Shown piece after piece: positions 1 to 64,000 of a DNA stretch of 64,000 bases. Position 1 is the first letter of the stretch. Each line of letters begins with the position of its first letter. Position numbers and translations under genes: made by a program. Source of the stretch: Abyssibius alkaniclasticus (GTDB lineage: Bacteria > Pseudomonadota > Alphaproteobacteria > Rhodobacterales > Rhodobacteraceae); the NCBI RefSeq assembly GCF_020447305.1, contig NZ_CP095732.1, forward strand, positions 62,001 to 126,000, read 5' to 3'. The notes under the pieces are model-generated. The model saw only the letters and a program-made list of their open reading frames with translations, made no database searches and had not been told where the DNA came from.

Positions 1-368
1 AGGCGGCGGGCATAACCACGCATGATATGCGCCGGGTGGATGAAACCGGCATGGCGGCGCTGCTGTCGCCGTTTCTGGCAAAGGTGAAAGAGGCGGGCGG
101 GCGGCTGCATGTCAGCCTTGATGTCGACTTTCTCGACCCCGCAATCGCCCCGGCCGTTGGCACAACCGTGCCCGGTGGCGCCACCTTCCGCGAGGCGCAT
201 CTGATCATGGAAATGCTGCATGACAGTGGCCTTGTCACCAGCCTCGACCTTGTCGAGCTGAACCCGTTTCTGGATGAGCGCGGCAAAACCGCCAACCTGC
301 TGGTTGACCTTGTGGCCAGCCTGATGGGCCGCACCGTGCTTGACCGCCCGACACGTTCGCACAAGTAA
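1..368 (+). CDS. rocF: Arginase, C-terminal part (gene starts before the window)
   Basis: Arginase hydrolyses L-arginine to ornithine and urea. The reading frame is open from base 3 to the TAA at 366, so the start lies upstream. The visible 121 residues include the Mn-binding signature SLDVDFLDP, the following PAVGTTVPGG segment and the terminal DLVELNPFLDERGKTANL block typical of the arginase (ureohydrolase) family. The next gene, nine bases on, is ornithine cyclodeaminase, which uses the ornithine made here; this pairing argues for arginase rather than agmatinase or formimidoglutamase. An internal ATG at 27 is not the start. Confidence 0.9.
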   Translation, partial: AAGITTHDMRRVDETGMAALLSPFLAKVKEAGGRLHVSLDVDFLDPAIAPAVGTTVPGGATFREAHLIMEMLHDSGLVTSLDLVELNPFLDERGKTANLLVDLVASLMGRTVLDRPTRSHK

Positions 369-377
369 GAGAGCATC

Positions 378-1427
378 ATGACCGCCCCTTCAAAACTGGC
401 CTATATCCCCTTTGTTTCTGTCGAGAACATGATGAAGCTTGTCCATGCAATCGGGCTGGAGCGCTTCATGGCCGAACTGGCCGAGTATATCGAGGCCGAT
501 TTCCGCCGCTGGGAGTTGTTTGACAAAACCCCGCGCGTGGCCGCCCATTCCGCCGAAGGGGTGATCGAGCTGATGCCAACATCGGATGGCGAGGTTTACG
601 GTTTCAAATATGTCAACGGCCACCCTTCCAACACCAAGGCCGGTTTGCAAACCGTCACCGCCTTTGGCCTGCTGGCCGATGTGGCAACCGGCTACCCGGT
701 GCTGCTGAGCGAAATGACCATTCTGACCGCGCTGCGCACCGCCGCCATGTCAGCCGTTGCTGCCAGGTTTCTGGCGCCAAAGGGCAGCAAAAGCATGGCG
801 ATTATCGGCAATGGCGCGCAGTCGGAATTTCAGGCGCTGGCCTTCAAGGCGGTCTGCGGCATAACCGATATCCGGCTTTACGACATCGACACTGCCGCCA
901 CCGAAAAATGCGCCGCCAACCTTGCCGGCCACGGGCTGAAGATTGTGAAATGCAAAACCGCACAAGATGCGGTGGAGGGGGTCGACATCATCACGACTGT
1001 CACCGCCGACAAGCAATATGCCACCATTCTCACCGACAATATGGTCGGCGGATCGGTGCATATCAACGCCGTGGGCGGCGATTGCCCCGGCAAGACGGAA
1101 CTGCACCGCGATATTCTGATGCGCAGCGCAATATTTGTGGAATACCCGCCGCAAACCCGCATCGAAGGCGAAATTCAACAACTTGACGATGACCACCCCG
1201 TCACCGAGCTATGGCAGGTGATGACCGGCACCGCCAAGGGCCGCACCAGCGCCGAGGCGATTACCCTGTTTGATTCCGTCGGCTTCGCCATCGAAGATTT
1301 CTCGGCCCTGCGCTATGTGCGCGACCAGCTCAAAGCCCACCCCTTCCACCAGCAGCTTGACATGCTGGCCGACCCGGATGACCCGCGCGACCTGTTTGGC
1401 ATGGTCGCACGGGCGAAAAATTCGTGA
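378..1427 (+). CDS. ocd: Ornithine cyclodeaminase
   Basis: Converts L-ornithine to L-proline and ammonia with bound NAD. The 349-residue protein matches the usual family length. Visible marks are the N-terminal substrate domain, a Rossmann-type nucleotide site around residues 135-150 (SMAIIGNGAQSEFQ) and the conserved HINAVGGDCPGKTEL segment near residue 230. It begins nine bases after the arginase stop behind a GAGAG ribosome site, so the two form an arginine-to-ornithine-to-proline catabolic operon. Related enzymes of the mu-crystallin family (ketimine reductases, alanine dehydrogenases) share the fold; the arginase neighbour favours ornithine as substrate. Confidence 0.9.
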   Translation: MTAPSKLAYIPFVSVENMMKLVHAIGLERFMAELAEYIEADFRRWELFDKTPRVAAHSAEGVIELMPTSDGEVYGFKYVNGHPSNTKAGLQTVTAFGLLADVATGYPVLLSEMTILTALRTAAMSAVAARFLAPKGSKSMAIIGNGAQSEFQALAFKAVCGITDIRLYDIDTAATEKCAANLAGHGLKIVKCKTAQDAVEGVDIITTVTADKQYATILTDNMVGGSVHINAVGGDCPGKTELHRDILMRSAIFVEYPPQTRIEGEIQQLDDDHPVTELWQVMTGTAKGRTSAEAITLFDSVGFAIEDFSALRYVRDQLKAHPFHQQLDMLADPDDPRDLFGMVARAKNS

Positions 1428-1476
1428 CATGACTTCTCACTCCCTTATGCTGGGGCTTTAAGCGTAGGGGAGTATC

Positions 1477-2196
1477 ATGTTCAAACCGTATCATCTGGCC
1501 ACCGCATTCAGCCTGTTGGCCGCACCGCTTGCCGCACAGGGCTTTGAAGGCGCGTATCTCGATTTCCAGTATCAGATCTATAATGATGGTGAGGGCTTCA
1601 CCATTGATCAGGCCGAAGCGATTGCCCATGCCAGCTACGGAATCAGCCCAAATTTTGGTGTGCAGATCACCCTTGGCCATGCGCAGGATGTCGCTTCATC
1701 CGACCCTGGGTTGGAGTTTCGCAGCACCAACCTGATCGCGCTGCACACCTATTACGACATTGCCCCAACCACGCGCGTGGCCGCCCTTGTGGCCTATGAT
1801 ACATACAATGATGGCGACTATCTCTATGCGCTGGAGGCCGTGCATATTGCCGGCGATTTGCGCATTGAAGGCCGCGTCGGGCGGTTTGATTCCGCATTCG
1901 AGCCCGCAACCCTTGTTGACCTTATGCTCAGCTACAGCGCCACGCCCGCGCTCGACCTGCGCGCCGCCTTGCACAATGTGAATTACGATGACGGGCTGGG
2001 CTTTTACACCGTTGCCTCGCTGGGTTTAAGTTACAATGTAACGCAAAAAATTGCGCTTTACGCCGATTATGGCTTCATGACCAACAATTTTGGCGACCCG
2101 GACAGCTATAACGGCTCGCTCATCTCGGCGGGCGTAACCATTGCACTTGGTGGGCCGCGCAACCCGATGATGTTCAGCTATTCGCCCTACTACTAG
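1477..2196 (+). CDS. Predicted outer-membrane beta-barrel protein of unknown function
   Basis: The 239-residue product has a signal peptide (cleavage likely after LAAPLAAQ, residues 1-21) followed by alternating hydrophobic/polar segments rich in Tyr, Asp and Gly that look like about ten antiparallel beta strands, ending with an aromatic tail (SYSPYY). A GGGGAG ribosome site precedes the ATG. I do not recognise a specific family; a small porin-like or autotransporter-barrel protein is the best description. It lies 49 bases after ocd and may be read with it. Function not assigned. Confidence 0.6.
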   Translation: MFKPYHLATAFSLLAAPLAAQGFEGAYLDFQYQIYNDGEGFTIDQAEAIAHASYGISPNFGVQITLGHAQDVASSDPGLEFRSTNLIALHTYYDIAPTTRVAALVAYDTYNDGDYLYALEAVHIAGDLRIEGRVGRFDSAFEPATLVDLMLSYSATPALDLRAALHNVNYDDGLGFYTVASLGLSYNVTQKIALYADYGFMTNNFGDPDSYNGSLISAGVTIALGGPRNPMMFSYSPYY

Positions 2197-2293
2197 GGGC
2201 AATAGGTTACGGCCACGGCGGCGGCAACCCCTTGCGGCTTGCCCGGCAATATGTTCACCTGCCGCCAATTTTCATTTGGCCTTCGAGGACGAA

Positions 2294-3769
2294 ATGCTGG
2301 ACGTAACAGACCTGAAATCAATGCTGAAAGACCCGAGCCTGCTGCTGGACACCGCCTATGTGGCGGGAGAATGGTGTGGTGCCGATAGCGGCAAAAGCTT
2401 TGACGTGACCAACCCCGCGCGCGGCGATGTCATCTGCACCGTGCCCGATATGGGCGTGGAGGAAACCCGCCGCGCGATTGATGCCGCCTATGCCGCGCAA
2501 AAGCCCTGGGCTGCGCGCACCGGCAAGGACCGCGCCGCCATTTTGCACAAATGGTTCGAGCTGATGGTCGCAAATGCCGATGACCTCGGCACGATCCTGA
2601 CTGCCGAAATGGGCAAACCCTTTGCCGAGGCCAAGGGCGAGGTGCTGTATGGCGCCAGCTTCATCGAGTGGTTCGCCGAAGAGGCCAAGCGCGTTTATGG
2701 CGAAACCATTCCCGGCCACCAGCCCGACAAACGCATCATGGTGCTGAAACAGCCGGTGGGCGTGGTCTCCTCCATCACGCCGTGGAACTTCCCCAATGCG
2801 ATGATCGCGCGCAAGGTTGGCCCGGCGCTGGCCGTTGGCTGCACATTTGTGGCCAAACCGGCAGGCGAAACCCCGCTTTCCGCCCTTGCAATGGCGCTGC
2901 TGGCCGAACGCGCGGGCGTGCCCAAGGGCGTGTTTTCGGTCATCACATCGCGCTCCAGCTCCAAAATCGGCAAGGAATTCTGCGACAACCCGAAAGTGCG
3001 CAAGCTAACCTTTACCGGCTCCACCGAAGTGGGCCGCATCCTGCTGCGCCAGGGGGCCGAGCAGATCATGAAGATGAGCATGGAGCTTGGCGGCAACGCG
3101 CCCTTCATCGTGTTTGATGATGCTGACCTCGACAAAGCCGTTGAAGGCGCGATGATCTCCAAATACCGCAATAATGGCCAGACCTGTGTTTGCGCCAACC
3201 GCATTTATGTGCAGGCAGGCGTGTATGATGCCTTTGCCGAAAAGCTGGCCGCCGCCGTTGGCAAGATGAAAATCGGCGACGGCTTTGGCGAGGGTGTAAC
3301 AACCGGCCCGCTGATCACCCCCGATGCGGTTGCCAAGGTCGAAGAGCATATCGCCGATGCGGTGGGCAAGGGTGCAAAGATCATTGCCGGTGGCAAGCGC
3401 CACGCCCTTGGCGGCACCTTCTTTGAGCCGACGATCCTGACAGGCGTGACCAAGGCGATGGCCGTGTCGTCTGACGAAACCTTCGGCCCCGTCGCCCCGC
3501 TGTTCAGGTTTGAGGACGAGGCGGATGTGATCGCACAGGCCAATGACACGATCTTCGGCCTTGCCAGCTATTTCTACGCCAATGACCTGAGCCGCGTCTG
3601 GCGCGTGGCCGAGGCGCTGGAATATGGCATGGTCGGCGTGAATACCGGCCTGATTTCCACCGAAGTGGCCCCGTTTGGCGGCGTCAAGCAATCCGGCCAG
3701 GGCCGCGAGGGCAGCAGCCACGGTATCGAGGATTATCTGGAGATGAAATACATCTGCATGAGCGTTTAA
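2294..3769 (+). CDS. gabD: NAD(P)-dependent succinate-semialdehyde dehydrogenase
   Basis: Aldehyde dehydrogenase superfamily enzyme of 491 residues that oxidises succinate semialdehyde to succinate at the end of 4-aminobutyrate/polyamine breakdown. The cofactor loop TGSTEVGR, the general-base segment MELGGNAPFIVFDDAD and the catalytic Cys in NNGQTCVCAN are all present, and the C-terminal PFGGVKQSGQGREGS block is typical of GabD. The ATG at 2294 is chosen because GAGGA lies six bases before it; a TTG at 2276 would add six residues. Glutarate semialdehyde or another short aldehyde is a possible alternative substrate. Confidence 0.88.
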   Translation: MLDVTDLKSMLKDPSLLLDTAYVAGEWCGADSGKSFDVTNPARGDVICTVPDMGVEETRRAIDAAYAAQKPWAARTGKDRAAILHKWFELMVANADDLGTILTAEMGKPFAEAKGEVLYGASFIEWFAEEAKRVYGETIPGHQPDKRIMVLKQPVGVVSSITPWNFPNAMIARKVGPALAVGCTFVAKPAGETPLSALAMALLAERAGVPKGVFSVITSRSSSKIGKEFCDNPKVRKLTFTGSTEVGRILLRQGAEQIMKMSMELGGNAPFIVFDDADLDKAVEGAMISKYRNNGQTCVCANRIYVQAGVYDAFAEKLAAAVGKMKIGDGFGEGVTTGPLITPDAVAKVEEHIADAVGKGAKIIAGGKRHALGGTFFEPTILTGVTKAMAVSSDETFGPVAPLFRFEDEADVIAQANDTIFGLASYFYANDLSRVWRVAEALEYGMVGVNTGLISTEVAPFGGVKQSGQGREGSSHGIEDYLEMKYICMSV

Positions 3770-3777
3770 CCGGCCAG

Positions 3778-3803
3778 GCCGGGCCTGTTGGTGCAGGCCC
3801 GGC
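3778..3803 (+). terminator. Hairpin after gabD, possible terminator
   Basis: A perfect 10-bp stem (GCCGGGCCTG / CAGGCCCGGC) with a six-base loop begins ten bases after the gabD stop. There is no T run after it, so termination is only suggested by position. Confidence 0.4.
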
Positions 3804-3857
3804 ACTGCATGGTGTTCGAGAGTCAATCATCACTTCTGCATTCAAGGAGCGATTATC

Positions 3858-4166
3858 ATGATGCTAGGCGAAATTCTGACAGCCGCGCGCAATTCCGGTG
3901 CCGGGCTTGAAAAGTGGCTCGCCCCGGCCGAGCCCGCAATCTGGGCCGAGCTTGGCAAGGTTGCCGCGGCCGAGGATATGGACCCTGAAAGCTATGCGCG
4001 CATGGCCGTGGTCGATTTCTCGAACCGCGCACCCGAAGAAGACTGGGCCACGATGATGGGCCGCATCCGCGACGCGCAAGACCCGGGCCAAGCCTGCTTG
4101 CTGTCGATGATCACATGGCGCCTGAAATACGCCAATTCTGAATGCGGCTGCGGGCATAAACACTAG
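3858..4166 (+). CDS. Small soluble protein with Cys/His-rich tail, unknown function
   Basis: 102 residues, no signal peptide or membrane segment, mostly helical by composition. The last residues read SECGCGHKH, a CxCxHxH cluster that could bind a metal. A strong AAGGAG site lies nine bases before the ATG (two adjacent ATGs; the first is used). It is separated from gabD by a hairpin and 88 bases, so it is probably its own unit. I do not recognise the family. Confidence 0.65.
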   Translation: MMLGEILTAARNSGAGLEKWLAPAEPAIWAELGKVAAAEDMDPESYARMAVVDFSNRAPEEDWATMMGRIRDAQDPGQACLLSMITWRLKYANSECGCGHKH

Positions 4167-4171
4167 CGCAT

Positions 4172-4687
4172 TCAGTTGCTCGCGCGTTTCAGCCGTTCGA
4201 GGATATCTTCGACATATTCATCGGCGGTGCCGTTATCGGCCTCGCCCACTGCGCGCACCATGCCGCCAAGGTCGGCCAAGGCTTCGGCCCCGCCCAGTTG
4301 CAGGGTTTTGCGCACCAGGCGGCGCAGAGTTTCATCGCGGATGGGCGAGGTATTGGCCAGCCAGCGGCCAAAAATCAGAAACTCCCCCGCCTCATCGGCG
4401 GTGCAGGAAAACACCGACTGGCATTGCCGCAAGAACATCTTTTTCTCGGACTCGGAAATCGCCCCGTCGCTTTCGGCGGCAATCACCAAAATTCCCGCAG
4501 CCGCCAGCCGCGCATCTTCAATAGAGTCCACCGGATTGGCGTTGAGCTTGCGGGTAAAGCCGAAACGGCGCGCGGCAAGGCGCACATCATTGGCCATGTC
4601 CAGCACATCGGCACCGGTATCGCGCAGGCGGAAATACCAGAAGGTTATGGCCGAAACCACGCCGATCAGCGCAATAAGATAGGGCAT
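4172..4687 (-). CDS. Membrane-anchored TerB-like protein
   Basis: 171 residues: an N-terminal hydrophobic helix (residues 2-18) followed by a cytoplasmic all-helical domain. Residues about 55-110 (DARLAAAGILVIAAESDGAISESEKKMF) carry the acidic DG-x-I-x-x-x-E pattern of the TerB/TerB-like (tellurite resistance, DjlA N-terminal) fold. No other ter genes are nearby, so a tellurite role is not supported. A GGAGG site precedes the ATG. It ends six bases from the stop of the opposing 3858 gene (convergent). Confidence 0.6.
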   Translation of the reverse strand: MPYLIALIGVVSAITFWYFRLRDTGADVLDMANDVRLAARRFGFTRKLNANPVDSIEDARLAAAGILVIAAESDGAISESEKKMFLRQCQSVFSCTADEAGEFLIFGRWLANTSPIRDETLRRLVRKTLQLGGAEALADLGGMVRAVGEADNGTADEYVEDILERLKRASN

Positions 4688-4748
4688 AAGCGGCCTCCGG
4701 AAGGGCTGTTGACGATTTGTAGATAAAAATCAGCCAATCTCAAAACAG

Positions 4749-4772
4749 AAAAGAGGCCCGGCGGGCCTCTTT
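4749..4772 (-). terminator. Rho-independent terminator of the microprotein genes
   Basis: Perfect 10-bp stem AAAGAGGCCC / GGGCCTCTTT with a three-base loop; read on the minus strand it ends in a T run. It lies 38 bases after the stop of the first microprotein copy. Confidence 0.8.
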
Positions 4773-4809
4773 CACGTCGTGATGATCACAGGCAAGGCCG
4801 ATGCCGGCC

Positions 4810-5010
4810 TTAGCCTTCGTTGCTGTCATCGCCGGTCAGGGTCAGCGCCAGAATGGCGATGATCGCCAGCGGGATGAGCCATGCGCCCGAACCCGAACGC
4901 ATGGGTTCATCAACAACGGTCACTGCGGGCGGAACATAAACCGGGGTGCCGGCAAGTGCGGCGCCAGCGGTGGCAAGGGTGGCCATCAGGCCGGCAAGAA
5001 TGCTTTTCAT
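4810..5010 (-). CDS. Tiny membrane protein, paralogue 1 of 3
   Basis: 66 residues: signal peptide MKSILAGLMATLATAGAALA, a short exported Pro/Val-rich segment (GTPVYVPPAVTVVDEPMRSG), one membrane helix (WLIPLAIIAILALTLT) and an acidic cytoplasmic tail GDDSNEG. The start at 5010 is chosen because GGAG lies six bases upstream; the ATG at 5022 overlaps that ribosome site. The neighbouring copy 2 is nearly identical over 136 bp. Followed by a strong terminator. Function unknown; the design (type I mini-membrane protein) resembles small Rhodobacterales proteins annotated only as hypothetical. Confidence 0.75.
   Translation of the reverse strand: MKSILAGLMATLATAGAALAGTPVYVPPAVTVVDEPMRSGSGAWLIPLAIIAILALTLTGDDSNEG
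4831..4966. repeat. 136-bp direct repeat, unit A
   Basis: This stretch of copy 1 is repeated at 5085-5220 inside copy 2 with only three base differences by eye. It spans the exported segment, the membrane helix and the start of the tail. Confidence 0.85.
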
Positions 5011-5066
5011 CTTTTTCTCCATTAGAGTGTTATCGTTTATACGAGGTCAGACCCGTTTCGGGGTTG

Positions 5067-5264
5067 TTACTGATTTTCGTCGTCGCCGGTCAGGGTCAGT
5101 GCAAGAATGGCGATGATCGCCAGCGGGATGAGCCAGGCGCCCGAACCCGAACGCATGGGTTCATCAACAACGGTCACTGCGGGCGGAACATAAACCGGGG
5201 TGCCGGCAAGTGCGGCGCCAACGCTTGCAACGGTGCCCAGCAGGGCGGTAAGAGCTGTTTTCAC
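5067..5264 (-). CDS. Tiny membrane protein, paralogue 2 of 3
   Basis: 65 residues, same plan as its neighbours: signal peptide ending in ALA, the segment GTPVYVPPAVTVVDEPMRSG, a membrane helix and tail GDDENQ. The start is GTG at 5264 with AGGAGA eight bases upstream; an ATG one base earlier leads straight to TGA. The exported segment and helix are identical in sequence to copy 1, while the signal peptides differ, suggesting recent duplication or gene conversion confined to the 3' two-thirds. Function unknown. Confidence 0.75.
   Translation of the reverse strand: MKTALTALLGTVASVGAALAGTPVYVPPAVTVVDEPMRSGSGAWLIPLAIIAILALTLTGDDENQ
5085..5220. repeat. 136-bp direct repeat, unit B
   Basis: Partner of 4831-4966, same orientation, three mismatches. 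The more distant third copy (5543-5737) keeps the protein pattern but differs at many silent and several coding positions. Confidence 0.85.
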
Positions 5265-5375
5265 ATCGATCTCCTAAATAGTTAATCTTTTGAGAATCTG
5301 TTGGATTTCTCGCGGTGAATCAACGGATTTTGAAATATGCGGCCCCATTGGCACAACTCTATGTGAACCTGTTGC

Positions 5376-5391
5376 CAATTGGTTACAATTG
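5376..5391. promoter_or_regulatory. Two CAATTG motifs one helical turn apart
   Basis: CAATTG occurs at 5376-5381 and again at 5386-5391, ten bases apart, in the 278-base gap upstream of paralogue 2. Spacing of one turn is compatible with a dimeric regulator site. No factor can be named. Confidence 0.3.
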
Positions 5392-5423
5392 CGTGTCGGC
5401 TGCGTGTCGGCTGCGTGTCGGTG
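5391..5423. repeat. Three tandem 11-bp repeats
   Basis: GCGTGTCGGCT is repeated at 5391-5401 and 5402-5412, and with two changes at 5413-5423. It lies in the non-coding gap 5265-5542 between paralogues 2 and 3, about 130 bases upstream of the paralogue 2 start. The rest of this gap shows no gene. Confidence 0.7.
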
Positions 5424-5480
5424 GCCTTGTAGCGAAAACAGCATAGCCCATAGCAGTGGCCCCGATGATGCCCAGACATG

Positions 5481-5508
5481 AAAAGCCAGCCCGGTTCACA
5501 GGGCTGGC
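5481..5508 (-). terminator. Rho-independent terminator after paralogue 3
   Basis: Stem GCCAGCCC / GGGCTGGC (8 bp) with an eight-base loop; on the minus strand the stem is followed by TTTT. It lies 35 bases after the paralogue 3 stop, so this copy is transcribed separately from copies 1 and 2. Confidence 0.75.
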
Positions 5509-5542
5509 CCAGTTTTGGTGCCGAAGCTGAGCTATCGAAGGG

Positions 5543-5737
5543 TTAGCTCGGCTCGTCATCCCCGGTCAGGGTCAGCGCCAGAATGGCGATGATCGCCAGC
5601 GGGATGAGCCAGGCGCCCGATCCTGCGCGCATCGGCTCTTCAACCTCGACAACCGCGGGGGCAACATAAACAGCCGCGCCCGCAAAAGCGGAGCCGGCGG
5701 CAAGAATGGTGGAAAGTGCAGTAAGTGCAAAACGCAT
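5543..5737 (-). CDS. Tiny membrane protein, paralogue 3 of 3
   Basis: 64 residues: signal peptide MRFALTALSTILAAGSAFA, exported segment GAAVYVAPAVVEVEEPMRAG, the same membrane helix WLIPLAIIAILALTLT and tail GDDEPS. An AGGAG site precedes the ATG by seven bases. It is the most diverged of the three, with Glu/Ala changes in the exported part but an unchanged helix, which implies selection on the membrane segment. It lies 75 bases downstream of the fdhA stop, on the same strand. Function unknown. Confidence 0.75.
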   Translation of the reverse strand: MRFALTALSTILAAGSAFAGAAVYVAPAVVEVEEPMRAGSGAWLIPLAIIAILALTLTGDDEPS

Positions 5738-5812
5738 AAAACGCTCCTGTGCAATTGGGTCAACAATGGTCTTTTGTGCCGCATCCTCATGATTTTGGCA
5801 ACAAAAATGACA

Positions 5813-8593
5813 CTATTCTGCGGCAACCGTGTCATTTGCGGCCTCGGCCCGCACCGCTGCAAACTTGAATTCCGGGATTTTGCCGTAAGGGTCCAGCGCC
5901 GGATTTGTCAGGATATTCGCCGCCGCCTCGACATAGGCAAAGGGCAGGAACACGTTATCGGGGGCTACCGCACGGTCGGCCCGCGCCATGACGGTGATGC
6001 TGCCACGCCGGGTTGACAGCCGGACCATACCGCCGGGCTCGACCCCCAGCCGCGCCAAGGTGGCGGGGTTGAGCGAGCAATTCGCCTCGGGCTCGACCGC
6101 GTCCAGCACCCTGGCGCGCCGTGTCATCGAGCCGGTATGCCAATGCTCAAGCTGGCGCCCGGTGATCAGCACCATCGGGTATTCGGCATCGGGCACCTCG
6201 TTGGGCGAGATAACCGTGGCGGGGGTGAATTTGGCACGGCCATCGGCGCGCGGAAAGCCATCGGCAAACACAATGGATTGGCCGGGGTCGGTTGGCGTCA
6301 GGCTGGGATAGGTGATCGCGCCTTCGGTCTCCAACCGCTCCCATGTGATATTGTTCAGGCTTTTCATGCCTAGCTTCATTTCGGCAAACACCTCGGACGG
6401 GTCTTTATAGGGCCAGTTCTGGCCCAAACGCCGCGCCAGCTCGACCGTAATCCACCAATCGGGCTTCGCCTCGCCCGGGCTTGGCACGGCGGGGCGGCCC
6501 ATTTGCACCTGACGGTTGGTATTGGTGACCGTGCCGGATTTTTCGGCCCAGGCGGCGGCAGGCAGCACAACATCGGCGTAATTCGCGGTTTCGGTCAGGA
6601 AAATATCCTGCACGACAAGGTGGTCGAGCTTGGCGAGCGCGTCGCGCGCGTGTTCGACATCGGGGTCGGACATTGCCGGGTTTTCACCCAGAATATACAT
6701 ACCGGCGATTTTATCGTCATGGATGGCATCCATGATTTCCACCACGGTCAGCCCCTTTTGCGATGAAAAATCCGGCGTGCCCCAAATCTCGGTAAAGGCC
6801 GAGCGCACGCCATCATCGCCCACGGGCTGATAATCGGGCAGGAACATCGGGATCATGCCGGCATCGGACGCGCCCTGCACGTTGTTCTGGCCGCGCAGCG
6901 GGTGCAGGCCCGCGCCGGGGCGGCCGACATGGCCGCACATCAGGGCAAGGCTGATCAGGCAGCGCGAATTGTCGGTGCCGTGAATATGCTGGGATATGCC
7001 CATGCCCCAAAAGATCATCGCCGCCTTGGCATTGGCGAAGGTGCGGGCGACATCGCGCAGCACATCGGGGGCAATCCCGCAGATGGGCGACATCTTTTCG
7101 GGGGTAAAGGCGGCGATATGGGCGCAGAAATTATCCCACCCTTCGGTGAACCGGTCGATATAGGCGGGGTTGAACAGCTTTTCGCTCACAATCACATTCA
7201 TGATTGCGTTGAGCATGGACACATCGCCGCCGGGGCGGAATTGCAGCATATGGGATGAAAAGCGCCGCAGGCCCACGCCGCGCGGGTCCATCACGATCAG
7301 CTTGCCGCCGCGTTTGGTGAACTGCTTGAAATAGGTGGCGGCAACGGGGTGGTTTTCAACCGGATTGGCGCCGATCACAATCGCCACATCGGCGTTTTCA
7401 ATCTCGTTGAAGGTGGCGGTCACAGCGCCAGAGCCGACATTTTCCATAAGCGCGGCCACCGATGAGGCATGGCAGAGCCGCGTGCAATGGTCAACATTAT
7501 TGTGGCCAAAGGCGGTGCGGATGAGTTTTTGGAAGAGATAGGCTTCCTCATTCGAACATTTGGCAGACCCGAAACCGGCGACAGATTCGCCCCCGCGCGT
7601 TTCACGCAGATGCGCAAGCCCATTGGCAGCCACATCCAGCGCCTCGTCCCATGTCGCCTCGCGAAAATGGGTCATCAGCTTCGCGGGGTCAACATTCAGC
7701 CCCTTGGCGGGCGCATCATCACGGCGGATCAGCGGTTTGGTCAGGCGGTGCGGGTGGGTAATGTAATCAAACCCGAAACGGCCCTTCACACAAAGCCGGT
7801 TTTCATTGGCCGGGCCATCGGCCCCGTCGACCCATGCGATTTTATCATCCTTGATCTTGAAGGAAAGCTGGCAGCCAACGCCGCAATAGGGGCAGACCGA
7901 TTTCACCTCGCGGTCATAATCGGCACGATCGCCCTGCTGGGCATCATCGAGCATCGTGGCCGGGGTCAGCGCGCCGGTCGGGCAGGCCTGCACGCATTCA
8001 CCGCAGGCCACGCAAGTTGAATTGCCCATCGGGTCATCCATGTCAAAGACGATCTGCGCATCATGCCCGCGCCCGGCCATGCCGATCACGTCATTCACCT
8101 GCACCTCGCGGCAGGCCCGCACACAGAGGTTGCAATGGATGCAGGCATCAAGGTTCACGCGCATGGCGACATGGCTGTCATCGAGCAGCGGGATACGGGT
8201 GGCTTCAAGCCTGGGCAGGCGGCTGGTGGCCACGCCCTGCATATCGGCCATATCCCACAGATGGCTCGATTTATCATGCGCGGTGTCGCGCGCGGGCTGG
8301 TCGGCCACCAGCATTTCCATAACCATTTTGCGGGCGGAAACCGCGCGGGCCGAGGCGGATTTGACAACCATGCCTTCGCTGGGTTCACGTATGCAGGAGG
8401 CGGCCAACACACGCTCGCCATCAATTTCCACCATACAGGCGCGGCAATTGCCATCGGCGCGATAGCCCTTTTTGCCGGAATGGCACAGATGCGGAATGGT
8501 GGTGCCCTGCCGCTTGGCGACCTCCCAGATCGACTCGCCCGCAGCGGCTTCGACCTGCTGGCCATCGAGGGTGAAGGTGATTTTGTCGCTCAT
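5813..8593 (-). CDS. fdhA: Formate dehydrogenase catalytic (alpha) subunit
   Basis: 926-residue cytoplasmic molybdenum/tungsten enzyme subunit that oxidises formate to CO2. Order of parts: an N-terminal 2Fe-2S ferredoxin domain with Cys ligands in residues ~37-65 (CHSGKKGYRADGNCRAC); two 4Fe-4S motifs (CIHCNLCVRAC, CVACGECVQACP) near 150-210; a further 4Fe-4S motif CPYCGVGC near 235; then the bis-molybdopterin domains and C-terminal cap. The metal ligand lies in DHCTRLCHASSVAAL and is Cys, not selenocysteine. No twin-arginine signal. This architecture is that of FdsA/FdhF from NAD-linked enzymes, but no fdsB, fdsG, fdsC or fdsD is adjacent. Confidence 0.88.
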   Translation of the reverse strand: MSDKITFTLDGQQVEAAAGESIWEVAKRQGTTIPHLCHSGKKGYRADGNCRACMVEIDGERVLAASCIREPSEGMVVKSASARAVSARKMVMEMLVADQPARDTAHDKSSHLWDMADMQGVATSRLPRLEATRIPLLDDSHVAMRVNLDACIHCNLCVRACREVQVNDVIGMAGRGHDAQIVFDMDDPMGNSTCVACGECVQACPTGALTPATMLDDAQQGDRADYDREVKSVCPYCGVGCQLSFKIKDDKIAWVDGADGPANENRLCVKGRFGFDYITHPHRLTKPLIRRDDAPAKGLNVDPAKLMTHFREATWDEALDVAANGLAHLRETRGGESVAGFGSAKCSNEEAYLFQKLIRTAFGHNNVDHCTRLCHASSVAALMENVGSGAVTATFNEIENADVAIVIGANPVENHPVAATYFKQFTKRGGKLIVMDPRGVGLRRFSSHMLQFRPGGDVSMLNAIMNVIVSEKLFNPAYIDRFTEGWDNFCAHIAAFTPEKMSPICGIAPDVLRDVARTFANAKAAMIFWGMGISQHIHGTDNSRCLISLALMCGHVGRPGAGLHPLRGQNNVQGASDAGMIPMFLPDYQPVGDDGVRSAFTEIWGTPDFSSQKGLTVVEIMDAIHDDKIAGMYILGENPAMSDPDVEHARDALAKLDHLVVQDIFLTETANYADVVLPAAAWAEKSGTVTNTNRQVQMGRPAVPSPGEAKPDWWITVELARRLGQNWPYKDPSEVFAEMKLGMKSLNNITWERLETEGAITYPSLTPTDPGQSIVFADGFPRADGRAKFTPATVISPNEVPDAEYPMVLITGRQLEHWHTGSMTRRARVLDAVEPEANCSLNPATLARLGVEPGGMVRLSTRRGSITVMARADRAVAPDNVFLPFAYVEAAANILTNPALDPYGKIPEFKFAAVRAEAANDTVAAE

Positions 8594-8687
8594 ATGCCCG
8601 CCTATATCATGCGCTGTTGGCGAAGTTTAACCACGTTCGCGCGCAATTTGGAAAACCAAACCGACAGGCGCGCGCTTTATTACGCCA

Positions 8688-9323
8688 TTACACCCATTGC
8701 AGCACGACATTGCGCAACAACCCGGCGGCGATAAGCACAAAGAAGGCCGCAACCGCACAATCTATGTAAGGGGCCGCGCGCATATAGGCATGGGCCGCGA
8801 TTTTGGTAGAAAACAGCAGCGCATAGCCGGCGTGAAGGCCCATTGCCAGCAGGATTGCGCCAAAAATCAGCACGGCAAGGTCGGCGGGCGCGGCGGATTT
8901 CACCGGAAAGATGGCCAGCACGGTCAGCCAGGTGGTCAGCGCCTTCGGGTTGGTGGCCAGAATGGCAAGTGAAGCGGAGAAGGCCCGCCACGGGGTGATG
9001 TTGTTTCGCGCGCGCACCTGCCCGCGCCCGCCCAGCGCGCGGTGCAAAAAGCGTTTGGCAAACCAGATGAGCAGGCCCGCGCCCAAAAGTTCGAGCGCCG
9101 GTTCCAGCCAAGGGGCCAGCGCAAACAGCGCCGCCACGCCCAGCACCGCGCCACCGGCCCAAAGGGCAACCCCGATACCCACAGCACCCGAACAGGCCAG
9201 CCCAGACCGCCGCCCGGAGCCCATAGAAATGCTGATCGTATTCAACACATTCGGCCCCGGTGACAGGATGTTAAGCCCGATCAACGCCCAAACCTCGAAA
9301 AAGTCATACCAGGCCAGTGTCAT
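8688..9323 (-). CDS. LysE/RhtB family amino-acid exporter
   Basis: 211-residue inner-membrane protein with about six hydrophobic segments. The N-terminal LNILSPGPNVLNTI block is the hallmark of the LysE/RhtB translocators, which export amino acids such as threonine, homoserine or lysine. Start placed at the ATG at 9323 (MTLAWYDFF), where homology-like sequence begins; a longer frame upstream is unlikely and would cover the divergent mscS leader. Ends 94 bases before fdhA on the same strand. Substrate unknown. Confidence 0.78.
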   Translation of the reverse strand: MTLAWYDFFEVWALIGLNILSPGPNVLNTISISMGSGRRSGLACSGAVGIGVALWAGGAVLGVAALFALAPWLEPALELLGAGLLIWFAKRFLHRALGGRGQVRARNNITPWRAFSASLAILATNPKALTTWLTVLAIFPVKSAAPADLAVLIFGAILLAMGLHAGYALLFSTKIAAHAYMRAAPYIDCAVAAFFVLIAAGLLRNVVLQWV

Positions 9324-9385
9324 GCGTGCAGTTAGCGTTAGACCTGAGGACAAGGCCAGACCATAATGGTGTAAATATCGAAAGG

Positions 9386-10732
9386 ATGGATTTGGACAGT
9401 TTACTGGCACAGATCGACACGATTTGGACAGCGATTGTCAACTGGATGGGTGGCATGTTCCTGCCCTATCGGGTTTGGCAATATGTCATTTTGCTGGTGT
9501 GTCTGGCGGCGGCCCTGCTGACCGCGCGGCTGATCGACCCGCCGATTGATGCCTGGATGCGCGACCGCAAGGGGCTAAGCACGCGGCAATTGCGCATCAT
9601 GATCGCCGTTGCCCGGCGCAGCAAATCCATCCTTCTGGCGCTTTATTGCTGGCTGGCGGTGTTCATCCTGCGCTCGTTCACCGTGTTTCCCAGCCGCAGC
9701 TATATCGTTGCCCTTGGCGCGAGCCTTGCGCTGGCCTGGGTAATCGTGGCGCTGTCGGCGCGGCTTATCCGCAACCCGCTTTTGCGCAATGTCACCCGCT
9801 TTGCGGTGTGGATATACATCGCCCTGCGCCTGCTGAACATGACCGATGACGCCATGAGCGCACTGGATTCAGCGGCCATAAACCTTGGCGGGCTGCGCCT
9901 GTCGGCGCTGATGGTGGTGCAGGCAATGGCCACGCTGGCGGTGCTGTTCTTCTTCGTCGGGCTGGTGAACAACGCCGCGCGCAAACGCTTGCAGAATGTC
10001 GAAGGCCTGTCGCCCTCGATGCGGATGCTTTCGGAAAAAGGGCTGCGGCTGGCGCTTTACGGGCTGGCGATTGTGATCGGGCTGCAAACGGTTGGGTTCG
10101 ACCTGACCTCGCTGACCGTGCTGTCCGGCGCCATCGGGCTTGGCATTGGCTTTGGCTTGCAAAAGGTCGTGTCCAACCTTGTGGCGGGGGTCATCCTGCT
10201 GGTCGATAAATCCATCAAACCCGGCGATGTGATCACCATCGACAATACGTTCGGCTGGATCACCGACCTGTCGGCGCGCTACGTCTCGGTCAAAACCCGC
10301 GACGGGCGCGAATACCTTGTGCCCAACGAGGACATGATCACCGGGCAGGTGGTGAACTGGAGCCATTCCAACGACCTTGTGCGCCTGGATGTGGAGTTCG
10401 GCACCTCGTATGACAGCGACCCGCATGAGGTGCGCAAACTGGCGCGCGAAGCTGCGGTGAAGGCCGGTCGCGTGGTGCATGACCCGCCGCCGCAATGCCA
10501 TATTACCGGCTTTGGCGATAGCTCGGTCGATTACATTCTGCGCTTCTGGATCCGCGACCCGATCGGCGGGCTGACCAATATTCGCGGCGATGTGTATCTG
10601 GAGCTTTGGGACGCGCTCAAAGCCGCCAATATCGAAATCCCCTTCCCGCAGCGCGATGTCAATTTCCGCAACATGGATCAGCGTGACAAGCCGACCGGCC
10701 GTGAATCGAGCATTGCCTCCATAGAGAAATAG
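9386..10732 (+). CDS. MscS-family mechanosensitive ion channel
   Basis: 448 residues with about five to six N-terminal membrane helices and a C-terminal MscS core: the pore helix region GLGIGFGLQKVVSNLVAG, the beta domain KSIKPGDVITIDNTFGWI and the segment REYLVPNEDMITGQVVNWS are conserved in this family. It should open under membrane tension to release solutes after osmotic downshock. Start placed at ATG 9386; a TTG at 9392 has a better-spaced AAAGGA and is possible. Its 3' end overlaps the opposing Lrp gene by 55 bases. Confidence 0.85.
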   Translation: MDLDSLLAQIDTIWTAIVNWMGGMFLPYRVWQYVILLVCLAAALLTARLIDPPIDAWMRDRKGLSTRQLRIMIAVARRSKSILLALYCWLAVFILRSFTVFPSRSYIVALGASLALAWVIVALSARLIRNPLLRNVTRFAVWIYIALRLLNMTDDAMSALDSAAINLGGLRLSALMVVQAMATLAVLFFFVGLVNNAARKRLQNVEGLSPSMRMLSEKGLRLALYGLAIVIGLQTVGFDLTSLTVLSGAIGLGIGFGLQKVVSNLVAGVILLVDKSIKPGDVITIDNTFGWITDLSARYVSVKTRDGREYLVPNEDMITGQVVNWSHSNDLVRLDVEFGTSYDSDPHEVRKLAREAAVKAGRVVHDPPPQCHITGFGDSSVDYILRFWIRDPIGGLTNIRGDVYLELWDALKAANIEIPFPQRDVNFRNMDQRDKPTGRESSIASIEK

Positions 10733-11154
10733 CCGGTGACATTGGCAAGGTCGAAGCCGGTAATCAGTGCGCGGTAGAAGGCATCATAGCCAGCCATGCC
10801 CGCACAAGTGACCTTGATCAGATAATCCCATTCGCCACCGATGCGGTGAAAATCGGTCACTTGCGGCAGGCCGGCCACATGTTTGGCAAAGCGCGCGATC
10901 CAGTCATCGGAATGATGCGCGGTCTTGATCATTACAAACACCGACAGATCAAGCCCCAAGGCCGCCAGATCGAGCCGGGTATGGCTGCCCTTGATCACCC
11001 CCGCCGCGCGCAGCCGTTGCAGCCGCCGCCAACAGGCGTTTTGCGACAGGCCGACATATTCGGCCACCTCGCGCTGCGCCATGCTGCCATCGCGCTGCAG
11101 GCAGGCAAGTATGCGCCGATCAATCATATCGATTTTGAATGTTTGCTCGTTCAT
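10678..11154 (-). CDS. Lrp/AsnC-family transcriptional regulator
   Basis: 158 residues: winged helix-turn-helix at ~10-60 (RRILACLQRDGSMAQREVAEYVGLSQNACWRRL read in part) and a C-terminal RAM/ligand domain with the G-G-E-W-D-Y-L pattern. Such proteins sense amino acids and commonly control a divergent neighbour. The divergent gene encodes a class V PLP desulfurase-like enzyme and the 93-base gap holds a 7-bp-arm inverted repeat. ATG 11154 is preferred to one three codons upstream. Confidence 0.85.
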   Translation of the reverse strand: MNEQTFKIDMIDRRILACLQRDGSMAQREVAEYVGLSQNACWRRLQRLRAAGVIKGSHTRLDLAALGLDLSVFVMIKTAHHSDDWIARFAKHVAGLPQVTDFHRIGGEWDYLIKVTCAGMAGYDAFYRALITGFDLANVTGYFSMEAMLDSRPVGLSR

Positions 11155-11191
11155 ATGACCCAAAATTTGCGACTTTACCGCAGTTAAAGGT

Positions 11192-11210
11192 AATGTCTTT
11201 TGCAGACATT
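11192..11210. promoter_or_regulatory. Inverted repeat, candidate Lrp-type operator
   Basis: AATGTCT-tttgc-AGACATT, perfect 7-bp arms with a five-base spacer, in the 93-base gap between the divergent Lrp regulator and the desulfurase-like gene, ending 38 bases before the latter. Position and symmetry fit the operator of the adjacent regulator. Confidence 0.5.
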
Positions 11211-11247
11211 CACAATAGATTACCCCAAACCAACCTAAAGGCCCGAA

Positions 11248-12654
11248 ATGACCCGATCACCGCTTGCAGATTTTTTTGACGATTTCGCAAAATCGCTGAA
11301 CCGCGACGACCTGTTGGCGCATCTGCGCGACGGGCTTGTCGGCGCCGGGCTACAGATTGACACCGCCTATGGCCGCAAGAAGATGGTCTATGCCGATTAC
11401 GTCGCCTCGGGCCGTGCGCTGAAGCAAATCGAACATGCGATGCTTGATCAGGTTCTGCCCTATTACGCCAATGCCCATACCGAAGATAGCTGCTGTGGCC
11501 GCGCGATGACGCAGCTGCGCGAAGATGCGCGCGGCGTGATTGCCGCATGTTGCGGCGCATCCGATGACCATGCGGTTATCTTCAGCGGCGCGGGGGCAAC
11601 GGCGGGCCTGAACAAGGCGGTTGCGCTGCTGGGCGTGCCCGCGGCGCTGGCGGCAGGGCGGCGCGTGGTGGTGCTGGTCGGCCCCTATGAGCATCATTCA
11701 AACCTGCTGCCCTGGCGCGAAAGCGGTGCCGAGATGGTGGAAATCGCCGAGGCGGAAGGCGGCGGCATTGACCTTGACGACCTTGCGCGCGCGCTGAACG
11801 CCGCCAAGGGTGCGCTGATCATCGGGGCATTTTCAGCCGCCTCCAACATTACCGGCATTTGCAGCGATGTGGTTGCGGTTACGCGGCAGTTGAAGGCATC
11901 TGGCGCGCTGGTGGTGTGGGATTATGCGGGCGCCGGCCCCTATCTGCCCATTGCGATGCACCCGGCGGCGGGTGCCGAAATTGATCTCATCGTGACCTCG
12001 GCGCATAAATTCATCGGCGGGCCAGGGGCGTCGGGCGTGATGATCATCCGCCGCGACGCCATTGCCATGAGCCGCCCGACCGCGCCGGGCGGGGGCACCG
12101 TGCGCTATGTGAATGCCACAACGCATGATTATCTGCCCTGCCCGATTGCACGCGAAGAGGCGGGCACCCCGAACACTTTGGGAGACATCCGCGCCGCATT
12201 GGTGTTTTTGGTGAAAGCGGCGATTGGTGCGCATATGCAGGTGCGCAATGCCGAGCTGGCCGCGCGCGCCTTTGCCGCCTTCAAGGCCATGCCCGGCGTG
12301 GCCGTTCTGGCCCCGACACATGAAACCCGCCTGCCGATTTTTGCGTTTCGCATTGCCGATGGTGCGGGCGGCTGGATCAAGCCTGAACCTGCCACCCGAA
12401 TGTTAAGCGAGCGTTTCGGCATTCAGGCGCGCGGTGGCTGCGCCTGCGCCGGGCCTTATGCGCACAGGCTTCTGGCAATATCCGATGCGGCATCCGCGCA
12501 AATGCGCCGCGAAATTCTTGCCGGAGACCTGCGCAACAAACCCGGCTTTATCCGGCTGAACTTTTCGGTGCTGATGCAGGATGAAACGGTCGAATTCATC
12601 CTGTCCAGCATTGCCGAACTTGCCCAGGCCGCGCCGGAACTGGTTGCCGCCTAG
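11248..12654 (+). CDS. Class V PLP enzyme, cysteine desulfurase / selenocysteine lyase-like
   Basis: 468 residues. The PLP lysine is in VTSAHKFIGGPGAS; the SGAGATAGLNKAV and YEHHSNLLPWRE segments are typical of class V aminotransferase-fold desulfurases. The C-terminal segment ARGGCACAGPYAHRLL holds Cys at the place where desulfurases keep the reactive Cys. Two unusual Cys pairs (EDSCCGRA, AACCGAS) lie near residues 78 and 103. No iron-sulfur cluster scaffold genes are adjacent, and an Lrp regulator is divergent, so a role in amino-acid sulfur metabolism rather than general cluster assembly is inferred. True substrate unknown. Confidence 0.75.
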   Translation: MTRSPLADFFDDFAKSLNRDDLLAHLRDGLVGAGLQIDTAYGRKKMVYADYVASGRALKQIEHAMLDQVLPYYANAHTEDSCCGRAMTQLREDARGVIAACCGASDDHAVIFSGAGATAGLNKAVALLGVPAALAAGRRVVVLVGPYEHHSNLLPWRESGAEMVEIAEAEGGGIDLDDLARALNAAKGALIIGAFSAASNITGICSDVVAVTRQLKASGALVVWDYAGAGPYLPIAMHPAAGAEIDLIVTSAHKFIGGPGASGVMIIRRDAIAMSRPTAPGGGTVRYVNATTHDYLPCPIAREEAGTPNTLGDIRAALVFLVKAAIGAHMQVRNAELAARAFAAFKAMPGVAVLAPTHETRLPIFAFRIADGAGGWIKPEPATRMLSERFGIQARGGCACAGPYAHRLLAISDAASAQMRREILAGDLRNKPGFIRLNFSVLMQDETVEFILSSIAELAQAAPELVAA

Positions 12655-13259
12655 GCCTTTGGCTGACTCGCCACCAGGCTTGCGCGGCCGGCAATGCCCT
12701 TGTGCCATGCCGCCAAAGTGGCGTGGTTTGCGCGCCAGTTGCGGGCATCATGGCGAAAATCGACATATTCCAGCGCAATGGCCACGGCCAGAACGGCCAT
12801 ATCGGCGGTTGCATTCAACTGGTCCATATGGCGGGTTTCAAGCGCGCCAAGCGCACGGTCGATTTTCAGCCACTGCGCCGCGAGCCAGGGTTCATAGCGC
12901 ATGTTTTCCGGGCGCAAGCGCCCTTCATAGGCCATAGATACCGCCGCATCCATAATTCCATCAGCGAGCGATTCCAGCACCAAGGCATCCCACAAGGCCG
13001 GGGCCTGGGGGTAAAGCGTGCCGGGGGCCAGGCTGTCGATATAGCGGGTAATGGTGCGGCTATCAAACAAGCTGCGCCCATCATCCAGCGCCAGTGCCGG
13101 AATTTTGCCAAGCGGGTTATGGTCCGGCACGGTATCACCCGGTGCAACAGGGCTGACAGTGACCGGCACAAGCTCTACCGCGCCGATCTGGCCGGTTTCA
13201 TGCAAGGCCACGATGACCTTGCGCACAAAGGGCGATGCGGGGGCGACGAATAGTTTCAT
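12651..13259 (-). CDS. Glutathione S-transferase family protein
   Basis: 202 residues with a thioredoxin-fold N-terminal domain (MKLFVAPASPFVRKVIVALHE, NPLGKIPAL, SRTITRYID) and an all-helical C-terminal domain, the standard GST layout. The N-terminal SPFVRK replaces the catalytic Ser/Cys/Tyr region typical of bacterial beta or theta-like GSTs. ATG 13259 is chosen because the GST fold begins exactly there. It converges on the desulfurase gene with a four-base overlap of ends. Substrate unknown. Confidence 0.82.
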   Translation of the reverse strand: MKLFVAPASPFVRKVIVALHETGQIGAVELVPVTVSPVAPGDTVPDHNPLGKIPALALDDGRSLFDSRTITRYIDSLAPGTLYPQAPALWDALVLESLADGIMDAAVSMAYEGRLRPENMRYEPWLAAQWLKIDRALGALETRHMDQLNATADMAVLAVAIALEYVDFRHDARNWRANHATLAAWHKGIAGRASLVASQPKA

Positions 13260-13540
13260 GGGGGACCTCGTGTTGCGATTTCGCGCAGATTGGCACAAGA
13301 TTGCCCGATTGCAACCACAGAACGCCCGAGATCTGGCGCCAATTTGCCCGGCCCGCAGCAAAAGCGCGCCAGTGGCGATTTGCGGCCGAACGCGCAGGGC
13401 TGGCAACTCTGGGTGAAACTCAGGCTTGAAAGACTGCACGTTCGGCCCCCGGCCAAACCGCGCGCCAGACCGCGCCCCCTTCCCTCATCGCGCTGAACAG
13501 GCTACATGGGGCGCAAACCTGCATAAACGGAAAGACGATC

Positions 13541-15196
13541 ATGGCCGCATATCAATATGTCTATCACATGGATGGGGTGTCCAAAACCTATCCGGGTGGC
13601 AAAAAATGCTTTGAAAACATCAAGCTGTCGTTTCTGCCCGGCGTCAAGATCGGTGTGGTCGGGGTGAACGGCTCGGGTAAATCCACGCTCATGCGGATCA
13701 TGGCCGGCATGGACACGGATTTTCAGGGCGAAGCCTGGGCGGCAGAAGGCATCCGCGTGGGCTATCTTTCGCAAGAGCCGCATCTGGATGACAGCAAGAC
13801 CGTGCGCGAGAACGTGATGGAAGGCGTGGCCCCGAAGGTCAACCTGCTGGCGCGCTACAACGAATTGGCGATGAATTATTCCGATGAAACCGCCGAAGAA
13901 ATGGCCAAGCTGCAAGACGAGATCGACGCGCAGAACCTGTGGGATCTGGACAGCCAGATCGACGTGGCCCTGGAGGCGCTGCGCTGCCCGCCGGACGAGG
14001 CGAATGTCGCAACGCTTTCGGGCGGCGAGCGTCGCCGCGTGGCCCTGTGCCGTTTGCTGCTTGAAGCGCCCGACATGCTGCTGCTTGACGAGCCGACCAA
14101 CCATCTGGACGCCGAAACCATTGCATGGCTGCAACAGCATCTGATTGATTACAAAGGCACAATCCTGATTGTGACCCATGACCGCTACTTCCTTGACCAG
14201 ATCACCGGCTGGATTCTGGAACTCGACCGTGGCCGTGGCATTCCTTACGAGGGCAACTATTCGGCCTGGGTGGACCAGAAGGCCAAGCGGCTGGAGCAGG
14301 AAGCCCGCGAGGACAAATCGCGCCAGAAAACGCTGGAGCGCGAATTGGCATGGATGCGGCAGGGCGCCAAGGCCCGTCAGGCGAAATCCAAGGCGCGTAT
14401 CAACGCCTATAACGAGTTGGCCGACGCCTCGGAACGCGAGCGCATTACCGGCGCGCAAATCGTCATTCCCAATGGCCCGCGCCTTGGTGGCAAGGTCATC
14501 GAGGTTGAAAACCTGTCCAAGGCCTTTGGCGACAAGGTGCTGATCGACAACCTGTCTTTCTCGCTGCCGCCCGGTGGCATTGTCGGCGTGATCGGGCCGA
14601 ACGGCGCGGGTAAATCAACACTGTTCCAGATGCTCATCGGCAAGGACAAGCCCGATAGCGGCACGGTCGAAATCGGCAATTCGGTGCAACTTTCCTATGT
14701 CGACCAGTCGCGCGATAGTCTTGATGGCAAAAAGACCGTTTGGGAGGAAATTTCCGACGGGCTGGATGTGGTGAAACTTGGTGATGCCGAAGTGAACAGC
14801 CGCGCCTATACCGGCGCCTTCAACTTCAAGGGTGGCGACCAGCAGAAAAAGGTTTCGCTTTTATCTGGCGGCGAGCGGAACCGCGTGCATCTGGCCAAGC
14901 TGCTGAAATCGGGCGGCAATGTGCTGCTGCTTGACGAGCCGACCAATGATCTGGATGTTGAGACCCTGCGCGCATTGGAAGATGCGATTTCCGATTTTGC
15001 CGGCTGCGCGGTGATCATCAGCCATGACCGTTTCTTCCTCGACCGGCTTTGCACGCATATTCTGGCCTTTGAGGGGAATAGCCATGTGGAATGGTTCGAG
15101 GGCAACTTCGAGGATTATGAGGCCGATAAAGTGCGCCGCTTGGGGCCGGATTCCATCAAACCGCAGCGGGTGAAATACAAGAAATTCACGCGTTAG
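13541..15196 (+). CDS. ettA: Energy-dependent translational throttle protein EttA (ABC-F)
   Basis: 551-residue ABC-F ATPase that binds the ribosomal E site and gates early elongation according to the ATP/ADP ratio. Two ABC domains are visible: Walker [10 protein letters not shown] and GPNGAGKST, signatures [12 protein letters not shown] and [12 protein letters not shown], Walker [12 protein letters not shown] and [11 protein letters not shown]. There are no membrane segments. The inter-domain linker around residues 240-300 is Lys/Arg-rich. Length and the opening [19 protein letters not shown] match EttA rather than Uup or drug-resistance ABC-F proteins. The 281-base gap upstream contains no recognisable gene. 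Confidence 0.93.
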
Positions 15197-16298
15197 GCTT
15201 CGGGCGGCTGGGCGTTGCGCGTGCCAGCCGCCGTAATTTGCGCAAGCTGCGGCTGATGATGAAGTTCAGCACGATCGCGAAGAATGCGTAAATGAGCCCG
15301 AGAACGGCAAAGACCAGTTCCGCAACCTCGTCAGACCAGCGCACGATTGCCCGAAATACCCGGTTTTTACCCAGTAGCGACAAATACCCGCTCGATTTGT
15401 TGGCAACCGCCCCGGTTAGCGATGCAAGCCGGGCTGAATCCGAAACATCGTCGACATAGCCAACAAGATGTAGCGTTTGCGGTATCCCGACGCGGTCACT
15501 TACTTTGCTCATATTATCCACCAACCGCGCAATCGGTTGAATTTCATTGCGCCGAATGGCGCGAGGGACATCATCCAGGAACCTTGTCACGGAGGTTTTG
15601 GCAAGAACCGACCAATCGACCGCACGCGAAAACGCGCCGCGTATCATTCGCATCAGGCCCGGCGTTATCCGGCCAAGGCTCTTGGCCAGTTTCAATATTG
15701 ACGTTCCGGCTTTGAGTGTCGCCGATGTGCCGCCCGTTATCGGGATAATGACAACCGCGCTTACGCCAACCAGTGCCAGAACAAGGTCAAACTGATCAAC
15801 TTCATAGCCAAGCACATAATTCGAGCTTTCGAAGATGAGCGTGGAAATGTCGCCCACTGGCGTAAGATCTATCGGCAGGCGGCACAGAAGTGCGACAGAC
15901 AGCTCGCATGACGAACTGTCCCAAGCGCATGATACACAGGCCCAGCTTGCCGCCAATATGCCGGAATCCTCGGCATCAGCCGCGCGCAGCCTTGCGCGGC
16001 CCTCATCGGTTATCCCAAATCCGTTTTCCGCCATCACATCGACAACCGATTGAATTACAACCCAGTTCCGCGGTTCGCTTTCGAGCAGCGCCATCAGATG
16101 CGCTTCGATCTCTGGTTGCGTATATTCACGGGCAATGGCCGCATTCATCGTTGCCTGAATTTCCGATGCTCCAAGATCGATCAGCCGCGCACCAAGCGGG
16201 ATCTGGCTGAACCGGTAAATGCTCAACCCGCTGATCATCAGCGAGAAGATCAATGTCAGCTTCAGAATTACATGTGCCAACAGCTTCAAGAAGAACAC
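15186..16298 (-). CDS. Membrane protein of unknown function
   Basis: 370 residues with membrane helices near 6-27, 172-195 and 325-350. A region with four Cys (121, 124, 131, 139) in a non-cytoplasmic-looking loop between the first two helices may hold disulfides. The start is GTG at 16298; an earlier start is not open. The end overlaps the ettA stop by 11 bases (convergent). I do not recognise a family or an operon partner. Confidence 0.6.
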
Positions 16299-16465
16299 TA
16301 TTTACCCCGAAACAGGCACAGTGATGTGCATTTGAGTCAAAACAGCGGCGGCGTATAGGCACCAATAGCAACGCATTTCGTTTCCAGAAAGCTTTTTCTG
16401 CCCGCGGATACTGCCAGGGCTTCGCGTGGTGCCATGAAGTTACCGCAATGCGTTGCGCAGGCTGG

Positions 16466-17659
16466 CTACACGGCCGATCGGCCATATTGCGCCGCCGCCT
16501 GCCCCGCCCAGCGCCCGCTTGCCAGGCATCCGGTGAGCAGGTAGCCGCCGGTCGGGGCATCCCAGTCGAGCATTTCACCAGCCGCAAAAACCCCCGGCAA
16601 GGCGCGCAGTTGCAGGGTTTCATCGACGGCCGCGCAGGCAATGCCGCCGGTTGTCGAGATCGCCTGGGCCATCGGATATGGGCCGGCAAGCGCAAGCAGA
16701 AGCGATTTGAGCAGTTGCGCAAGCGCGGCCGGCTCATGTGGCAGCGGGCGGGCGCATTCTTGCAAAAGCGCCAGTTTTGCTGCGCTTAGGTTGAGCGATT
16801 TGCGCAAGCTGTTGGCCAGGCTGTCGGCCTTGCGGCGCTGCGCCAGTTTATCGATGACGCGCGCAAGCGGCAGGTCCGGCACAAGGTCAAGTTCCAGCGT
16901 TGCGCCCGCGCGCAAGGCCGCCGCCAGCGGATAAATCCCGCCGCCTTCAATGCCCAGCCGCGAGATCACAAATTCGCCGCGCCCCTGCACATTGCCAGCC
17001 CGCAGACCGACAGGCTTGATGGGTGCGCCGAAATGCGGCGCCATAAAGCGGCTCCACGCCCGAAGAAACCCCATATTCGATGGCTGGAACGGCATGATCT
17101 CTACACCCGAATTGGCCAGAATATCTGCCCAATGGCCATTGGAGCCAAGCCTTGGCCAGCTTGCCCCGCCCAGCGCCAGCACCGTGGCGCGGGGGTGAAC
17201 CGCCCGCGCGCCCTGTGGCGTTTCAAAGGCAAATGCCCCGGCATCCAGCCCAATCCATTGCCAGCGCGCACGCGACTCAACCCCCAGTGCCGCGAGTCGC
17301 GCAAGCCAGGCGCGCAGCAAGGGCGAGGCTTTCATCGCAGTCGGAAACACCCGCCCCGTGCTGCCGATGAACAGATCAACGCCAAGGCCACGCGCCCAGT
17401 CTTGCACATGCTGCGCCCCGAAGGCCTGCAACATGGGCGCTAGAAATGCGGGCGGCGTATAGGCTTGCATGAAGTCGCGTTCCGGCTGCGCCATTGTCAG
17501 GTTCAGCCCGGACTTGCCCGCCATCAACAGCTTGCGGCCAAAGCTTGGCATGGCATCTACCAATAGAACTTTACGCCCCGATCCGGCCGCGGCCTCTGCC
17601 GCCATAAGCCCGGCCGGACCCGCACCAACCACCAAAATATCCGGCTTGCTTACATCCAT
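16466..17659 (-). CDS. HI0933/YhiN-family FAD-dependent oxidoreductase (TIGR03862-like)
   Basis: 397-residue flavoprotein. The N-terminal dinucleotide site is VVGAGPAGLMAAEAAAGSG; the segment FGRKLLMAGKSGLNLT and the C-terminal TTGGIACAAVDETLQLR and GEMLDWDAPTGGYLLTG blocks are diagnostic of the HI0933-like (BaiN/YhiN) flavoproteins. The related BaiN reduces bile-acid enones, but the role in proteobacteria is not established. It stands alone on the minus strand, opposite the cold-shock gene, from which it is separated by 237 bases. Confidence 0.82.
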   Translation of the reverse strand: MDVSKPDILVVGAGPAGLMAAEAAAGSGRKVLLVDAMPSFGRKLLMAGKSGLNLTMAQPERDFMQAYTPPAFLAPMLQAFGAQHVQDWARGLGVDLFIGSTGRVFPTAMKASPLLRAWLARLAALGVESRARWQWIGLDAGAFAFETPQGARAVHPRATVLALGGASWPRLGSNGHWADILANSGVEIMPFQPSNMGFLRAWSRFMAPHFGAPIKPVGLRAGNVQGRGEFVISRLGIEGGGIYPLAAALRAGATLELDLVPDLPLARVIDKLAQRRKADSLANSLRKSLNLSAAKLALLQECARPLPHEPAALAQLLKSLLLALAGPYPMAQAISTTGGIACAAVDETLQLRALPGVFAAGEMLDWDAPTGGYLLTGCLASGRWAGQAAAQYGRSAV

Positions 17660-17896
17660 ATCGGCCCCGATCCTGCTGTGCTTGCTTAGGCATCAAAAAT
17701 TCTCAAGTCCAGCATAGCGGCGCCGCGTCGCGCCAAAATGCAATAATGCTTGCTTTTTAGGCAGAAACCTGTGTATGGATTCCTCGCTACGTTATCTCTA
17801 TCGACCCGCTGTCACCTTTTCGGCGCAGTCTTTCGATCTTGCACTGACTGAGCCGAGCTGCCGCATGTTGCGGGCAGCGTTAAGAGGAGACACACG

Positions 17897-18103
17897 ATGG
17901 CCACAGGCACCGTGAAATGGTTTAACGCCACCAAAGGTTTTGGGTTCATCCAGCCAGACGGCGGAAGCAAAGACGTATTCGTTCATATTTCGGCGGTTGA
18001 GCGCGCCGGCCTGTCGGGCCTGCCCGATGGCCAGAAAGTGACCTTCGACCTTGAGTCGGGTCGCGATGGCCGCCAGTCGGCGACCAACCTGGCGCTGGCA
18101 TAA
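17897..18103 (+). CDS. cspA: Cold-shock domain protein (CspA family)
   Basis: 68 residues forming a single cold-shock domain: RNP1 KGFGFI and RNP2 VFVHIS motifs bind single-stranded nucleic acid. An AGAGGAG ribosome site lies upstream of the ATG and a clear terminator follows, so it is monocistronic. The roughly 100-base region before the start could be the structured leader usual for csp mRNAs, but no specific element is visible. Confidence 0.93.
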
Positions 18104-18126
18104 ACGAACACGCCTCTGGGCGATAG

Positions 18127-18152
18127 AGAGCGGGCATTGCCCGCTCTTTTTT
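18127..18152 (+). terminator. Rho-independent terminator of cspA
   Basis: Stem AGAGCGGGC / GCCCGCTCT (9 bp), loop ATT, followed by a run of six T. Confidence 0.9.
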
Positions 18153-18170
18153 CATGCACAAACATGAAAT

Positions 18171-18194
18171 GGGCGCGCCATTTCTGACGCGCCC
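18171..18194 (-). terminator. Hairpin after the glycine-rich gene, possible terminator
   Basis: GGGCGCG / CGCGCCC with a ten-base loop, 30 bases beyond the stop of the minus-strand glycine-rich gene. Only a weak T-rich tail on that strand. Confidence 0.45.
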
Positions 18195-18223
18195 CGCTTC
18201 GACCGTGGAGGGAGATTCGAAGC

Positions 18224-18973
18224 TTAGTTGCTGGCCAGCTGCGCAATCAGCGCCGCTTGCGAGATCGGCAGGTGAACACCGCGGGCATCGGCCCAGATAT
18301 TTTCGCCGCTGACATCAAGGCAACGACGGCCGCCGAACAGATCGCCCGCTGTCATGAAGCGCACGGTGCGGATTGTCAGGGTCGTGTCGACCATCACGCC
18401 GAGAATATCGCCGATCACAACGCCGTTCTGGTCAACCGCACGCTGGCCTTCAAAGGCCGTGGTGTTGCCGATCAGGTTGCAGCCTGCGCCATTGTCGCCA
18501 TGGGCATAGCCGGTGGCCGTGCTTGCAGGGATTGTGGCGCCGCCACCACCCGTGCCTGTGCCAATGTCAACGCCAACCTGGGTGCCGCCACCCGACGTGC
18601 CGTCACCGCCGCCCGTGCCGCCGCCCGTGCTGACGCCCCCGGTCACGCCGCCGCTGCCAACGCCAAGATTGACGCCAATGCCACCGTCACCGCCGGTGCC
18701 GCCACTGCCGCCTGAGCCGCCGATATTCACGCCGACATCAAGACCGCCACCTGAGCCGCCATCGCCACCCGAACCGCCGTCACCGCCGTCATCACCCGAG
18801 CCACCAAGGTTCACGCCGACATTGACACCGCCGCTGCCGCCAAGATTGAGGTTCACCCCGAGCGACTGCGCCTGGGCCGCTGTGCCCAGCAGGGAAACAC
18901 ACGCAAGCAGGTATGCACCTTGCAGCAGGCTGCGACCGAAGATTGGAGCGCTCATTACTTTAGTATGTGCCAT
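18224..18973 (-). CDS. Exported glycine-rich repeat protein with C-terminal PRC-barrel-like domain
   Basis: 249 residues: a signal peptide ending TAAQA (residue ~35); about 110 residues of low-complexity repeats built on GVNLGGSG, GGDGGSGG and GVDIGTGTGG; then a folded C-terminal domain of about 95 residues (AVDQNGVVIGDILGVMVD, two Cys) that resembles a PRC barrel. The repeats alternate V/I-x-V-N/D with glycine runs, as in surface or matrix proteins. AAAGGA eight bases before the ATG supports the start. It faces the exported-protein/LuxR operon across a 290-base gap with a CtrA-like box. Function unknown. Confidence 0.7.
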   Translation of the reverse strand: MAHTKVMSAPIFGRSLLQGAYLLACVSLLGTAAQAQSLGVNLNLGGSGGVNVGVNLGGSGDDGGDGGSGGDGGSGGGLDVGVNIGGSGGSGGTGGDGGIGVNLGVGSGGVTGGVSTGGGTGGGDGTSGGGTQVGVDIGTGTGGGGATIPASTATGYAHGDNGAGCNLIGNTTAFEGQRAVDQNGVVIGDILGVMVDTTLTIRTVRFMTAGDLFGGRRCLDVSGENIWADARGVHLPISQAALIAQLASN

Positions 18974-19139
18974 TTGATATTCCTTTCATGTGTTTGCGAA
19001 GCGGCCCGTATCTGGGCTGGATCGCCTCGATCAGTTGCCTATTCGTCCTATGGGTGAAGGCTAGCACCGGGCGGTAAGATTGTGTTATAGTCCTAAGGTA
19101 TTACGCATGAATATTAGGGCCAAAGTGTGAAGCCGCGCG

Positions 19140-19154
19140 TTAAAGTTGTGTTAA
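19140..19154. promoter_or_regulatory. CtrA-like box TTAA-N7-TTAA
   Basis: Exact TTAA, seven bases, TTAA, followed by C, in the divergent gap between 18973 and 19264. This is the textbook full site for the cell-cycle/motility regulator CtrA of alphaproteobacteria. It lies 109 bases before the plus-strand operon and 166 bases before the glycine-rich gene. Confidence 0.55.
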
Positions 19155-19162
19155 CTTAATAA

Positions 19163-19220
19163 AATCAAACCCAAGGCCGTTTTCCCTTCTATCACAGGAG
19201 AAAAACGGCTTAGCTTGGTT
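19163..19220 (+). other. Long imperfect hairpin in the leader of the LuxR operon
   Basis: GCCGTTTT (19176-19183) pairs with AAAACGGC (19202-19209), and the flanks AACC-AAG and CTTGGTT extend the stem with an internal loop. It ends 43 bases before the ATG at 19264, so it would sit in the mRNA leader if transcription starts near the CtrA-like box. Confidence 0.4.
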
Positions 19221-19263
19221 CAACTCTAGAGAATTTTTTGCAATCGGAAGGAGGGTGAAGCGC

Positions 19264-19614
19264 ATGAAAATCTGGCCTGGATACGCTATGCCCACGGCAC
19301 AGCGCAGCCGGTATGCCTTCGCTTTCATACTACTCGCCTATACGTTGTCAGGCGTTCTTTCCCTCAACCCTGCCGCATTGGCCGCACAAACGAATCGCAG
19401 CCCGGTTGCAATCGAGCTTGGTGCGGCAATGCCGAACGAGCCCTATCTTGAAATCATTGAATCGCTTGGGGATTCCGGGTTTTTGATCGAGCAGATCAAC
19501 CGCACCTGGTTGAACCGCATCCGCATTATTGCCGTGAATGACCAGATTCGCCGCGAAATCGTTATTTCCCAATCGACCGGGCAGATATTGCGTGACGTGG
19601 CTTATGCCCGTTAG
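19264..19614 (+). CDS. Small exported protein, possibly PepSY-like
   Basis: 116 residues: a signal peptide or N-terminal anchor (residues ~14-42, ending ALAAQ), then one small domain whose second half (NRIRIIAVNDQIRREIVISQSTGQI) has the beta-strand plus SxxTGxI ending seen in PepSY-type domains. AAGGAGG lies ten bases before ATG 19264; a GTG at 19255 is too close to that site. It is followed 39 bases later by the LuxR-type gene, so they probably form an operon. Family assignment is tentative. Confidence 0.55.
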   Translation: MKIWPGYAMPTAQRSRYAFAFILLAYTLSGVLSLNPAALAAQTNRSPVAIELGAAMPNEPYLEIIESLGDSGFLIEQINRTWLNRIRIIAVNDQIRREIVISQSTGQILRDVAYAR

Positions 19615-19653
19615 CACCAAAATTTTGACGCGTTTATTAACCAGGACAATGCC

Positions 19654-20205
19654 ATGATCAAAAAGCGCCCCATCAAATTCCGCAAGATCATACGCGGGGT
19701 TCTGATTTTTCAGGTGGTCTGCACGTCGCTGTTCCTGTTCAAGGTGATTGCAGATCTCTTCGCCATTCCGTTGTTCTTTGTGCCCTGGAGCGCGCTTGAA
19801 AGTGTTGAGATCCTGTCGACCTTTGGCATGTTGATCGGCGTTTTCACCAGCTTCTGGCTGATCTCGCTGATGGAAAAGCGCAGCACGCAGGTTGAAGAGC
19901 GTGTGCGCGCCGCCTCGGGCGATTTTCACAACTATATTCAGGCGCAGTTCAATGCCTGGAACCTGACGCCGACCGAAAAGACCGTGGCGACGCTGGTGAT
20001 CAAGGGGTTTTCCAACCACGAGATTGCCGATTTGCGCGGCACGAGTGAATCGACCATCAAATCGCAACTCACCTCGATCTTCAAGAAATCCAACATGTCC
20101 ACGCGCCAGCAGCTTGTGTCATGGGTGGTGGAAGATCTGGTTGAAAAGCTGCCGACCGAGCATCAGCCGGAGCTTGACACACCAAATGGCGCGCAGCCTG
20201 CCTGA
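19654..20205 (+). CDS. Membrane-anchored LuxR-type (GerE) transcriptional regulator
   Basis: 183 residues: two membrane helices (about 13-37 and 48-71), a short linker with helical character, and a C-terminal LuxR helix-turn-helix at about 103-162 ([24 protein letters not shown] and following). There is no receiver or autoinducer domain. The layout implies a one-component regulator that acts from the membrane, perhaps sensing through the small exported protein encoded just upstream. Target genes unknown; the divergent glycine-rich gene is the obvious candidate. Confidence 0.78.
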
Positions 20206-20212
20206 GGCGGTT

Positions 20213-20288
<76 letters not shown>

Positions 20289-20322
20289 AACGCGGCGGAT
20301 TTTGCAGCGGCGCAAGGGTTTG

Positions 20323-22584
20323 TCAAGATGCCTGATGCGCGTCGTCAAAGCGATTGTTGCGCGGGAAGCCGCGCGGTGCCATGCGGCCCGATTTGGCGCG
20401 CGGCGCGCTCCATTCCTCCAGGTCGGTTTCGGTGCGGGTGCGGCCGGCCGGGTCTTTCCAGCTCAAGCCATCTGCACGTGTGAAGGTGATCGCGTCGGAC
20501 AGGCCACCATCTTTATAGGCCTGCAGGCGCACGCCCTTGCCACGCGCCATTTCAGGCAGTTCGGCCAGCGGAAAGACCAGAAGTTTGCGGTTTTCACCAA
20601 CAACGGCAATGCTGTCGCCCTGCACCGGGCGGCAGATTGCGGCCTTCACACCCTCTTTTGTGTTCAGCACCTGCTTGCCGCTGCGGGTTTGGGCCAGGCA
20701 ATCTGCCTCGGCCACAACAAAGCCATCGCCGGCGGTCGAGGCGACCAGCAGCTTGCCCTCGGGTTTGTGGATGAACAGCGCCAGCGTTTCCGCCTCGTTC
20801 GGCAAATCAACGATCAGGCGCACAGGCTCGCCCATGCCGCGCCCGCCGGGCAGGCTGGAGCCGGGCAAGGTATAAAACCGCCCGTTGCTGCCGAACAGCA
20901 GCAGCTTGTCGGTGGTTTCGGCATGGATCAGGAAGCGCGGGCCGTCGCCATCTTTGAACTTCAACTCGGTATCGGGCGCGATATGGCCCTTCATGGCACG
21001 GATCCAGCCCATAGCCGAGCAGACCACCGTGATCGGCTCGCGCTCGATCATTGCCTCCAGCGGCACATCCTCGATTTCGGGCGCTTCGGCCAGTTCGGTG
21101 CGCCGCTCGCCGCCCTTGGCCGCGCGGCCAAAGCTTTTGCGGGTTTCCTGAAGCTGCTCCTTGATCCGCGCCCATTGCAGGCCCTCATCGGCCAGCAGGT
21201 CTTGCAACTCGGCCCGCTCGATCAGCAGCGCATCATGTTCGCGCCGAAGCTCCATTTCTTCAAGCCTGCGCAGGCTGCGCAGGCGCATGTTCAAAATCGC
21301 CTCGGCCTGCACGTCGGACAGTTCGAATTCGGCCATCAGCACGGGCCTGGGCTCGTCTTCGTGGCGGATGATGGCGATCACCCGGTCGAGGTTCAGAAAG
21401 GCGATGATATAGCCTTCAAGCACTTCAAGGCGGGCATCGATCTTGGCCAGACGGTGCTGGCTGCGGCGCAAAAGCACATCGCGACGGTGGTCGAGAAAGG
21501 CGCGCAGAACCTGCCGCAAATCGGCCACAACGGGCGTGCGGCCATCTATCAGCACGTTCATATTCATGCTGAACCGTGTTTCAAGGTCGGACTGGCGGAA
21601 CAGAGTCTCCATCAGCACGGCCGGGTCAACCGTGCGGCTTTTGGGTTCCAGCACAAGGCGAATGTCTTCGGCGCTTTCATCGCGCACATCGCCCAGAATC
21701 GGGATTTTCTTGGCGTTGATCAGCTCGGCGATTTTCTCGACCAGCTTGGATTTCTGCACCTGATAGGGGATTTCGGTAACGACAATCTGCCATGTGCCCC
21801 GGCCCAGATCTTCAACCGCCCAGCGCGCGCGCAGCCTAAACGAGCCGCGCCCGGTCTCGTAAGCCGTGCGGATATTGTCGCGCGGCTCAACCAGAATGCC
21901 ACCTGTGGGGAAATCCGGCCCCGGCATATGTTCGAGCAGGGTTTCGATATGCGCGTTCGGCGCCTTGATCAGGTGCAGGCAGGCATCGCACAGCTCGCCA
22001 ATATTATGCGGCGGAATGTTGGTGGCCATGCCCACGGCAATGCCGCTGGAGCCATTGGCCAGCAGGTTGGGAAAGGCCGAAGGCAGCACGACCGGCTCAC
22101 GATCGGTGCCATCATAGTTTTCACGAAAATCAACCGCGTCTTCGGCCAGCCCGTCCATCATCGCCTCGGCGGCGCGGGTCAGGCGGGCCTCGGTATAGCG
22201 CTGGGCGGCGGGGTTGTCGCCGTCGATATTGCCAAAATTGCCCTGGCCATCGACCAGCGGGTAGCGCACGTTGAAATCTTGCGCAAGCCGCGCCATCGCA
22301 TCGTAAATCGCGCTGTCGCCATGCGGATGAAAGTTGCCCATCACATCGCCGACGATTTTTGCGCATTTGCGAAACGCGCCGGTCGAATCGAGCTTCAATT
22401 CGCGCATGGCGTAAAGAATCCGCCGATGCACAGGCTTCAGCCCGTCGCGCGCATCGGGCAAGGCGCGGTGCATGATGGTGGTCAGCGCATATTGCAAATA
22501 GCGATCGCCAAGCGCCCGGCGCAGGGTTTCATTCGAGGTGGCCGAGCCATCGCGCATATTGGGGTCATCAAGCAAATCAGACAT
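20323..22584 (-). CDS. parC: DNA topoisomerase IV subunit A
   Basis: 753 residues. ParC cuts and rejoins both DNA strands to separate linked daughter chromosomes, working with ParE (not in the window). The catalytic Tyr is residue 130 in AAQRY; the quinolone-determining loop reads [10 protein letters not shown] with Ser91 and Asp95, a drug-sensitive-type residue pattern. Length and the lack of a full six-blade GyrA-box C-terminus favour ParC over GyrA. The tRNA-Ala gene lies just downstream on the same strand. Confidence 0.93.
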
Positions 22585-22704
22585 AGATATCGTCTATATC
22601 GGGGGGCTTGTGTGGTCCAGCACAATTCTGCCATAGCTGCGTTGCGGCGCATGGGCAGGTGTGACAGCGTCGCCATGCGCAACGGAAATTCGGATAACGG
22701 GCCT

Positions 22705-23532
22705 ATGAAAACCATTCTCATCACCGGCTGCTCGTCGGGCATTGGCTATGATGCGGCGCATACGCTGGCGGCGCGCGGCTGGCGGGTGTTTGCCACCTGC
22801 CGCCAGCAGAAAGACGCCGACCGGCTGGTGAATGAGGGGCTTGAGGCGCTGGCGCTTGATTATGCAAACGAGGCGGGGATGAAGGCTGCGCTGGCCGAGA
22901 TTTTTGCGCGCACCGGCGGGCGGCTCGATGCGCTGTTCAACAATGGCGCCTATGCCATTCCCGGCGCGGTGGAAGATTTGCCGCGCGATGCGTTGCGCGC
23001 GATATTCGAGGTCAATCTTTTCGGCCAGTTCGACCTGATCCGCCAGGTTCTGCCCGCCATGAAGGCGCAGGGAAGCGGGCGGATCATCAACTGCTCTTCG
23101 GTGCTGGGGTTTGCGGCCTTGCGAATGCGCGGCGCCTATATTGGCACGAAATTCGCAATGGAGGGGATGAGTGATGCGCTGCGCTACGAAAACCACCAAA
23201 GCCCGGTGCATTTCAGCCTGATCGCGCCGGGGCCCATTGCCACGCGGATTCGCGAAAACGCCATCCCGCATTTTGAACGCTGGATAGATTGGGAAGCCTC
23301 GGCCTTGCGCCGGGTGTATGAAAAAACCTTGCGCCCGCGCCTGTATGAACCGGCGACCAAGAAAGACAGGTTCGAATTGCCACCAAGCGCGGTGACTGCG
23401 AAGCTTATACATGCGCTGGAAAGCCGCACACCGCGCGCGCGCTACTATGTCACAACACCCACCTATTTTGCCCGCTATGCCAAGCGGTTTTTGCCCGATA
23501 GCTGGGCAGATGCGATATTTCGCCGCCAGTAA
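22705..23532 (+). CDS. Short-chain dehydrogenase/reductase
   Basis: 275 residues of the classical SDR family: cofactor loop ITGCSSGIGYDAA, the NNGAYAIPG segment, catalytic Ser in INCSSVLGF and the YIGTKFA (YxxxK) pair. Cys-Arg after the second strand (FATCRQQ) favours NADP. The start is the ATG at 22705; the frame is open far upstream only because it runs antisense through parC, and an ATG at 22675 is a less likely alternative. Substrate not predictable; related proteins act on retinol-, steroid- or ketone-like compounds. Confidence 0.82.
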   Translation: MKTILITGCSSGIGYDAAHTLAARGWRVFATCRQQKDADRLVNEGLEALALDYANEAGMKAALAEIFARTGGRLDALFNNGAYAIPGAVEDLPRDALRAIFEVNLFGQFDLIRQVLPAMKAQGSGRIINCSSVLGFAALRMRGAYIGTKFAMEGMSDALRYENHQSPVHFSLIAPGPIATRIRENAIPHFERWIDWEASALRRVYEKTLRPRLYEPATKKDRFELPPSAVTAKLIHALESRTPRARYYVTTPTYFARYAKRFLPDSWADAIFRRQ

Positions 23533-23586
23533 GGCAATGGCGCTGACAAGGGCGCCGCGTTATACTGGGTGTGAAAGGATACTGCC

Positions 23587-23790
23587 ATGCTTCAAGACCC
23601 ACTTTTCATACTGGTCATTCTCGCCTGCCTTGCGGTGTTCGTGGTGCTGATGACCGGCGTTATCGGCTTTGCCCGGGGCGGCGAATTCAACCGCAAATAT
23701 GCCAACAAGATCATGCGGCTGCGCATTGCGCTGCAATTTGTGGCCGTGGCGCTGTTCATGCTGTTTCTCTATCTGCGCTCGTCAAGCTGA
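23587..23790 (+). CDS. HIG1-domain twin-transmembrane protein
   Basis: 67 residues with two membrane helices (about 5-27 and 45-63) joined by the basic loop GGEFNRKYANKIMRLRI, which is the HIG1/Rcf1-like signature (N-x-x-Y-x-N-K-x-M-R-x-R). In mitochondria and some alphaproteobacteria such proteins associate with respiratory complexes, especially cytochrome c oxidase. Its TGA overlaps the next ATG (tgATGg), so it is co-translated with the adenosyltransferase. Confidence 0.82.
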   Translation: MLQDPLFILVILACLAVFVVLMTGVIGFARGGEFNRKYANKIMRLRIALQFVAVALFMLFLYLRSSS

Positions 23791-24362
23791 TGGTTGTCTT
23801 GAACCGCATTTACACCCGCACGGGCGACAGGGGTGACACAGCCCTTGGCAATGGTGCGCGCGTGGCCAAGCACGATGCCCGCGTTGCCGCCTATGGCACG
23901 GTTGATGAAACCAACGCCACCGTCGGGCTGGCGCGGCTCCATGCCAGCGGTGCAGCGGATGAGGCTCTCGCCCGTATCCAGAACGATCTGTTCGATCTGG
24001 GGGCCGATCTTTGCCGCCCCGATATGGAAAAAGACGCCAGTGCCGAATACCCGCCGCTGCGCGTGAATGATGCACAGGTAGACCGGCTTGAAGCAGAGAT
24101 AGACGCAATGAATGCCGATCTGACCCCGCTGCGCAGCTTTATCCTGCCCGGCGGCGCGGCGCTTGCAGCACATTTGCACCTGTGCCGCACGGTGTCGCGC
24201 CGGGCCGAACGGCTGGCGACGGAACTCGCCATAGCCGAAACAGTCAACCCCGCCGCGCTGCGCTATCTCAACCGCCTGTCGGACTGGTTTTTTGTGGCCG
24301 CGCGCATTGCCAATAACAATGGCGCCGATGATGTGCTTTGGGCGCCGGGCGCCAATCGTTAG
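23790..24362 (+). CDS. Cob(I)yrinic acid a,c-diamide adenosyltransferase (PduO type)
   Basis: 190 residues. Transfers adenosyl from ATP to cob(I)alamin to make coenzyme B12. The ATP-binding opening TRTGDRGDTALGNG, the AYGTVDETNA motif and the C-terminal RYLNRLSDWFFVAAR segment are diagnostic of the PduO/MMAB family. The product is the cofactor needed by ethylmalonyl-CoA and methylmalonyl-CoA mutases, consistent with mcd and mcl1 elsewhere in the window. It begins one base inside the HIG1 gene stop. Confidence 0.92.
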   Translation: MVVLNRIYTRTGDRGDTALGNGARVAKHDARVAAYGTVDETNATVGLARLHASGAADEALARIQNDLFDLGADLCRPDMEKDASAEYPPLRVNDAQVDRLEAEIDAMNADLTPLRSFILPGGAALAAHLHLCRTVSRRAERLATELAIAETVNPAALRYLNRLSDWFFVAARIANNNGADDVLWAPGANR

Positions 24363-24731
24363 CTTTGGGCAAGCATCTGCACTGTGGGCTTGAAGCGGCC
24401 AGGTGGTTTTTTGATCAACCGCGCCCTGCCCTTTGCCTTTCGATAGCGGCCAACGGCGCCAATTCCACGTTGTTTTTTGATCATGGTTGACCTGCCACGC
24501 AGATTTGGAACAATCCTCAATTGCTGCGTTGCGGCACCACGCAGCCGGGTTGCCGCGATGTCTTGCTTGCGTTGCAGCGCAGCAAATGATTTGTTGCGCC
24601 AGTCTTGGCTGGTTCCATATGTGGCGGATTCTGAAATTTTGTGTCGTTTTTTCACGGCGCGGGGCAGGAAAATCCGCTAGAGCTTGGGCCGATAACTTGC
24701 CCCGAAGGGGCGTTGATACTGGAGATACGCA
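24363..24731. other. 369-base gap upstream of etfB
   Basis: No convincing gene. A minus-strand frame (24655 to 24359, GTG start) would encode a 98-residue Lys/Arg-rich protein, but it has no ribosome site and its first third contains the long palindrome at 24577-24599, so it is probably spurious. Two TTTTTTGATCA-containing stretches (24406-24417 and 24472-24482) are noted without explanation. Confidence 0.4.
24577..24599. promoter_or_regulatory. 23-bp near-perfect palindrome upstream of etfBA, candidate operator
   Basis: Centred on G24588: inner core CAAAT-G-ATTTG, outer arms GCGCA / TGCGC, with a single mismatched pair (24582/24594). It ends 132 bases before the etfB start. Length and symmetry suggest a regulator site; no factor can be named. 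Confidence 0.5.
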
Positions 24732-25490
24732 ATGAAGGTGCTGGTGCCTGTTAAACGCGTGATCGACTATAACGTGAAAGTTCGTGTCAAAGCGGATGGC
24801 AGCGGGGTCGATCTTGCGAATGTCAAAATGTCGATGAATCCGTTTGACGAAATCGCTGTGGAAGAAGCCATTCGTCTGCGCGAAGCGGGCAAGGCAGAAG
24901 AAATCGTCGTGGTGTCCATCGGCGTGAAGCAAAGCCAGGAAACGCTGCGCACCGCTTTGGCAATGGGGGCCGATCGCGCCATTCTGATCGAAGCCACCGA
25001 CAATGTGCATACCGATATCGAGCCGCTGGCCGTGGCCAAGCTGCTCGCCGCTGTGGTGAAGGAAGAAAACCCCGGCCTTGTTCTGTGCGGCAAGCAGGCG
25101 ATTGACAATGACATGAATGCCACCGGCCAGATGCTGGCTGCCTTGCTGGGCTGGTCGCAGGCGACCTTCATCTCAAAGCTCGATATTGATGGCGATAGCG
25201 CCACGGTAACCCGCGAGGTTGATGGCGGTTTGCAGGTGATCAAGGTGAACATGCCCGCGATTGTGAGCGTGGATTTGCGCCTGAACGAGCCGCGCTATGC
25301 CTCGCTGCCCAATATCATGAAAGCCAAGAAAAAGCCGCTGGATACCAAAACGCCCGAAGATTACGGCGTGGATACCACCGCACGGCTGAGCATCGTTTCA
25401 ACCAGTGAACCGGCGGCGCGTGCGGCGGGTGTGAAAGTTGCCTCGGTTGCGGAACTTGTGGGCAAACTCAAAGATGCGGGGGTGATCTGA
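24732..25490 (+). CDS. etfB: Electron transfer flavoprotein beta subunit
   Basis: 252 residues. With EtfA it carries electrons from acyl-CoA dehydrogenases (including Mcd in this window) to ETF-ubiquinone oxidoreductase. The opening [20 protein letters not shown], the AMP-binding region [17 protein letters not shown] and the recognition-loop sequence [13 protein letters not shown] are typical. GGAG lies before the ATG. Its TGA overlaps the etfA ATG. Confidence 0.96.
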
Positions 25491-26419
25491 TGGCTGTTTT
25501 GCTACTTGCCGAGGTTAACGGCGCCGAAATTTCGATGGACCAAACCGCCAAGGCGCTGAGCGCCGTGCAGAGTTTGGGGGATGTCACCGTGCTGGTCGCG
25601 GGTGAAGGCTGCGGCGATGCTGCAAAATCCGCCGCGTCACTGGCCGGTGTTGCCCGCGTTCTTTGCGCCGATGATGCGCTATATGGCCACGGCATGGCCG
25701 AGCCGCTGGCCGCACTTATCGTTGGGCTTGCGGGTGATTTCAGCCATATTGCCGCCCCGGCCACCGCCATTGGCAAGAACGTGCTGCCCCGCGTGGCTGC
25801 GTTGCTGGATGTGATGGTCATTTCCGATGTGACCGGCATTGTCGATGCCGACACGTTCGAGCGCCCGATTTATGCGGGCAACGCCATTCAGACCGTGAAA
25901 TCCACCGATGCCAAAAAGGTCATGTCGATCCGCACCGCCGGGTTTGATGCGGCCGGCGAAGGTGGTGCTGCTTCGGTTGATGCGGCGGCGGCGGCCGCAG
26001 ACCCCGGCCTTTCGGCCTGGGTTGAAGACCGCGTCCAATCTTCCGACCGGCCCGAACTGACCTCGGCCAAGGTGGTTGTGTCGGGCGGTCGCGGTGTTGG
26101 CAGCAAGGAAAACTTCGAGATCATCGAAAAGCTGGCCGACAAGCTTGGTGCCGCCGTTGGTGCCAGCCGTGCTGCGGTTGACAGCGGCTATGCCCCGAAT
26201 GACTGGCAGGTTGGCCAGACCGGCAAGGTTGTCGCGCCCGAGCTTTACATCGCCATCGGCATTTCCGGTGCCATCCAGCACCTTGCGGGTATGAAAGACA
26301 GCAAGGTGATCGTCGCCATCAACAAGGACGAGGAAGCGCCGATCTTTCAGGTGGCCGATTACGGGCTGGTGGCCGACCTGTTCACCGCCGTGCCGGAGCT
26401 TGACGCGGCACTGAGCTAA
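25490..26419 (+). CDS. etfA: Electron transfer flavoprotein alpha subunit
   Basis: 309 residues. The C-terminal FAD-binding domain shows [40 protein letters not shown] and [15 protein letters not shown]. Translationally coupled to etfB through a four-base ATGA overlap and closed by a clear terminator, so etfBA form a two-gene operon. Confidence 0.96.
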
Positions 26420-26438
26420 GCGCAGATACAGCACTTGG

Positions 26439-26465
26439 AAAGCCCCGCCGCTGGTGGGGCTTTTC
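26439..26465 (+). terminator. Rho-independent terminator after etfA
   Basis: Stem AAAGCCCC / GGGGCTTT with a nine-base loop and following T-rich tail (TTTTCTTTT). Confidence 0.88.
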
Positions 26466-26535
26466 TTTTGGCGAATAGCGGTTGCAGCGCCTGTGCGGCT
26501 GCGCATATTCTTGGCCAAACGAATAGGAAACTGGC

Positions 26536-27411
26536 ATGGACATCAAATCGGTTGGGGTTATTGGCGCAGGCCAGATGGGCAGTGGCATTGCCCATGTCAT
26601 GGCGCAAGCCGGATACGAGGTGCGCCTGCACGATGTCGCCCCCGGCGCGGTCGAACGTGCGATTGCGCAGATCGGCGATAATTTCGACCGTCAGATCGCC
26701 AAGGGCAAGGCCGATGCGGCGACAAAGGCCGCGACCCTGGCCAATATCCACCCCACGGCGGAAATTGCCGCGATTGGCGCCTGTGATCTGATCATCGAGG
26801 CCGCGACCGAGAAAGAGACGATCAAGCAGCAGATTTTTGCAAGCCTTGCACCGCATCTGGGCAAAGATACGATCCTGACCTCCAACACCTCGTCGATTTC
26901 CATCACACGGCTGGCTGCGGCCACCGATAGGCCCGAACGCTTCATGGGGTTCCACTTCATGAACCCCGTGCCGATCATGCAACTGGTCGAGCTTATTCGC
27001 GGCATCGCCACCGATCAGGAAACCTATGAAACGCTGGCCGCCGTTGTGGAACGGCTCGGCAAAACCGCAACCAGCGCCGAAGATTTCCCCGCCTTCATCG
27101 TGAACCGCATTCTGATGCCGATGATCAACGAGGCGGTTTATACGCTTTATGAGGGCGTTGGCACGGTGTCGAGCATTGATAACTCGCTCAAGCTCGGGGC
27201 GAACCACCCGATGGGGCCACTGGAACTGGCCGATTTCATTGGGCTGGATACCTGCCTTGCCATTATGAACGTGCTGCACGAAGGGCTGGCCGACACCAAA
27301 TATCGCCCCTGCCCCTTGCTGGTGAAATATGTGGAAGCCGGCTGGCTGGGCCGCAAAACCAAACGCGGGTTTTATGATTATCGCGGCGATGTGCCGGTGC
27401 CAACGCGCTAG
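26536..27411 (+). CDS. 3-hydroxybutyryl-CoA dehydrogenase
   Basis: 291 residues. NAD(P)-linked interconversion of 3-hydroxybutyryl-CoA and acetoacetyl-CoA. The N-terminal GVIGAGQMGSGIAHVMAQAGYEV fold, SNTSSISIT, the catalytic-His segment GFHFMNPVPIMQLVE and C-terminal GANHPMGPLELADFIGLD are diagnostic of the Hbd/PaaH group. It has its own 116-base leader after the etfA terminator. The position next to etfBA is common in Rhodobacterales and supports a role in butyrate/PHB and ethylmalonyl-CoA carbon flow. Confidence 0.93.
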   Translation: MDIKSVGVIGAGQMGSGIAHVMAQAGYEVRLHDVAPGAVERAIAQIGDNFDRQIAKGKADAATKAATLANIHPTAEIAAIGACDLIIEAATEKETIKQQIFASLAPHLGKDTILTSNTSSISITRLAAATDRPERFMGFHFMNPVPIMQLVELIRGIATDQETYETLAAVVERLGKTATSAEDFPAFIVNRILMPMINEAVYTLYEGVGTVSSIDNSLKLGANHPMGPLELADFIGLDTCLAIMNVLHEGLADTKYRPCPLLVKYVEAGWLGRKTKRGFYDYRGDVPVPTR

Positions 27412-27668
27412 CGGCCCTCGCCAAACAGATCATTCACCAGTTTTTCAAGAGCTTCGGCCAGGGGTTCAGCCTCTGGCCCTGTGCATTCAACCTCGATCGA
27501 CGTGCCCTTGGAGGCGGCCAGCATCAGCAGGCCCATAATCGAATCGCCAGCCGCGTGCATCCCGTCGCGGCGCACAATCGCCTCGGCATCGTAATCTTCG
27601 ACCACGGCCACAAACTTGGCCGAGGCGCGCGCGTGCAGGCCTTTTTCATTCTGAATATGCAGAATCAT
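27408..27668 (-). CDS. ptsH: HPr phosphocarrier protein
   Basis: 86 residues. The phosphorylated His lies in GLHARASAKFV (residues ~10-20), and the second regulatory region GDSIMGLLMLAAS contains the Ser phosphorylated by HPr kinase. No sugar-specific permease is encoded nearby, so HPr here is likely part of a regulatory PTS. It overlaps the upstream EIIA gene by four bases and converges on the hydroxybutyryl-CoA dehydrogenase end. Confidence 0.94.
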   Translation of the reverse strand: MILHIQNEKGLHARASAKFVAVVEDYDAEAIVRRDGMHAAGDSIMGLLMLAASKGTSIEVECTGPEAEPLAEALEKLVNDLFGEGR

Positions 27669-28108
27669 TTGCCCGCCACCGCCTTGAGCGCGGGCGCGTT
27701 CGTGGCGGGTGTGCAGCAGTCGATATACTTGCGCCCGGCGGTCAGCGCGAAATCGACCGCAACGGCCAGCGGTTTGCGCCGCGCCTTGGCCAGCTTCACC
27801 AGCAAGGGCAGGTTGGCGCCATAAATGACGCGGCGCGCATCGCTTTCACAGGCGGCCAGCGCAAGGTTCGAGGGGGTGCCGCCGAACATATCGGTGACGA
27901 TCACCACCCCAACCCCCGCATCAACCGTGGCGATTGCGGCGCAAATTTCATCTTGCTTGTCGGCGCGGGCATCATGCGGGCCAATGGCCACGGTGGCCAC
28001 GCCGTTTTGCGGGCCAACAACATGTTCCATTGCCGCACGGTATTCCACTGCCAAACCGCCATGCGCGACGATGACAATACCAATCTGGGCTGTGGTTGCG
28101 ATGGTCAT
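27665..28108 (-). CDS. PTS EIIA component, mannose family
   Basis: 147 residues of the EIIA-Man fold; the phosphorylated His is in GIVIVAHGGLA, and VVIVTDMFGGTPSNLAL is the conserved second block. In alphaproteobacteria this orphan EIIA (often called ManX or PTS IIA) receives phosphate from HPr without transporting sugar. Start and stop codons overlap those of rapZ and ptsH, indicating one tightly coupled operon. Confidence 0.9.
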   Translation of the reverse strand: MTIATTAQIGIVIVAHGGLAVEYRAAMEHVVGPQNGVATVAIGPHDARADKQDEICAAIATVDAGVGVVIVTDMFGGTPSNLALAACESDARRVIYGANLPLLVKLAKARRKPLAVAVDFALTAGRKYIDCCTPATNAPALKAVAGK

Positions 28109-28998
28109 AAACCCGACGATCCCTTTGCATCAAGCTCTCGATGGCGAATTGACACATGCCAGCCCGCTTCTGCAAGCCGATTATGCACATCCTCGGCAAT
28201 TACAACCGAGCGGTGTTGCCCGCCCGTGCAGCCCAGCGCGATTGAGAAATAGGATTTTCCTTCGGCGCGATAGGCGGGCAACAGCAAATCGCACATACGG
28301 ATCAGCCCGGCAACGAAGGGTTCGTAATTGGCGTCTTTCTTCACATAGGCGGCCACATCGGGGTTGCGGCCATCTTCGGCGCGCAAATCCTTGTCCCAAT
28401 GCGGGTTGCGCAGGAAACGGCAGTCAAGCACCATATCCGCCCCATGCGGCAGGCCGCGCTTGTAGGAAAAGGACTGCACCGAAACCGAAAGCACCGTGGT
28501 GCGCGCCTCGTCAAACCAGCGGGCGAGTTCGGCGCGCAAATCATGCAGGCTCAGGTCTGACGTGTCGATCAGAATATCGGCATGTTCGCGCAGCCCGCTC
28601 AGCAGGCCGTATTCCTCGTCAATCGCGCTTTGCAGCGAGCCTTTGGCGGTAAGCGGATGGCGGCGGCGGGTTTCGCTGAAACGGCGAAACAGCACATCGC
28701 GCGCGCAATCCAGATAGAGCAGTTGCACCAGCATTTCGGGGTGGGCGGCGGCGGCCTTCACGGCTTTGCGCAACGCTGCGGCTGAAAACCCGCGCGTGCG
28801 CGCATCCACCCCTATGGCCATCGGGCGCGGCATGGGCGGGCCGGAGAGCAGCCGCGGCAACAGGCCAAGCGGGAGATTGTCGATAATCTCAAAGCCCAGA
28901 TCTTCAAGACCATGCAGCGCGGTCGAGCGCCCGGCCCCCGAAGGCCCGGTCACAAGAACAACATGTTGAGGTTGCACAGTATCCGTCATCTCACCCAT
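28105..28998 (-). CDS. rapZ: RapZ/YvcJ-family nucleotide-binding protein
   Basis: 297 residues. Walker A GPSGAGRSTALHGLEDLGFEIIDNLP is the RapZ opening; the C-terminal domain carries the IALGCTGGQHRSVVIAE motif conserved in all RapZ proteins. In enterobacteria RapZ targets the GlmZ RNA to RNase E; outside them the role is unclear, and here its place between hprK and the EIIA gene suggests PTS-linked signalling. The first ATG abuts the hprK stop; a second three codons later has GGTGAG before it. Confidence 0.93.
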   Translation of the reverse strand: MGEMTDTVQPQHVVLVTGPSGAGRSTALHGLEDLGFEIIDNLPLGLLPRLLSGPPMPRPMAIGVDARTRGFSAAALRKAVKAAAAHPEMLVQLLYLDCARDVLFRRFSETRRRHPLTAKGSLQSAIDEEYGLLSGLREHADILIDTSDLSLHDLRAELARWFDEARTTVLSVSVQSFSYKRGLPHGADMVLDCRFLRNPHWDKDLRAEDGRNPDVAAYVKKDANYEPFVAGLIRMCDLLLPAYRAEGKSYFSIALGCTGGQHRSVVIAEDVHNRLAEAGWHVSIRHRELDAKGSSGL

Positions 28999-29415
28999 TC
29001 ATGCCACGCGCGCGCCTTGAAGCAAAAGCCATATTGCCGGCGCCAATGCTACATTGCCCTTGCCAAGCAGCAAATCAAGTTCTGTGCCGAAACCGTGATG
29101 CACACGGCGCGGCGGCAGACGCTCGGGTTCGGGCTGGTCAAGGTCTACCACCAGATCCAGGCGACATGATGGCAGATGCGGTGCCGCCAGAAGCCCGACG
29201 CCGCGCGCTTCAACCATGCCCGCAATACTGGGGGCGGGCTGCGCGACAAGCACATCGCCCTGAAGGTTGAGCATGACGCCGTCATCGGCCACCAGGTCGG
29301 CACCAAAGGCCATCAGCTGCAAAAGCAGGCTCGACTTGCCCGACCCGCTTTTGCCGATGATCAGCACGCCGCGGCCAGCGCGCGCCGCACAACTGGCATG
29401 AAGCATCTGGCTCAT
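28999..29415 (-). CDS. hprK: HPr kinase/phosphorylase, short alphaproteobacterial form
   Basis: 138 residues, less than half the length of the Firmicutes enzyme, lacking its N-terminal domain. Walker A is IIGKSGSGKSSLLLQL; VADDGV and GVGLLA follow as in the family. It phosphorylates the regulatory Ser of HPr. It overlaps chvG by four bases and is followed directly by rapZ. Confidence 0.9.
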   Translation of the reverse strand: MSQMLHASCAARAGRGVLIIGKSGSGKSSLLLQLMAFGADLVADDGVMLNLQGDVLVAQPAPSIAGMVEARGVGLLAAPHLPSCRLDLVVDLDQPEPERLPPRRVHHGFGTELDLLLGKGNVALAPAIWLLLQGARVA

Positions 29416-30986
29416 CGGCTGAGGACGATGGTGAAAACCGCGCCGGTTTGCCCATCGGTGCGGTTGGACGCGGTGATCGTGCCGCCATGCGCCTCGACGA
29501 TTTGCCGCGATATGGCCAGACCAAGGCCGGAATGGTCGCCAAAGGTTTCATCCGGGCGCGATGAATAGAAGCGGCTGAAAATATCGTTGAGGTTTTCAAC
29601 TGGAATGCCCGGCCCGGTATCGGCGATCAGCACGGTGACGCGGTCTTCACCTTCACCGTTGATGGCAATGTCGATCCGCCCGCCGCGCGGCACGAAGCTC
29701 AGTGCATTGCCGATGACATTGGCAAACACCTGCGCCAGCCGGCTTTCCAGCCCGCGAATGGCCATATCCTGGCCCTTGCTGTGCATTTCCAGCGTCACCC
29801 CCGCCGCCTCTGCCTGCAATTCGTGATGGCGCAGCAGGTTGGCAAGCATCTCATCGAGCTTCACCTCGGCCCAGGTGTCGCGCACCAGTTCCGCCTCAAG
29901 CCGCGACGCATTGGAAATATCGGTTACAAGCCGGTTCATCCGGTCGATATCAACGCGGATGATGTCGAGCAATTCAGACCGGTCGGCATCGGATTTCACA
30001 TAATCCAGCGTTTCGACCGCCGAACGCAGCGAGGTAAGCGGGTTTTTCAACTCATGCGCCACATCGGCGGCAAAAAGCTTGTTTTCCTCGATCCGCTGAT
30101 ACAGCGCGCCGGTCATGGATTGCAGGGCGCGCGACAGATCGCCCACCTCATCGGGGCGTGAGGACATGTCCGGAATGCGAATGCGCGCCGGGTTGATCCG
30201 GCCCGAGCCGACATCGGTTGCATTGACCAGTTGGCGCAAAGGCCGGGCGATGGAATTGGCCAGCAGCACCGACAGGATGATCGAGCAAAGAATGGCCAGC
30301 ACGAACATTTCCAGAATGCGTTCGCGCGCCGCACGAATGCGCGCATCGATCTCGCCGCGCCGCGTGGCAAGCACCACGGCAAAGCGGCCATCGACCGGGG
30401 CTGCAACAACCACGTAAATCTGCCCGTCGGTATCGACCAGCGTTTCCTGCATCGCCACGCCGCCTTGCATGGCGCGCGTCGCAAGTTCTGAAAACCTGGA
30501 CAGCGGGTTGCCACGGTCGCTATCGGATGACTCCAGACCAATGGCCGCCAAAGCGCCCCAAACCGATTGCAGCCCGCGCATCAGCGCCGAACCGCCTGTC
30601 GGGTCCAGCTCGGCATCGGCGTCATTCGGCACGGCGACATAGCGGATAATTTCGCCACCGGGGCCATAAAGCACGGCATTGGCCTCGGATTCTGCGGCAA
30701 GCTCGGCAAAACGCGGTGCAACCGCATCGCCCTCAAACGGCTCCAGCGCCAGCGCAATGACCCGCGCCTCGCTATTGAGCAGTTTGCGGCTTTGCTCAAC
30801 CGCTGTATTGTCGTTCTGGTTGAGGTAAAGGATGCCAAACACCAGCACCAACAGCCCGAATACATTGAAAATAATGATCTTGCGCGCCAAAGGCGAACGG
30901 TTGCGCCGCATCCAGCCGCGCCAGGATTGCGCGCGCTGACGATCGAGCATTGAATGTTCCGGCGTGACCCCCTCGGCCATACTCAT
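29412..30986 (-). CDS. chvG: Sensor histidine kinase ChvG/ExoS
   Basis: 524 residues: cytoplasmic N-terminus, membrane helix ~37-56, periplasmic sensor ~57-245, second helix ~247-268, HAMP, phospho-acceptor His in [19 protein letters not shown], and a C-terminal ATPase domain ([32 protein letters not shown]). ChvG responds to acid or envelope stress in rhizobia and is kept in check by ExoR; it phosphorylates ChvI encoded just upstream (four-base overlap). Confidence 0.92.
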
Positions 30987-31681
30987 ACCTCGTTATACCG
31001 ATACCCAACGCCATATAGTGTTTCAATTGAGGCGAAATCCGGGTCATGCGCCCGGAATTTTTTGCGTAACCGCTTGATGTGGCTGTCGATTGTGCGGTCA
31101 TCGACATAAACCTGGTCGGTATAGGCGGCATCCATGAGCTGGTCGCGCGATTTTACAACGCCGGGGCGGTTGGCGAGCGTGAGCAGCAGAATAAACTCGG
31201 TCACCGTCAGGCTGACCGGTGTGCCCTTCCACATCACCTGATGGCGGGTCTGGTCCATTGTCAGGCTGCCGCGTTGCAGCACTTCAAGCTCTGGCGCTTC
31301 CGCCGCATCGTTTTCGGCGATGTTGTTGCGCCGCAAAACCGCGCGGATGCGCTCTATCAACAGGCGCTGTGAAAACGGCTTGCGCACATAATCATCGGCA
31401 CCAAGTTGCAGGCCCAGGACCTCGTCCAGCTCATCATCGCGCGAGGTCAGAAAAATCACCGGCAGTTTTGATTTGGCGCGCAGCCGGCGCAAAAGTTCCA
31501 GCCCGTCCATACGCGGCATTTTCACATCGAATACCGCAAGATCGGGTGGCTCGTCGATCAGCGCGAACAAGGCCGCAGCCCCGTCATTATAGGTGCGCAC
31601 TTCAAAGCCTTCGGCGCGAAGTGCCATTGAAACCGAGGTGAGGATGTTGCGATCATCGTCAACCAGCGCGATGGTAGCCAT
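30983..31681 (-). CDS. chvI: Response regulator ChvI (OmpR family)
   Basis: 232 residues: receiver domain with acidic pocket ALVDDDRN and phospho-acceptor Asp in [12 protein letters not shown], Lys in FSQ-adjacent DDYVRKPF, then an OmpR-type winged helix ending [19 protein letters not shown] 31681 is used because the receiver starts there; a longer frame upstream is not conserved-looking. Divergent from pckA over 263 bases. Confidence 0.93.
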
Positions 31682-31838
31682 GTGTATTCCTATCGTAGTG
31701 CCGCCCGAATATAGCTTCGTGCAAACTGCCGAAGGTTGCAACCCATGCCGCGCAACCCCCCTGCGCGGATTTGGCGCCGCTTAGGTGGTAGATTTTGCAC
31801 TGCAGCACGGCTAGGCTTGGCATGTCGCTATTGCTTTC

Positions 31839-31853
31839 GGGAATGTGATTCCC
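31839..31853. promoter_or_regulatory. Palindrome GGGAAT-GTG-ATTCCC between chvI and pckA
   Basis: Perfect 6-bp arms around GTG, ending 92 bases before the pckA start and 158 bases before chvI. Candidate operator or leader hairpin. The rest of the 263-base divergent gap shows no gene. Confidence 0.4.
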
Positions 31854-31944
31854 CATCAGAACGGCCCTTTTGGTGTGGCAATGCGGCATTCTTGGGGACA
31901 GAAGGCCGCCGAATGCGGCTTTCAACAATCGGAGTCTGCTCAGT

Positions 31945-33552
31945 ATGCAAACTGGCAAGGTCAATCCGTCACATACATTGGCGAAGACCGGCATTACCAA
32001 TGCCAAACATATTCATTACAATCTGAACGAGCCCGCGCTGATCGAGGCGGCCATTCGCAATGGCGAGGGCAAGCTTGGCCTTGGCGGGGCGTTTCTGGCC
32101 ACCACCGGCAAGCATACGGGCCGTTCGCCCAAAGACAAATATGTCGTGCGCGAGGCTTCGGTCGAACACGCCATCTGGTGGGAAAACAACCAGCCGATGG
32201 ATGAAGCTGCCTTCAACCGGCTGCGCGACGATATGCTTGCCCATACGAATGACGCCACGCTTTATGTGCAAGACCTGTTTGGCGGCGCCGATCCGGCATA
32301 CCGATTGAATGTGCGCGTTGTGACCGAGCTTGCCTGGCACGGGCTGTTCATTCGCCACCTGCTGCGCCGCCCTGAACGCGCCGAGCTTGAGGGCTTTGTG
32401 CCGGGTTTCACCATCATCAACTGCCCCAGCTTCAAGGCCGACCCGGCGCGCCACGGCTGCCGCAGCGATACCGTGATCGCCGTCAGTTTCGAGCAAAAGC
32501 TCATCCTCATCGGTGGCACGGCCTATGCGGGCGAGAACAAGAAATCGGTTTTTGGCCTGCTGAACTACCTGCTGCCCGAACAGGGCGTCATGCCCATGCA
32601 CTGTTCCGCCAACCACGCCCCCGGCGCACCCGACGATGCGGCAGTGTTTTTCGGCCTGTCCGGCACCGGCAAAACCACGCTGTCAGCCGACCCGGCGCGC
32701 GTGCTGATCGGCGATGACGAGCATGGCTGGGCCGATACGGGCACCTTCAACTTTGAGGGTGGCTGCTATGCCAAAACCATCAACCTTTCGGCCGAGGCCG
32801 AGCCGGAAATTCATGCCACCACGCATAAATTCGGCACCGTGATCGAGAATATGGTCTATGACCCCGATACGCTGGAGCTGGATTTCGAGGATGACAGCAT
32901 TACCCCCAATATGCGCTGCGCCTATCCGCTGCACTATATTTCCAATGCCTCCAGAACCGCACGGGGCGGTGTGCCGCGCCATGTGATCATGCTCACCTGC
33001 GATGCGTTCGGCGTGCTGCCCCCGATTGCGCGGCTGACCCCCGCACAGGCCATGTATCATTTCCTGTCGGGCTTCACCTCCAAGGTGCCGGGCACCGAAG
33101 GTGGCGTGACCGAGCCGCAGCCGACATTCTCAACCTGCTTTGGTGCGCCCTTCATGCCGCGCCGCCCCGAGGTTTATGGCGCACTGCTGCGCGACAAGAT
33201 CGCCGCAAACGATGTTCAATGCTGGCTGGTCAATACCGGCTGGACAGGCGGGGCCGCAGGCAAGGGTGGCAGCCGTATGCCCATTCGTGCCACGCGCGCC
33301 TTGCTCAGCGCGGCACTTTCGGGCGATTTGGCCAAGGGCGCATTCCGCACCGATGCGAATTTCGGTTTTGACGTGCCGCGCGAGGTTGCGGGGGTTGAGG
33401 CAAAGCTGCTGACACCGCGCGCCACATGGGCCGACCCCGAAGCCTATGACCGGCAGGCCGCCAAGCTTGTGGCCATGTTCGCCGAAAACTTCGCGCAATA
33501 TGCCGAACATGTGGGCGATGATGTCATGGCCATCGCGGTCAACGCCGCCTAG
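31945..33552 (+). CDS. pckA: Phosphoenolpyruvate carboxykinase (ATP)
   Basis: 535 residues. Decarboxylates and phosphorylates oxaloacetate to PEP, the entry step of gluconeogenesis. The opening substrate site [17 protein letters not shown], the P-loop [14 protein letters not shown] and the metal-site segment DDEHGW are those of the ATP-dependent family. The ATG at 31945 gives the usual N-terminus. Divergence from chvGI and the PTS genes is standard in alphaproteobacteria, and gluconeogenic need matches Mcd/Mcl1-based acetate use. Confidence 0.96.
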
Positions 33553-33556
33553 GAAC

Positions 33557-33576
33557 AGGGGCGCTGCGGCGCCCCT
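33557..33576. terminator. Hairpin between convergent pckA and TauE genes
   Basis: AGGGGCGC / GCGCCCCT, perfect 8-bp stem with TGCG loop, five bases after the pckA stop and touching the stop of the opposing gene. No T run; could act in both directions. Confidence 0.45.
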
Positions 33577-34345
33577 ACATGCCCAGGCCCCGGCGCAGCA
33601 GGTTCGCACCCGCCAATACCAGCACAATCAGCGTGATCTTGCGGAACCGTTCCTGGTTGAGCCTGTCCTGCACCTTGAAGCCGATCAACATGCCGCCAAG
33701 CGTTGGCAAAAGCAGCAGTGCCGAGAACGGGATCGTGCTGGCATTCAGCACACCCGATTGCAAATGCGCCGCCCCAAGCACCACCGAGCCGGTGAGAAAG
33801 CACAGGCCTTGCACGCGCACCAATTCTACCTTTGGCGTGTTCAGGCTAAGCAAGAACAGCAAAATCGGCGGCCCCCAGACACCCGATAGCCCGCCAAAAA
33901 ACCCCGAGACGAGGCCCACGCAATATTGCATCCACTTGCTGTGGCGCGCGGCAACCCGAGGCCGCCAGCCAAGCACCTGAATCAGCCCGAACATGGTTAC
34001 AACGGCACCCAGCAACAGCAGCAACATATTGCCGGGAATTCGTGTAACCAGCTGTGCCGATGCCCAGATCATGACCAGCATCACCAGATTCAGCCGCCAG
34101 TAATCGCGCAGACTGCCCAATGCCGCCGCCGGCCCATTGCGCAGCCCCTGCCACAGATTTGTCACCAAAGTCGGAATGATCAGCGCCGCGATGGCAATTT
34201 CGGCAGCATAGATGGAGCCAAGCCCGCTGATCGCAATCATTGGCAGGCCAAAGCCAAGCGTGCCCTTCACCAGCCCCGCAAACACCATAATGGCAAGGGC
34301 AACAAGCAAAGGCACAAGCCCGAAATCGGCAAGAATTTGGTCCAT
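33575..34345 (-). CDS. TauE/SafE-family sulfite or organic-anion exporter
   Basis: 256-residue inner-membrane protein with about eight helices. The N-terminal FAGLVKGTLGFGLPMIAI and the central SGFFGGLSGVWGPPILLFLL repeat-like segments (G-x-x-G-G-L-x-G-x-x-G-P-P) are the two family signature halves. Members export sulfite, sulfoacetate and similar anions. The upstream neighbour is the divergent mcd gene; no sulfonate genes are visible, so the substrate is unknown. Confidence 0.83.
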   Translation of the reverse strand: MDQILADFGLVPLLVALAIMVFAGLVKGTLGFGLPMIAISGLGSIYAAEIAIAALIIPTLVTNLWQGLRNGPAAALGSLRDYWRLNLVMLVMIWASAQLVTRIPGNMLLLLLGAVVTMFGLIQVLGWRPRVAARHSKWMQYCVGLVSGFFGGLSGVWGPPILLFLLSLNTPKVELVRVQGLCFLTGSVVLGAAHLQSGVLNASTIPFSALLLLPTLGGMLIGFKVQDRLNQERFRKITLIVLVLAGANLLRRGLGM

Positions 34346-34401
34346 GTGCCCCTATGTCACCCGCAATCGGCGCACGCAATGCTAATTATATTTCTTTCAG
34401 T

Positions 34402-34413
34402 GAACATTCCCAC
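34402..34413. repeat. GAACATTCCCAC, copy 1 (upstream of mcd)
   Basis: This 12-mer ends 92 bases before the mcd start and is found again at 59036-59047 in the ftsE/zinc-ribbon divergent gap. Possibly a shared regulatory word; chance cannot be excluded. Confidence 0.3.
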
Positions 34414-34504
34414 ACATATTGTTGCGCAATGAATTGACGCCCCGCGCGAATCCGCCTAACGTCTTCGCAACCGCACAAATATTTTCGCATTGCAGCAGAG
34501 CGCC

Positions 34505-36160
34505 ATGAACCAGATGACCCAGCCCGACAGCCCGATCCTTGCCAATCTGAGCGACCAGTGCCGCGCGGCGCTCGCCTGGGCCGACATTGCACTGGCCGCG
34601 CAGCGCCAGAAACTGGCGGCGCAAATTGTTGTTGCGGGCCGTATCGACAAACACGCGCTTGATACCCACCAGCACGACGCCCATAGCCTTGCCTGGCTGG
34701 CCACATATGTGGAAACCTTGCACCAGGCCCATGCCTGGGCGGTTGGGTTGGCCGAAGCGGGCCGCTTCGGCCCGCTGGAACAGCTTATCCTGCAAATTGG
34801 CTTTGGCGAATATCTGGCGCAAATCCGCGGCGGCATTCCGATGGCGCAAGGTGAATTTGCGCGGTTCGAGCTGGGCGCGCCGAATGAGGCTGCGCAGGCG
34901 CTTATACAGAACGGCAATACAGCGGCGGCACGCGCGCGCCTGCTTGAACTGGTCATCGGCGCCGAGGGTGCCAGCACCTATGGGGCCACGGGTTTGGATG
35001 ACGAGATCGAGATGATCCGCGACCAGTTCCGCCGCTTTGCCGATGAACAGGTCCGTCCCTTTGCGCATGGCTGGCACTTGAACGACACGCTTATCCCGCT
35101 TGCATTGATCGCGGATATGGGCGCGCTCGGGGTATTTGGACTCACGGTTCCCGAAGAATTCGGCGGCGCGGGGCTTGGCAAAACCGCCATGTGCGTGGTG
35201 TCCGAAGAACTCAGCCGCGGCTATATCGGTGTTGGCTCGCTTGGCACGCGGGCTGAAATTGCCTCGGAACTGATCCTTGGCAGCGGCACCGATGCGCAAA
35301 AAGCAGAATTCCTGCCCCGCATTGCCAGCGGCGAACTTCTGCCCACAGCGGTTTTTACCGAACCCAACACCGGCTCGGACCTTGGTGCGCTGCGCTGTCG
35401 CGCGGTGCCTGAGGGTGACGTTTACAAGGTGACAGGCAATAAAACCTGGATCACCCATGCCGCCCGTGCCGATCTGATGACCATGCTCGTGCGCACAGAC
35501 CCTGACACCGATGACCATTCGGAGCTGAGCATGTTGCTTGCCCCAAAGCCGCGCGGCACGGCCGAAAGCGATTTTCCTGCTGAGGGGATGAGCGGTGGCG
35601 AAATTCCGGTTATCGGCTATCGCGGGATGAAGGAATACGAGCTTGGCTTTGACGGGTTTGAAGTGCCGGCCGAAAACCTGCTGGGCGGCGTTGCCGGACA
35701 GGGGTTTCGCCAGCTTATGCGCACATTTGAATCTGCCCGCATTCAAACCGCCGCGCGCGCAATCGGCGTGGCGCAAAATGCGCTCGACCTGGGGCTTGGC
35801 TATGCACAATCGCGCCAGCAATTTGGCGTGCCACTTGCAAATTTCCAGCGCATTTCCGGCAAGCTCGCCATGATGGTTGTCGAGATCATGCTCACCCGCC
35901 AGCTTACCTATCATGCCGCGCGCATAAAGGATGAAGCTGCGCGCTGCGATCTTGAAGCAGGCATGGCCAAATTGCTTGGGGCGCGCGTTGCCTGGGCGGC
36001 GGCGGACAATGCGTTGCAAATTCACGGTGGAAACGGATTTGCTGCCGAATATGAAATCAGCCGCGTTCTGTGTGATGCGCGGATTCTGAACATCTTTGAG
36101 GGCGCGGCCGAAATTCAGGCGCAGGTCATCGCCCGCCGCCTAGTTGAAACGACGCTGTAA
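34505..36160 (+). CDS. mcd: (2S)-methylsuccinyl-CoA dehydrogenase
   Basis: 551-residue flavoenzyme of the acyl-CoA dehydrogenase family with the extra ~150-residue N-terminal region (THQHDAHSLAWLATYVETL) that marks Mcd. The dehydrogenase core follows: VPEEFGGAGLGKT, FTEPNTGSDLGALR, TGNKTWITHAARAD and the C-terminal QIHGGNGFAAEYEISR. It oxidises methylsuccinyl-CoA to mesaconyl-CoA in the ethylmalonyl-CoA pathway, passing electrons to ETF. ATG 34505 is preferred. The 3' end overlaps the opposing recO by 21 bases. Confidence 0.85.
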   Translation: MNQMTQPDSPILANLSDQCRAALAWADIALAAQRQKLAAQIVVAGRIDKHALDTHQHDAHSLAWLATYVETLHQAHAWAVGLAEAGRFGPLEQLILQIGFGEYLAQIRGGIPMAQGEFARFELGAPNEAAQALIQNGNTAAARARLLELVIGAEGASTYGATGLDDEIEMIRDQFRRFADEQVRPFAHGWHLNDTLIPLALIADMGALGVFGLTVPEEFGGAGLGKTAMCVVSEELSRGYIGVGSLGTRAEIASELILGSGTDAQKAEFLPRIASGELLPTAVFTEPNTGSDLGALRCRAVPEGDVYKVTGNKTWITHAARADLMTMLVRTDPDTDDHSELSMLLAPKPRGTAESDFPAEGMSGGEIPVIGYRGMKEYELGFDGFEVPAENLLGGVAGQGFRQLMRTFESARIQTAARAIGVAQNALDLGLGYAQSRQQFGVPLANFQRISGKLAMMVVEIMLTRQLTYHAARIKDEAARCDLEAGMAKLLGARVAWAAADNALQIHGGNGFAAEYEISRVLCDARILNIFEGAAEIQAQVIARRLVETTL

Positions 36161-36868
36161 CGCCGCGATCAGCCGGGCGCGCGCGGCTGGCAATTGCCTG
36201 TGGCCAAGCGCGGGAAAGGCCCGATGCTCCAGAAAATATCCGGTGGTGGTTAAGGCCTGAACCACATTTTCAGGGCTGGAGACAACGCCGCCGAGCATGA
36301 TATCGGGCAGCGGAAGCAGCTTGTCGGCCCATTCACCCGCCGCCGCGCGGCTGACCGCGCGGCCGGTTTTGGGGGACACATAGGCCAGATCATTCCGCTG
36401 TGCCGTGACGGCGCATTGGTCAAGATCTAAACCATATCCAAGCTCACGCAGCAAAAGCAGCTCCCAGCGCACATATTCGGCCAGCCAGTCGCTACCCAGG
36501 GCAAGGCTGTTTGCCAATGTAATTGTATGCGCGTAAAGCTGCGGATGGGCCTCCCGCTCTGGCAGGCCTTGCGAAAGCAGGGCCGTAACTGTGCCAAAGG
36601 CGGCGAGTGTCAGCGCATCTGCCATAAGCCCGGCCGCGCGCGATTGTATTGGTTCAACGCTGAACGTTCCAATATGGTCTTCCAGCCGCGCGCGCCAGCT
36701 GACAGCGAGCTGCGCGCCCGGCTGCAAGATCGGCGCCATGCGCCGCGCTCCGCCACCCTGCACCACCCCGGCATGGCGGCCGTGGTCCTGGGTGAATACC
36801 TCGATGATGGCCGCCGCTTCACCATGCCGCCGCGAGGTCAGTAAAATTCCGCTATCCCGCCATTCCAT
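36140..36868 (-). CDS. recO: DNA repair protein RecO
   Basis: 242 residues. RecO helps RecR load RecA on SSB-coated DNA. The N-terminal OB-fold opening MEWRDSGILLTSRRHGEAAAIIEVFT, with GRHAGVVQGG, and the helical C-terminal domain (ELGYGLDLDQCAVT) match the family. The zinc Cys cluster of some RecO proteins is reduced here. It closes the rsh-to-recO minus-strand cluster. Confidence 0.93.
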   Translation of the reverse strand: MEWRDSGILLTSRRHGEAAAIIEVFTQDHGRHAGVVQGGGARRMAPILQPGAQLAVSWRARLEDHIGTFSVEPIQSRAAGLMADALTLAAFGTVTALLSQGLPEREAHPQLYAHTITLANSLALGSDWLAEYVRWELLLLRELGYGLDLDQCAVTAQRNDLAYVSPKTGRAVSRAAAGEWADKLLPLPDIMLGGVVSSPENVVQALTTTGYFLEHRAFPALGHRQLPAARARLIAALQRRFN

Positions 36869-36908
36869 CGCCGCAGTCTACGCTTGCGCGCCGTAACTGC
36901 CAATGCGC

Positions 36909-37238
36909 CTAATGATCCAGCCCCGGCTCGTCCAGCAAATGTCGCCCGGCACGGTCTTCCACCTCGATCACCCAGATATCGCTGTCAAAACGGCGCTGGC
37001 GGGCAATTGCGGCATCAACCTCGGCCTCGTCTCCACGCGCAAGCTCGGCCCAGATACGCGCACCGTCGGCCCTGTTAACCCGTTGAAAACACTGCGCTTC
37101 ACCGTTCAACAGGTTGAGCTTGACCAGAACAGCGCCCGCCGTATCATCGCCATGCGCCACCACATAGGCGGGGATATTTGCAAAGCCCAGGCGCGCCAGA
37201 TAGGCCTGCACCCAAAACGAGGATGCAAGCCGTGCCAC
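36909..37238 (-). CDS. DUF1491 family protein
   Basis: 109 residues, soluble, with the family pattern RLASSFWVQAYLARLG, GDDTAGAVLVKLN and DIWVIEVEDRAGRHLLDEP. The function of this alphaproteobacterial family is not known. It abuts the era stop (one-base overlap of ATG and TGA region) and precedes recO, its constant position in this order, so expression with ribosome/DNA-repair genes is likely. Confidence 0.85.
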   Translation of the reverse strand: MARLASSFWVQAYLARLGFANIPAYVVAHGDDTAGAVLVKLNLLNGEAQCFQRVNRADGARIWAELARGDEAEVDAAIARQRRFDSDIWVIEVEDRAGRHLLDEPGLDH

Positions 37239-38149
37239 TAATTGCCCTCGTTGAAATCGAGCCCCATTTCCGTGTAACGCTCCGGCTCGTCCAGCCAGTT
37301 GGGGCGCACTTTGATTTGCAAAAACAGATGGACGGGCCGGCCCAGAAACGTGGCCATTTCCTGGCGCGCTGCTGTCGAAATTGCTTTGATTGTTGCGCCC
37401 TTCGCGCCAAGCACAATGCCCTTGTGCCCGTCGCGCATGACGTAAATGAGTTGCCCAATCCGCACCGAACCATCGGGCTTTTCTTCCCAGCTTTCGGTTT
37501 CAACGGTCAGCTGGTAAGGCAATTCCTCGTGCAGCCGCAATGTCAGCTTTTCGCGCGTCATCTCGGCGGCGATCATCCGCATCGGCAAATCGGCGATCTG
37601 GTCTTCGGGGTAAAGCCAGGGGCCGATTGGCAATTCGTCCGCCAGATAGCTGCGCAAATCGTCAACCCCATGCCCGCGCTCGGCCGAGATCATGAAGGTC
37701 GCGGCGAAAACCAGTTCAGCATTTAACTTTTCTGATAGTGCCAGCAATATTTCGGCTTTCACTCGGTCAATTTTATTGATCGCCAGCACAAGTTTCTGGC
37801 CCGGGTCCATACGCTCTTTCAGCGCATCGATGATCACCTGCACACCATCGGTCAGCCCGCGATGCGCCTCGATCATCAGCACGATGATCTCGGCATCGGC
37901 GGCCCCGGACCAGGCCGCGCTGACCATCGCCCGGTCGAGCCGGCGGCGCGGTGCGAACAGGCCCGGCGTGTCGACAAATATCAGCTGCGCCGGCCCTTCA
38001 AGCGCAACACCACGAATGCGCGCGCGCGTCGTTTGCACCTTGTGCGTTACGATAGAAACCTTTGCGCCCACCATCCGGTTGAGCAGGGTCGATTTTCCGG
38101 CATTCGGCTCGCCGATCAGTGCAATAAATCCGCAACGTGTTTCGGTCAT
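37238..38149 (-). CDS. era: GTPase Era
   Basis: 303 residues. GTPase needed for 16S rRNA maturation and small-subunit assembly. G1 GEPNAGKSTLLNRMVG, G3 VDTPGLF and G4 INKIDR are present, followed by the KH domain with GHKGIVLGAKGATIKAI that binds the 3' end of 16S rRNA. Overlaps rnc by four bases. Confidence 0.96.
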   Translation of the reverse strand: MTETRCGFIALIGEPNAGKSTLLNRMVGAKVSIVTHKVQTTRARIRGVALEGPAQLIFVDTPGLFAPRRRLDRAMVSAAWSGAADAEIIVLMIEAHRGLTDGVQVIIDALKERMDPGQKLVLAINKIDRVKAEILLALSEKLNAELVFAATFMISAERGHGVDDLRSYLADELPIGPWLYPEDQIADLPMRMIAAEMTREKLTLRLHEELPYQLTVETESWEEKPDGSVRIGQLIYVMRDGHKGIVLGAKGATIKAISTAARQEMATFLGRPVHLFLQIKVRPNWLDEPERYTEMGLDFNEGN

Positions 38150-38862
38150 GACTTGTCCAATTCGCCAAGAAGCTGTTGTGCCGCCAAATGCTGTGCGGCG
38201 CGTTTTGAAGGGGCGGAGGCTTCGGAAAACTGTTTGTTTTCAAGCTCGACGCGCACGGTAAACACCGGGGCATGGTCGGGGCCCTTGCGGGAAACATCAA
38301 TATAGCGCGGCAAGGCCATGCCGCGCCCCTGTGCCCATTCCTGCAGGTCGGATTTGGCATCGGCGGCGCGGCTGTCAACCTCGGCGATCAGCCCGCCCCA
38401 GTGTTGCAATATCACCTTGCGCGCGGCATCAAACCCGGAATCAAGGTAAATAGCGGCCAGCACCGCCTCCATCGCATCGCCAAGAATGGCGGTTTTGCGC
38501 CGCCCGCCCGAAAGTGCTTCCGACCGGCCCAGGCGCAATGCGCTGCCAAGGCCAATGCGTTCGGCAATTTCGGCGCAGGTTTCCTTGCGCACCAGCGCGT
38601 TGAGCCGTGGCGCAAGCTGGCCTTCGCGCGCGCCGCGATCATCCTCAAACAGCGCCTGTGCGATGACCAGGCCAAGAACGCGGTCACCGAGAAATTCCAG
38701 CCGCTGATAGTCGGCCAGCCCGTTTGAGGCACGCGAACCGTGGGTCAGCGCGCGTATCAGCAGCTCTGGGCGCGCGAATTTATGGCCAAGACGTTCGGCA
38801 AATGCCGTAGTTTCGGCCGCCTCACTCAATTCACTGCCGTCAGGAAACGGTCGGCACGCCAT
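38146..38862 (-). CDS. rnc: Ribonuclease III
   Basis: 238 residues. Cuts double-stranded RNA, including the rRNA precursor. The catalytic signature YQRLEFLGDRVLGL and second acidic motif DAMEAVLAAIYLD are present, then a C-terminal double-stranded RNA-binding domain (DLQEWAQGRG; KRAAQHLAAQQLL). The ATG at 38862 makes the gene overlap lepB by 37 bases; a TTG at 38829 that overlaps the lepB stop would trim 11 non-conserved residues and is a real alternative. Confidence 0.93.
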   Translation of the reverse strand: MACRPFPDGSELSEAAETTAFAERLGHKFARPELLIRALTHGSRASNGLADYQRLEFLGDRVLGLVIAQALFEDDRGAREGQLAPRLNALVRKETCAEIAERIGLGSALRLGRSEALSGGRRKTAILGDAMEAVLAAIYLDSGFDAARKVILQHWGGLIAEVDSRAADAKSDLQEWAQGRGMALPRYIDVSRKGPDHAPVFTVRVELENKQFSEASAPSKRAAQHLAAQQLLGELDKS

Positions 38863-39641
38863 GTCCAAAAGGCCAGAAGCGAGCGGCCGGCCGAAGAAAA
38901 GATCACACGATCAGCACGGCCGACAATGTTTTCATAGGGCACGAAACCAACGCCACGCGCGGCAGCGGCAACGCGGCTATCGGTGGAGTTGTCACGATTG
39001 TCGCCCATGAAGAAATATTGCCCCTCGGGCACCAGAAACTCGGCCGTATTGTCAAGGCTGCCATTATCGGTGACGTTTAGAACAGGGTGCGAAACACCGC
39101 CCGGCAGGGTTTCTATGAACCGCTCTTTCTCACAGATGCCGCCTTCGCCCTGCAAACCGTTGGAACAGATCGGGCGGTTGCCTTCCGGGCCTTGCGGCCC
39201 GTATTCTTCGACAAAAACGCCATCCGGCACCTGTTCGGCGGCCACATCGTTGATAAACAGCACACCATTTGCCATGCGCACACGGTCACCCGGCATACCG
39301 ATTAGACGTTTTACAAAATCCGCCCCGTTTTGCGGGTGGCGAAAGACCACGACATCGCCGCGCTTGGGCTCTTCGCCCCAGATGCGTTCGTTGCTGCCCT
39401 GGGCAAAGCCGCAAAATTCCACGCCAAACATGCGCGGGCAGGAGGCATAGGAATACCCATAGGCGAATTTGTTCACGAACAGAAAGTCGCCAATCAGCAA
39501 CGTGTCTTTCATTGAACCGGAGGGGATGTAGAAGGGCTGAAAGATCAGCGTGCGGATCAGCCCTGCCAATGCCAGCGCATAAATGATGGTGCGGACCCAT
39601 TCGCTGATGAAACCGCGTTTCTTGCCTGTCGTCGCTGCCAT
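38826..39641 (-). CDS. lepB: Signal peptidase I
   Basis: 271-residue inner-membrane protease that removes signal peptides. One N-terminal helix (about 15-33), catalytic Ser in YIPSGSMKDTLL, catalytic Lys in DFVKRLIGMPGDR and the box E segment GDNRDNSTDSR. A Cys-bearing insertion (IGSNGLQGEGGICEKERF region) lies in the periplasmic domain. ATG 39641 is chosen since GGGGAAG precedes it; upstream ATGs at 39659 and 39674 are less likely. Confidence 0.94.
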   Translation of the reverse strand: MAATTGKKRGFISEWVRTIIYALALAGLIRTLIFQPFYIPSGSMKDTLLIGDFLFVNKFAYGYSYASCPRMFGVEFCGFAQGSNERIWGEEPKRGDVVVFRHPQNGADFVKRLIGMPGDRVRMANGVLFINDVAAEQVPDGVFVEEYGPQGPEGNRPICSNGLQGEGGICEKERFIETLPGGVSHPVLNVTDNGSLDNTAEFLVPEGQYFFMGDNRDNSTDSRVAAAARGVGFVPYENIVGRADRVIFSSAGRSLLAFWTWRADRFLTAVN

Positions 39642-39689
39642 ATTCTTCCCCAAATTCATGGCGCTGTGTCGCAACTGCGCGCCGATTAG

Positions 39690-40106
39690 TCAAGATGCGT
39701 GCGTATCGCCCTTCAAGCGCGCCTCGATCACCACAAAAGCCTGCGCCCAGGGGTGGTCATCGGTCAGGGTGACATGGATAAGCGCCTCGTGACCCGCCGG
39801 CGTCATCCGCGCCAGCCGATCTGCCGCGCCGCCAAAAACCTGCATTGTGGGCTGGCCGCTGCGCAGATTGCGCACAACCATTTCATTCCAGGCAATCCCC
39901 ATCCGCAAGCCCGTGCCCAGCGCTTTGGAGCAAGCCTCTTTCGCTGCCCAGCGTTTGGCATAGGTGGCCACGCGCTCGCGCCGGGAATCGGCCTTGTCGC
40001 GCTCGACCTCGGCAAAGACTCTTTGCAGAAAACGATCTCCGAACCGCGCAATTGTGGCTTCAATCCGCTCAATATTTGCAAGATCCGAACCTATGCCCAA
40101 AATCAT
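39690..40106 (-). CDS. acpS: Holo-[acyl-carrier-protein] synthase
   Basis: 138 residues. Transfers phosphopantetheine from CoA to acyl carrier protein. The Mg/CoA motif [13 protein letters not shown] and the second motif [17 protein letters not shown] are diagnostic. Overlaps pdxJ by four bases, the usual pdxJ-acpS coupling. Confidence 0.94.
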
Positions 40107-40870
40107 TGCGCTGCGGCCCTTGCCGCATCCATGCGCTGGCGCATCTCGGCGATTGCCGGTGTCAGCCCCACAAAAATTGCTTCGCCCATCAGGAAATGGC
40201 CGATATTCAGCTCGATCACCTGTGGAATTTGCGCAATGGGGGCCACGGTGTCATAGGTCAGGCCGTGGCCTGCATGAACCTCCAGCCCCAGGCTTTGCGC
40301 CAGCGCAGCCATATCCACCAGCCTGGCCAGTTCAGCGTCGCGCGCCGCAAAATCGCCCTCGGCATGAAAATCGCAATAGGCGCCGGTATGAAGCTCCACA
40401 ACCGGTGCGCCAATTCGTGCCGCTGCCTCGATTTGCCGCGCATCCGCGGCAATGAAGATCGACACGCGGCACCCCGCATCACGCAAGGGCGCAATGAAAT
40501 GGGCAAGCCGATTCTCTTCGCGCGCCACCTCCAGCCCGCCTTCGGTTGTGCGCTCTTCGCGGCGTTCCGGCACCAGGCACACCGCATGGGGCTTGTGGCG
40601 CAGCGCAATGGCCTGCATTTCTGCCGTTGCGGCCATCTCAAAATTCAGCGGCACGCGCAAACCGGCCATCAGCGCATCTATGTCGCTATCGGTTATGTGG
40701 CGCCGGTCTTCGCGCAAATGCGCGGTAATGCCGTCGGCGCCGGCCTCCTGGGCCATGAGTGCGGCGCGCAACGGGTCGGGATAGGCGCCGCCGCGGGCAT
40801 TACGCACTGTGGCCACATGGTCGATATTCACGCCAAGGCGCAATCTGCTTTCAGTCTTTTGCGACATCAC
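40103..40870 (-). CDS. pdxJ: Pyridoxine 5'-phosphate synthase
   Basis: 255 residues. Condenses 1-deoxyxylulose 5-phosphate with aminoacetone 3-phosphate to make pyridoxine phosphate. The opening [21 protein letters not shown]-adjacent REENR and [10 protein letters not shown] segments and [13 protein letters not shown] match PdxJ. Two ATGs are adjacent; the first is given. Confidence 0.95.
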
Positions 40871-40885
40871 CTTCGGCCTCCGGGC

Positions 40886-41542
40886 TTAGTTCTGGTCTTG
40901 CTTGGCTTTGCTCTCGTTCAGGCGGGCTGCGCGGCGGGCACGGGCGCGCTCCATCAGCCGTTCACGCCGACGTAATTGGTATTTGCGAATGATCGGCAGC
41001 GCAATGAAATAGCTGAGTGTGGCCACAAACCCGCCGACAATTGCGCCGCCCACGATATAGGGCAAGAACACTTCCTGGAAAAACCCGCCCATGCGGTAAA
41101 GCTCGTTCTGGCCATAGCCGAAAATGCTTTTGAACGAGTTCCAGAGCCCGGAAAACGCGTTGACAAACGCATGTTGCATTCGCATGAAGCCAAGGTCTTC
41201 GCCCCGCCCGCCAACGATGCGCCCCCCCACCCAAAGTGCTGAGCCGGCGATGGCCGGAAAGGTGAACGGGTTGCCCATTGCCGTGCCGATAAGCGCCGCA
41301 ATGACATTGCCGCGCAGGATATAGGCCAAAAATGCGGCATAAAAGAAGTGCAGGCCGAAAAGCGGGCTGAAGGACACGAACACCCCGCACGCAATGCCCA
41401 GCGCAATGCGGTGCGGTGAATCCGGCAAACGACGCACGCGGTGGCCCAGATAGTTGGCCGCCCGCCGCCAGCCGGATTGCGGCATGATCATATTCTTCAT
41501 CTTGCGAAGAAATGACAGCGGATTGCGGCGCTTGAAGACCAT
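40886..41542 (-). CDS. DUF2062 membrane protein
   Basis: 218 residues with the family features RALGIACGVFVSFSPLFGLH-like and GTAMGNPFTFPAIAGSALWVGG segments and three or four membrane helices, ending in a long Arg-rich tail (RRRERLMERARARRAARL). The molecular role is unknown. Its ATG overlaps the rsh stop, so the two are translationally coupled; it lies before pdxJ in a fixed alphaproteobacterial order. Confidence 0.85.
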   Translation of the reverse strand: MVFKRRNPLSFLRKMKNMIMPQSGWRRAANYLGHRVRRLPDSPHRIALGIACGVFVSFSPLFGLHFFYAAFLAYILRGNVIAALIGTAMGNPFTFPAIAGSALWVGGRIVGGRGEDLGFMRMQHAFVNAFSGLWNSFKSIFGYGQNELYRMGGFFQEVFLPYIVGGAIVGGFVATLSYFIALPIIRKYQLRRRERLMERARARRAARLNESKAKQDQN

Positions 41543-43710
41543 CAGGGCCTCGGCGGGCTGGCGATGGGCTTGCCCTGGCCATTGCTGCGCCAGCTGGTCG
41601 AATCGCGATAGCGCGTGACTTCGGCAATATCGCTATCGGCTTCAATCGCTGTCTGGATATTCAGCAGATGTTCGATGTCACGCACCATAATCTCGACCAT
41701 GATACGATAGAAGTCGGCCTTGCGGTCTGAAAATTCAAGGTCAACGATATTGGCGTGATGTTCACCTATCAGTGTGCAGATGCGCCCAAGCACACCCGCA
41801 TCATTGGCCATCGTCAGCACAAGGCGGGTTGGATAGATCGGCTTGGGTGAGTCGGCCGGCCAGCGCAAATCCAGCCATTCTTCGGTAAGGTCGTCAAACT
41901 CGGCCAGCTTGGCGCAGTCAATCGCATGGATGACCACGCTTTTGCCCGGCACCATGATGCCGACAATCCGTTCACCCGGCACCGGGCCGCAGCAGGGCGC
42001 GTTATGGGCAGACTGCCCCGGCTGAAGGCCGATCAGCCGGCCGCTGGCCTCGCTGCCATCGGGCTTTGGCACGTCTTTCAGCAATTCGGGGTAAAGCACG
42101 CCAACAAGGTCGGTCGAGCTGGTTTCACCATTGCCCAGCCGCACCAGCAAGTCATCGGCGGATGACAGCAAAAGCTGGCGCGCGGCCGTATCAAGCGCCT
42201 TTTCGGTGGCCTTCTTGCCAAGCCGTTCCAGCGCCACGCGGGCAATTTCGCGCCCCAGCTTGATATGCGAGCCGCGATGCTCGTCGCGCAGCGCCCGGCG
42301 TATGGCCGATTTGGCGCGCCCGGTCACGACCATATCTTCCCAGCTTGCCTGCGGGGTTTGCCCTTCGCTGCGCAAAATTTCAACCTGCTGGCCGTTGCGC
42401 AACCGTGTCCAAAGCGGCATTCGCCGCCCGTCAATGCGCGCACCCACACAGGAATTGCCCAGCCGCGTATGGATGGCATAGGCGAAATCGATCGGCGTGG
42501 CGCCCTTGGGCAGTTTGATGACCTCGCCCTTGGGTGAAAAGCAAAACACCTTGTCCTGAAACATTTCGAGCTTGAAATTCTCAAGAAACTCGTCGGGGTT
42601 TTCCGGGCCTTCCAGCCGTTCGGTAATGCCGCGCAGCCAGTGGAACGGGTCAACCGCAAAGCGGTTTGTAACCTTCTCGCCGTCTTTATACGACCAATGC
42701 GCCGCAACACCGGTTTCGGCCACAACATGCATTTCGCGCGTGCGAATCTGCACCTCGACCCGCTTGCCATCGCGCCCCGACACCGTTGTGTGGATAGACC
42801 GATAGCCGTTGGATTTTGGCTGGCTGATATAATCCTTGAACCGCCCCGGCACGGCCTGCCATCGCTGATGCACGGCCCCCAGCGCGATATATACATCGCG
42901 CTCGTCGCGGCAGATGATGCGAAAGCCATAGACATCGGAAAGCTGGTTGAAGCCCTGCTTTTTCTCTTCCATCTTGCGCCAAACGGAATAGGGGCGCTTT
43001 TCGCGACCGCTCACATAGGCATCGACCCCGGCGGCATCGAGCGCGATGCCGATATCATCGGTGATGCGCGGGATCAGGTCGCCGTTTTCGCTGCGCAACC
43101 GCGCAAAGCGCCGCAAGATCGACAGGCGGGCTTCCGGGTTCAGCACCTGAAAGCTCAGATCCTCCAGCTCGTCGCGGATATATTGCATCCCCATACGCCC
43201 CGCCAAGGGCGCATAGATATCCATCGTTTCGCGGGCTTTTTTCTGCTGCTTGGCCGGGTCCAGCGCCTTGATCGTGCGCATATTGTGCAGCCGGTCGGCC
43301 AGCTTCACCAAAAGCACCCGCAGGTCTTTTGACATGGCCATCAGCAGTTTGCGGAAATTCTCGGCCTGCTCGGTTTCAACCGATGAAAGCTCAAGATTGG
43401 TCAGCTTGGTGACACCATCGACAAGCTGCGCCACCTCGTCGCCAAACCGTGCGGCAACATCGTCATAGGTGGCGCGGGTATCTTCGATTGTGTCATGCAG
43501 CAACGCGGTGATGATTGTCGCATCATCCAGCCGCACTTCGGTCAGCACGGCGGCCACTTCAACCGGATGCACGAAATACGCCTCACCCGAACGGCGGAAC
43601 TGCCCCTTGTGGCAGGCCGCGCCATAGGCATAGGCATCACGAATCAGATCAGCATTTGAGTGCGGATTATAGCGGCGAACGAGTTCGACAAGCGATTCAA
43701 CGTCAATCAT
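41542..43710 (-). CDS. rsh: Bifunctional (p)ppGpp synthetase/hydrolase (Rsh/SpoT)
   Basis: 722 residues. The single stringent-response enzyme of alphaproteobacteria. Order: HD hydrolase domain with ITALLHDTIEDT, synthetase domain with YGFRIICRDERD and PGRFKDYISQPKSNGYRSIH, TGS domain starting VFCFSPKGEVIKLPKG, zinc-finger-like region and a C-terminal ACT domain. Both catalytic domains look intact. rpoZ, whose product can bind ppGpp, is 20 bases upstream in the same operon. Confidence 0.94.
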   Translation of the reverse strand: MIDVESLVELVRRYNPHSNADLIRDAYAYGAACHKGQFRRSGEAYFVHPVEVAAVLTEVRLDDATIITALLHDTIEDTRATYDDVAARFGDEVAQLVDGVTKLTNLELSSVETEQAENFRKLLMAMSKDLRVLLVKLADRLHNMRTIKALDPAKQQKKARETMDIYAPLAGRMGMQYIRDELEDLSFQVLNPEARLSILRRFARLRSENGDLIPRITDDIGIALDAAGVDAYVSGREKRPYSVWRKMEEKKQGFNQLSDVYGFRIICRDERDVYIALGAVHQRWQAVPGRFKDYISQPKSNGYRSIHTTVSGRDGKRVEVQIRTREMHVVAETGVAAHWSYKDGEKVTNRFAVDPFHWLRGITERLEGPENPDEFLENFKLEMFQDKVFCFSPKGEVIKLPKGATPIDFAYAIHTRLGNSCVGARIDGRRMPLWTRLRNGQQVEILRSEGQTPQASWEDMVVTGRAKSAIRRALRDEHRGSHIKLGREIARVALERLGKKATEKALDTAARQLLLSSADDLLVRLGNGETSSTDLVGVLYPELLKDVPKPDGSEASGRLIGLQPGQSAHNAPCCGPVPGERIVGIMVPGKSVVIHAIDCAKLAEFDDLTEEWLDLRWPADSPKPIYPTRLVLTMANDAGVLGRICTLIGEHHANIVDLEFSDRKADFYRIMVEIMVRDIEHLLNIQTAIEADSDIAEVTRYRDSTSWRSNGQGKPIASPPRP

Positions 43711-43730
43711 TACGCGCCCCAGCCCGGCGC

Positions 43731-44087
43731 TTAGCTCCGGGGTTGCGCATCCATCAAAGCGCGCAGCAGGTTTTCCTCGGTCATATCATCGCTTTGCGGT
43801 GCATCCGGGGTTTCGGCACCCATGCGTTGCGCCATCTGGTCTTCTTCCGGCTCGTCCACCTCAATCTGGTGTTGCAGCGCCTGAATGGCAGATTCGCGCA
43901 ATTCGCTGGCGCCAAGCGCCTCGTCGGCAATTTCGCGCAGCGCAACAACCGGGTTCTTGTCATTGTCGCGGTCAACCTCGGGCGCGGCACCCGAAGAGAG
44001 TTTGCGCGCACGATGGGCGGCAAGCATCACAAGCTCGAACCGGTTGGGAACTTTGTCGATGCAGTCTTCTACGGTAACGCGGGCCAT
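43731..44087 (-). CDS. rpoZ: RNA polymerase omega subunit
   Basis: 118 residues. The opening [20 protein letters not shown], then [11 protein letters not shown] and [14 protein letters not shown], is typical of omega, which stabilises the beta' subunit. The acidic C-terminal tail is longer than in E. coli. Directly upstream of rsh. Confidence 0.96.
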
Positions 44088-44173
44088 GCGCGGGCTCCTG
44101 TGCAGTCTTGGATGAAAGAAAAGGCGTGTTAGCCCGTATTTGCCCGATTGGCAAGGGCTGCGACCGCCCCGCC

Positions 44174-44740
44174 CTAGAAAATAACGCGAATTTGCGCAAT
44201 CTCGGCCAATGGCCGCGCATCGCGCAGCGCGCTTGCGCTTTTGTGCAGGACAGGGTGCTGCCAGTCGGGCGCAATTTCTGCAAAGGGCACCAGCACAAAG
44301 GCCCGGTCTTGCAGGCGCGGATGCGGAAGAATCAACTGCTCGGGTGCCAAGCGCAATTGCGCCTCCAGCGGCAAGTCTGCCCAGCGGCGCCAGGTCGCCA
44401 CATCGGGCAAAACCGCATCATCCACCGCCAGCATGTCCAGATCACACAGGCGCGCGCCCCAGCGTTTCAACCGCGCGCGGCCCATTTCCGCCTCGATCCG
44501 GTGCAGGGCCGCCAGCTGCGCGGCAGGCGCAAGCGTGGTTTCAACCGCAACAACCGCATTCACATAATCCGGCCCGTTGCCCGCTGGAAATGCCGGGGTT
44601 TCATACCAGGAAGATTGCGCGACAATTTTCATATTTTCGGCAGAAAACAGCGCAAGCGCAGTTTCAAGCGTCGCGCGTCGCCCGCCATGTGCCGAATTCA
44701 TGTTTGCACCAATTGCAATATGAGAATAACGTTGGGTCAC
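44174..44740 (-). CDS. folK: 2-amino-4-hydroxy-6-hydroxymethyldihydropteridine diphosphokinase
   Basis: 188 residues. Folate pathway kinase. Visible motifs: the [12 protein letters not shown] opening, [21 protein letters not shown] and the [15 protein letters not shown] / [23 protein letters not shown] blocks that bind ATP and pterin. It lies 86 bases upstream of rpoZ on the same strand. Confidence 0.92.
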
Positions 44741-44780
44741 GAGGGGTTTGTGCCCTTGTTGCTGCGCTTAAAGCCTATAT

Positions 44781-44802
44781 GTATGCGGCGAACGCCGTAT
44801 GC
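44781..44802. other. Inverted repeat between folK and the NYN gene
   Basis: CGGCG-aa-CGCCG core with flanks that pair with G-U wobbles, giving a ten-pair RNA hairpin, in the 116-base divergent gap. Possible leader structure of the NYN gene. Confidence 0.3.
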
Positions 44803-44856
44803 CAGACTGATAGTTTATTAGCCGCCACTCGGCACCAGGAATTTTTAGGAGATCTC

Positions 44857-45426
44857 ATGTTTTATCGTGATGAACGCCTTGCCCTTTTCATTGACGGCTC
44901 GAACCTTTATGCCGCCGCCAAAGCCTTGGGTTTTGACATTGATTACAAGCTTCTGCGCAGCGAATTCATGCGCCGCGGCAAGCTTTTGCGCGCTTTTTAC
45001 TACACCGCGCTGTTGGAAAACGAAGAATATTCACCCATCCGCCCGCTGGTCGACTGGCTGAATTACAACGGCTTCAACATGGTCACCAAACCCGCCAAGG
45101 AATTCACCGATTCGATGGGCCGGCGCAAGGTGAAGGGCAATATGGATATCGAGCTTGCCGTCGACGCGATGGAGCTTGCCCCCCATGTTGACCATATCGT
45201 GATCTTCTCGGGCGATGGCGATTTTCGCCCGCTGGTGGAAAGCCTGCAGCGCCAGGGTGTGCGGGTTTCGGTGGTTTCGACCATTCGCTCCAACCCGCCG
45301 ATGATCGCCGATGAGCTGCGCCGCCAATGCGATAATTTCATCGAGCTGGACGAGCTGCGCGATGTCATCGGCCGCCCGCCGCGCCCCGAAATGGCGCGCA
45401 TGGATTCGATGGCCGAGGAAGAGTAG
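44857..45426 (+). CDS. NYN-domain protein (LabA/DUF88 family), putative RNase
   Basis: 189 residues with a PIN-like NYN fold: acidic residues in LFIDGSNLY, KGNMDIELAVDAME and FSGDGDFRPLVESLQRQG form the expected metal site. Related proteins are endoribonucleases or regulators such as LabA. TAGGAG lies six bases before ATG 44857. The frame runs open upstream only as antisense to folK. No operon partner is obvious; ispH follows 74 bases later. Confidence 0.85.
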   Translation: MFYRDERLALFIDGSNLYAAAKALGFDIDYKLLRSEFMRRGKLLRAFYYTALLENEEYSPIRPLVDWLNYNGFNMVTKPAKEFTDSMGRRKVKGNMDIELAVDAMELAPHVDHIVIFSGDGDFRPLVESLQRQGVRVSVVSTIRSNPPMIADELRRQCDNFIELDELRDVIGRPPRPEMARMDSMAEEE

Positions 45427-45500
45427 GCACATCGTCGGCTTACAGGCGTTGACCCCGGCGCGTTTTCGCGCTTTTAAGGGGCCAACCATTGGAGCCTGCA

Positions 45501-46457
45501 ATGCCTGACACAGCCGATCTTACCTTGTATCTTGCCGCACCGCGCGGCTTTTGCGCGGGCGTGGATCGGGCCATCAGGATCGTTGAAATGGCGCTTGAAA
45601 AATGGGGCGCGCCTGTCTTTGTGCGCCACGAGATCGTGCATAACAAATTCGTCGTCGATGCCCTGCGCGCCAAAGGTGCCGTGTTCGTTGAAGAGCTTGA
45701 CGAATGCCCGCCCGACCGGCCTGTCATCTTTTCGGCTCACGGTGTGCCTAAATCGGTGCCCGAAGCCGCCCGGGCGCGCGAAATGATCTATGTCGACGCC
45801 ACCTGCCCGCTTGTCTCCAAGGTGCATATCGAGGCCGAGCGCCATTTCGAGGCCGGGTTGCAACTGGTAATGATCGGCCATGCCGGCCACCCCGAAACCG
45901 TGGGCACAATGGGGCAGTTGCCGCCGGGCGAGGTGCTTTTGGTGGAAACCGAAGCCGATGTCGCCACCCTTGCCCCGCGCGATGAATCCCGCCTTGCCTT
46001 CATCACGCAAACCACGCTTTCCGTGGATGATACGGCGGGGATCGTGGCCGCCTTGCAGGCGCGTTTTCCGGCCATCATCGGCCCGCATAAGGAAGATATC
46101 TGCTATGCGACCACCAACCGGCAGGCGGCTGTAAAGGCGATGGCGCCAGAGATCGATGCGCTTTTGGTCATTGGCGCGCCCAATTCCAGCAATTCGCGCC
46201 GCCTGGTCGAGGTCGGCCAAAAGGCTGGCTGCGCCTATGCCCAGCTTGTGCAGCGCGCCACCGATATTGACTGGCGCGCGCTGCAGGGCGCGCGGGCGAT
46301 TGGCATTACCGCAGGCGCATCGGCACCGGAAGTTTTGGTTAACGAGGTGCTGGACGCCTTTGCTTGCCGTTACAATGTAACCGTCAAACAGGTGCAAACC
46401 GCCACCGAAAACGTCGAATTCAAGGTTCCGCGCGTGTTCAGAGAGGCCAGCGCATGA
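45501..46457 (+). CDS. ispH: 4-hydroxy-3-methylbut-2-enyl diphosphate reductase
   Basis: 318 residues. Last step of the non-mevalonate isoprenoid pathway, making IPP and DMAPP. The three cluster-ligand Cys lie in [23 protein letters not shown] and CGAPNSSNS-type position (here [13 protein letters not shown] with Cys), and the SNSRRLVEV block is conserved. GGAG precedes ATG 45501. Its TGA overlaps the next ATG. Confidence 0.94.
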
Positions 46458-46846
46458 ACAGGTTCAGCCGTCTGTTAACGACTTTCCTGCTTGTGCCGCT
46501 GCTCTATGGTGCGGCGGGCCGGCTTGGTCTGGTGTCCGGGTCCAAGTTCTGGCCTGACCCGGCGGTCATCCTGCCGCTTTCCGGCGCGGCCTGGCTGGCG
46601 GCGATGGGGGGCATCATGCTGGCGGGCAGTGGCAATAATGTGCTGGCCAATCTGGCGGGGTTGGTGCTGGTCTTCTGGGCGATTGGTGCGCAGGTCTCGC
46701 CCGATGTGCTGCCGATGCTCGCGCTTGGCACAGCGGTTGGCGCAATCACCATGCTTTTGCTGAACGCACCCGCCGGTTGGGCGCGCAGCAACATGATTCT
46801 GTCGCTCATCGCCATAAGCTGTTTGCTGATCGGGCGCTATGTCTGA
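46454..46846 (+). CDS. Small membrane protein of unknown function
   Basis: 130 residues with about four hydrophobic helices (about 8-22, 38-58, 62-82, 108-128). ATG overlaps the ispH stop by four bases, and the end overlaps rnhA by eight bases, so it is translated as part of an ispH-rnhA operon. I do not recognise the family. Confidence 0.7.
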
Positions 46847-47315
46847 GCTTGTCGCCTATACCGATGGTGCCTGTTCGGGCAACCCCGGCCCCGGTGGCTG
46901 GGGTGTGGTTCTGCAAGCCAAAGACGGTGCCAGGCTGCTGAAGGAACGCGCGCTTTCGGGCGGCGAAGCGCATACAACCAATAACCGCATGGAGCTTCAG
47001 GCCGCGATTGCGGCGCTTGGCGCACTGGCAAGACCCAGCAAAATCACCATCGTCACCGACAGCGTTTATGTGAAGGACGGGGTCAGCAAGTGGATTTTCG
47101 GCTGGAAGAAGAACGGCTGGAAAACCGCCGCGAAAAAGCCGGTCAAGAATGTCGATTTATGGCAGGCGCTGGATGAGGCCCAGTCCCGCCACACGGTGCT
47201 TTGGGAATGGGTGAAGGGCCATGCGGGCCACCCCGAGAACGAGCGCGCCGACGAGCTTGCGCGCGAGGGCATGGCCCCGTTCAAGCCCGAGGCGGCTAAC
47301 GCATCAGCGCCTTGA
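46839..47315 (+). CDS. rnhA: Ribonuclease HI
   Basis: 158 residues. Degrades RNA in RNA-DNA hybrids. Catalytic acids lie in [40 protein letters not shown] and the C-terminal [10 protein letters not shown]; the handle loop [15 protein letters not shown] is also visible. Its end overlaps the opposing 77-residue membrane protein by 20 bases. Confidence 0.95.
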
Positions 47316-47529
47316 TGATCAGCGCCACGATCACCGCACCGATGAAGGCCCCAAGCAGCCCGCTGGCAATGCCAAGCCCCACCAGCAGAATGCGCAGAAG
47401 AACGCCGCCAATGAGCGCACCGACCACCCCAAGCGCAATGGTCTGCGGCACGCCGAGTTTGAGGTCGAGCAGGCGCGTGGCCATAAACCCGACCCCGGCA
47501 CCAATTATCACAAGATAGACAAGAACCAT
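47296..47529 (-). CDS. Small Gly-rich membrane protein (YeaQ/transglycosylase-associated-like)
   Basis: 77 residues, three predicted membrane helices with Gly-x-x-x-Gly spacing ([35 protein letters not shown]). It resembles the GlsB/YeaQ/YmgE stress-response membrane proteins. It converges on rnhA. Function uncertain. Confidence 0.6.
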
Positions 47530-47573
47530 TCGCGCCCCCTTCCCACCAAGATAGGCGCGCTTTGCGGCAAATA

Positions 47574-48473
47574 CTACAGGCGGGCTGCGGGAAAGCCGCG
47601 CAGAAAGTCATCAGCCGCCATAGCCCCGCGCCCGGCGCGCTGAAGCTCGGTCAGGCGGATCGCGCCGGTTGCGCAGGCAATCGTCAGCCCGTCATCCAGC
47701 CGCCTGCCCGCCGCGCCCTGCCCGCTTGCCAGTTCGGCGCGCAGCACCTTTATGCGCTCGCCCAGCAGTTCGAACCAGGCGCCGGGAAAGGGTGACAGCC
47801 CGTGGATTTGGTGCAAAACCTCGGGCGCGGGGGCGTTCCAGTTGATACGCGCCTCGGCCTTGTCGATTTTGGCGGCATAGGTCACGCCCTTGGCAGGTTG
47901 CGGTTGCGGGGTGAGCGTTTCTATATGCGTCAGGACCTTGACGATTTCTTCACTGCCCAGCGCGGCCAAGGCCGCGTGCAAATCGCCCGAAGTGTGATGC
48001 GGTGCAATCTCAAACGTGGCGCGGGCCAGAACCGGGCCGGTATCCAGCCCTGCTTCCATCTGCATGATGCAAATGCCGGTTTGCGCATCGCCCGCCATGA
48101 TCGCGCGTTGAATGGGGGCCGCCCCGCGCCAGCGCGGCAAAAGCGAGGCGTGGATATTCAAACAGCCAAGGCGCGGCGCATCCAGCACGGCTTGCGGCAG
48201 GATCAGCCCATAGGCGACGACCACGGCAATATCGGCATTCAGCGCGGCAAATTCGGCCAGAGCTTCGGTGTTGCGCAACGATTCGGGCGTATATAGCGGA
48301 ATGCCCAGCGCCCCGGCCCGCGCGGCAACCGGGCTGGGGCGCGGCTTTTTCCCGCGGCCAGCGGGGCGGGGCGGCTGCGAATAGGCGGCCACAACCTCGT
48401 GGCCAGCAGCAACAATCGCATCGAGCGCAGCAACCGAAAACGCAGGCGTGCCCATGAATATAACGCGCATCAT
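47574..48473 (-). CDS. fmt: Methionyl-tRNA formyltransferase
   Basis: 299 residues. Formylates initiator Met-t[17 protein letters not shown], the formyl-THF site [20 protein letters not shown] and [13 protein letters not shown] are diagnostic. Overlaps the deformylase-like gene by four bases, so formylation and deformylation genes form one operon (def, def-like, fmt). Confidence 0.95.
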
Positions 48474-48988
48474 CGCCCCCGCTTTTGCTGTTTCAGATGC
48501 CTGGCAATCAGCATTTTGCGCTTGACCGGGCCAAGCCTGTCAAAAAACATCCGCCCGTTCAAATGGTCTATCTGGTGCTGCGCCGATCTGGCCCAAAGCC
48601 CGGAAAGCGCTTTTTCAACCAGCGTGCCATGCTCGTCCAGATAGCGCATCGTCACGCTTTCGGGGCGGCTGAGCTTGGCATAAAGCCCCGGCAGGTTGGG
48701 GCTGCCTTCATCATGGTCGTTGAATATGGTCGAGGCTTTGATGATTTCGGGGTTGGCCATGCGCAAGGCTTCGCGCTTGGTGCCCGCATCGACCACGGCA
48801 AGGCGCAGCATCACGCCGATTTGCGGTGCCGCAAGCCCCACGCCGGGCCCGCCAACAGGCATGGCATACATGGCCGCCAGCATCTCATCCCAGATGGTGC
48901 GGATTTCATCGGTCACTTCGGCCACGGGTTCGGCCATGCTGCGCAGCCGCGCATCGGGCCATTGCAGGAATGGCCTAGTCACGGGCAC
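48470..48988 (-). CDS. Peptide-deformylase-like protein with lost active-site residues
   Basis: 172 residues with the overall deformylase fold and motif 1 intact ([12 protein letters not shown], ~47-58). Motif 2, normally EGCLS, is EGSPN, so the metal-binding Cys is Ser96. Motif 3, normally HExxH, is HQIDH (138-142), so the catalytic Glu is Gln139. Both metal His remain. It should be inactive or changed as a deformylase. It is intact, tightly coupled to def (14-base overlap) and fmt, which argues for a retained role, for example binding nascent chains or the true deformylase. Confidence 0.8.
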
Positions 48989-49493
48989 GGTCGCGTTTGA
49001 GCTTTTTCATCTTGCCGGTGATCAGCCCGCGCCGCGCCATCGACAGAAAGTCGATGAACAGCCGCCCGTTCAAATGGTCCAACTCGTGCTGCACACAGGT
49101 GGCGGCAAGCCCGTCAAATTCGTCTTCATGGGTTTTGCCATCAATATCCAGATAGCGCATCCGCACCTGCGCGGGGCGGGTGATTTCATCGAATATCTCG
49201 GGGATTGACAGGCAGCCTTCCTCATAGGTGTTCATCGCGTCCGAGGCCCAGGTGATTTCGGGGTTGATCAGCACCATCGGCGCGCCGGTTTCCTCCTTGG
49301 CGGATACATCCATCACGAACAGGCGTTTCAGCACACCGATTTGCGGCGCGGCAAGGCCAATGCCCGGCGCATCATACATGGTTTCCAGCATGTCATCGGC
49401 CAGCTTGCGGATTTCGGCATCGACCGAGTCGATTTCGGCACAGCGTTTTTTCAGCCGCGGGTCGGGGTGGATCAGGATGTTTCTCAAGCTCAT
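48975..49493 (-). CDS. def: Peptide deformylase
   Basis: 172 residues. Removes formyl from nascent proteins. All three motifs are intact: [19 protein letters not shown] and CVQHELDHLNG. ATG 49493 (MSLRNILIHPDPRL) is the family start; a longer open frame upstream overlaps the divergent C-S lyase region and is ignored. Confidence 0.95.
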   Translation of the reverse strand: MSLRNILIHPDPRLKKRCAEIDSVDAEIRKLADDMLETMYDAPGIGLAAPQIGVLKRLFVMDVSAKEETGAPMVLINPEITWASDAMNTYEEGCLSIPEIFDEITRPAQVRMRYLDIDGKTHEDEFDGLAATCVQHELDHLNGRLFIDFLSMARRGLITGKMKKLKRDRARD

Positions 49494-49632
49494 GCCAGTC
49501 AAATAGGCCAAGGCCTTTGGTCGCACAAGCCCCGGCTTTGCACGCAGACGGGCTGAAATGGCCAAAGCCGGGCAAGCGGCCCTTGTCGCCGCGCCAAAAT
49601 TCGCTAGCTTGTCGGCGACCACCCCCAAGGAC

Positions 49633-50820
49633 ATGACCCTGACCATGACGTTCGACTTTGACACCCCCATTGACCGGCGCAACACACATTCCAGCAAATG
49701 GGACCGGATCGAGCAGCTTTACGGCGTGAACCCCGATACCGGCCTGTCGATGTGGACCGCCGATATGGATTATGCCGCCGCCCCCGCCATTACCGAGGCG
49801 CTGGCCGCGCGTGTGGCGCATGGCGTGCATGGCTATTTCACCAATGACCGCCCCTATCTGGAGGCGATGCAGGGCTGGATGCAGCGCCGCCATAACTGGC
49901 ATTTAGAAACCGATTGGGTGATCAACTGCACTGGATTGGTGAACGCCTTTGCGCATTGCGTGCAGGCCTATTCCGAACCGGGTGAAGGTATCATCCAGTT
50001 CACGCCCTTCTACCATTCCTTTGCGCCCGTGACCCGCGCCAATGGCCGTGAAATCGTGCAAATTCCCATGCAGAATGAGAGCGGGCGCTATTTGCTCGAT
50101 ATGGACACACTTGAAAGCCGGATGAGCGGGCGCGAGCGTGTTCTGGCATGGTGTTCCCCCCATAACCCCGGCGGGCGAGTCTGGCGCGTTGAGGAATTGC
50201 GGCAGGTGGCCGATTTCTGCGTGAAACATGACCTGATTCTGGTCAGCGATGAAATTCACTGCGACCTTGTTTTCCCCGGCCATACGCATACAACCATCAG
50301 CAATGCCGCCCCCTATATTGCCGACCGGCTGGTCACGCTGGTTTCGGCCAGCAAGACCTTCAACATTGCCGGGGCCGAATTTGGCAGCGCGGTTATTCCC
50401 AACCCAGAATTGCGCCGGAAGTTCAGGGCCGTCTATGCCGCCAACTGCACGCAAACCGCGCTTTATGGCCCCTTGATGGCCGAAGCCGCCTTTCGGCATG
50501 GCGATGCCTGGGTCGATGCGGTGGTGCAATATCTGGATGGCAACCGGAAATTGTTTGAAGCCGGTGTCAGCGAATTTGCCGGTGTGCAGGCCATGCAGGT
50601 TGAGGCGACCTATCTGTCATGGGTCGATTTTTCGGGCACGGGGATGAGCCAGGACGAAATTCACCGCCGCATCGCCAAGGATGCCGGCATCGCCGCAAGC
50701 TCTGGCCCCAGCTTCGGGCCGGGGGGCGAAAACTTCATGCGGTTCAACTTTGCCATGACCCGCGCCAATATCGCCGAGGCAGTGGCGCGCTTGCAGGATG
50801 CGTTCAGGGATTTGCAGTAA
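49633..50820 (+). CDS. MalY/PatB-family PLP C-S lyase (cystathionine beta-lyase type)
   Basis: 395 residues, fold type I PLP enzyme. The PLP Lys is in VSASKTFNIAGAEFG; CSPHNPGGRVW and SDEIHCDLVFPGH are MalY/PatB signatures. Such enzymes split cystathionine or cysteine conjugates to a thiol, pyruvate and ammonia. Starts at 49633 or 49645 are both possible. The stop overlaps the ATG of the PagL-like gene. Confidence 0.85.
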   Translation: MTLTMTFDFDTPIDRRNTHSSKWDRIEQLYGVNPDTGLSMWTADMDYAAAPAITEALAARVAHGVHGYFTNDRPYLEAMQGWMQRRHNWHLETDWVINCTGLVNAFAHCVQAYSEPGEGIIQFTPFYHSFAPVTRANGREIVQIPMQNESGRYLLDMDTLESRMSGRERVLAWCSPHNPGGRVWRVEELRQVADFCVKHDLILVSDEIHCDLVFPGHTHTTISNAAPYIADRLVTLVSASKTFNIAGAEFGSAVIPNPELRRKFRAVYAANCTQTALYGPLMAEAAFRHGDAWVDAVVQYLDGNRKLFEAGVSEFAGVQAMQVEATYLSWVDFSGTGMSQDEIHRRIAKDAGIAASSGPSFGPGGENFMRFNFAMTRANIAEAVARLQDAFRDLQ

Positions 50821-51320
50821 TGGATGGACGGCTTGCAATAATCTTCTGGCTCGCCAGCCTGTTCGGCTTTGAGGATGTGCGCCAATATCCGGTGAACGAG
50901 CTGTCATTCTCGGTGGGCGGGCTGCATACCGATGGGCAGTTCATTGGCTCTGAACTGCGCGCCAGCTACTATGACCAAAGGTTCTGGCGCTTCACCACGG
51001 TTTGGGATGGCTCCATCACCAATGAGGGCGGGGCGTGGTTCGGCTACGGGCTTTATCAGCAATTCGGCTTTCAGCTTGGCCGTCAGGAAATGTTCCTTGG
51101 CCTCAGCTTTGCGCCGGGGCTTTATATACAGGGCGGCGAAATGGATCTCGGTTCGCCGCTGGAATTCCGTTCGGGCTTTGAGGTTGGCACCTATCTTGGC
51201 AATGACTGGCGCGTGTCGCTGTCTTACGACCATCGCTCCAACGGCGATCTGGCCAGCTTCAACCCCGGTGTTGAAACCATCGAATTGCGCGTTTCGCGCC
51301 CGTTTGGCGCCAGCAGGTGA
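50820..51320 (+). CDS. PagL-like lipid A 3-O-deacylase (acyloxyacyl hydrolase family)
   Basis: 166 residues: a short hydrophobic leader (LAIIFWLASLFGF) then an eight-strand outer-membrane barrel. The PagL catalytic set is visible with the right spacing: His138 and Ser140 in YDHRSNG and Glu152 twelve residues later (IELRV). The enzyme would trim a 3-O-linked acyl chain from lipid A. ATG overlaps the C-S lyase stop (TAATG), and its own stop overlaps the MFS GTG. Confidence 0.72.
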   Translation: MDGRLAIIFWLASLFGFEDVRQYPVNELSFSVGGLHTDGQFIGSELRASYYDQRFWRFTTVWDGSITNEGGAWFGYGLYQQFGFQLGRQEMFLGLSFAPGLYIQGGEMDLGSPLEFRSGFEVGTYLGNDWRVSLSYDHRSNGDLASFNPGVETIELRVSRPFGASR

Positions 51321-52507
51321 GCGCGGCACCGCATCGTTCGCCGCCACGCCTTTCAACGCTGGTTGCCATTGCCGGGCTTGCCGCCCTGACAATGAATATT
51401 TTCCTGCCCTCGCTGACCTCGATCAGCGATTGGTATGATGCCGATTATGCTTTGGCGCAATTGGCCATTTCCGCCTATATTGCTACAACCGCCGTGCTGC
51501 AAATTCTGATCGGTCCGCTTTCCGACCGCTATGGCCGCCGCCCGGTGATTATTGGCGCCTTGGTCATTTTCATTCTGGCCAGCATCGGCTGTTTGCTTGC
51601 AACCGACATTTATACGTTTCTGGCCTTCCGGATGATACAGGCAGCCATTGCCACGGGTCTGGTGCTGTCGCGCGCCATCATCCGCGATATTGCAGAACCC
51701 GCCAAAGCCGCCAGCATGATCGGCTATGTCACGATGGGCATGTCGCTTGCGCCAATGATCGGCCCGGCGCTTGGCGGCTGGCTTGACCATCTGTTCGGCT
51801 GGCAGGCCTCGTTCGCAATATTGCTGGCGGCGGGTGCGGGCGTGCTGGCGCTGGTCTGGGTCGATCTGGGGGAGACGAATTTCCACCGCTCCAGCAGCTT
51901 TGCCGCCCAGTTTCGTGCCTATCCGCAGCTGCTGAAATCGCGCATGTTCTGGGGCTATACGGTGACTGCGACCTTCAGCGCCGGGGTGTTCTTTTCCTTT
52001 CTGGGCGGGGCGCCCTATGTGGCGGAAACGCTGTTCGGCCTGACCCCGGCCAGCTCGGGCATGTATTTCGCGCTGGTTTCGCTTGGCTATATGGGCGGCA
52101 ATTTTCTGGCCGGGCGGTTTTCGCAGGCGGTGGGCTTCAACCGGATGATCACGCTGGGTGCGCGCTGTTCTTTTGTTGGCGTGTTGGTGGCGGTGGGCTT
52201 GTTCAGCCTGGGCGTGAACCACCCGCTATCGCTGTATCTGCCCATGCTCATCGTGGCAGTGGGCAATGGTATGACCCTGCCCAACGCCAATGCCGGCATG
52301 GTTTCGGTGCAGCCGCATCTGGCGGGCTCGGCCTCGGGGCTGGGCGGGGCGATCAATATGGGGGGCGGTGCGATGATGGCGGCAATCACCGGCACGCTCA
52401 TGGAGCTTGGGGCCGGCATCTGGCCGCTTTTGGGCGCGATGGGTGCCTCGGCACTGCTGGCCCTGCTCGCCGCGGCCCTTGTGCAGCTTTTAGCGCGGCG
52501 CGGCTAA
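51317..52507 (+). CDS. Bcr/CflA-family multidrug efflux MFS transporter
   Basis: 396 residues, 12 membrane helices. The loop 2-3 motif GPLSDRYGRRPVI, RMIQAAIATGLVLSRAIIRD and the motif C-like GMSLAPMIGPALGGWL are those of drug:H+ antiporters of the Bcr/CflA group. Start is GTG at 51317, overlapping the PagL-like stop by four bases. Confidence 0.85.
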   Translation: MSAAPHRSPPRLSTLVAIAGLAALTMNIFLPSLTSISDWYDADYALAQLAISAYIATTAVLQILIGPLSDRYGRRPVIIGALVIFILASIGCLLATDIYTFLAFRMIQAAIATGLVLSRAIIRDIAEPAKAASMIGYVTMGMSLAPMIGPALGGWLDHLFGWQASFAILLAAGAGVLALVWVDLGETNFHRSSSFAAQFRAYPQLLKSRMFWGYTVTATFSAGVFFSFLGGAPYVAETLFGLTPASSGMYFALVSLGYMGGNFLAGRFSQAVGFNRMITLGARCSFVGVLVAVGLFSLGVNHPLSLYLPMLIVAVGNGMTLPNANAGMVSVQPHLAGSASGLGGAINMGGGAMMAAITGTLMELGAGIWPLLGAMGASALLALLAAALVQLLARRG

Positions 52508-52550
52508 CCTTCGCAGTTGCAGCAATTCACTTGACAGTGGTGGCGCAAGA

Positions 52551-52565
52551 TTGTTTGTCAAACAA
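52551..52565. promoter_or_regulatory. Palindrome TTGTTTG-T-CAAACAA upstream of mcl1
   Basis: Perfect 7-bp arms around one base, ending 36 bases before the mcl1 start. A TTGACA lies 15 bases upstream (52531). Candidate operator, loosely like the TTTGCAAA-type sites of RamB/PccR regulators of acyl-CoA metabolism. Confidence 0.5.
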
Positions 52566-52601
52566 ACAGCCTGTCGCAACAAAATAACCAAAGGCCGAAT
52601 G

Positions 52602-53561
52602 ATGAGCTTCAAGATCCAGCCCGCCGCCCCAGCCCGCCCCAACCGCTGCCAGCTTTTCGGCCCCGGTTCGCGCCCGGCATTGTTTGCAAAAATGGCAGCC
52701 AGCGCGGCCGATGTGATCAACCTCGATCTGGAGGATTCGGTTGCACCCGCCGACAAGGACAGCGCGCGCGCCAATGTGATTGCGGCAATCAACGGTGTCG
52801 ATTGGGGCAACAAGCACCTGTCGGTGCGCATCAACGGGTTGGATACGCCCTATTGGTATCGGGACGTGGTCGAGGTGCTGGAACAGGCAGGCGACCGGCT
52901 GGACCAGATCATGATTCCCAAGGTCGGGAATGCGGCGGATATTTACGCGGTCGACGCGCTGGTAAGCGCGATCGAGGCCGCCAAGGGGCGCAGCAAGCCC
53001 GTTCAGTTCGAGGTGATCATCGAAACCGCCGCCGGGCTGGTGCATGTGAACGAGATTGCCGCCGCCAGCCCGCGCATGGCCGCGATGAGCCTTGGCGCAG
53101 CCGATTACGCGGCCAGCATGGGGATGCAAACCACCGGCATTGGCGGCACGCAGGATAATTACTATATGCTGGCACCGGGCGGCGCGCAGCATTGGGGCGA
53201 TGCATGGCATTCGGTCAGCGTGGCCATTGTCGCCGCCTGCCGCACGCATGGGTTGTTGCCGGTTGACGGGCCATTTGGCGATTTTTCCGACGATGAGGGC
53301 TTTGTGGCGCAGGCCCGCCGCGCGGCAACCCTGGGCATGGTGGGTAAATGGGCGATTCACCCCAGGCAAATTGCGCTGGCCAACGCGGTTTTCACCCCCT
53401 CGGCCGCACAGATTGCCGAAGCGCGCGAAATTCTGGCGGCGATGAAGGCCGCCGATGCCACAGGCCAAGGGGCTGCGGTTTACAAGGGGCGGCTGGTCGA
53501 TCTCGCCTCGATCCGGCAGGCGCAGGTGATTGTGCGCCAGGCCGAAATGCTCGCACGGTGA
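52602..53561 (+). CDS. mcl1: L-malyl-CoA / beta-methylmalyl-CoA lyase
   Basis: 319 residues of the HpcH/HpaI/CitE superfamily. It cleaves beta-methylmalyl-CoA to glyoxylate and propionyl-CoA (and malyl-CoA to glyoxylate and acetyl-CoA) in the ethylmalonyl-CoA pathway. The sequence PARPNRCQLFGPGSRPALF, NLDLEDSVAP, EVIIETAAGLVHVNEIAA, GMQTTGIGGTQ and DGPFGDFSDDEGF matches the Rhodobacter Mcl1 type closely. The second of two adjacent ATGs is used. Confidence 0.92.
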   Translation: MSFKIQPAAPARPNRCQLFGPGSRPALFAKMAASAADVINLDLEDSVAPADKDSARANVIAAINGVDWGNKHLSVRINGLDTPYWYRDVVEVLEQAGDRLDQIMIPKVGNAADIYAVDALVSAIEAAKGRSKPVQFEVIIETAAGLVHVNEIAAASPRMAAMSLGAADYAASMGMQTTGIGGTQDNYYMLAPGGAQHWGDAWHSVSVAIVAACRTHGLLPVDGPFGDFSDDEGFVAQARRAATLGMVGKWAIHPRQIALANAVFTPSAAQIAEAREILAAMKAADATGQGAAVYKGRLVDLASIRQAQVIVRQAEMLAR

Positions 53562-53588
53562 CGCAAATGTTAACCTTGCATTCGTAAA

Positions 53589-53604
53589 CGCAGACTAGTC
53601 TGCG
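53589..53604. promoter_or_regulatory. Perfect 16-bp palindrome CGCAGACTAGTCTGCG
   Basis: Lies between mcl1 (stop 53561) and the histidine kinase (ATG 53640). A TTAACC half-site of CtrA type lies just upstream (53570-53575). Could be an operator for the kinase gene or a weak terminator hairpin for mcl1. Confidence 0.5.
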
Positions 53605-53639
53605 CAAAACCGGTCGGGGCAGTTGTGGTAAAGATTGAT

Positions 53640-54683
53640 ATGAAGGCAGTGCAACTCCCATCCTATCCATCGCGCCTTGTTTTATGGCTGCTGTTCATTG
53701 GCGTCGCAATCAAGGTCGTGGCGCTTATCACGCTGGAGCTTTGGTTGGTCTATTGCTACGGGCAAGCTGGTTCTGGCGCCGAACCGTCCTGGGCTTGCGG
53801 GCCAAATGCGCGCGCTGCCGAAGGGTTTTCGCAACTCTTTCGATTGCCGATCATGGCCGCGGCCATTGTTCTGGTCTTGGCGCTGGCCTGGAGCCTGCAC
53901 CGCATGTTCCGGGCCACCAGGGCGTTCGAAGAGCTTAAGCGCCGGGCCGAAGCCGCCGATCGGGCAAAAACCGAATTTCTGGCCACGGTAACGCATGAAT
54001 TGCGCACCCCGCTCAACGGCATTCTGGGCCTTGGCGAGGTGCTGCGCACCACCAATCTGAACAAGCGCCAGCTTGAGCTTCTGGCCGTGATGACACGGTC
54101 GGGCCGCGGCCTGCTTGAAATGATCAACGACCTGCTGGATGTCGCGCGGATCGAGGCGGGCAAGCTGGAACTTCATCCAGCGCCCACGAATCTGGGCAAC
54201 ATCCTTCAGGAGGTGGACGATGTGTTGCGCCCGGTCGCCACCAACCGCGCTCTGACGCTCGAAATCAACCAGCCCGACCCGCCCCTGCCGCACGTGAATG
54301 TCGACAGTCGCGCGCTGCGGCAGGTTCTGGTCAACCTTGTTGGCAATGCCATAAAATTCACCGAAAAGGGCGAAGTTGCCCTGACTTGCGCAGCCACACG
54401 GCAGGGCAGGAAACTGGCCGTAAAATTTGTCGTGCGTGACACCGGGCACGGGATTGCACCCGAAAACCTGTCGCGCGTGTTCGAGCGGTTCTTCCAGGAA
54501 GTGCGCCCCGAGGGCAACCATTTGAAAGGCACGGGGCTTGGCCTGTCAATCTGCGATGAAATCATTCGCAAGATGGGTGGCAAAATCGAGCTGGTCAGCA
54601 CATTGGGCACGGGCAGCAGCTTTACCGTGTCGCTTGTGCTGGAAATTGCCGAAGGCAACGCCCAGCCCGCCTTTGGCTTGTAA
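53640..54683 (+). CDS. Membrane sensor histidine kinase, orphan
   Basis: 347 residues: two membrane helices (about 12-35 and 71-91) around a short periplasmic loop with two Cys, a coiled linker, phospho-acceptor His in ATVTHELRTPLNGILGLGE, and ATPase boxes NLVGNAIKFTEKGE, RDTGHGIAPEN, GTGLGLSICDEI. The HELRTPLN pattern is the ArcB/BarA-like hybrid class, yet no receiver domain or response-regulator gene is present here. Start may be GTG 53625. Confidence 0.85.
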   Translation: MKAVQLPSYPSRLVLWLLFIGVAIKVVALITLELWLVYCYGQAGSGAEPSWACGPNARAAEGFSQLFRLPIMAAAIVLVLALAWSLHRMFRATRAFEELKRRAEAADRAKTEFLATVTHELRTPLNGILGLGEVLRTTNLNKRQLELLAVMTRSGRGLLEMINDLLDVARIEAGKLELHPAPTNLGNILQEVDDVLRPVATNRALTLEINQPDPPLPHVNVDSRALRQVLVNLVGNAIKFTEKGEVALTCAATRQGRKLAVKFVVRDTGHGIAPENLSRVFERFFQEVRPEGNHLKGTGLGLSICDEIIRKMGGKIELVSTLGTGSSFTVSLVLEIAEGNAQPAFGL

Positions 54684-54734
54684 TTCTGTGCGCGCCCCGT
54701 CATATGTTGACCAGAAGAATGACTGGGTTGGCAG

Positions 54735-55697
54735 ATGCAGAATTACCTCGACTTTGAAAAAAGCCTTTCCGAAATTGAAGGCAAAGCCGCCGAATTGCGG
54801 GCTATGGCCAAGGGCGGCACCAATGCCGATACGATGAGCGAGGCCAAGGCGCTCGATGCCAAGGCCGCCCAGCAGCTCAAGGACATTTATGCCGAACTGA
54901 CGGCCTGGCAAAAATGCCAGGTGGCCCGCCACCCCGACCGGCCCCATTGCCGCGATTATATCGACGCGCTGTTCACCGAATTCACCCCGCTGGCGGGTGA
55001 CCGGAATTTTGCCGAAGACCTTGCGGTCATGGGTGGTCTGGCGCGGTTCAACGGCGCGCCGGTCATGGTGATCGGCCATGAAAAGGGCCATGACACCAAA
55101 AGCCGCATCACACATAACTTTGGCATGGCGCGGCCCGAAGGCTATCGCAAGGCCATCCGCCTGATGGATTTGGCCGACCGTTTCGGCCTGCCGGTGGTGT
55201 TTCTGGTCGATACGCAAGGCGCCTATCCCGGCAAGGGTGCCGAAGAGCGCGGCCAGTCGGAAGCGATTGCGCGCTCCACCGATAAATGCCTGTCGATCAA
55301 TGTGCCGGTTCTGTCGATCGTGATTGGCGAAGGCGGCTCTGGCGGGGCGGTGGCCTTTGCCGCGGCAGACCAGCTCGCCATGCTGGAACATTCGGTCTAT
55401 TCGGTGATTTCGCCGGAAGGCTGCGCCTCGATCCTGTGGAAAGATGCGGGCAAGATGCGCGAAGCCGCCGAGGCCCTGCGCCTGACCGCGCAAGACCTGA
55501 ACCGGCTGGGTATCGCCGATAAGGTCATCCCCGAGCCGGTGGGCGGCGCGCAGCGCGACCGAAAAGCCGCCATCGCCGCGGTTGGCAAAACGCTCGAACA
55601 GATGCTCAAGGAAGTCTTGAAGATCGACGCCAGCAAGCGGCGCATGGAGCGGCGCAAAAAATTCATAGCCCTTGGCAATAAAACGCTGGCAGCCTAG
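54735..55697 (+). CDS. accA: Acetyl-CoA carboxylase carboxyltransferase subunit alpha
   Basis: 320 residues, normal AccA length. Transfers carboxyl from biotin carrier to acetyl-CoA to make malonyl-CoA. Conserved blocks: [64 protein letters not shown] and [12 protein letters not shown]. The stop codon TAG lies in the CTAG target of the adjacent IS481 element; the coding sequence is intact. Confidence 0.95.
55694..55697. repeat. Target-site duplication CTAG, left
   Basis: CTAG (CCTAG with one more base, 55693-55697) flanks the IS on the left and provides the accA stop. The same CCTAG is found at 56710-56714. Confidence 0.75.
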
Positions 55698-55698
55698 G

Positions 55699-56709
55699 TG
55701 TTTGATCCCACGGTTTGATGGTGCGATCCTTTCGAAGGAATGGAAGGAAGCATTATGGGACAAGTTCGTCACGGGAGCGCCACGACAACGCACGCAGTCA
55801 GAGCGGCAATACAGCGATCGCAAGCTTCGCTCGCGCAACTGAGCAAGGAATTTGGCATCAAGCCCAAGACTGTCGCAAAGTGGCGGAAGCGAGTGACGGT
55901 CGAGGATATGAAGACCGGACCGACGCAACCGCGGTCGACAGTTTTAACCGAAGCCGAGGAAGCGACAATCGTCGCGTTCCGACGCCACACGCTCCTTCCG
56001 CTGGACGACTGTCTCTACGCCCTGCAGCCGTCCATCCCGCATTTGACGCGATCAGCCCTGCACCGCTGCCTGCAGCGACATGGCATCTCGCGCCTGCCGG
56101 ATGTCGAGGGCGATAAGCCCAAACGCCAGAATTTCAAGCGCTACCCCATTGGTTTCTTCCACATTGATATTGCTGAAGTCCAAACGGCTGAGGGAAAGCT
56201 CTATCTCTTTGTCGGCATCGACCGCACGAGTAAGTTCGCCGTAACCCAACTCGTTGAAAAGGCAGACAGACGCACTGCCTGGGAGTTCCTGCAGCACATG
56301 CTCGAAACCGTGCCCTACCAAGTTCACACCATTCTCACGGACAATGGCATCCAATTCGCCGAGCAGCCCCGGAACCGCAACACCACCTATTCCCGGCCAA
56401 TGCGCTTCGACATGATCTGTGAGGCCAATGGGATCGAGCACCGACTGACAAAACCGAACCATCCGTGGACCAACGGCCAGGTCGAGCGGATGAACCGCAC
56501 GATCAAAGACGCAACCGTCAAACGCTTCCATTACGACAACCACGATCAGCTGCGCACGCACCTTGCCGACTTTACAGCGGCTTACAACTTCGCACGCAGG
56601 CTGAAGACCCTCGGCGGTCTCACGCCCTACGAATACATCTGCAAAATCTGGACATCAGACCCGGATCGTTTCATCATCGATCCGATCCACCAGATGCCGG
56701 GACTGAACA
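55699..56709 (+). mobile_element. IS481-family insertion sequence
   Basis: About 1.01 kb, starting TGTTTGATCCC and ending GGGACTGAACA: imperfect terminal inverted repeats in TGT...ACA form, typical of IS481. It holds one transposase gene filling nearly all of it and is flanked by CCTAG direct repeats. CTAG is the known preferred target of IS481 relatives. The boundaries could be one base wider on each side. Confidence 0.85.
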
Positions 56710-56714
56710 CCTAG
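55755..56714 (+). CDS. IS481-family transposase (DDE)
   Basis: 319 residues: N-terminal helix-turn-helix (LAQLSKEFGIKPKTVAKWRKR), then an rve/integrase core with acidic triad residues in FHIDIAEVQ, ILTDNGIQF and the Glu in NGQVERMNRTIKDA. The gene is complete. Its TAG stop (56712-56714) is not inside the element: it is supplied by the duplicated CTAG target. AAGGAAG lies before ATG 55755. Codon use looks less GC-biased than neighbours, as expected for a mobile gene. Confidence 0.92.
   Translation: MGQVRHGSATTTHAVRAAIQRSQASLAQLSKEFGIKPKTVAKWRKRVTVEDMKTGPTQPRSTVLTEAEEATIVAFRRHTLLPLDDCLYALQPSIPHLTRSALHRCLQRHGISRLPDVEGDKPKRQNFKRYPIGFFHIDIAEVQTAEGKLYLFVGIDRTSKFAVTQLVEKADRRTAWEFLQHMLETVPYQVHTILTDNGIQFAEQPRNRNTTYSRPMRFDMICEANGIEHRLTKPNHPWTNGQVERMNRTIKDATVKRFHYDNHDQLRTHLADFTAAYNFARRLKTLGGLTPYEYICKIWTSDPDRFIIDPIHQMPGLNT
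56711..56714. repeat. Target-site duplication CTAG, right
   Basis: Right copy of the target repeat. On the plus strand it ends the transposase; on the minus strand CTA is the stop of plsC. Confidence 0.75.
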
Positions 56715-57439
56715 CGCGGATCGGGCGGCGCGTAGCCCGCTTCGCGCATCAGCGCGTTGGAGCGGGTTTCGACCACGTCTTCAAGCCGCTTCATGAATTC
56801 ATCAAGCTTGAGCCCGCGCTCGATCATCGGCAGATATTCAACCACCGCCGTGCCCGGGTAACGATAGGGGCTGCGCCGCGCCCAGAACACGCCGGTATTG
56901 GTGGCGGCAGGCACGCAATCTTGGCCCATGCGGGTGTAAAGCACGCCTGCGCCCACCTTGTAGGGCTTGTCGGAACCAGGCAAAACCCGTGTGCCTTGCG
57001 GGTAAATCACCAATTGCCCAGCATTCTCTTTGTCGCTTTCGACATCGCGCACCAGCTTGCGCACCGCACTGCCTTTTTTGCCCCGCGCCACCGGGGCCGA
57101 GCCGATGCGCATTCCATACAGCCCCAAAATCGGCGCATAGCGCAGCTGGCGTTTCATGACAAACTTCACGCGCGGCAGCGCATAGGCGTGCATCATCACA
57201 TCGAGAAATGACATGTGTTTGGACGCGACGATCACCTCGCCCTGCGGCACCTCGCCCCGGAATTCGACCTTGAGCCCGCATAGAATGCGCAACACCCAGA
57301 ACACCGTGCGGCAGTAAACCTTGATCGCCCAATAGGCCCCGCCGCGCGAGTAAATTGCCGCAGGCGCGAAAAGAATGCCCATAATGGCCATCAGGACATA
57401 CATGATCAGGTCGGCCAGCTGCGAGCGCAGAAACAGCAT
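56711..57439 (-). CDS. plsC: 1-acyl-sn-glycerol-3-phosphate acyltransferase
   Basis: 242 residues. Makes phosphatidic acid from lysophosphatidic acid. One N-terminal membrane helix, the HX4D catalytic motif in SKHMSFLDVM, the glycerol-phosphate site IYPQGTRVLPG and a VPAATNTGVFW block are present. ATG 57439 follows the ftsX stop by one base. The stop codon lies in the IS target duplication; the coding region is intact. Confidence 0.92.
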   Translation of the reverse strand: MLFLRSQLADLIMYVLMAIMGILFAPAAIYSRGGAYWAIKVYCRTVFWVLRILCGLKVEFRGEVPQGEVIVASKHMSFLDVMMHAYALPRVKFVMKRQLRYAPILGLYGMRIGSAPVARGKKGSAVRKLVRDVESDKENAGQLVIYPQGTRVLPGSDKPYKVGAGVLYTRMGQDCVPAATNTGVFWARRSPYRYPGTAVVEYLPMIERGLKLDEFMKRLEDVVETRSNALMREAGYAPPDPR

Positions 57440-57440
57440 T

Positions 57441-58340
57441 TCAGGCCTGTTGCGAAAGGTGGCGCATTGCCGCCTGGCGCGTGGCATTGAAGGCCACAAA
57501 GGTTGCGATAAACGGGATGGCAAACAGCAGCGCCCAATCCAGCCCGCTAAAACCGATGAGCGACAGGAAAGTTTCATCCGCCGTGGAATCGGCCAGCATT
57601 TGCACCGCGATAATGGCGAAAATTGCGCCCAGTACACTGCCGATCAGCGCGCGCATGGTGAAGCGGCGCACAAAGGTCCAGATGATGAACCGGTCACGCG
57701 CGCCCACCAGCCGCAAGGTCACAATAACCTGTGCGTTTTGCGCCAGCGCGGCACGCGCGGCCAGCGTGATCATTACGGCAAGTGCGGCCGTGATCAGCAC
57801 AATCGCGGCAATGGCGAGCATTCGCGCCCGCGCGGTGGTTTTTTGCAAGGGTTCGCGCCAGCGGTCATGATCGTCCCACACGGCATCGGGCGCATCGGCG
57901 GCCAGGCGCAGCGCCAGCGCTTCGGTATTCGGGCCGTCGCCCTCCAGCGTAACCGAAATCATCGCCGGCAGTGGCAGCGCATCCATCGGCAGATCATCCC
58001 CCAGCCACGGGGCCAGCAAACGGGCCTGGGCGGCATCATCCAGCACCTCGGCGCTGGCAATGCCCGGTGTGGTTTCCAGCACGGCAAGTGTTGCGGCAAT
58101 TTGCTGTTCGCGGGTTTCGGCCGGGGCGGCAATGCGCACGGTGGCGCTTTTGGCAAGGTCCAGCGACCAGGCATCGGCAAAGCGCGCGCCCGCCAGGGCT
58201 GCGGCCAGGGCCGCAACCGCCAGAAAGGTCATTGTGGCGGTGGTGAAAATCGTCGCCCAGGCCGCATTGCCGCGCGGCGGCACGATCTGGTCGACCGAGT
58301 AGGCGCCAAAATACCGGGTGAGGATTGCGCGCAGATTCAT
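57441..58340 (-). CDS. ftsX: Cell division protein FtsX
   Basis: 299 residues, four membrane helices with a periplasmic domain between the first two (about 50-165), the FtsX layout. With FtsE it controls peptidoglycan hydrolases at the septum. The C-terminal RLVGARDRFIIWTFVRRFTMRALIGSVLG region is typical. Overlaps ftsE by four bases. Confidence 0.9.
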   Translation of the reverse strand: MNLRAILTRYFGAYSVDQIVPPRGNAAWATIFTTATMTFLAVAALAAALAGARFADAWSLDLAKSATVRIAAPAETREQQIAATLAVLETTPGIASAEVLDDAAQARLLAPWLGDDLPMDALPLPAMISVTLEGDGPNTEALALRLAADAPDAVWDDHDRWREPLQKTTARARMLAIAAIVLITAALAVMITLAARAALAQNAQVIVTLRLVGARDRFIIWTFVRRFTMRALIGSVLGAIFAIIAVQMLADSTADETFLSLIGFSGLDWALLFAIPFIATFVAFNATRQAAMRHLSQQA

Positions 58341-59014
58341 AGATCGGCCCCCGCTGCCACCAACTGCCCCCTGACCAGCCGCATCACCCGGGTCGTGGTC
58401 ATGGATTTTGTTGCGCGGATCAGATTCATATCATGGCTGGCAATAATGATCGTCTTGCCCATCTTGTTGAGTTCAACAAGCAAGGTCAGCAAACGGTGGC
58501 CCATCTCCCAATCGACATTGCCGGTCGGCTCGTCGGCAATAATGATTTCCGGCGCCATGATCACCGCACGCGCCACGGCAAGGCGCTGACGCTCGCCGCC
58601 GGAAAGTTCGGGTGGCAGCGCATCGCCGCGCTTGGTCAGCCCGACCCATGACAGCAAATCATCGACATTCGCGCGGTTTTTATGGATGTTGCGCCCGCCA
58701 ACCTTCATGGGCAATTCAATATTGGCGCGCACGGTCTGATGGTCGAGAAACTGACAATCCTGATGCACAACGCCGATACGGCGGCGCATTTCGGCCACAC
58801 GGTCGCGGCTGAGCTTGCTGACATCCTGACCGAAAAGCCTGACCGTGCCGGATGTGGGGCGCAGCGCCAGATAGCAGAGTTTGAGCAGCGTGGTCTTGCC
58901 CGCGCCCGAAGGCCCGGTCAGAAAATGAAAGGAGCCCGGCGCCAATTCCTGGGTTATACCGTTCAGTATGGAATTGCGCCCGTAGCTAAAGCCTGCTTGC
59001 TCGAAGGTTATCAC
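58337..59014 (-). CDS. ftsE: Cell division ATP-binding protein FtsE
   Basis: 225-residue ABC ATPase: Walker A GPSGAGKTTLLKL, Q-loop VHQDCQFLDH, signature ELSGGERQRLAVARA and Walker B IIIADEPTGNVD. The start is GTG 59014 (VITFEQAGFSYG), chosen because AGGAG lies seven bases upstream and the ABC fold begins there. Confidence 0.93.
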   Translation of the reverse strand: MITFEQAGFSYGRNSILNGITQELAPGSFHFLTGPSGAGKTTLLKLCYLALRPTSGTVRLFGQDVSKLSRDRVAEMRRRIGVVHQDCQFLDHQTVRANIELPMKVGGRNIHKNRANVDDLLSWVGLTKRGDALPPELSGGERQRLAVARAVIMAPEIIIADEPTGNVDWEMGHRLLTLLVELNKMGKTIIIASHDMNLIRATKSMTTTRVMRLVRGQLVAAGADL

Positions 59015-59035
59015 GCATCGTCTCCTATTGGCAGC

Positions 59036-59047
59036 GAACATTCCCAC
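59036..59047. repeat. GAACATTCCCAC, copy 2
   Basis: Same 12-mer as at 34402-34413, in the divergent gap between ftsE and the zinc-ribbon gene, 117 bases before the latter. Confidence 0.3.
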
Positions 59048-59164
59048 GAACGGCTGCCAAGCTCAAGCCCAATGCTCGGTCGTTATAGTTGGAATGTTGC
59101 CATTGAGCGGCTAGAAGTTAAGCATCGGCCGATTCGCCGCAAGAAAACAAAAGGAACGGGCTGA

Positions 59165-61129
59165 ATGCTTATCGTTTGCCCCTCGTGTGACGCGCAATAT
59201 CAGGTGCCAGAAAATGCCATTCCGCCGGAAGGGCGTGAAGTGCAGTGTTCGTCCTGCCAGAATGTCTGGCAACAGGCGCCCGCTTCGGCCGGGGCTGCGG
59301 CGTTTCTTGACGGCGATTTGCTGGCTGACCGGCCCGAGGATGACACCGTTCTGCCCGACGCGGACGAGGATGTGCCGATTTGGGACGATACCGATGATGT
59401 TGAGACGGTCGAGGCCGTGCTGGATGATGACGCGCCCGAGGACGAGCCCGATGACGAGCCTGAGCCTGAAGACGAGCCTGAGCCTGAAGACGAGCCCGCG
59501 CCCGAAATCGGTGCCGAGGCTGAAGACGAGGCGCCAAAATTCGGCAGCGTGAACGCGCCCAAGGCCGAGGCCGCGCCCAGTGTTGAAATTCGTGCCGATC
59601 GCGGCACACGGTTGCGCGGCAATGCCGAGGCACCCGCCGCCAAGGCCATGCCTGCCAAACCGGAAAAGACCGGCACAGCGGCTGCAAAGGCCGAAATGTT
59701 TCGCGTGCCCCCGCCGCCCCCCGATATCGAGGAAGAAGACCTGCCCGAAGCCCCGGTCTTTTCGGACCCGCCAGAGATTGCAGCCCGGGACGATGCCCCC
59801 GAAGCCGAGACCTCGACATTTGACGATATCGCCGCTGCGCGCCGCGAATTCGCCCAAACCCCCGAGCCAACCCCCGAGCCAACTCCCGCGCCAACCCCCG
59901 CCGCCGCGCCGGATTTTGAATTGAAACCCGAAGAGGATGCGGACGAAACTGCAGACGCACCTGATGAGGTGGCGGATGAGCCACGGGCGGATACACAAGA
60001 AGACGACCCCTTCGCAAGCGCGCCGGATGCTGATGCAGTCGAGGCCGCTGCGGACCTGCCCGAGGACGACATGCAAGCCGCATCGGGTGATGAAGACGCA
60101 GAGCCTGACAACGCGCCGGAACTGGCCGCTGACCAAGACAGTGATGCGCCGGATTTCGCGCCCATCCAGGCTGATCCACCGCGTTTCCAGCGCAGTGCGC
60201 ATCCGCAGTTTGACGATGAAGAACCAAAGCCGCGCCCCTGGGCGGCCGAGCCTGAAGCCGATGATGCAGAAGCCTTTGGTGAGGCTGAAATCGAAAGCGA
60301 CGATGACGGCTTCAGCTTTGAAGCGAGCGACGCGCCGAAGGACGAGGGAGAGGCCGCGGAAGATGCGGATGCCGATGCCCAAGAGCCGGAAGCGGTGGCT
60401 GTCGAGGATGATGACGGCGGCTTTGACTGGGTTGAAGCCGAAGAGCCTTTTGAGCCCGCGCCGGAACCAGAGCCAGAGCCGGAATTTGAAGCCGCGCCCG
60501 ATTTCGATGATGGCCCGGCGCCGACCTATTTGCCGCCCACAACCGGCCACCCCGAGCCGCCGCAAACCAGCAGTTCGGCCAAGCCAAAGGGCGAAGATGC
60601 GCGCGCGACCCGCAAGCTGACAGATGCGATTGCCGAGCTGAAAGCCGTGCAGAAATTCGCACCCAAACCCAAACCTGCCGAACCGGTCGCCCTGGATGAG
60701 GCGCGCCGCGCCCGCCATGATGACGAGGCCGAGGATGACGAGGCCAAGGCCAAGGCCGCCGCTGCGGATGAAGAGGCCATGCTCGCCAATATCCGTTCGG
60801 AATTGCTGCGCACGAACAACAAGGCCGGGCAGGAAAGCATCGACGAATTGCGTGCCAGCCTGCGCGACGAGAAAGGCGGCCGCCGTGGCAAGACCGCCAA
60901 GCCCGCCAAATCCCGCGCGGCCAAGGCCGGCAAGGCCCCTCGCGAAGGCGGTTCGCGCCGCGCTGGCCGTTTGGGGATGGGTGTGGCGGTGCTGCTCTGC
61001 GCAGCACTTGCGGTCGTCTATGTCTTCCCGGCTGCGATTGTTTCCGCCCTGCCCGCCAGCGAAGCCGCGGTCAGCGGCATTGTCAGCACGATAGACAGCC
61101 TGCGCACCGCCATCGGCGGGCTGTTCTAG
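59165..61129 (+). CDS. Acidic zinc-ribbon membrane protein (MJ0042-type N-terminus)
   Basis: 654 residues. The first 40 form an MJ0042-type zinc ribbon (VCPSCDAQYQVP ... VQCSSCQNVW, two CxxC). Residues ~55-520 are low-complexity, dominated by Asp, Glu, Ala and Pro with direct repeats (EPEDEPEPEDEP; PTPEPTPAPTPA). A Lys/Arg-rich stretch (~560-600) precedes one C-terminal membrane helix (GMGVAVLLCAALAVVYVFPAAIV). The N-terminus should be cytoplasmic. In Rhodobacterales this gene stays next to ftsEX and the DUF4175 gene, hinting at an envelope or division role; the function is unknown. Confidence 0.82.
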   Translation: MLIVCPSCDAQYQVPENAIPPEGREVQCSSCQNVWQQAPASAGAAAFLDGDLLADRPEDDTVLPDADEDVPIWDDTDDVETVEAVLDDDAPEDEPDDEPEPEDEPEPEDEPAPEIGAEAEDEAPKFGSVNAPKAEAAPSVEIRADRGTRLRGNAEAPAAKAMPAKPEKTGTAAAKAEMFRVPPPPPDIEEEDLPEAPVFSDPPEIAARDDAPEAETSTFDDIAAARREFAQTPEPTPEPTPAPTPAAAPDFELKPEEDADETADAPDEVADEPRADTQEDDPFASAPDADAVEAAADLPEDDMQAASGDEDAEPDNAPELAADQDSDAPDFAPIQADPPRFQRSAHPQFDDEEPKPRPWAAEPEADDAEAFGEAEIESDDDGFSFEASDAPKDEGEAAEDADADAQEPEAVAVEDDDGGFDWVEAEEPFEPAPEPEPEPEFEAAPDFDDGPAPTYLPPTTGHPEPPQTSSSAKPKGEDARATRKLTDAIAELKAVQKFAPKPKPAEPVALDEARRARHDDEAEDDEAKAKAAAADEEAMLANIRSELLRTNNKAGQESIDELRASLRDEKGGRRGKTAKPAKSRAAKAGKAPREGGSRRAGRLGMGVAVLLCAALAVVYVFPAAIVSALPASEAAVSGIVSTIDSLRTAIGGLF

Positions 61130-63591
61130 AACAGATCGAGCAGCCGTTGCAGATAGTCGCGCTCGCCTTCCGGGCGCAGCCGGTCGGCTGCGCGGCGGCG
61201 GATCTCTTCCAGCAATTCGCGCGCGCGCTCTGAAGCGTTCTGGTCGGGCACCGCGGTTTCACCCTGATCGACACCGCCATCATTGCCGACAGGGCGGCCA
61301 AGCGGGTCGCGAGCATTGGCGGGGTCATCCTCGCCGTTATTGCCGGCGCGGTCTTGCGCCTCCAACTCGCGAATCCCGCGGCGCAGATTTTCCATTGCTT
61401 GCGCCTGTTCATCCAACGCGCCCGAAAGATCGCCCTCACGCAGGCGGTCGCGGGCGTCGGCCATGTTGCGCTCGGCCTCGCGCAGCGCCTCGGCATCGGC
61501 ACCCTCGTCCTGCAATTGGCGCATGAAATCGCGCAAGGCTTCCTGGCGTTCGGCCAGTTCTTCGCTGGTTGGCGGCGACCCATCCTCGCCTTCGGGGTTT
61601 TGGGTCTGGCCATTGCCGCCCTGCCCGTTTTCGCGAAATTCCTCTTGCAAGCGGCGGAAGGCATCGTCGGAAAGTTCCTGCTGCTGGCGCAGCGTATCCT
61701 GAACGCCCTCACCGGGCGAGCCCTGGCCGCCCGGCGTTTGCTGCATGGTCATCTGCATGTTTTCCATGAACTGGTTGAGCTGGTCGAGCAGGCGCTGCGC
61801 CTCGTCGCGCTGGCCGTTCCGGTTCAACTCTTCAATCCGGTCAAGCAGTTCCTGCAACTGGCTTTGCGACATTGTCGGCCCGTTTTGCTGGTTTTCAGCC
61901 TGCTGCTGGTCGCCATTTTGCTGCATTTCGCGGGCCATTTGCTGCAAATACTCGTCAATCGCATCGCGCAGCTCGTCGGTCAGTTCGGCCAGTTCCTGTT
62001 CGGTGGCACCGTTTTGCAGGCCTTCGCGCAGCCGCTCTTGGGCGCGGCGCAACCGCGCCTCGGCGCTGGAAAGATCGCCCGCCTCGATCATGACGGCGAC
62101 ATCCCACAGCAGGGCGGCAATCTCGTCACGCTCGGCCAGGCTGAGCCCGTCTTCGGCCATATAGCCCATGCGGCGGATGGCAACGCGCGTAAGCAGATAG
62201 CTGCTGGCGCTGGGGAAAAGGCCGGGTTCGGGCGCATAGGAAATGGCGCGCAGCACATCATTGACGCGGCGCAGATTGTCCAGCGACCAGAGCAGATCGC
62301 GCCGCTGCTCGATGATGGCGGCGGCAAGCGGGTCAAAGAAGGAACGCGCGGGCAGCACATCGCGGCGCGATAAAATCGCCGACTGGCCTGCACCATCGGT
62401 GACTTCGAGCGTAATTACTACGGGCAGATTCGCAAACAGATGCTGGCTGAAATCGGCGGTGAGCATGTCCTTGATATCGGCCCGGTCGCCGCGAAACGGC
62501 AGTGGTAGCGCGCCGGTCAGCGGTTCGGGCAAATCGGGCGGCGCAACAAGGCCGAAGCGGCGGTCGACCGCGTCCAGATCAAGGGTGATCCGATAGCTGC
62601 CGCCGGTGATGGCATAGTCATCTTGTGCGGTAAACTCCAGCTCCATCGCGCCGTCGCGGCTTTTGGCGATTGCGGCGTCCGATTGCAGCTGCGGCGGGCT
62701 ATCAGCGCGCGCGGTGATCCGCCAATCCCCCATCACATCGCCGCTTTCACGCAGGGTTATGCGGCCCGATTGCACGATGGGAAAGCTCAGATCATAAACA
62801 TCGGGCGCCAGCACCAGGTTTTGCCCGCTGGCCCCGTCTTCCAGCGCAAAATCGCCAACGCCGTAAAGCCGTAGCGTAAATTCGGACCCGATCGGCAGTT
62901 CCAGCGATGCATCGGCCAGGTTTTCGGGCGAAAGATACATGACCGGCAGGCCGGTATAGGCAGGCGGGCGGGCCCAGGCCTCGAAGCTTGCAGCAGGCAC
63001 GGCGGCAAGGGCCGTGCCATTGGGGCCGCCATTTTGCACCCGCGCGCCGGGCAGGTTGCTGAAAACCAGCGCCACGCCCAATGCGGTGGCGGCCAGCAGG
63101 CGCAGGCCGTTCGGGTCGCGTTCGCGCAGGTTCACGGCAGGCGCCGGCACGCGTGCGCGTGCGGCGGCTTGGCGCATCGCGGCGGTATGGGCCAGCCACA
63201 GGTTCTTGCTGACAGTGTCATCGCCCAGATATGCGGGCCGGTCGAGCAGGGCCGATAGCGGGCGGCCGGGCAAAGCGGAATCGAGCCGCAGAATCGCATC
63301 GATCCGGCTGGGAGGTTTGAGGCGGCGCACACCGATACCGCCCAGATACAACGCCAGAACCAGCAGGGCAGCGGCGATGTAAACCCAATAGTTTTGTGGC
63401 ACAAACTGCTCTAGCCGCAGCAAAAGCGCGGCAGTTCCAAGCGCGACAAGGCTGGCCAGAGGCCAGAACGCCATGATCAGCGTTTCCGCCCAAAGCGTGA
63501 GCCGTGACAAAAACAGCCGCCCGGCATAGGGGGCGAGCGGCGCAAAATCGGGTTTGCGCGGTGCGGTCTTGGGGGGAGTCAGGCCAGCCAT
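61126..63591 (-). CDS. DUF4175 / TIGR02302 family membrane protein
   Basis: 821 residues: two membrane helices near the N-terminus (about 35-55 and 68-88), a third at ~170, a long Ig-like/beta exoplasmic part (about 200-420), then a Gln/Glu/Arg-rich coiled-coil (about 500-760) with many QQ and NG repeats, and a C-terminal basic tail. The pattern is that of the alphaproteobacterial TIGR02302 low-complexity family, whose role is unknown. Start overlaps the lysA stop by 13 bases; the end overlaps the zinc-ribbon stop by four bases. Confidence 0.85.
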   Translation of the reverse strand: MAGLTPPKTAPRKPDFAPLAPYAGRLFLSRLTLWAETLIMAFWPLASLVALGTAALLLRLEQFVPQNYWVYIAAALLVLALYLGGIGVRRLKPPSRIDAILRLDSALPGRPLSALLDRPAYLGDDTVSKNLWLAHTAAMRQAAARARVPAPAVNLRERDPNGLRLLAATALGVALVFSNLPGARVQNGGPNGTALAAVPAASFEAWARPPAYTGLPVMYLSPENLADASLELPIGSEFTLRLYGVGDFALEDGASGQNLVLAPDVYDLSFPIVQSGRITLRESGDVMGDWRITARADSPPQLQSDAAIAKSRDGAMELEFTAQDDYAITGGSYRITLDLDAVDRRFGLVAPPDLPEPLTGALPLPFRGDRADIKDMLTADFSQHLFANLPVVITLEVTDGAGQSAILSRRDVLPARSFFDPLAAAIIEQRRDLLWSLDNLRRVNDVLRAISYAPEPGLFPSASSYLLTRVAIRRMGYMAEDGLSLAERDEIAALLWDVAVMIEAGDLSSAEARLRRAQERLREGLQNGATEQELAELTDELRDAIDEYLQQMAREMQQNGDQQQAENQQNGPTMSQSQLQELLDRIEELNRNGQRDEAQRLLDQLNQFMENMQMTMQQTPGGQGSPGEGVQDTLRQQQELSDDAFRRLQEEFRENGQGGNGQTQNPEGEDGSPPTSEELAERQEALRDFMRQLQDEGADAEALREAERNMADARDRLREGDLSGALDEQAQAMENLRRGIRELEAQDRAGNNGEDDPANARDPLGRPVGNDGGVDQGETAVPDQNASERARELLEEIRRRAADRLRPEGERDYLQRLLDLF

Positions 63592-64000
63592 AGTGGGATG
63601 CTATCCCGATTGATAATCTCTTCCAAGCTCGGACGTGCCCGAACCACGGCAAATTGATCGCCCTGCACCAGAACTTCGGGAATCATCGGGCGGGTATTGT
63701 ATTCGCTGGCCATGACAGCGCCGTAAGCCCCCGCCGTGCGAAAAGCGACAAGGTCGCCTGCTGCAAGCGGTGGCATGGCGCGTTGGCGCGCGAAAGTATC
63801 GCCGGTTTCACATACCGGGCCGACAATATCTATGGGCCGGGTTTCGACCCCCGCTTCGGGTTCCACCACCGGAATGATCTCGTGATAGGCGTCATACATG
63901 GCCGGGCGCAGCAAATCGTTCATGGCGGCATCGAGAATCAGAAAATTTCGCCCCTCGCCCTGTTTGACATAGGTGACACCCGCAACCAGCAGCCCGGCAT
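63579..64000 (-). CDS. lysA: Diaminopimelate decarboxylase, C-terminal part (runs off the window)
   Basis: The minus-strand frame is open to the window edge (about 140 residues visible). Segments AGLLVAGVTYVKQGEG, LDAAMNDLLRPAMYDAYHEI, GPVCETGDTFA and SEYNTRPMIPEVLV are the C-terminal PLP alanine-racemase-fold decarboxylase blocks; the Cys of GPVCETGD is the conserved second-subunit residue. It makes L-lysine from meso-diaminopimelate. The start codon lies beyond 64000. Confidence 0.95.
   Translation of the reverse strand, partial: AGLLVAGVTYVKQGEGRNFLILDAAMNDLLRPAMYDAYHEIIPVVEPEAGVETRPIDIVGPVCETGDTFARQRAMPPLAAGDLVAFRTAGAYGAVMASEYNTRPMIPEVLVQGDQFAVVRARPSLEEIINRDSIPLWLA

Follow-up and report, generated by a model that had tools for sequence, protein, structure and literature searches.

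A small exported PepSY-like protein and a membrane-anchored LuxR/NarL-type regulator, encoded side by side in the window (the whole stretch of 64,000 nucleotides analysed here, G000:C1:62001-126000, part of a genome that is a single 3.2-Mb contig), belong to a pair that recurs throughout the host's bacterial family. A palindrome is found upstream of most of these pairs at their usual site. Within the clade of the window regulator the pair is linked to a glycine-rich exported protein, and a second motif is present. Here, we propose with moderate confidence, on the basis of sequence comparison, that the pair is a co-component module which would control its own operon through the palindrome and which, in the window clade, would have acquired a changed operator together with control of the glycine-rich gene, these parts being taken jointly.

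Organization of the locus

The original prediction described three genes around one divergent gap, and all three were recovered in the ORF listing of the window, as presented in Table 1. It had also suggested that the arrangement forms a system. Relatives of all three genes are present elsewhere and the same arrangement recurs, so that chance does not account for it. The ORF of the small gene covers 19255-19614 (+), its likelier start being the ATG at 19264, just ahead of which GGAGGG can be observed by eye. The regulator starts 39 bp downstream of the end of this gene. Searches with the glycine-rich protein and the small protein gave zero matches in Pfam (E up to 10) and zero in NCBIfam (E up to 1). 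Two direct-repeat-like stretches lie inside the divergent gap. An ordinary cold-shock domain protein at 17897-18103 (+) adjoins the glycine-rich gene, and the tRNA at 20213-20288 (-) is a tRNA-Ala according to ARAGORN, with anticodon cgc, which is odd for Ala.

Table 1. Coordinates of the features in the window, with strand and the basis of each assignment.
Feature	Position	Strand	Basis
Glycine-rich exported protein, 249 aa	18224-18973	-	ORF, GVNLGGSG-type repeats
Non-repeat C-terminal domain of the glycine-rich protein	18227-18532	-	two Cys invariant in 8 relatives
Divergent gap common to both sides	18974-19263		281 bp to ORF 19255 (18974-19254), 290 bp to ATG 19264
Candidate operator of the clade, window copy ATAGTCCTAAGGTATTAC	19087-19104		motif search; rank 2/63,983, window left out of training
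Small exported PepSY-like partner, tail-less	19264-19614	+	ORF, family comparison, predicted structure
Membrane-anchored LuxR/NarL-type regulator, 183 aa	19654-20205	+	Pfam, hydropathy, family profile
Predicted TM helix 1, ~residues 11-33	19684-19752	+	hydropathy
Predicted TM helix 2, ~residues 51-73	19804-19872	+	hydropathy
GerE/LuxR HTH, residues 103-157	19960-20124	+	Pfam PF00196, E 3.1e-10

The membrane regulator and its PepSY-like companion

The regulator had been read as a two-helix membrane protein of LuxR type, a description upheld by two hydrophobic stretches in the hydropathy profile and by the Pfam match to GerE. The C-terminal GerE domain scores 40 bits against a cut-off of 23.5, which places the protein in the LuxR/NarL group. 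The basic N-terminus, followed by two hydrophobic stretches with the GerE domain at the C-terminal end, predicts a cytoplasmic HTH and no more than a short loop in the periplasm. Alignment of the 14 relatives that constitute profile A1 revealed conserved TM segments in which Q20 and G62 are invariant. With this profile and one genome per genus, the family was found in 180/295 genomes of the host's bacterial family. Sixteen genomes of other families gave weak matches only (best 1.5e-5), and in an order-level search all genomes among the matches listed belong to the host family. The 275 regulator hits over all loci were reduced to 211 distinct regulators; these counts depend on the choice of loci, and the loci behind them and behind the tree include some that were selected because of the glycine-rich gene or taken in as weak paralogues. 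The window genome carries three copies, one of which sits after trpB (locus L141). When distinct regulators with 2.9 kb or more of upstream DNA are considered, 91/146 occupy this position downstream of trpB, which is probably the ancestral place of the regulator. In many of these loci a DUF2237-like gene and pth, both named by eye, lie downstream.

The small exported protein had been suggested as an input of the regulator, and it proved to be a constant companion. For 178/189 distinct regulators whose upstream DNA extends to 1.5 kb or more, a PepSY-type gene lies upstream (170 of core type, 8 of the second type only); at 2.9 kb or more this applies to 136/146 (128 core plus 8 second type). Within loci L061-L200, 135 regulators have 1 kb or more of upstream DNA; a PepSY-like core gene of the same orientation lies no more than 562 bp away in 127 of them, and 173/173 core hits were located upstream of a regulator. 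The reciprocal comparison, made by hand in 90 genomes, placed 50 of 51 PepSY-family places (E <= 1e-7) ~0.9 kb or less upstream of a regulator on the same strand; the sole exception, G093:C5, has no regulator within the 6.5 kb read. Since linked members served to build the profile, this count speaks for this PepSY family and not for PepSY proteins at large. Among the 128 core-type pairs that have 2.9 kb or more upstream, 39 are away from trpB, the usual site, and therefore the pairing is not mere synteny at one place. At the cut of at least 1.5 kb there are 75 core-type pairs with no trpB in view, many of these loci carrying merely 1.5 kb upstream. Neither PepSY type is present upstream in 11/189 regulators (L089, L157, L192, L208, L210, L271, L278, L281, L282, L286, and L287), the glycine-rich-linked one of G273 included. 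In L089, L157, and L192 another exported-looking protein occupies the partner's place, as judged by eye. The one in L192, a trpB locus (L192:3517-4173 (-)), contains an EF-hand-like stretch (E 2.1e-5, 24.3 bits against a cut-off of 25).

The PepSY likeness of the small protein is an addition to the original prediction. The window protein gave zero match to the Pfam PepSY and PepSY_2 profiles. Weak PepSY_2 matches were obtained for 6/13 of its relatives with E up to 1 and for 8/55 with E up to 0.01, and the partners linked to b561 are clear PepSY_2 proteins in 2/2 tested (E 6e-18 and 2.7e-15). The model of the window protein displays one helix and four strands, with block pLDDT of 95-98 over residues 41-90. 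Foldseek returned nothing for this model at E <= 0.001. In a fold comparison, PepSY-type chains, 7ath (UipA) among them, together with 4exr and 3nqy, which we take to be of PepSY type, were mixed with equal-scoring unrelated chains at Z under 8. The window protein is here called PepSY-like, as a divergent form.

Tails and other linked genes

The conserved part of the partners is the globular core, not the tail. In the 180 partners without glycine-rich linkage the tail has a median of 73 aa, with a median of 78% G/D/S/N/E, compared with 3-31 aa in the 5 glycine-rich-linked partners (Mann-Whitney p = 2.8e-4, kinship being ignored). The partner of the trpB copy in the window genome ends in a tail of GVGVDINLGASG type, similar to the repeats of the glycine-rich protein in the window. 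In the glycine-rich clade, the repeats may have been transferred to a gene of their own. At the second copy in the window genome, L142 (G000:C1:2164751-2175245), the partner has a long Asn-Gly tail and the pair is preceded by an exported Asn-Gly-rich protein, with TadE and Tad-domain genes in between. A Met-rich protein with cupredoxin-type matches is convergent to that pair. Within the clade of this second copy, an exported Asn-Gly-rich protein stands ahead of the pair in L080, L099, L108, L129, and L142 and not in L090, while L117 carries too little DNA to be scored. Furthermore, nine regulators adjoin a b561-like gene (L280, L283, L284, L285, L288, L193, L200, L289, and L015). The b561-linked loci also carry a PepSY-type gene; a two-component system might have been expected there.

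Comparison with known systems

In Vibrio cholerae, DbfQRS comprises a small periplasmic PepSY protein and a two-component system, and the PepSY protein DbfQ binds the sensor DbfS (PMC12714742). The present module is similar in that a small exported PepSY-type gene, at times two in a row, lies directly upstream of a membrane-bound regulator. It differs in that a single membrane LuxR-type receiver without a kinase is found where DbfQRS has a histidine kinase and a response regulator. Neither a histidine kinase nor a response regulator was found by eye among the ORFs around the window pair, which thus lacks the DbfQRS-type composition.

VtrA/VtrC and ToxR/ToxS are co-component systems, each a membrane-tethered transcription factor with an exported partner, and some control an adhesin or autotransporter (PMC9214523). 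The module resembles these systems in its membrane-tethered transcription factor with an exported partner encoded alongside. In those systems the HTH is of ToxR/CadC type and lies at the N-terminus, the membrane is crossed by one TM helix, a domain is present in the periplasm, and the partner, which is lipocalin-like, is encoded downstream (PMC9214523). In the window pair the HTH is of LuxR type and C-terminal, there are two TM helices with only a short loop, and the partner, PepSY-like, is encoded upstream. An N-terminal CadC/ToxR-type HTH is absent from the window regulator, its HTH being the C-terminal GerE, and homology does not place it with VtrA/VtrC. As in co-component systems, a membrane transcription factor and an exported partner are conserved as a gene pair (topology by hydropathy, export by eye). 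As judged from the sequences, the module is a member of neither VtrA/VtrC nor DbfQRS by homology.

Transmembrane LuxR regulators with a much larger membrane part reportedly occur in Eggerthella lenta; they share a membrane-anchored LuxR-type HTH with the window regulator, and to our knowledge no PepSY partner is known for them. A literature search in which subscription journals were thinly covered yielded no description of a membrane LuxR regulator with a PepSY partner.

The glycine-rich clade and its candidate operator

The glycine-rich protein contains 28.9% Gly, with GVNL/GVNI-type repeats at four places and a signal-peptide-like start, as seen by eye. Its C-terminus was modelled with pLDDT 48. 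A PRC-barrel was considered for this region but not adopted, the window copy reaching E 0.063 and 13.7 bits against a Pfam cut-off of 21.2; a PRC match of any kind was obtained in 2/8 glycine-rich members (best E 0.0095). The C-terminal domain was found in 5/295 genomes by single-sequence search and in at least 11/394 genomes, at no fewer than 15 places (>=15), by profile search with 13 candidates scored per genome. Among the matches listed, 9/15 places are near a regulator, in six genomes (the window genome, G244 twice, G169, G273, G220:C33 twice, and G339 twice). The other 6/15 of the matches listed have no regulator near, and five of them adjoin icd, a gene named by eye. Loci of the icd-adjoining kind, with the same C-terminal domain and no membrane LuxR regulator near, are L211, L229, L230, L231, and L233. 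A second, distant membrane LuxR-type regulator (L208:7656-8210 (+)) stands beside the glycine-rich cluster of G244.

The linkage of regulator and glycine-rich protein, which had been proposed from the window, holds in the window's own clade (6/6 genomes) and does not extend to the regulator family as a whole, in which such a neighbour is rare (7/211 regulators, in six genomes). The distance between glycine-rich gene and regulator is ~0.8-4.5 kb, and both order and distance vary among the six genomes, the gene being on both sides in G244 and G220 and ~4 kb off in G339. With subfamily profile A5, constructed from the window regulator and four found beside glycine-rich genes, each of the six genomes yielded one regulator scoring 220-285 bits, the next score being 179; G339, also from the glycine-rich search, was outside the profile. 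In a tree of 204 regulators (7/211, under 120 residues, were left out), the six glycine-rich-linked regulators group with the long-branch row L271 at SH-aLRT 97. The glycine-rich label requires 2 changes on this tree against a shuffled mean of 6.0, and 0/500 shuffles were as low. The recognition region of the HTH reads ~STxKSQxSAIFRKS in the clade and GTVKAQTNAIYRKA in the family.

A motif, ATagtcCcaagGgccgAT, is common to eight regions upstream of linked glycine-rich genes, with LL 43.1 compared with a mean of 28.0 and a maximum of 31.8 in 20 shuffles; this subset, which excludes the second G339 gene, was picked after a weaker run on 12 regions. For those 12 mixed clade regions, LL was 41.1 at w=18 (maximum 33.8 in 6 shuffles) and 31.7 at w=16 (maximum 31.2), and w=14 remained within the shuffles. 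When one genome at a time was left out, the clade sites ranked 1 to 5 among 13,984-63,983 locus positions, a result that is not fully independent, since one and the same search had also selected the sites. Because of this shared upstream motif, we infer that the regulator may control the glycine-rich gene. Alternatively, the gene might not be a target but a lineage-specific neighbour that was passed on together with the regulator as a hitchhiker. The restriction to six genomes, and the six of fifteen listed places, five beside icd, that have no regulator near, would agree with such inheritance. It is nevertheless unlikely, given that the linkage persists despite varying order and distance and that the upstream regions have a motif in common.

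A palindrome upstream of the modules

An initial motif run on 181 upstream stretches picked up Asp-rich coding repeats instead of an operator. In the 91 gaps after trpB, a wide-type palindrome, CATAAACC-NN-GGTTTATG, was found with LL 628, compared with 75.5-77.2 in three shuffled sets (width 18). With a site called when its score exceeded the 99th percentile of shuffled maxima, the palindrome is present at 77/98 trpB-linked modules and at 46/79 other core-type modules, or at 16/33 strictly non-trpB ones with at least 2.9 kb upstream. It is rarer elsewhere: 2/9 b561 rows, 1/11 remaining rows, and 0/7 glycine-rich-linked rows. An exact match to the 16-mer was found at 27 sites, distributed over 25/179 genomes, against 5 sites for the reversed control. 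Twenty of the 27 sites are at modules: 25 loci around exact sites were read, with a module in 19 and none in 6, G056:C23, beside a regulator by position, adds one, and G077:C137 is left out of the 20. The palindrome is probably the operator through which the regulator would control its own operon. An intrinsic terminator was rejected as its source in the trpB gaps, there being no T-run and the palindrome also standing at about half of the strictly non-trpB modules; moreover, G+C-rich terminator-like hairpins stand beside it in several gaps, as seen by eye. In the window's divergent gap no wide-type palindrome was found, the best score being 3.2 bits against a shuffled 99th percentile of 12.3. 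The window genome contains no exact 16-mer, and its 6 one-mismatch 14-mer sites, compared with 13 for the control, are nothing above chance. One of these 6 precedes the TadE gene found at the second copy. The clade motif and the wide-type palindrome have the same centre, CC-NN-GG.

The concentration of exact sites at the module itself would also suit an autoregulated membrane switch in which the PepSY protein is the main output and not a sensor, a signal such as lipid state or membrane stress being read by the TM helices of the regulator. Long, freely varying tails and conserved TM segments point in the same direction. We regard this as quite unlikely, since it is the core and not the tail of the partner that is conserved, as expected of a binding domain, and since a PepSY partner, DbfQ, binds a sensor in V. 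cholerae (PMC12714742). That the palindromes belong to another regulator, the pair being merely co-transcribed, is improbable: a module driven by a different factor would look alike, yet the exact sites accompany modules (20/27) and a different motif is found in the clade whose HTH recognition region has changed.

Proposed mechanism

In the co-component mechanism that we prefer, the exported PepSY-like protein would act outside the cytoplasmic membrane and contact the regulator at its short periplasmic loop or at its TM helices. The regulator, held in the membrane, would bind DNA through its C-terminal LuxR/NarL HTH. In the family at large it would act mainly on its own operon via the CATAAACC-NN-GGTTTATG palindrome. 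In the window clade, with a changed operator, it would act on the divergent glycine-rich gene as well as on its own operon via the candidate site in the gap (19087-19104). The genes, their conserved pairing, both motifs, and the clade-specific linkage are established from sequence; the contact between the proteins, the assignment of both motifs to this regulator, the direction of control, and the signal are predictions. As a weak hint, the Asp-rich tails of most partners, and the one locus at which a protein with an EF-hand-like stretch replaces the partner, might point to a divalent cation such as calcium, or to the state of the envelope, as the signal.

By analogy, the best reading would be a co-component switch similar in operation to ToxR/ToxS or VtrA/VtrC, yet assembled from different parts. 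The pairing counts, the reciprocal 50/51, and the clear PepSY_2 match of b561-linked partners argue for it, as do the statistics of the wide-type palindrome, the clade linkage (6/6), the tree support of 97, the clade motif, and the fact that the analogues VtrA/VtrC and DbfQ on DbfS work in this way. Counted against it are the lack of a Pfam match for the window partner, the non-discriminating fold matches, and the 11/189 regulators without a PepSY gene. The wide-type site is missing in 7/7 glycine-rich-linked rows and ~half of strictly non-trpB modules; the one-mismatch sites of the window genome (6 vs 13 in the control), the 6/15 listed glycine-rich places without a regulator, and the post-hoc motif subset count in the same direction.

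Biological meaning

Whether the module stands for a new co-component class, we judge to be evenly balanced. Such a class would combine a PepSY-like protein with a two-helix membrane LuxR/NarL regulator, be present in most sampled genera of the host's family, and be autoregulated via the palindrome, with recurrent recruitment and a change of operator and tail in one clade, all taken jointly. Under recruitment, copies would repeatedly run low-complexity exported proteins, glycine-rich here and Asn-Gly-rich elsewhere, or cytochrome b561. In the clade, the operator would have changed, and the partner's usual fused repeat tail is missing, with a separate glycine-rich exported protein alongside. PepSY partners are known as inputs of histidine kinases, as in DbfQRS; here, one is paired with a kinase-free membrane transcription factor in 180/295 sampled genera. 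The module would provide a compact path from the envelope to a promoter, for which an operator is predicted, and its regulator would be a candidate controller of low-complexity exported proteins.
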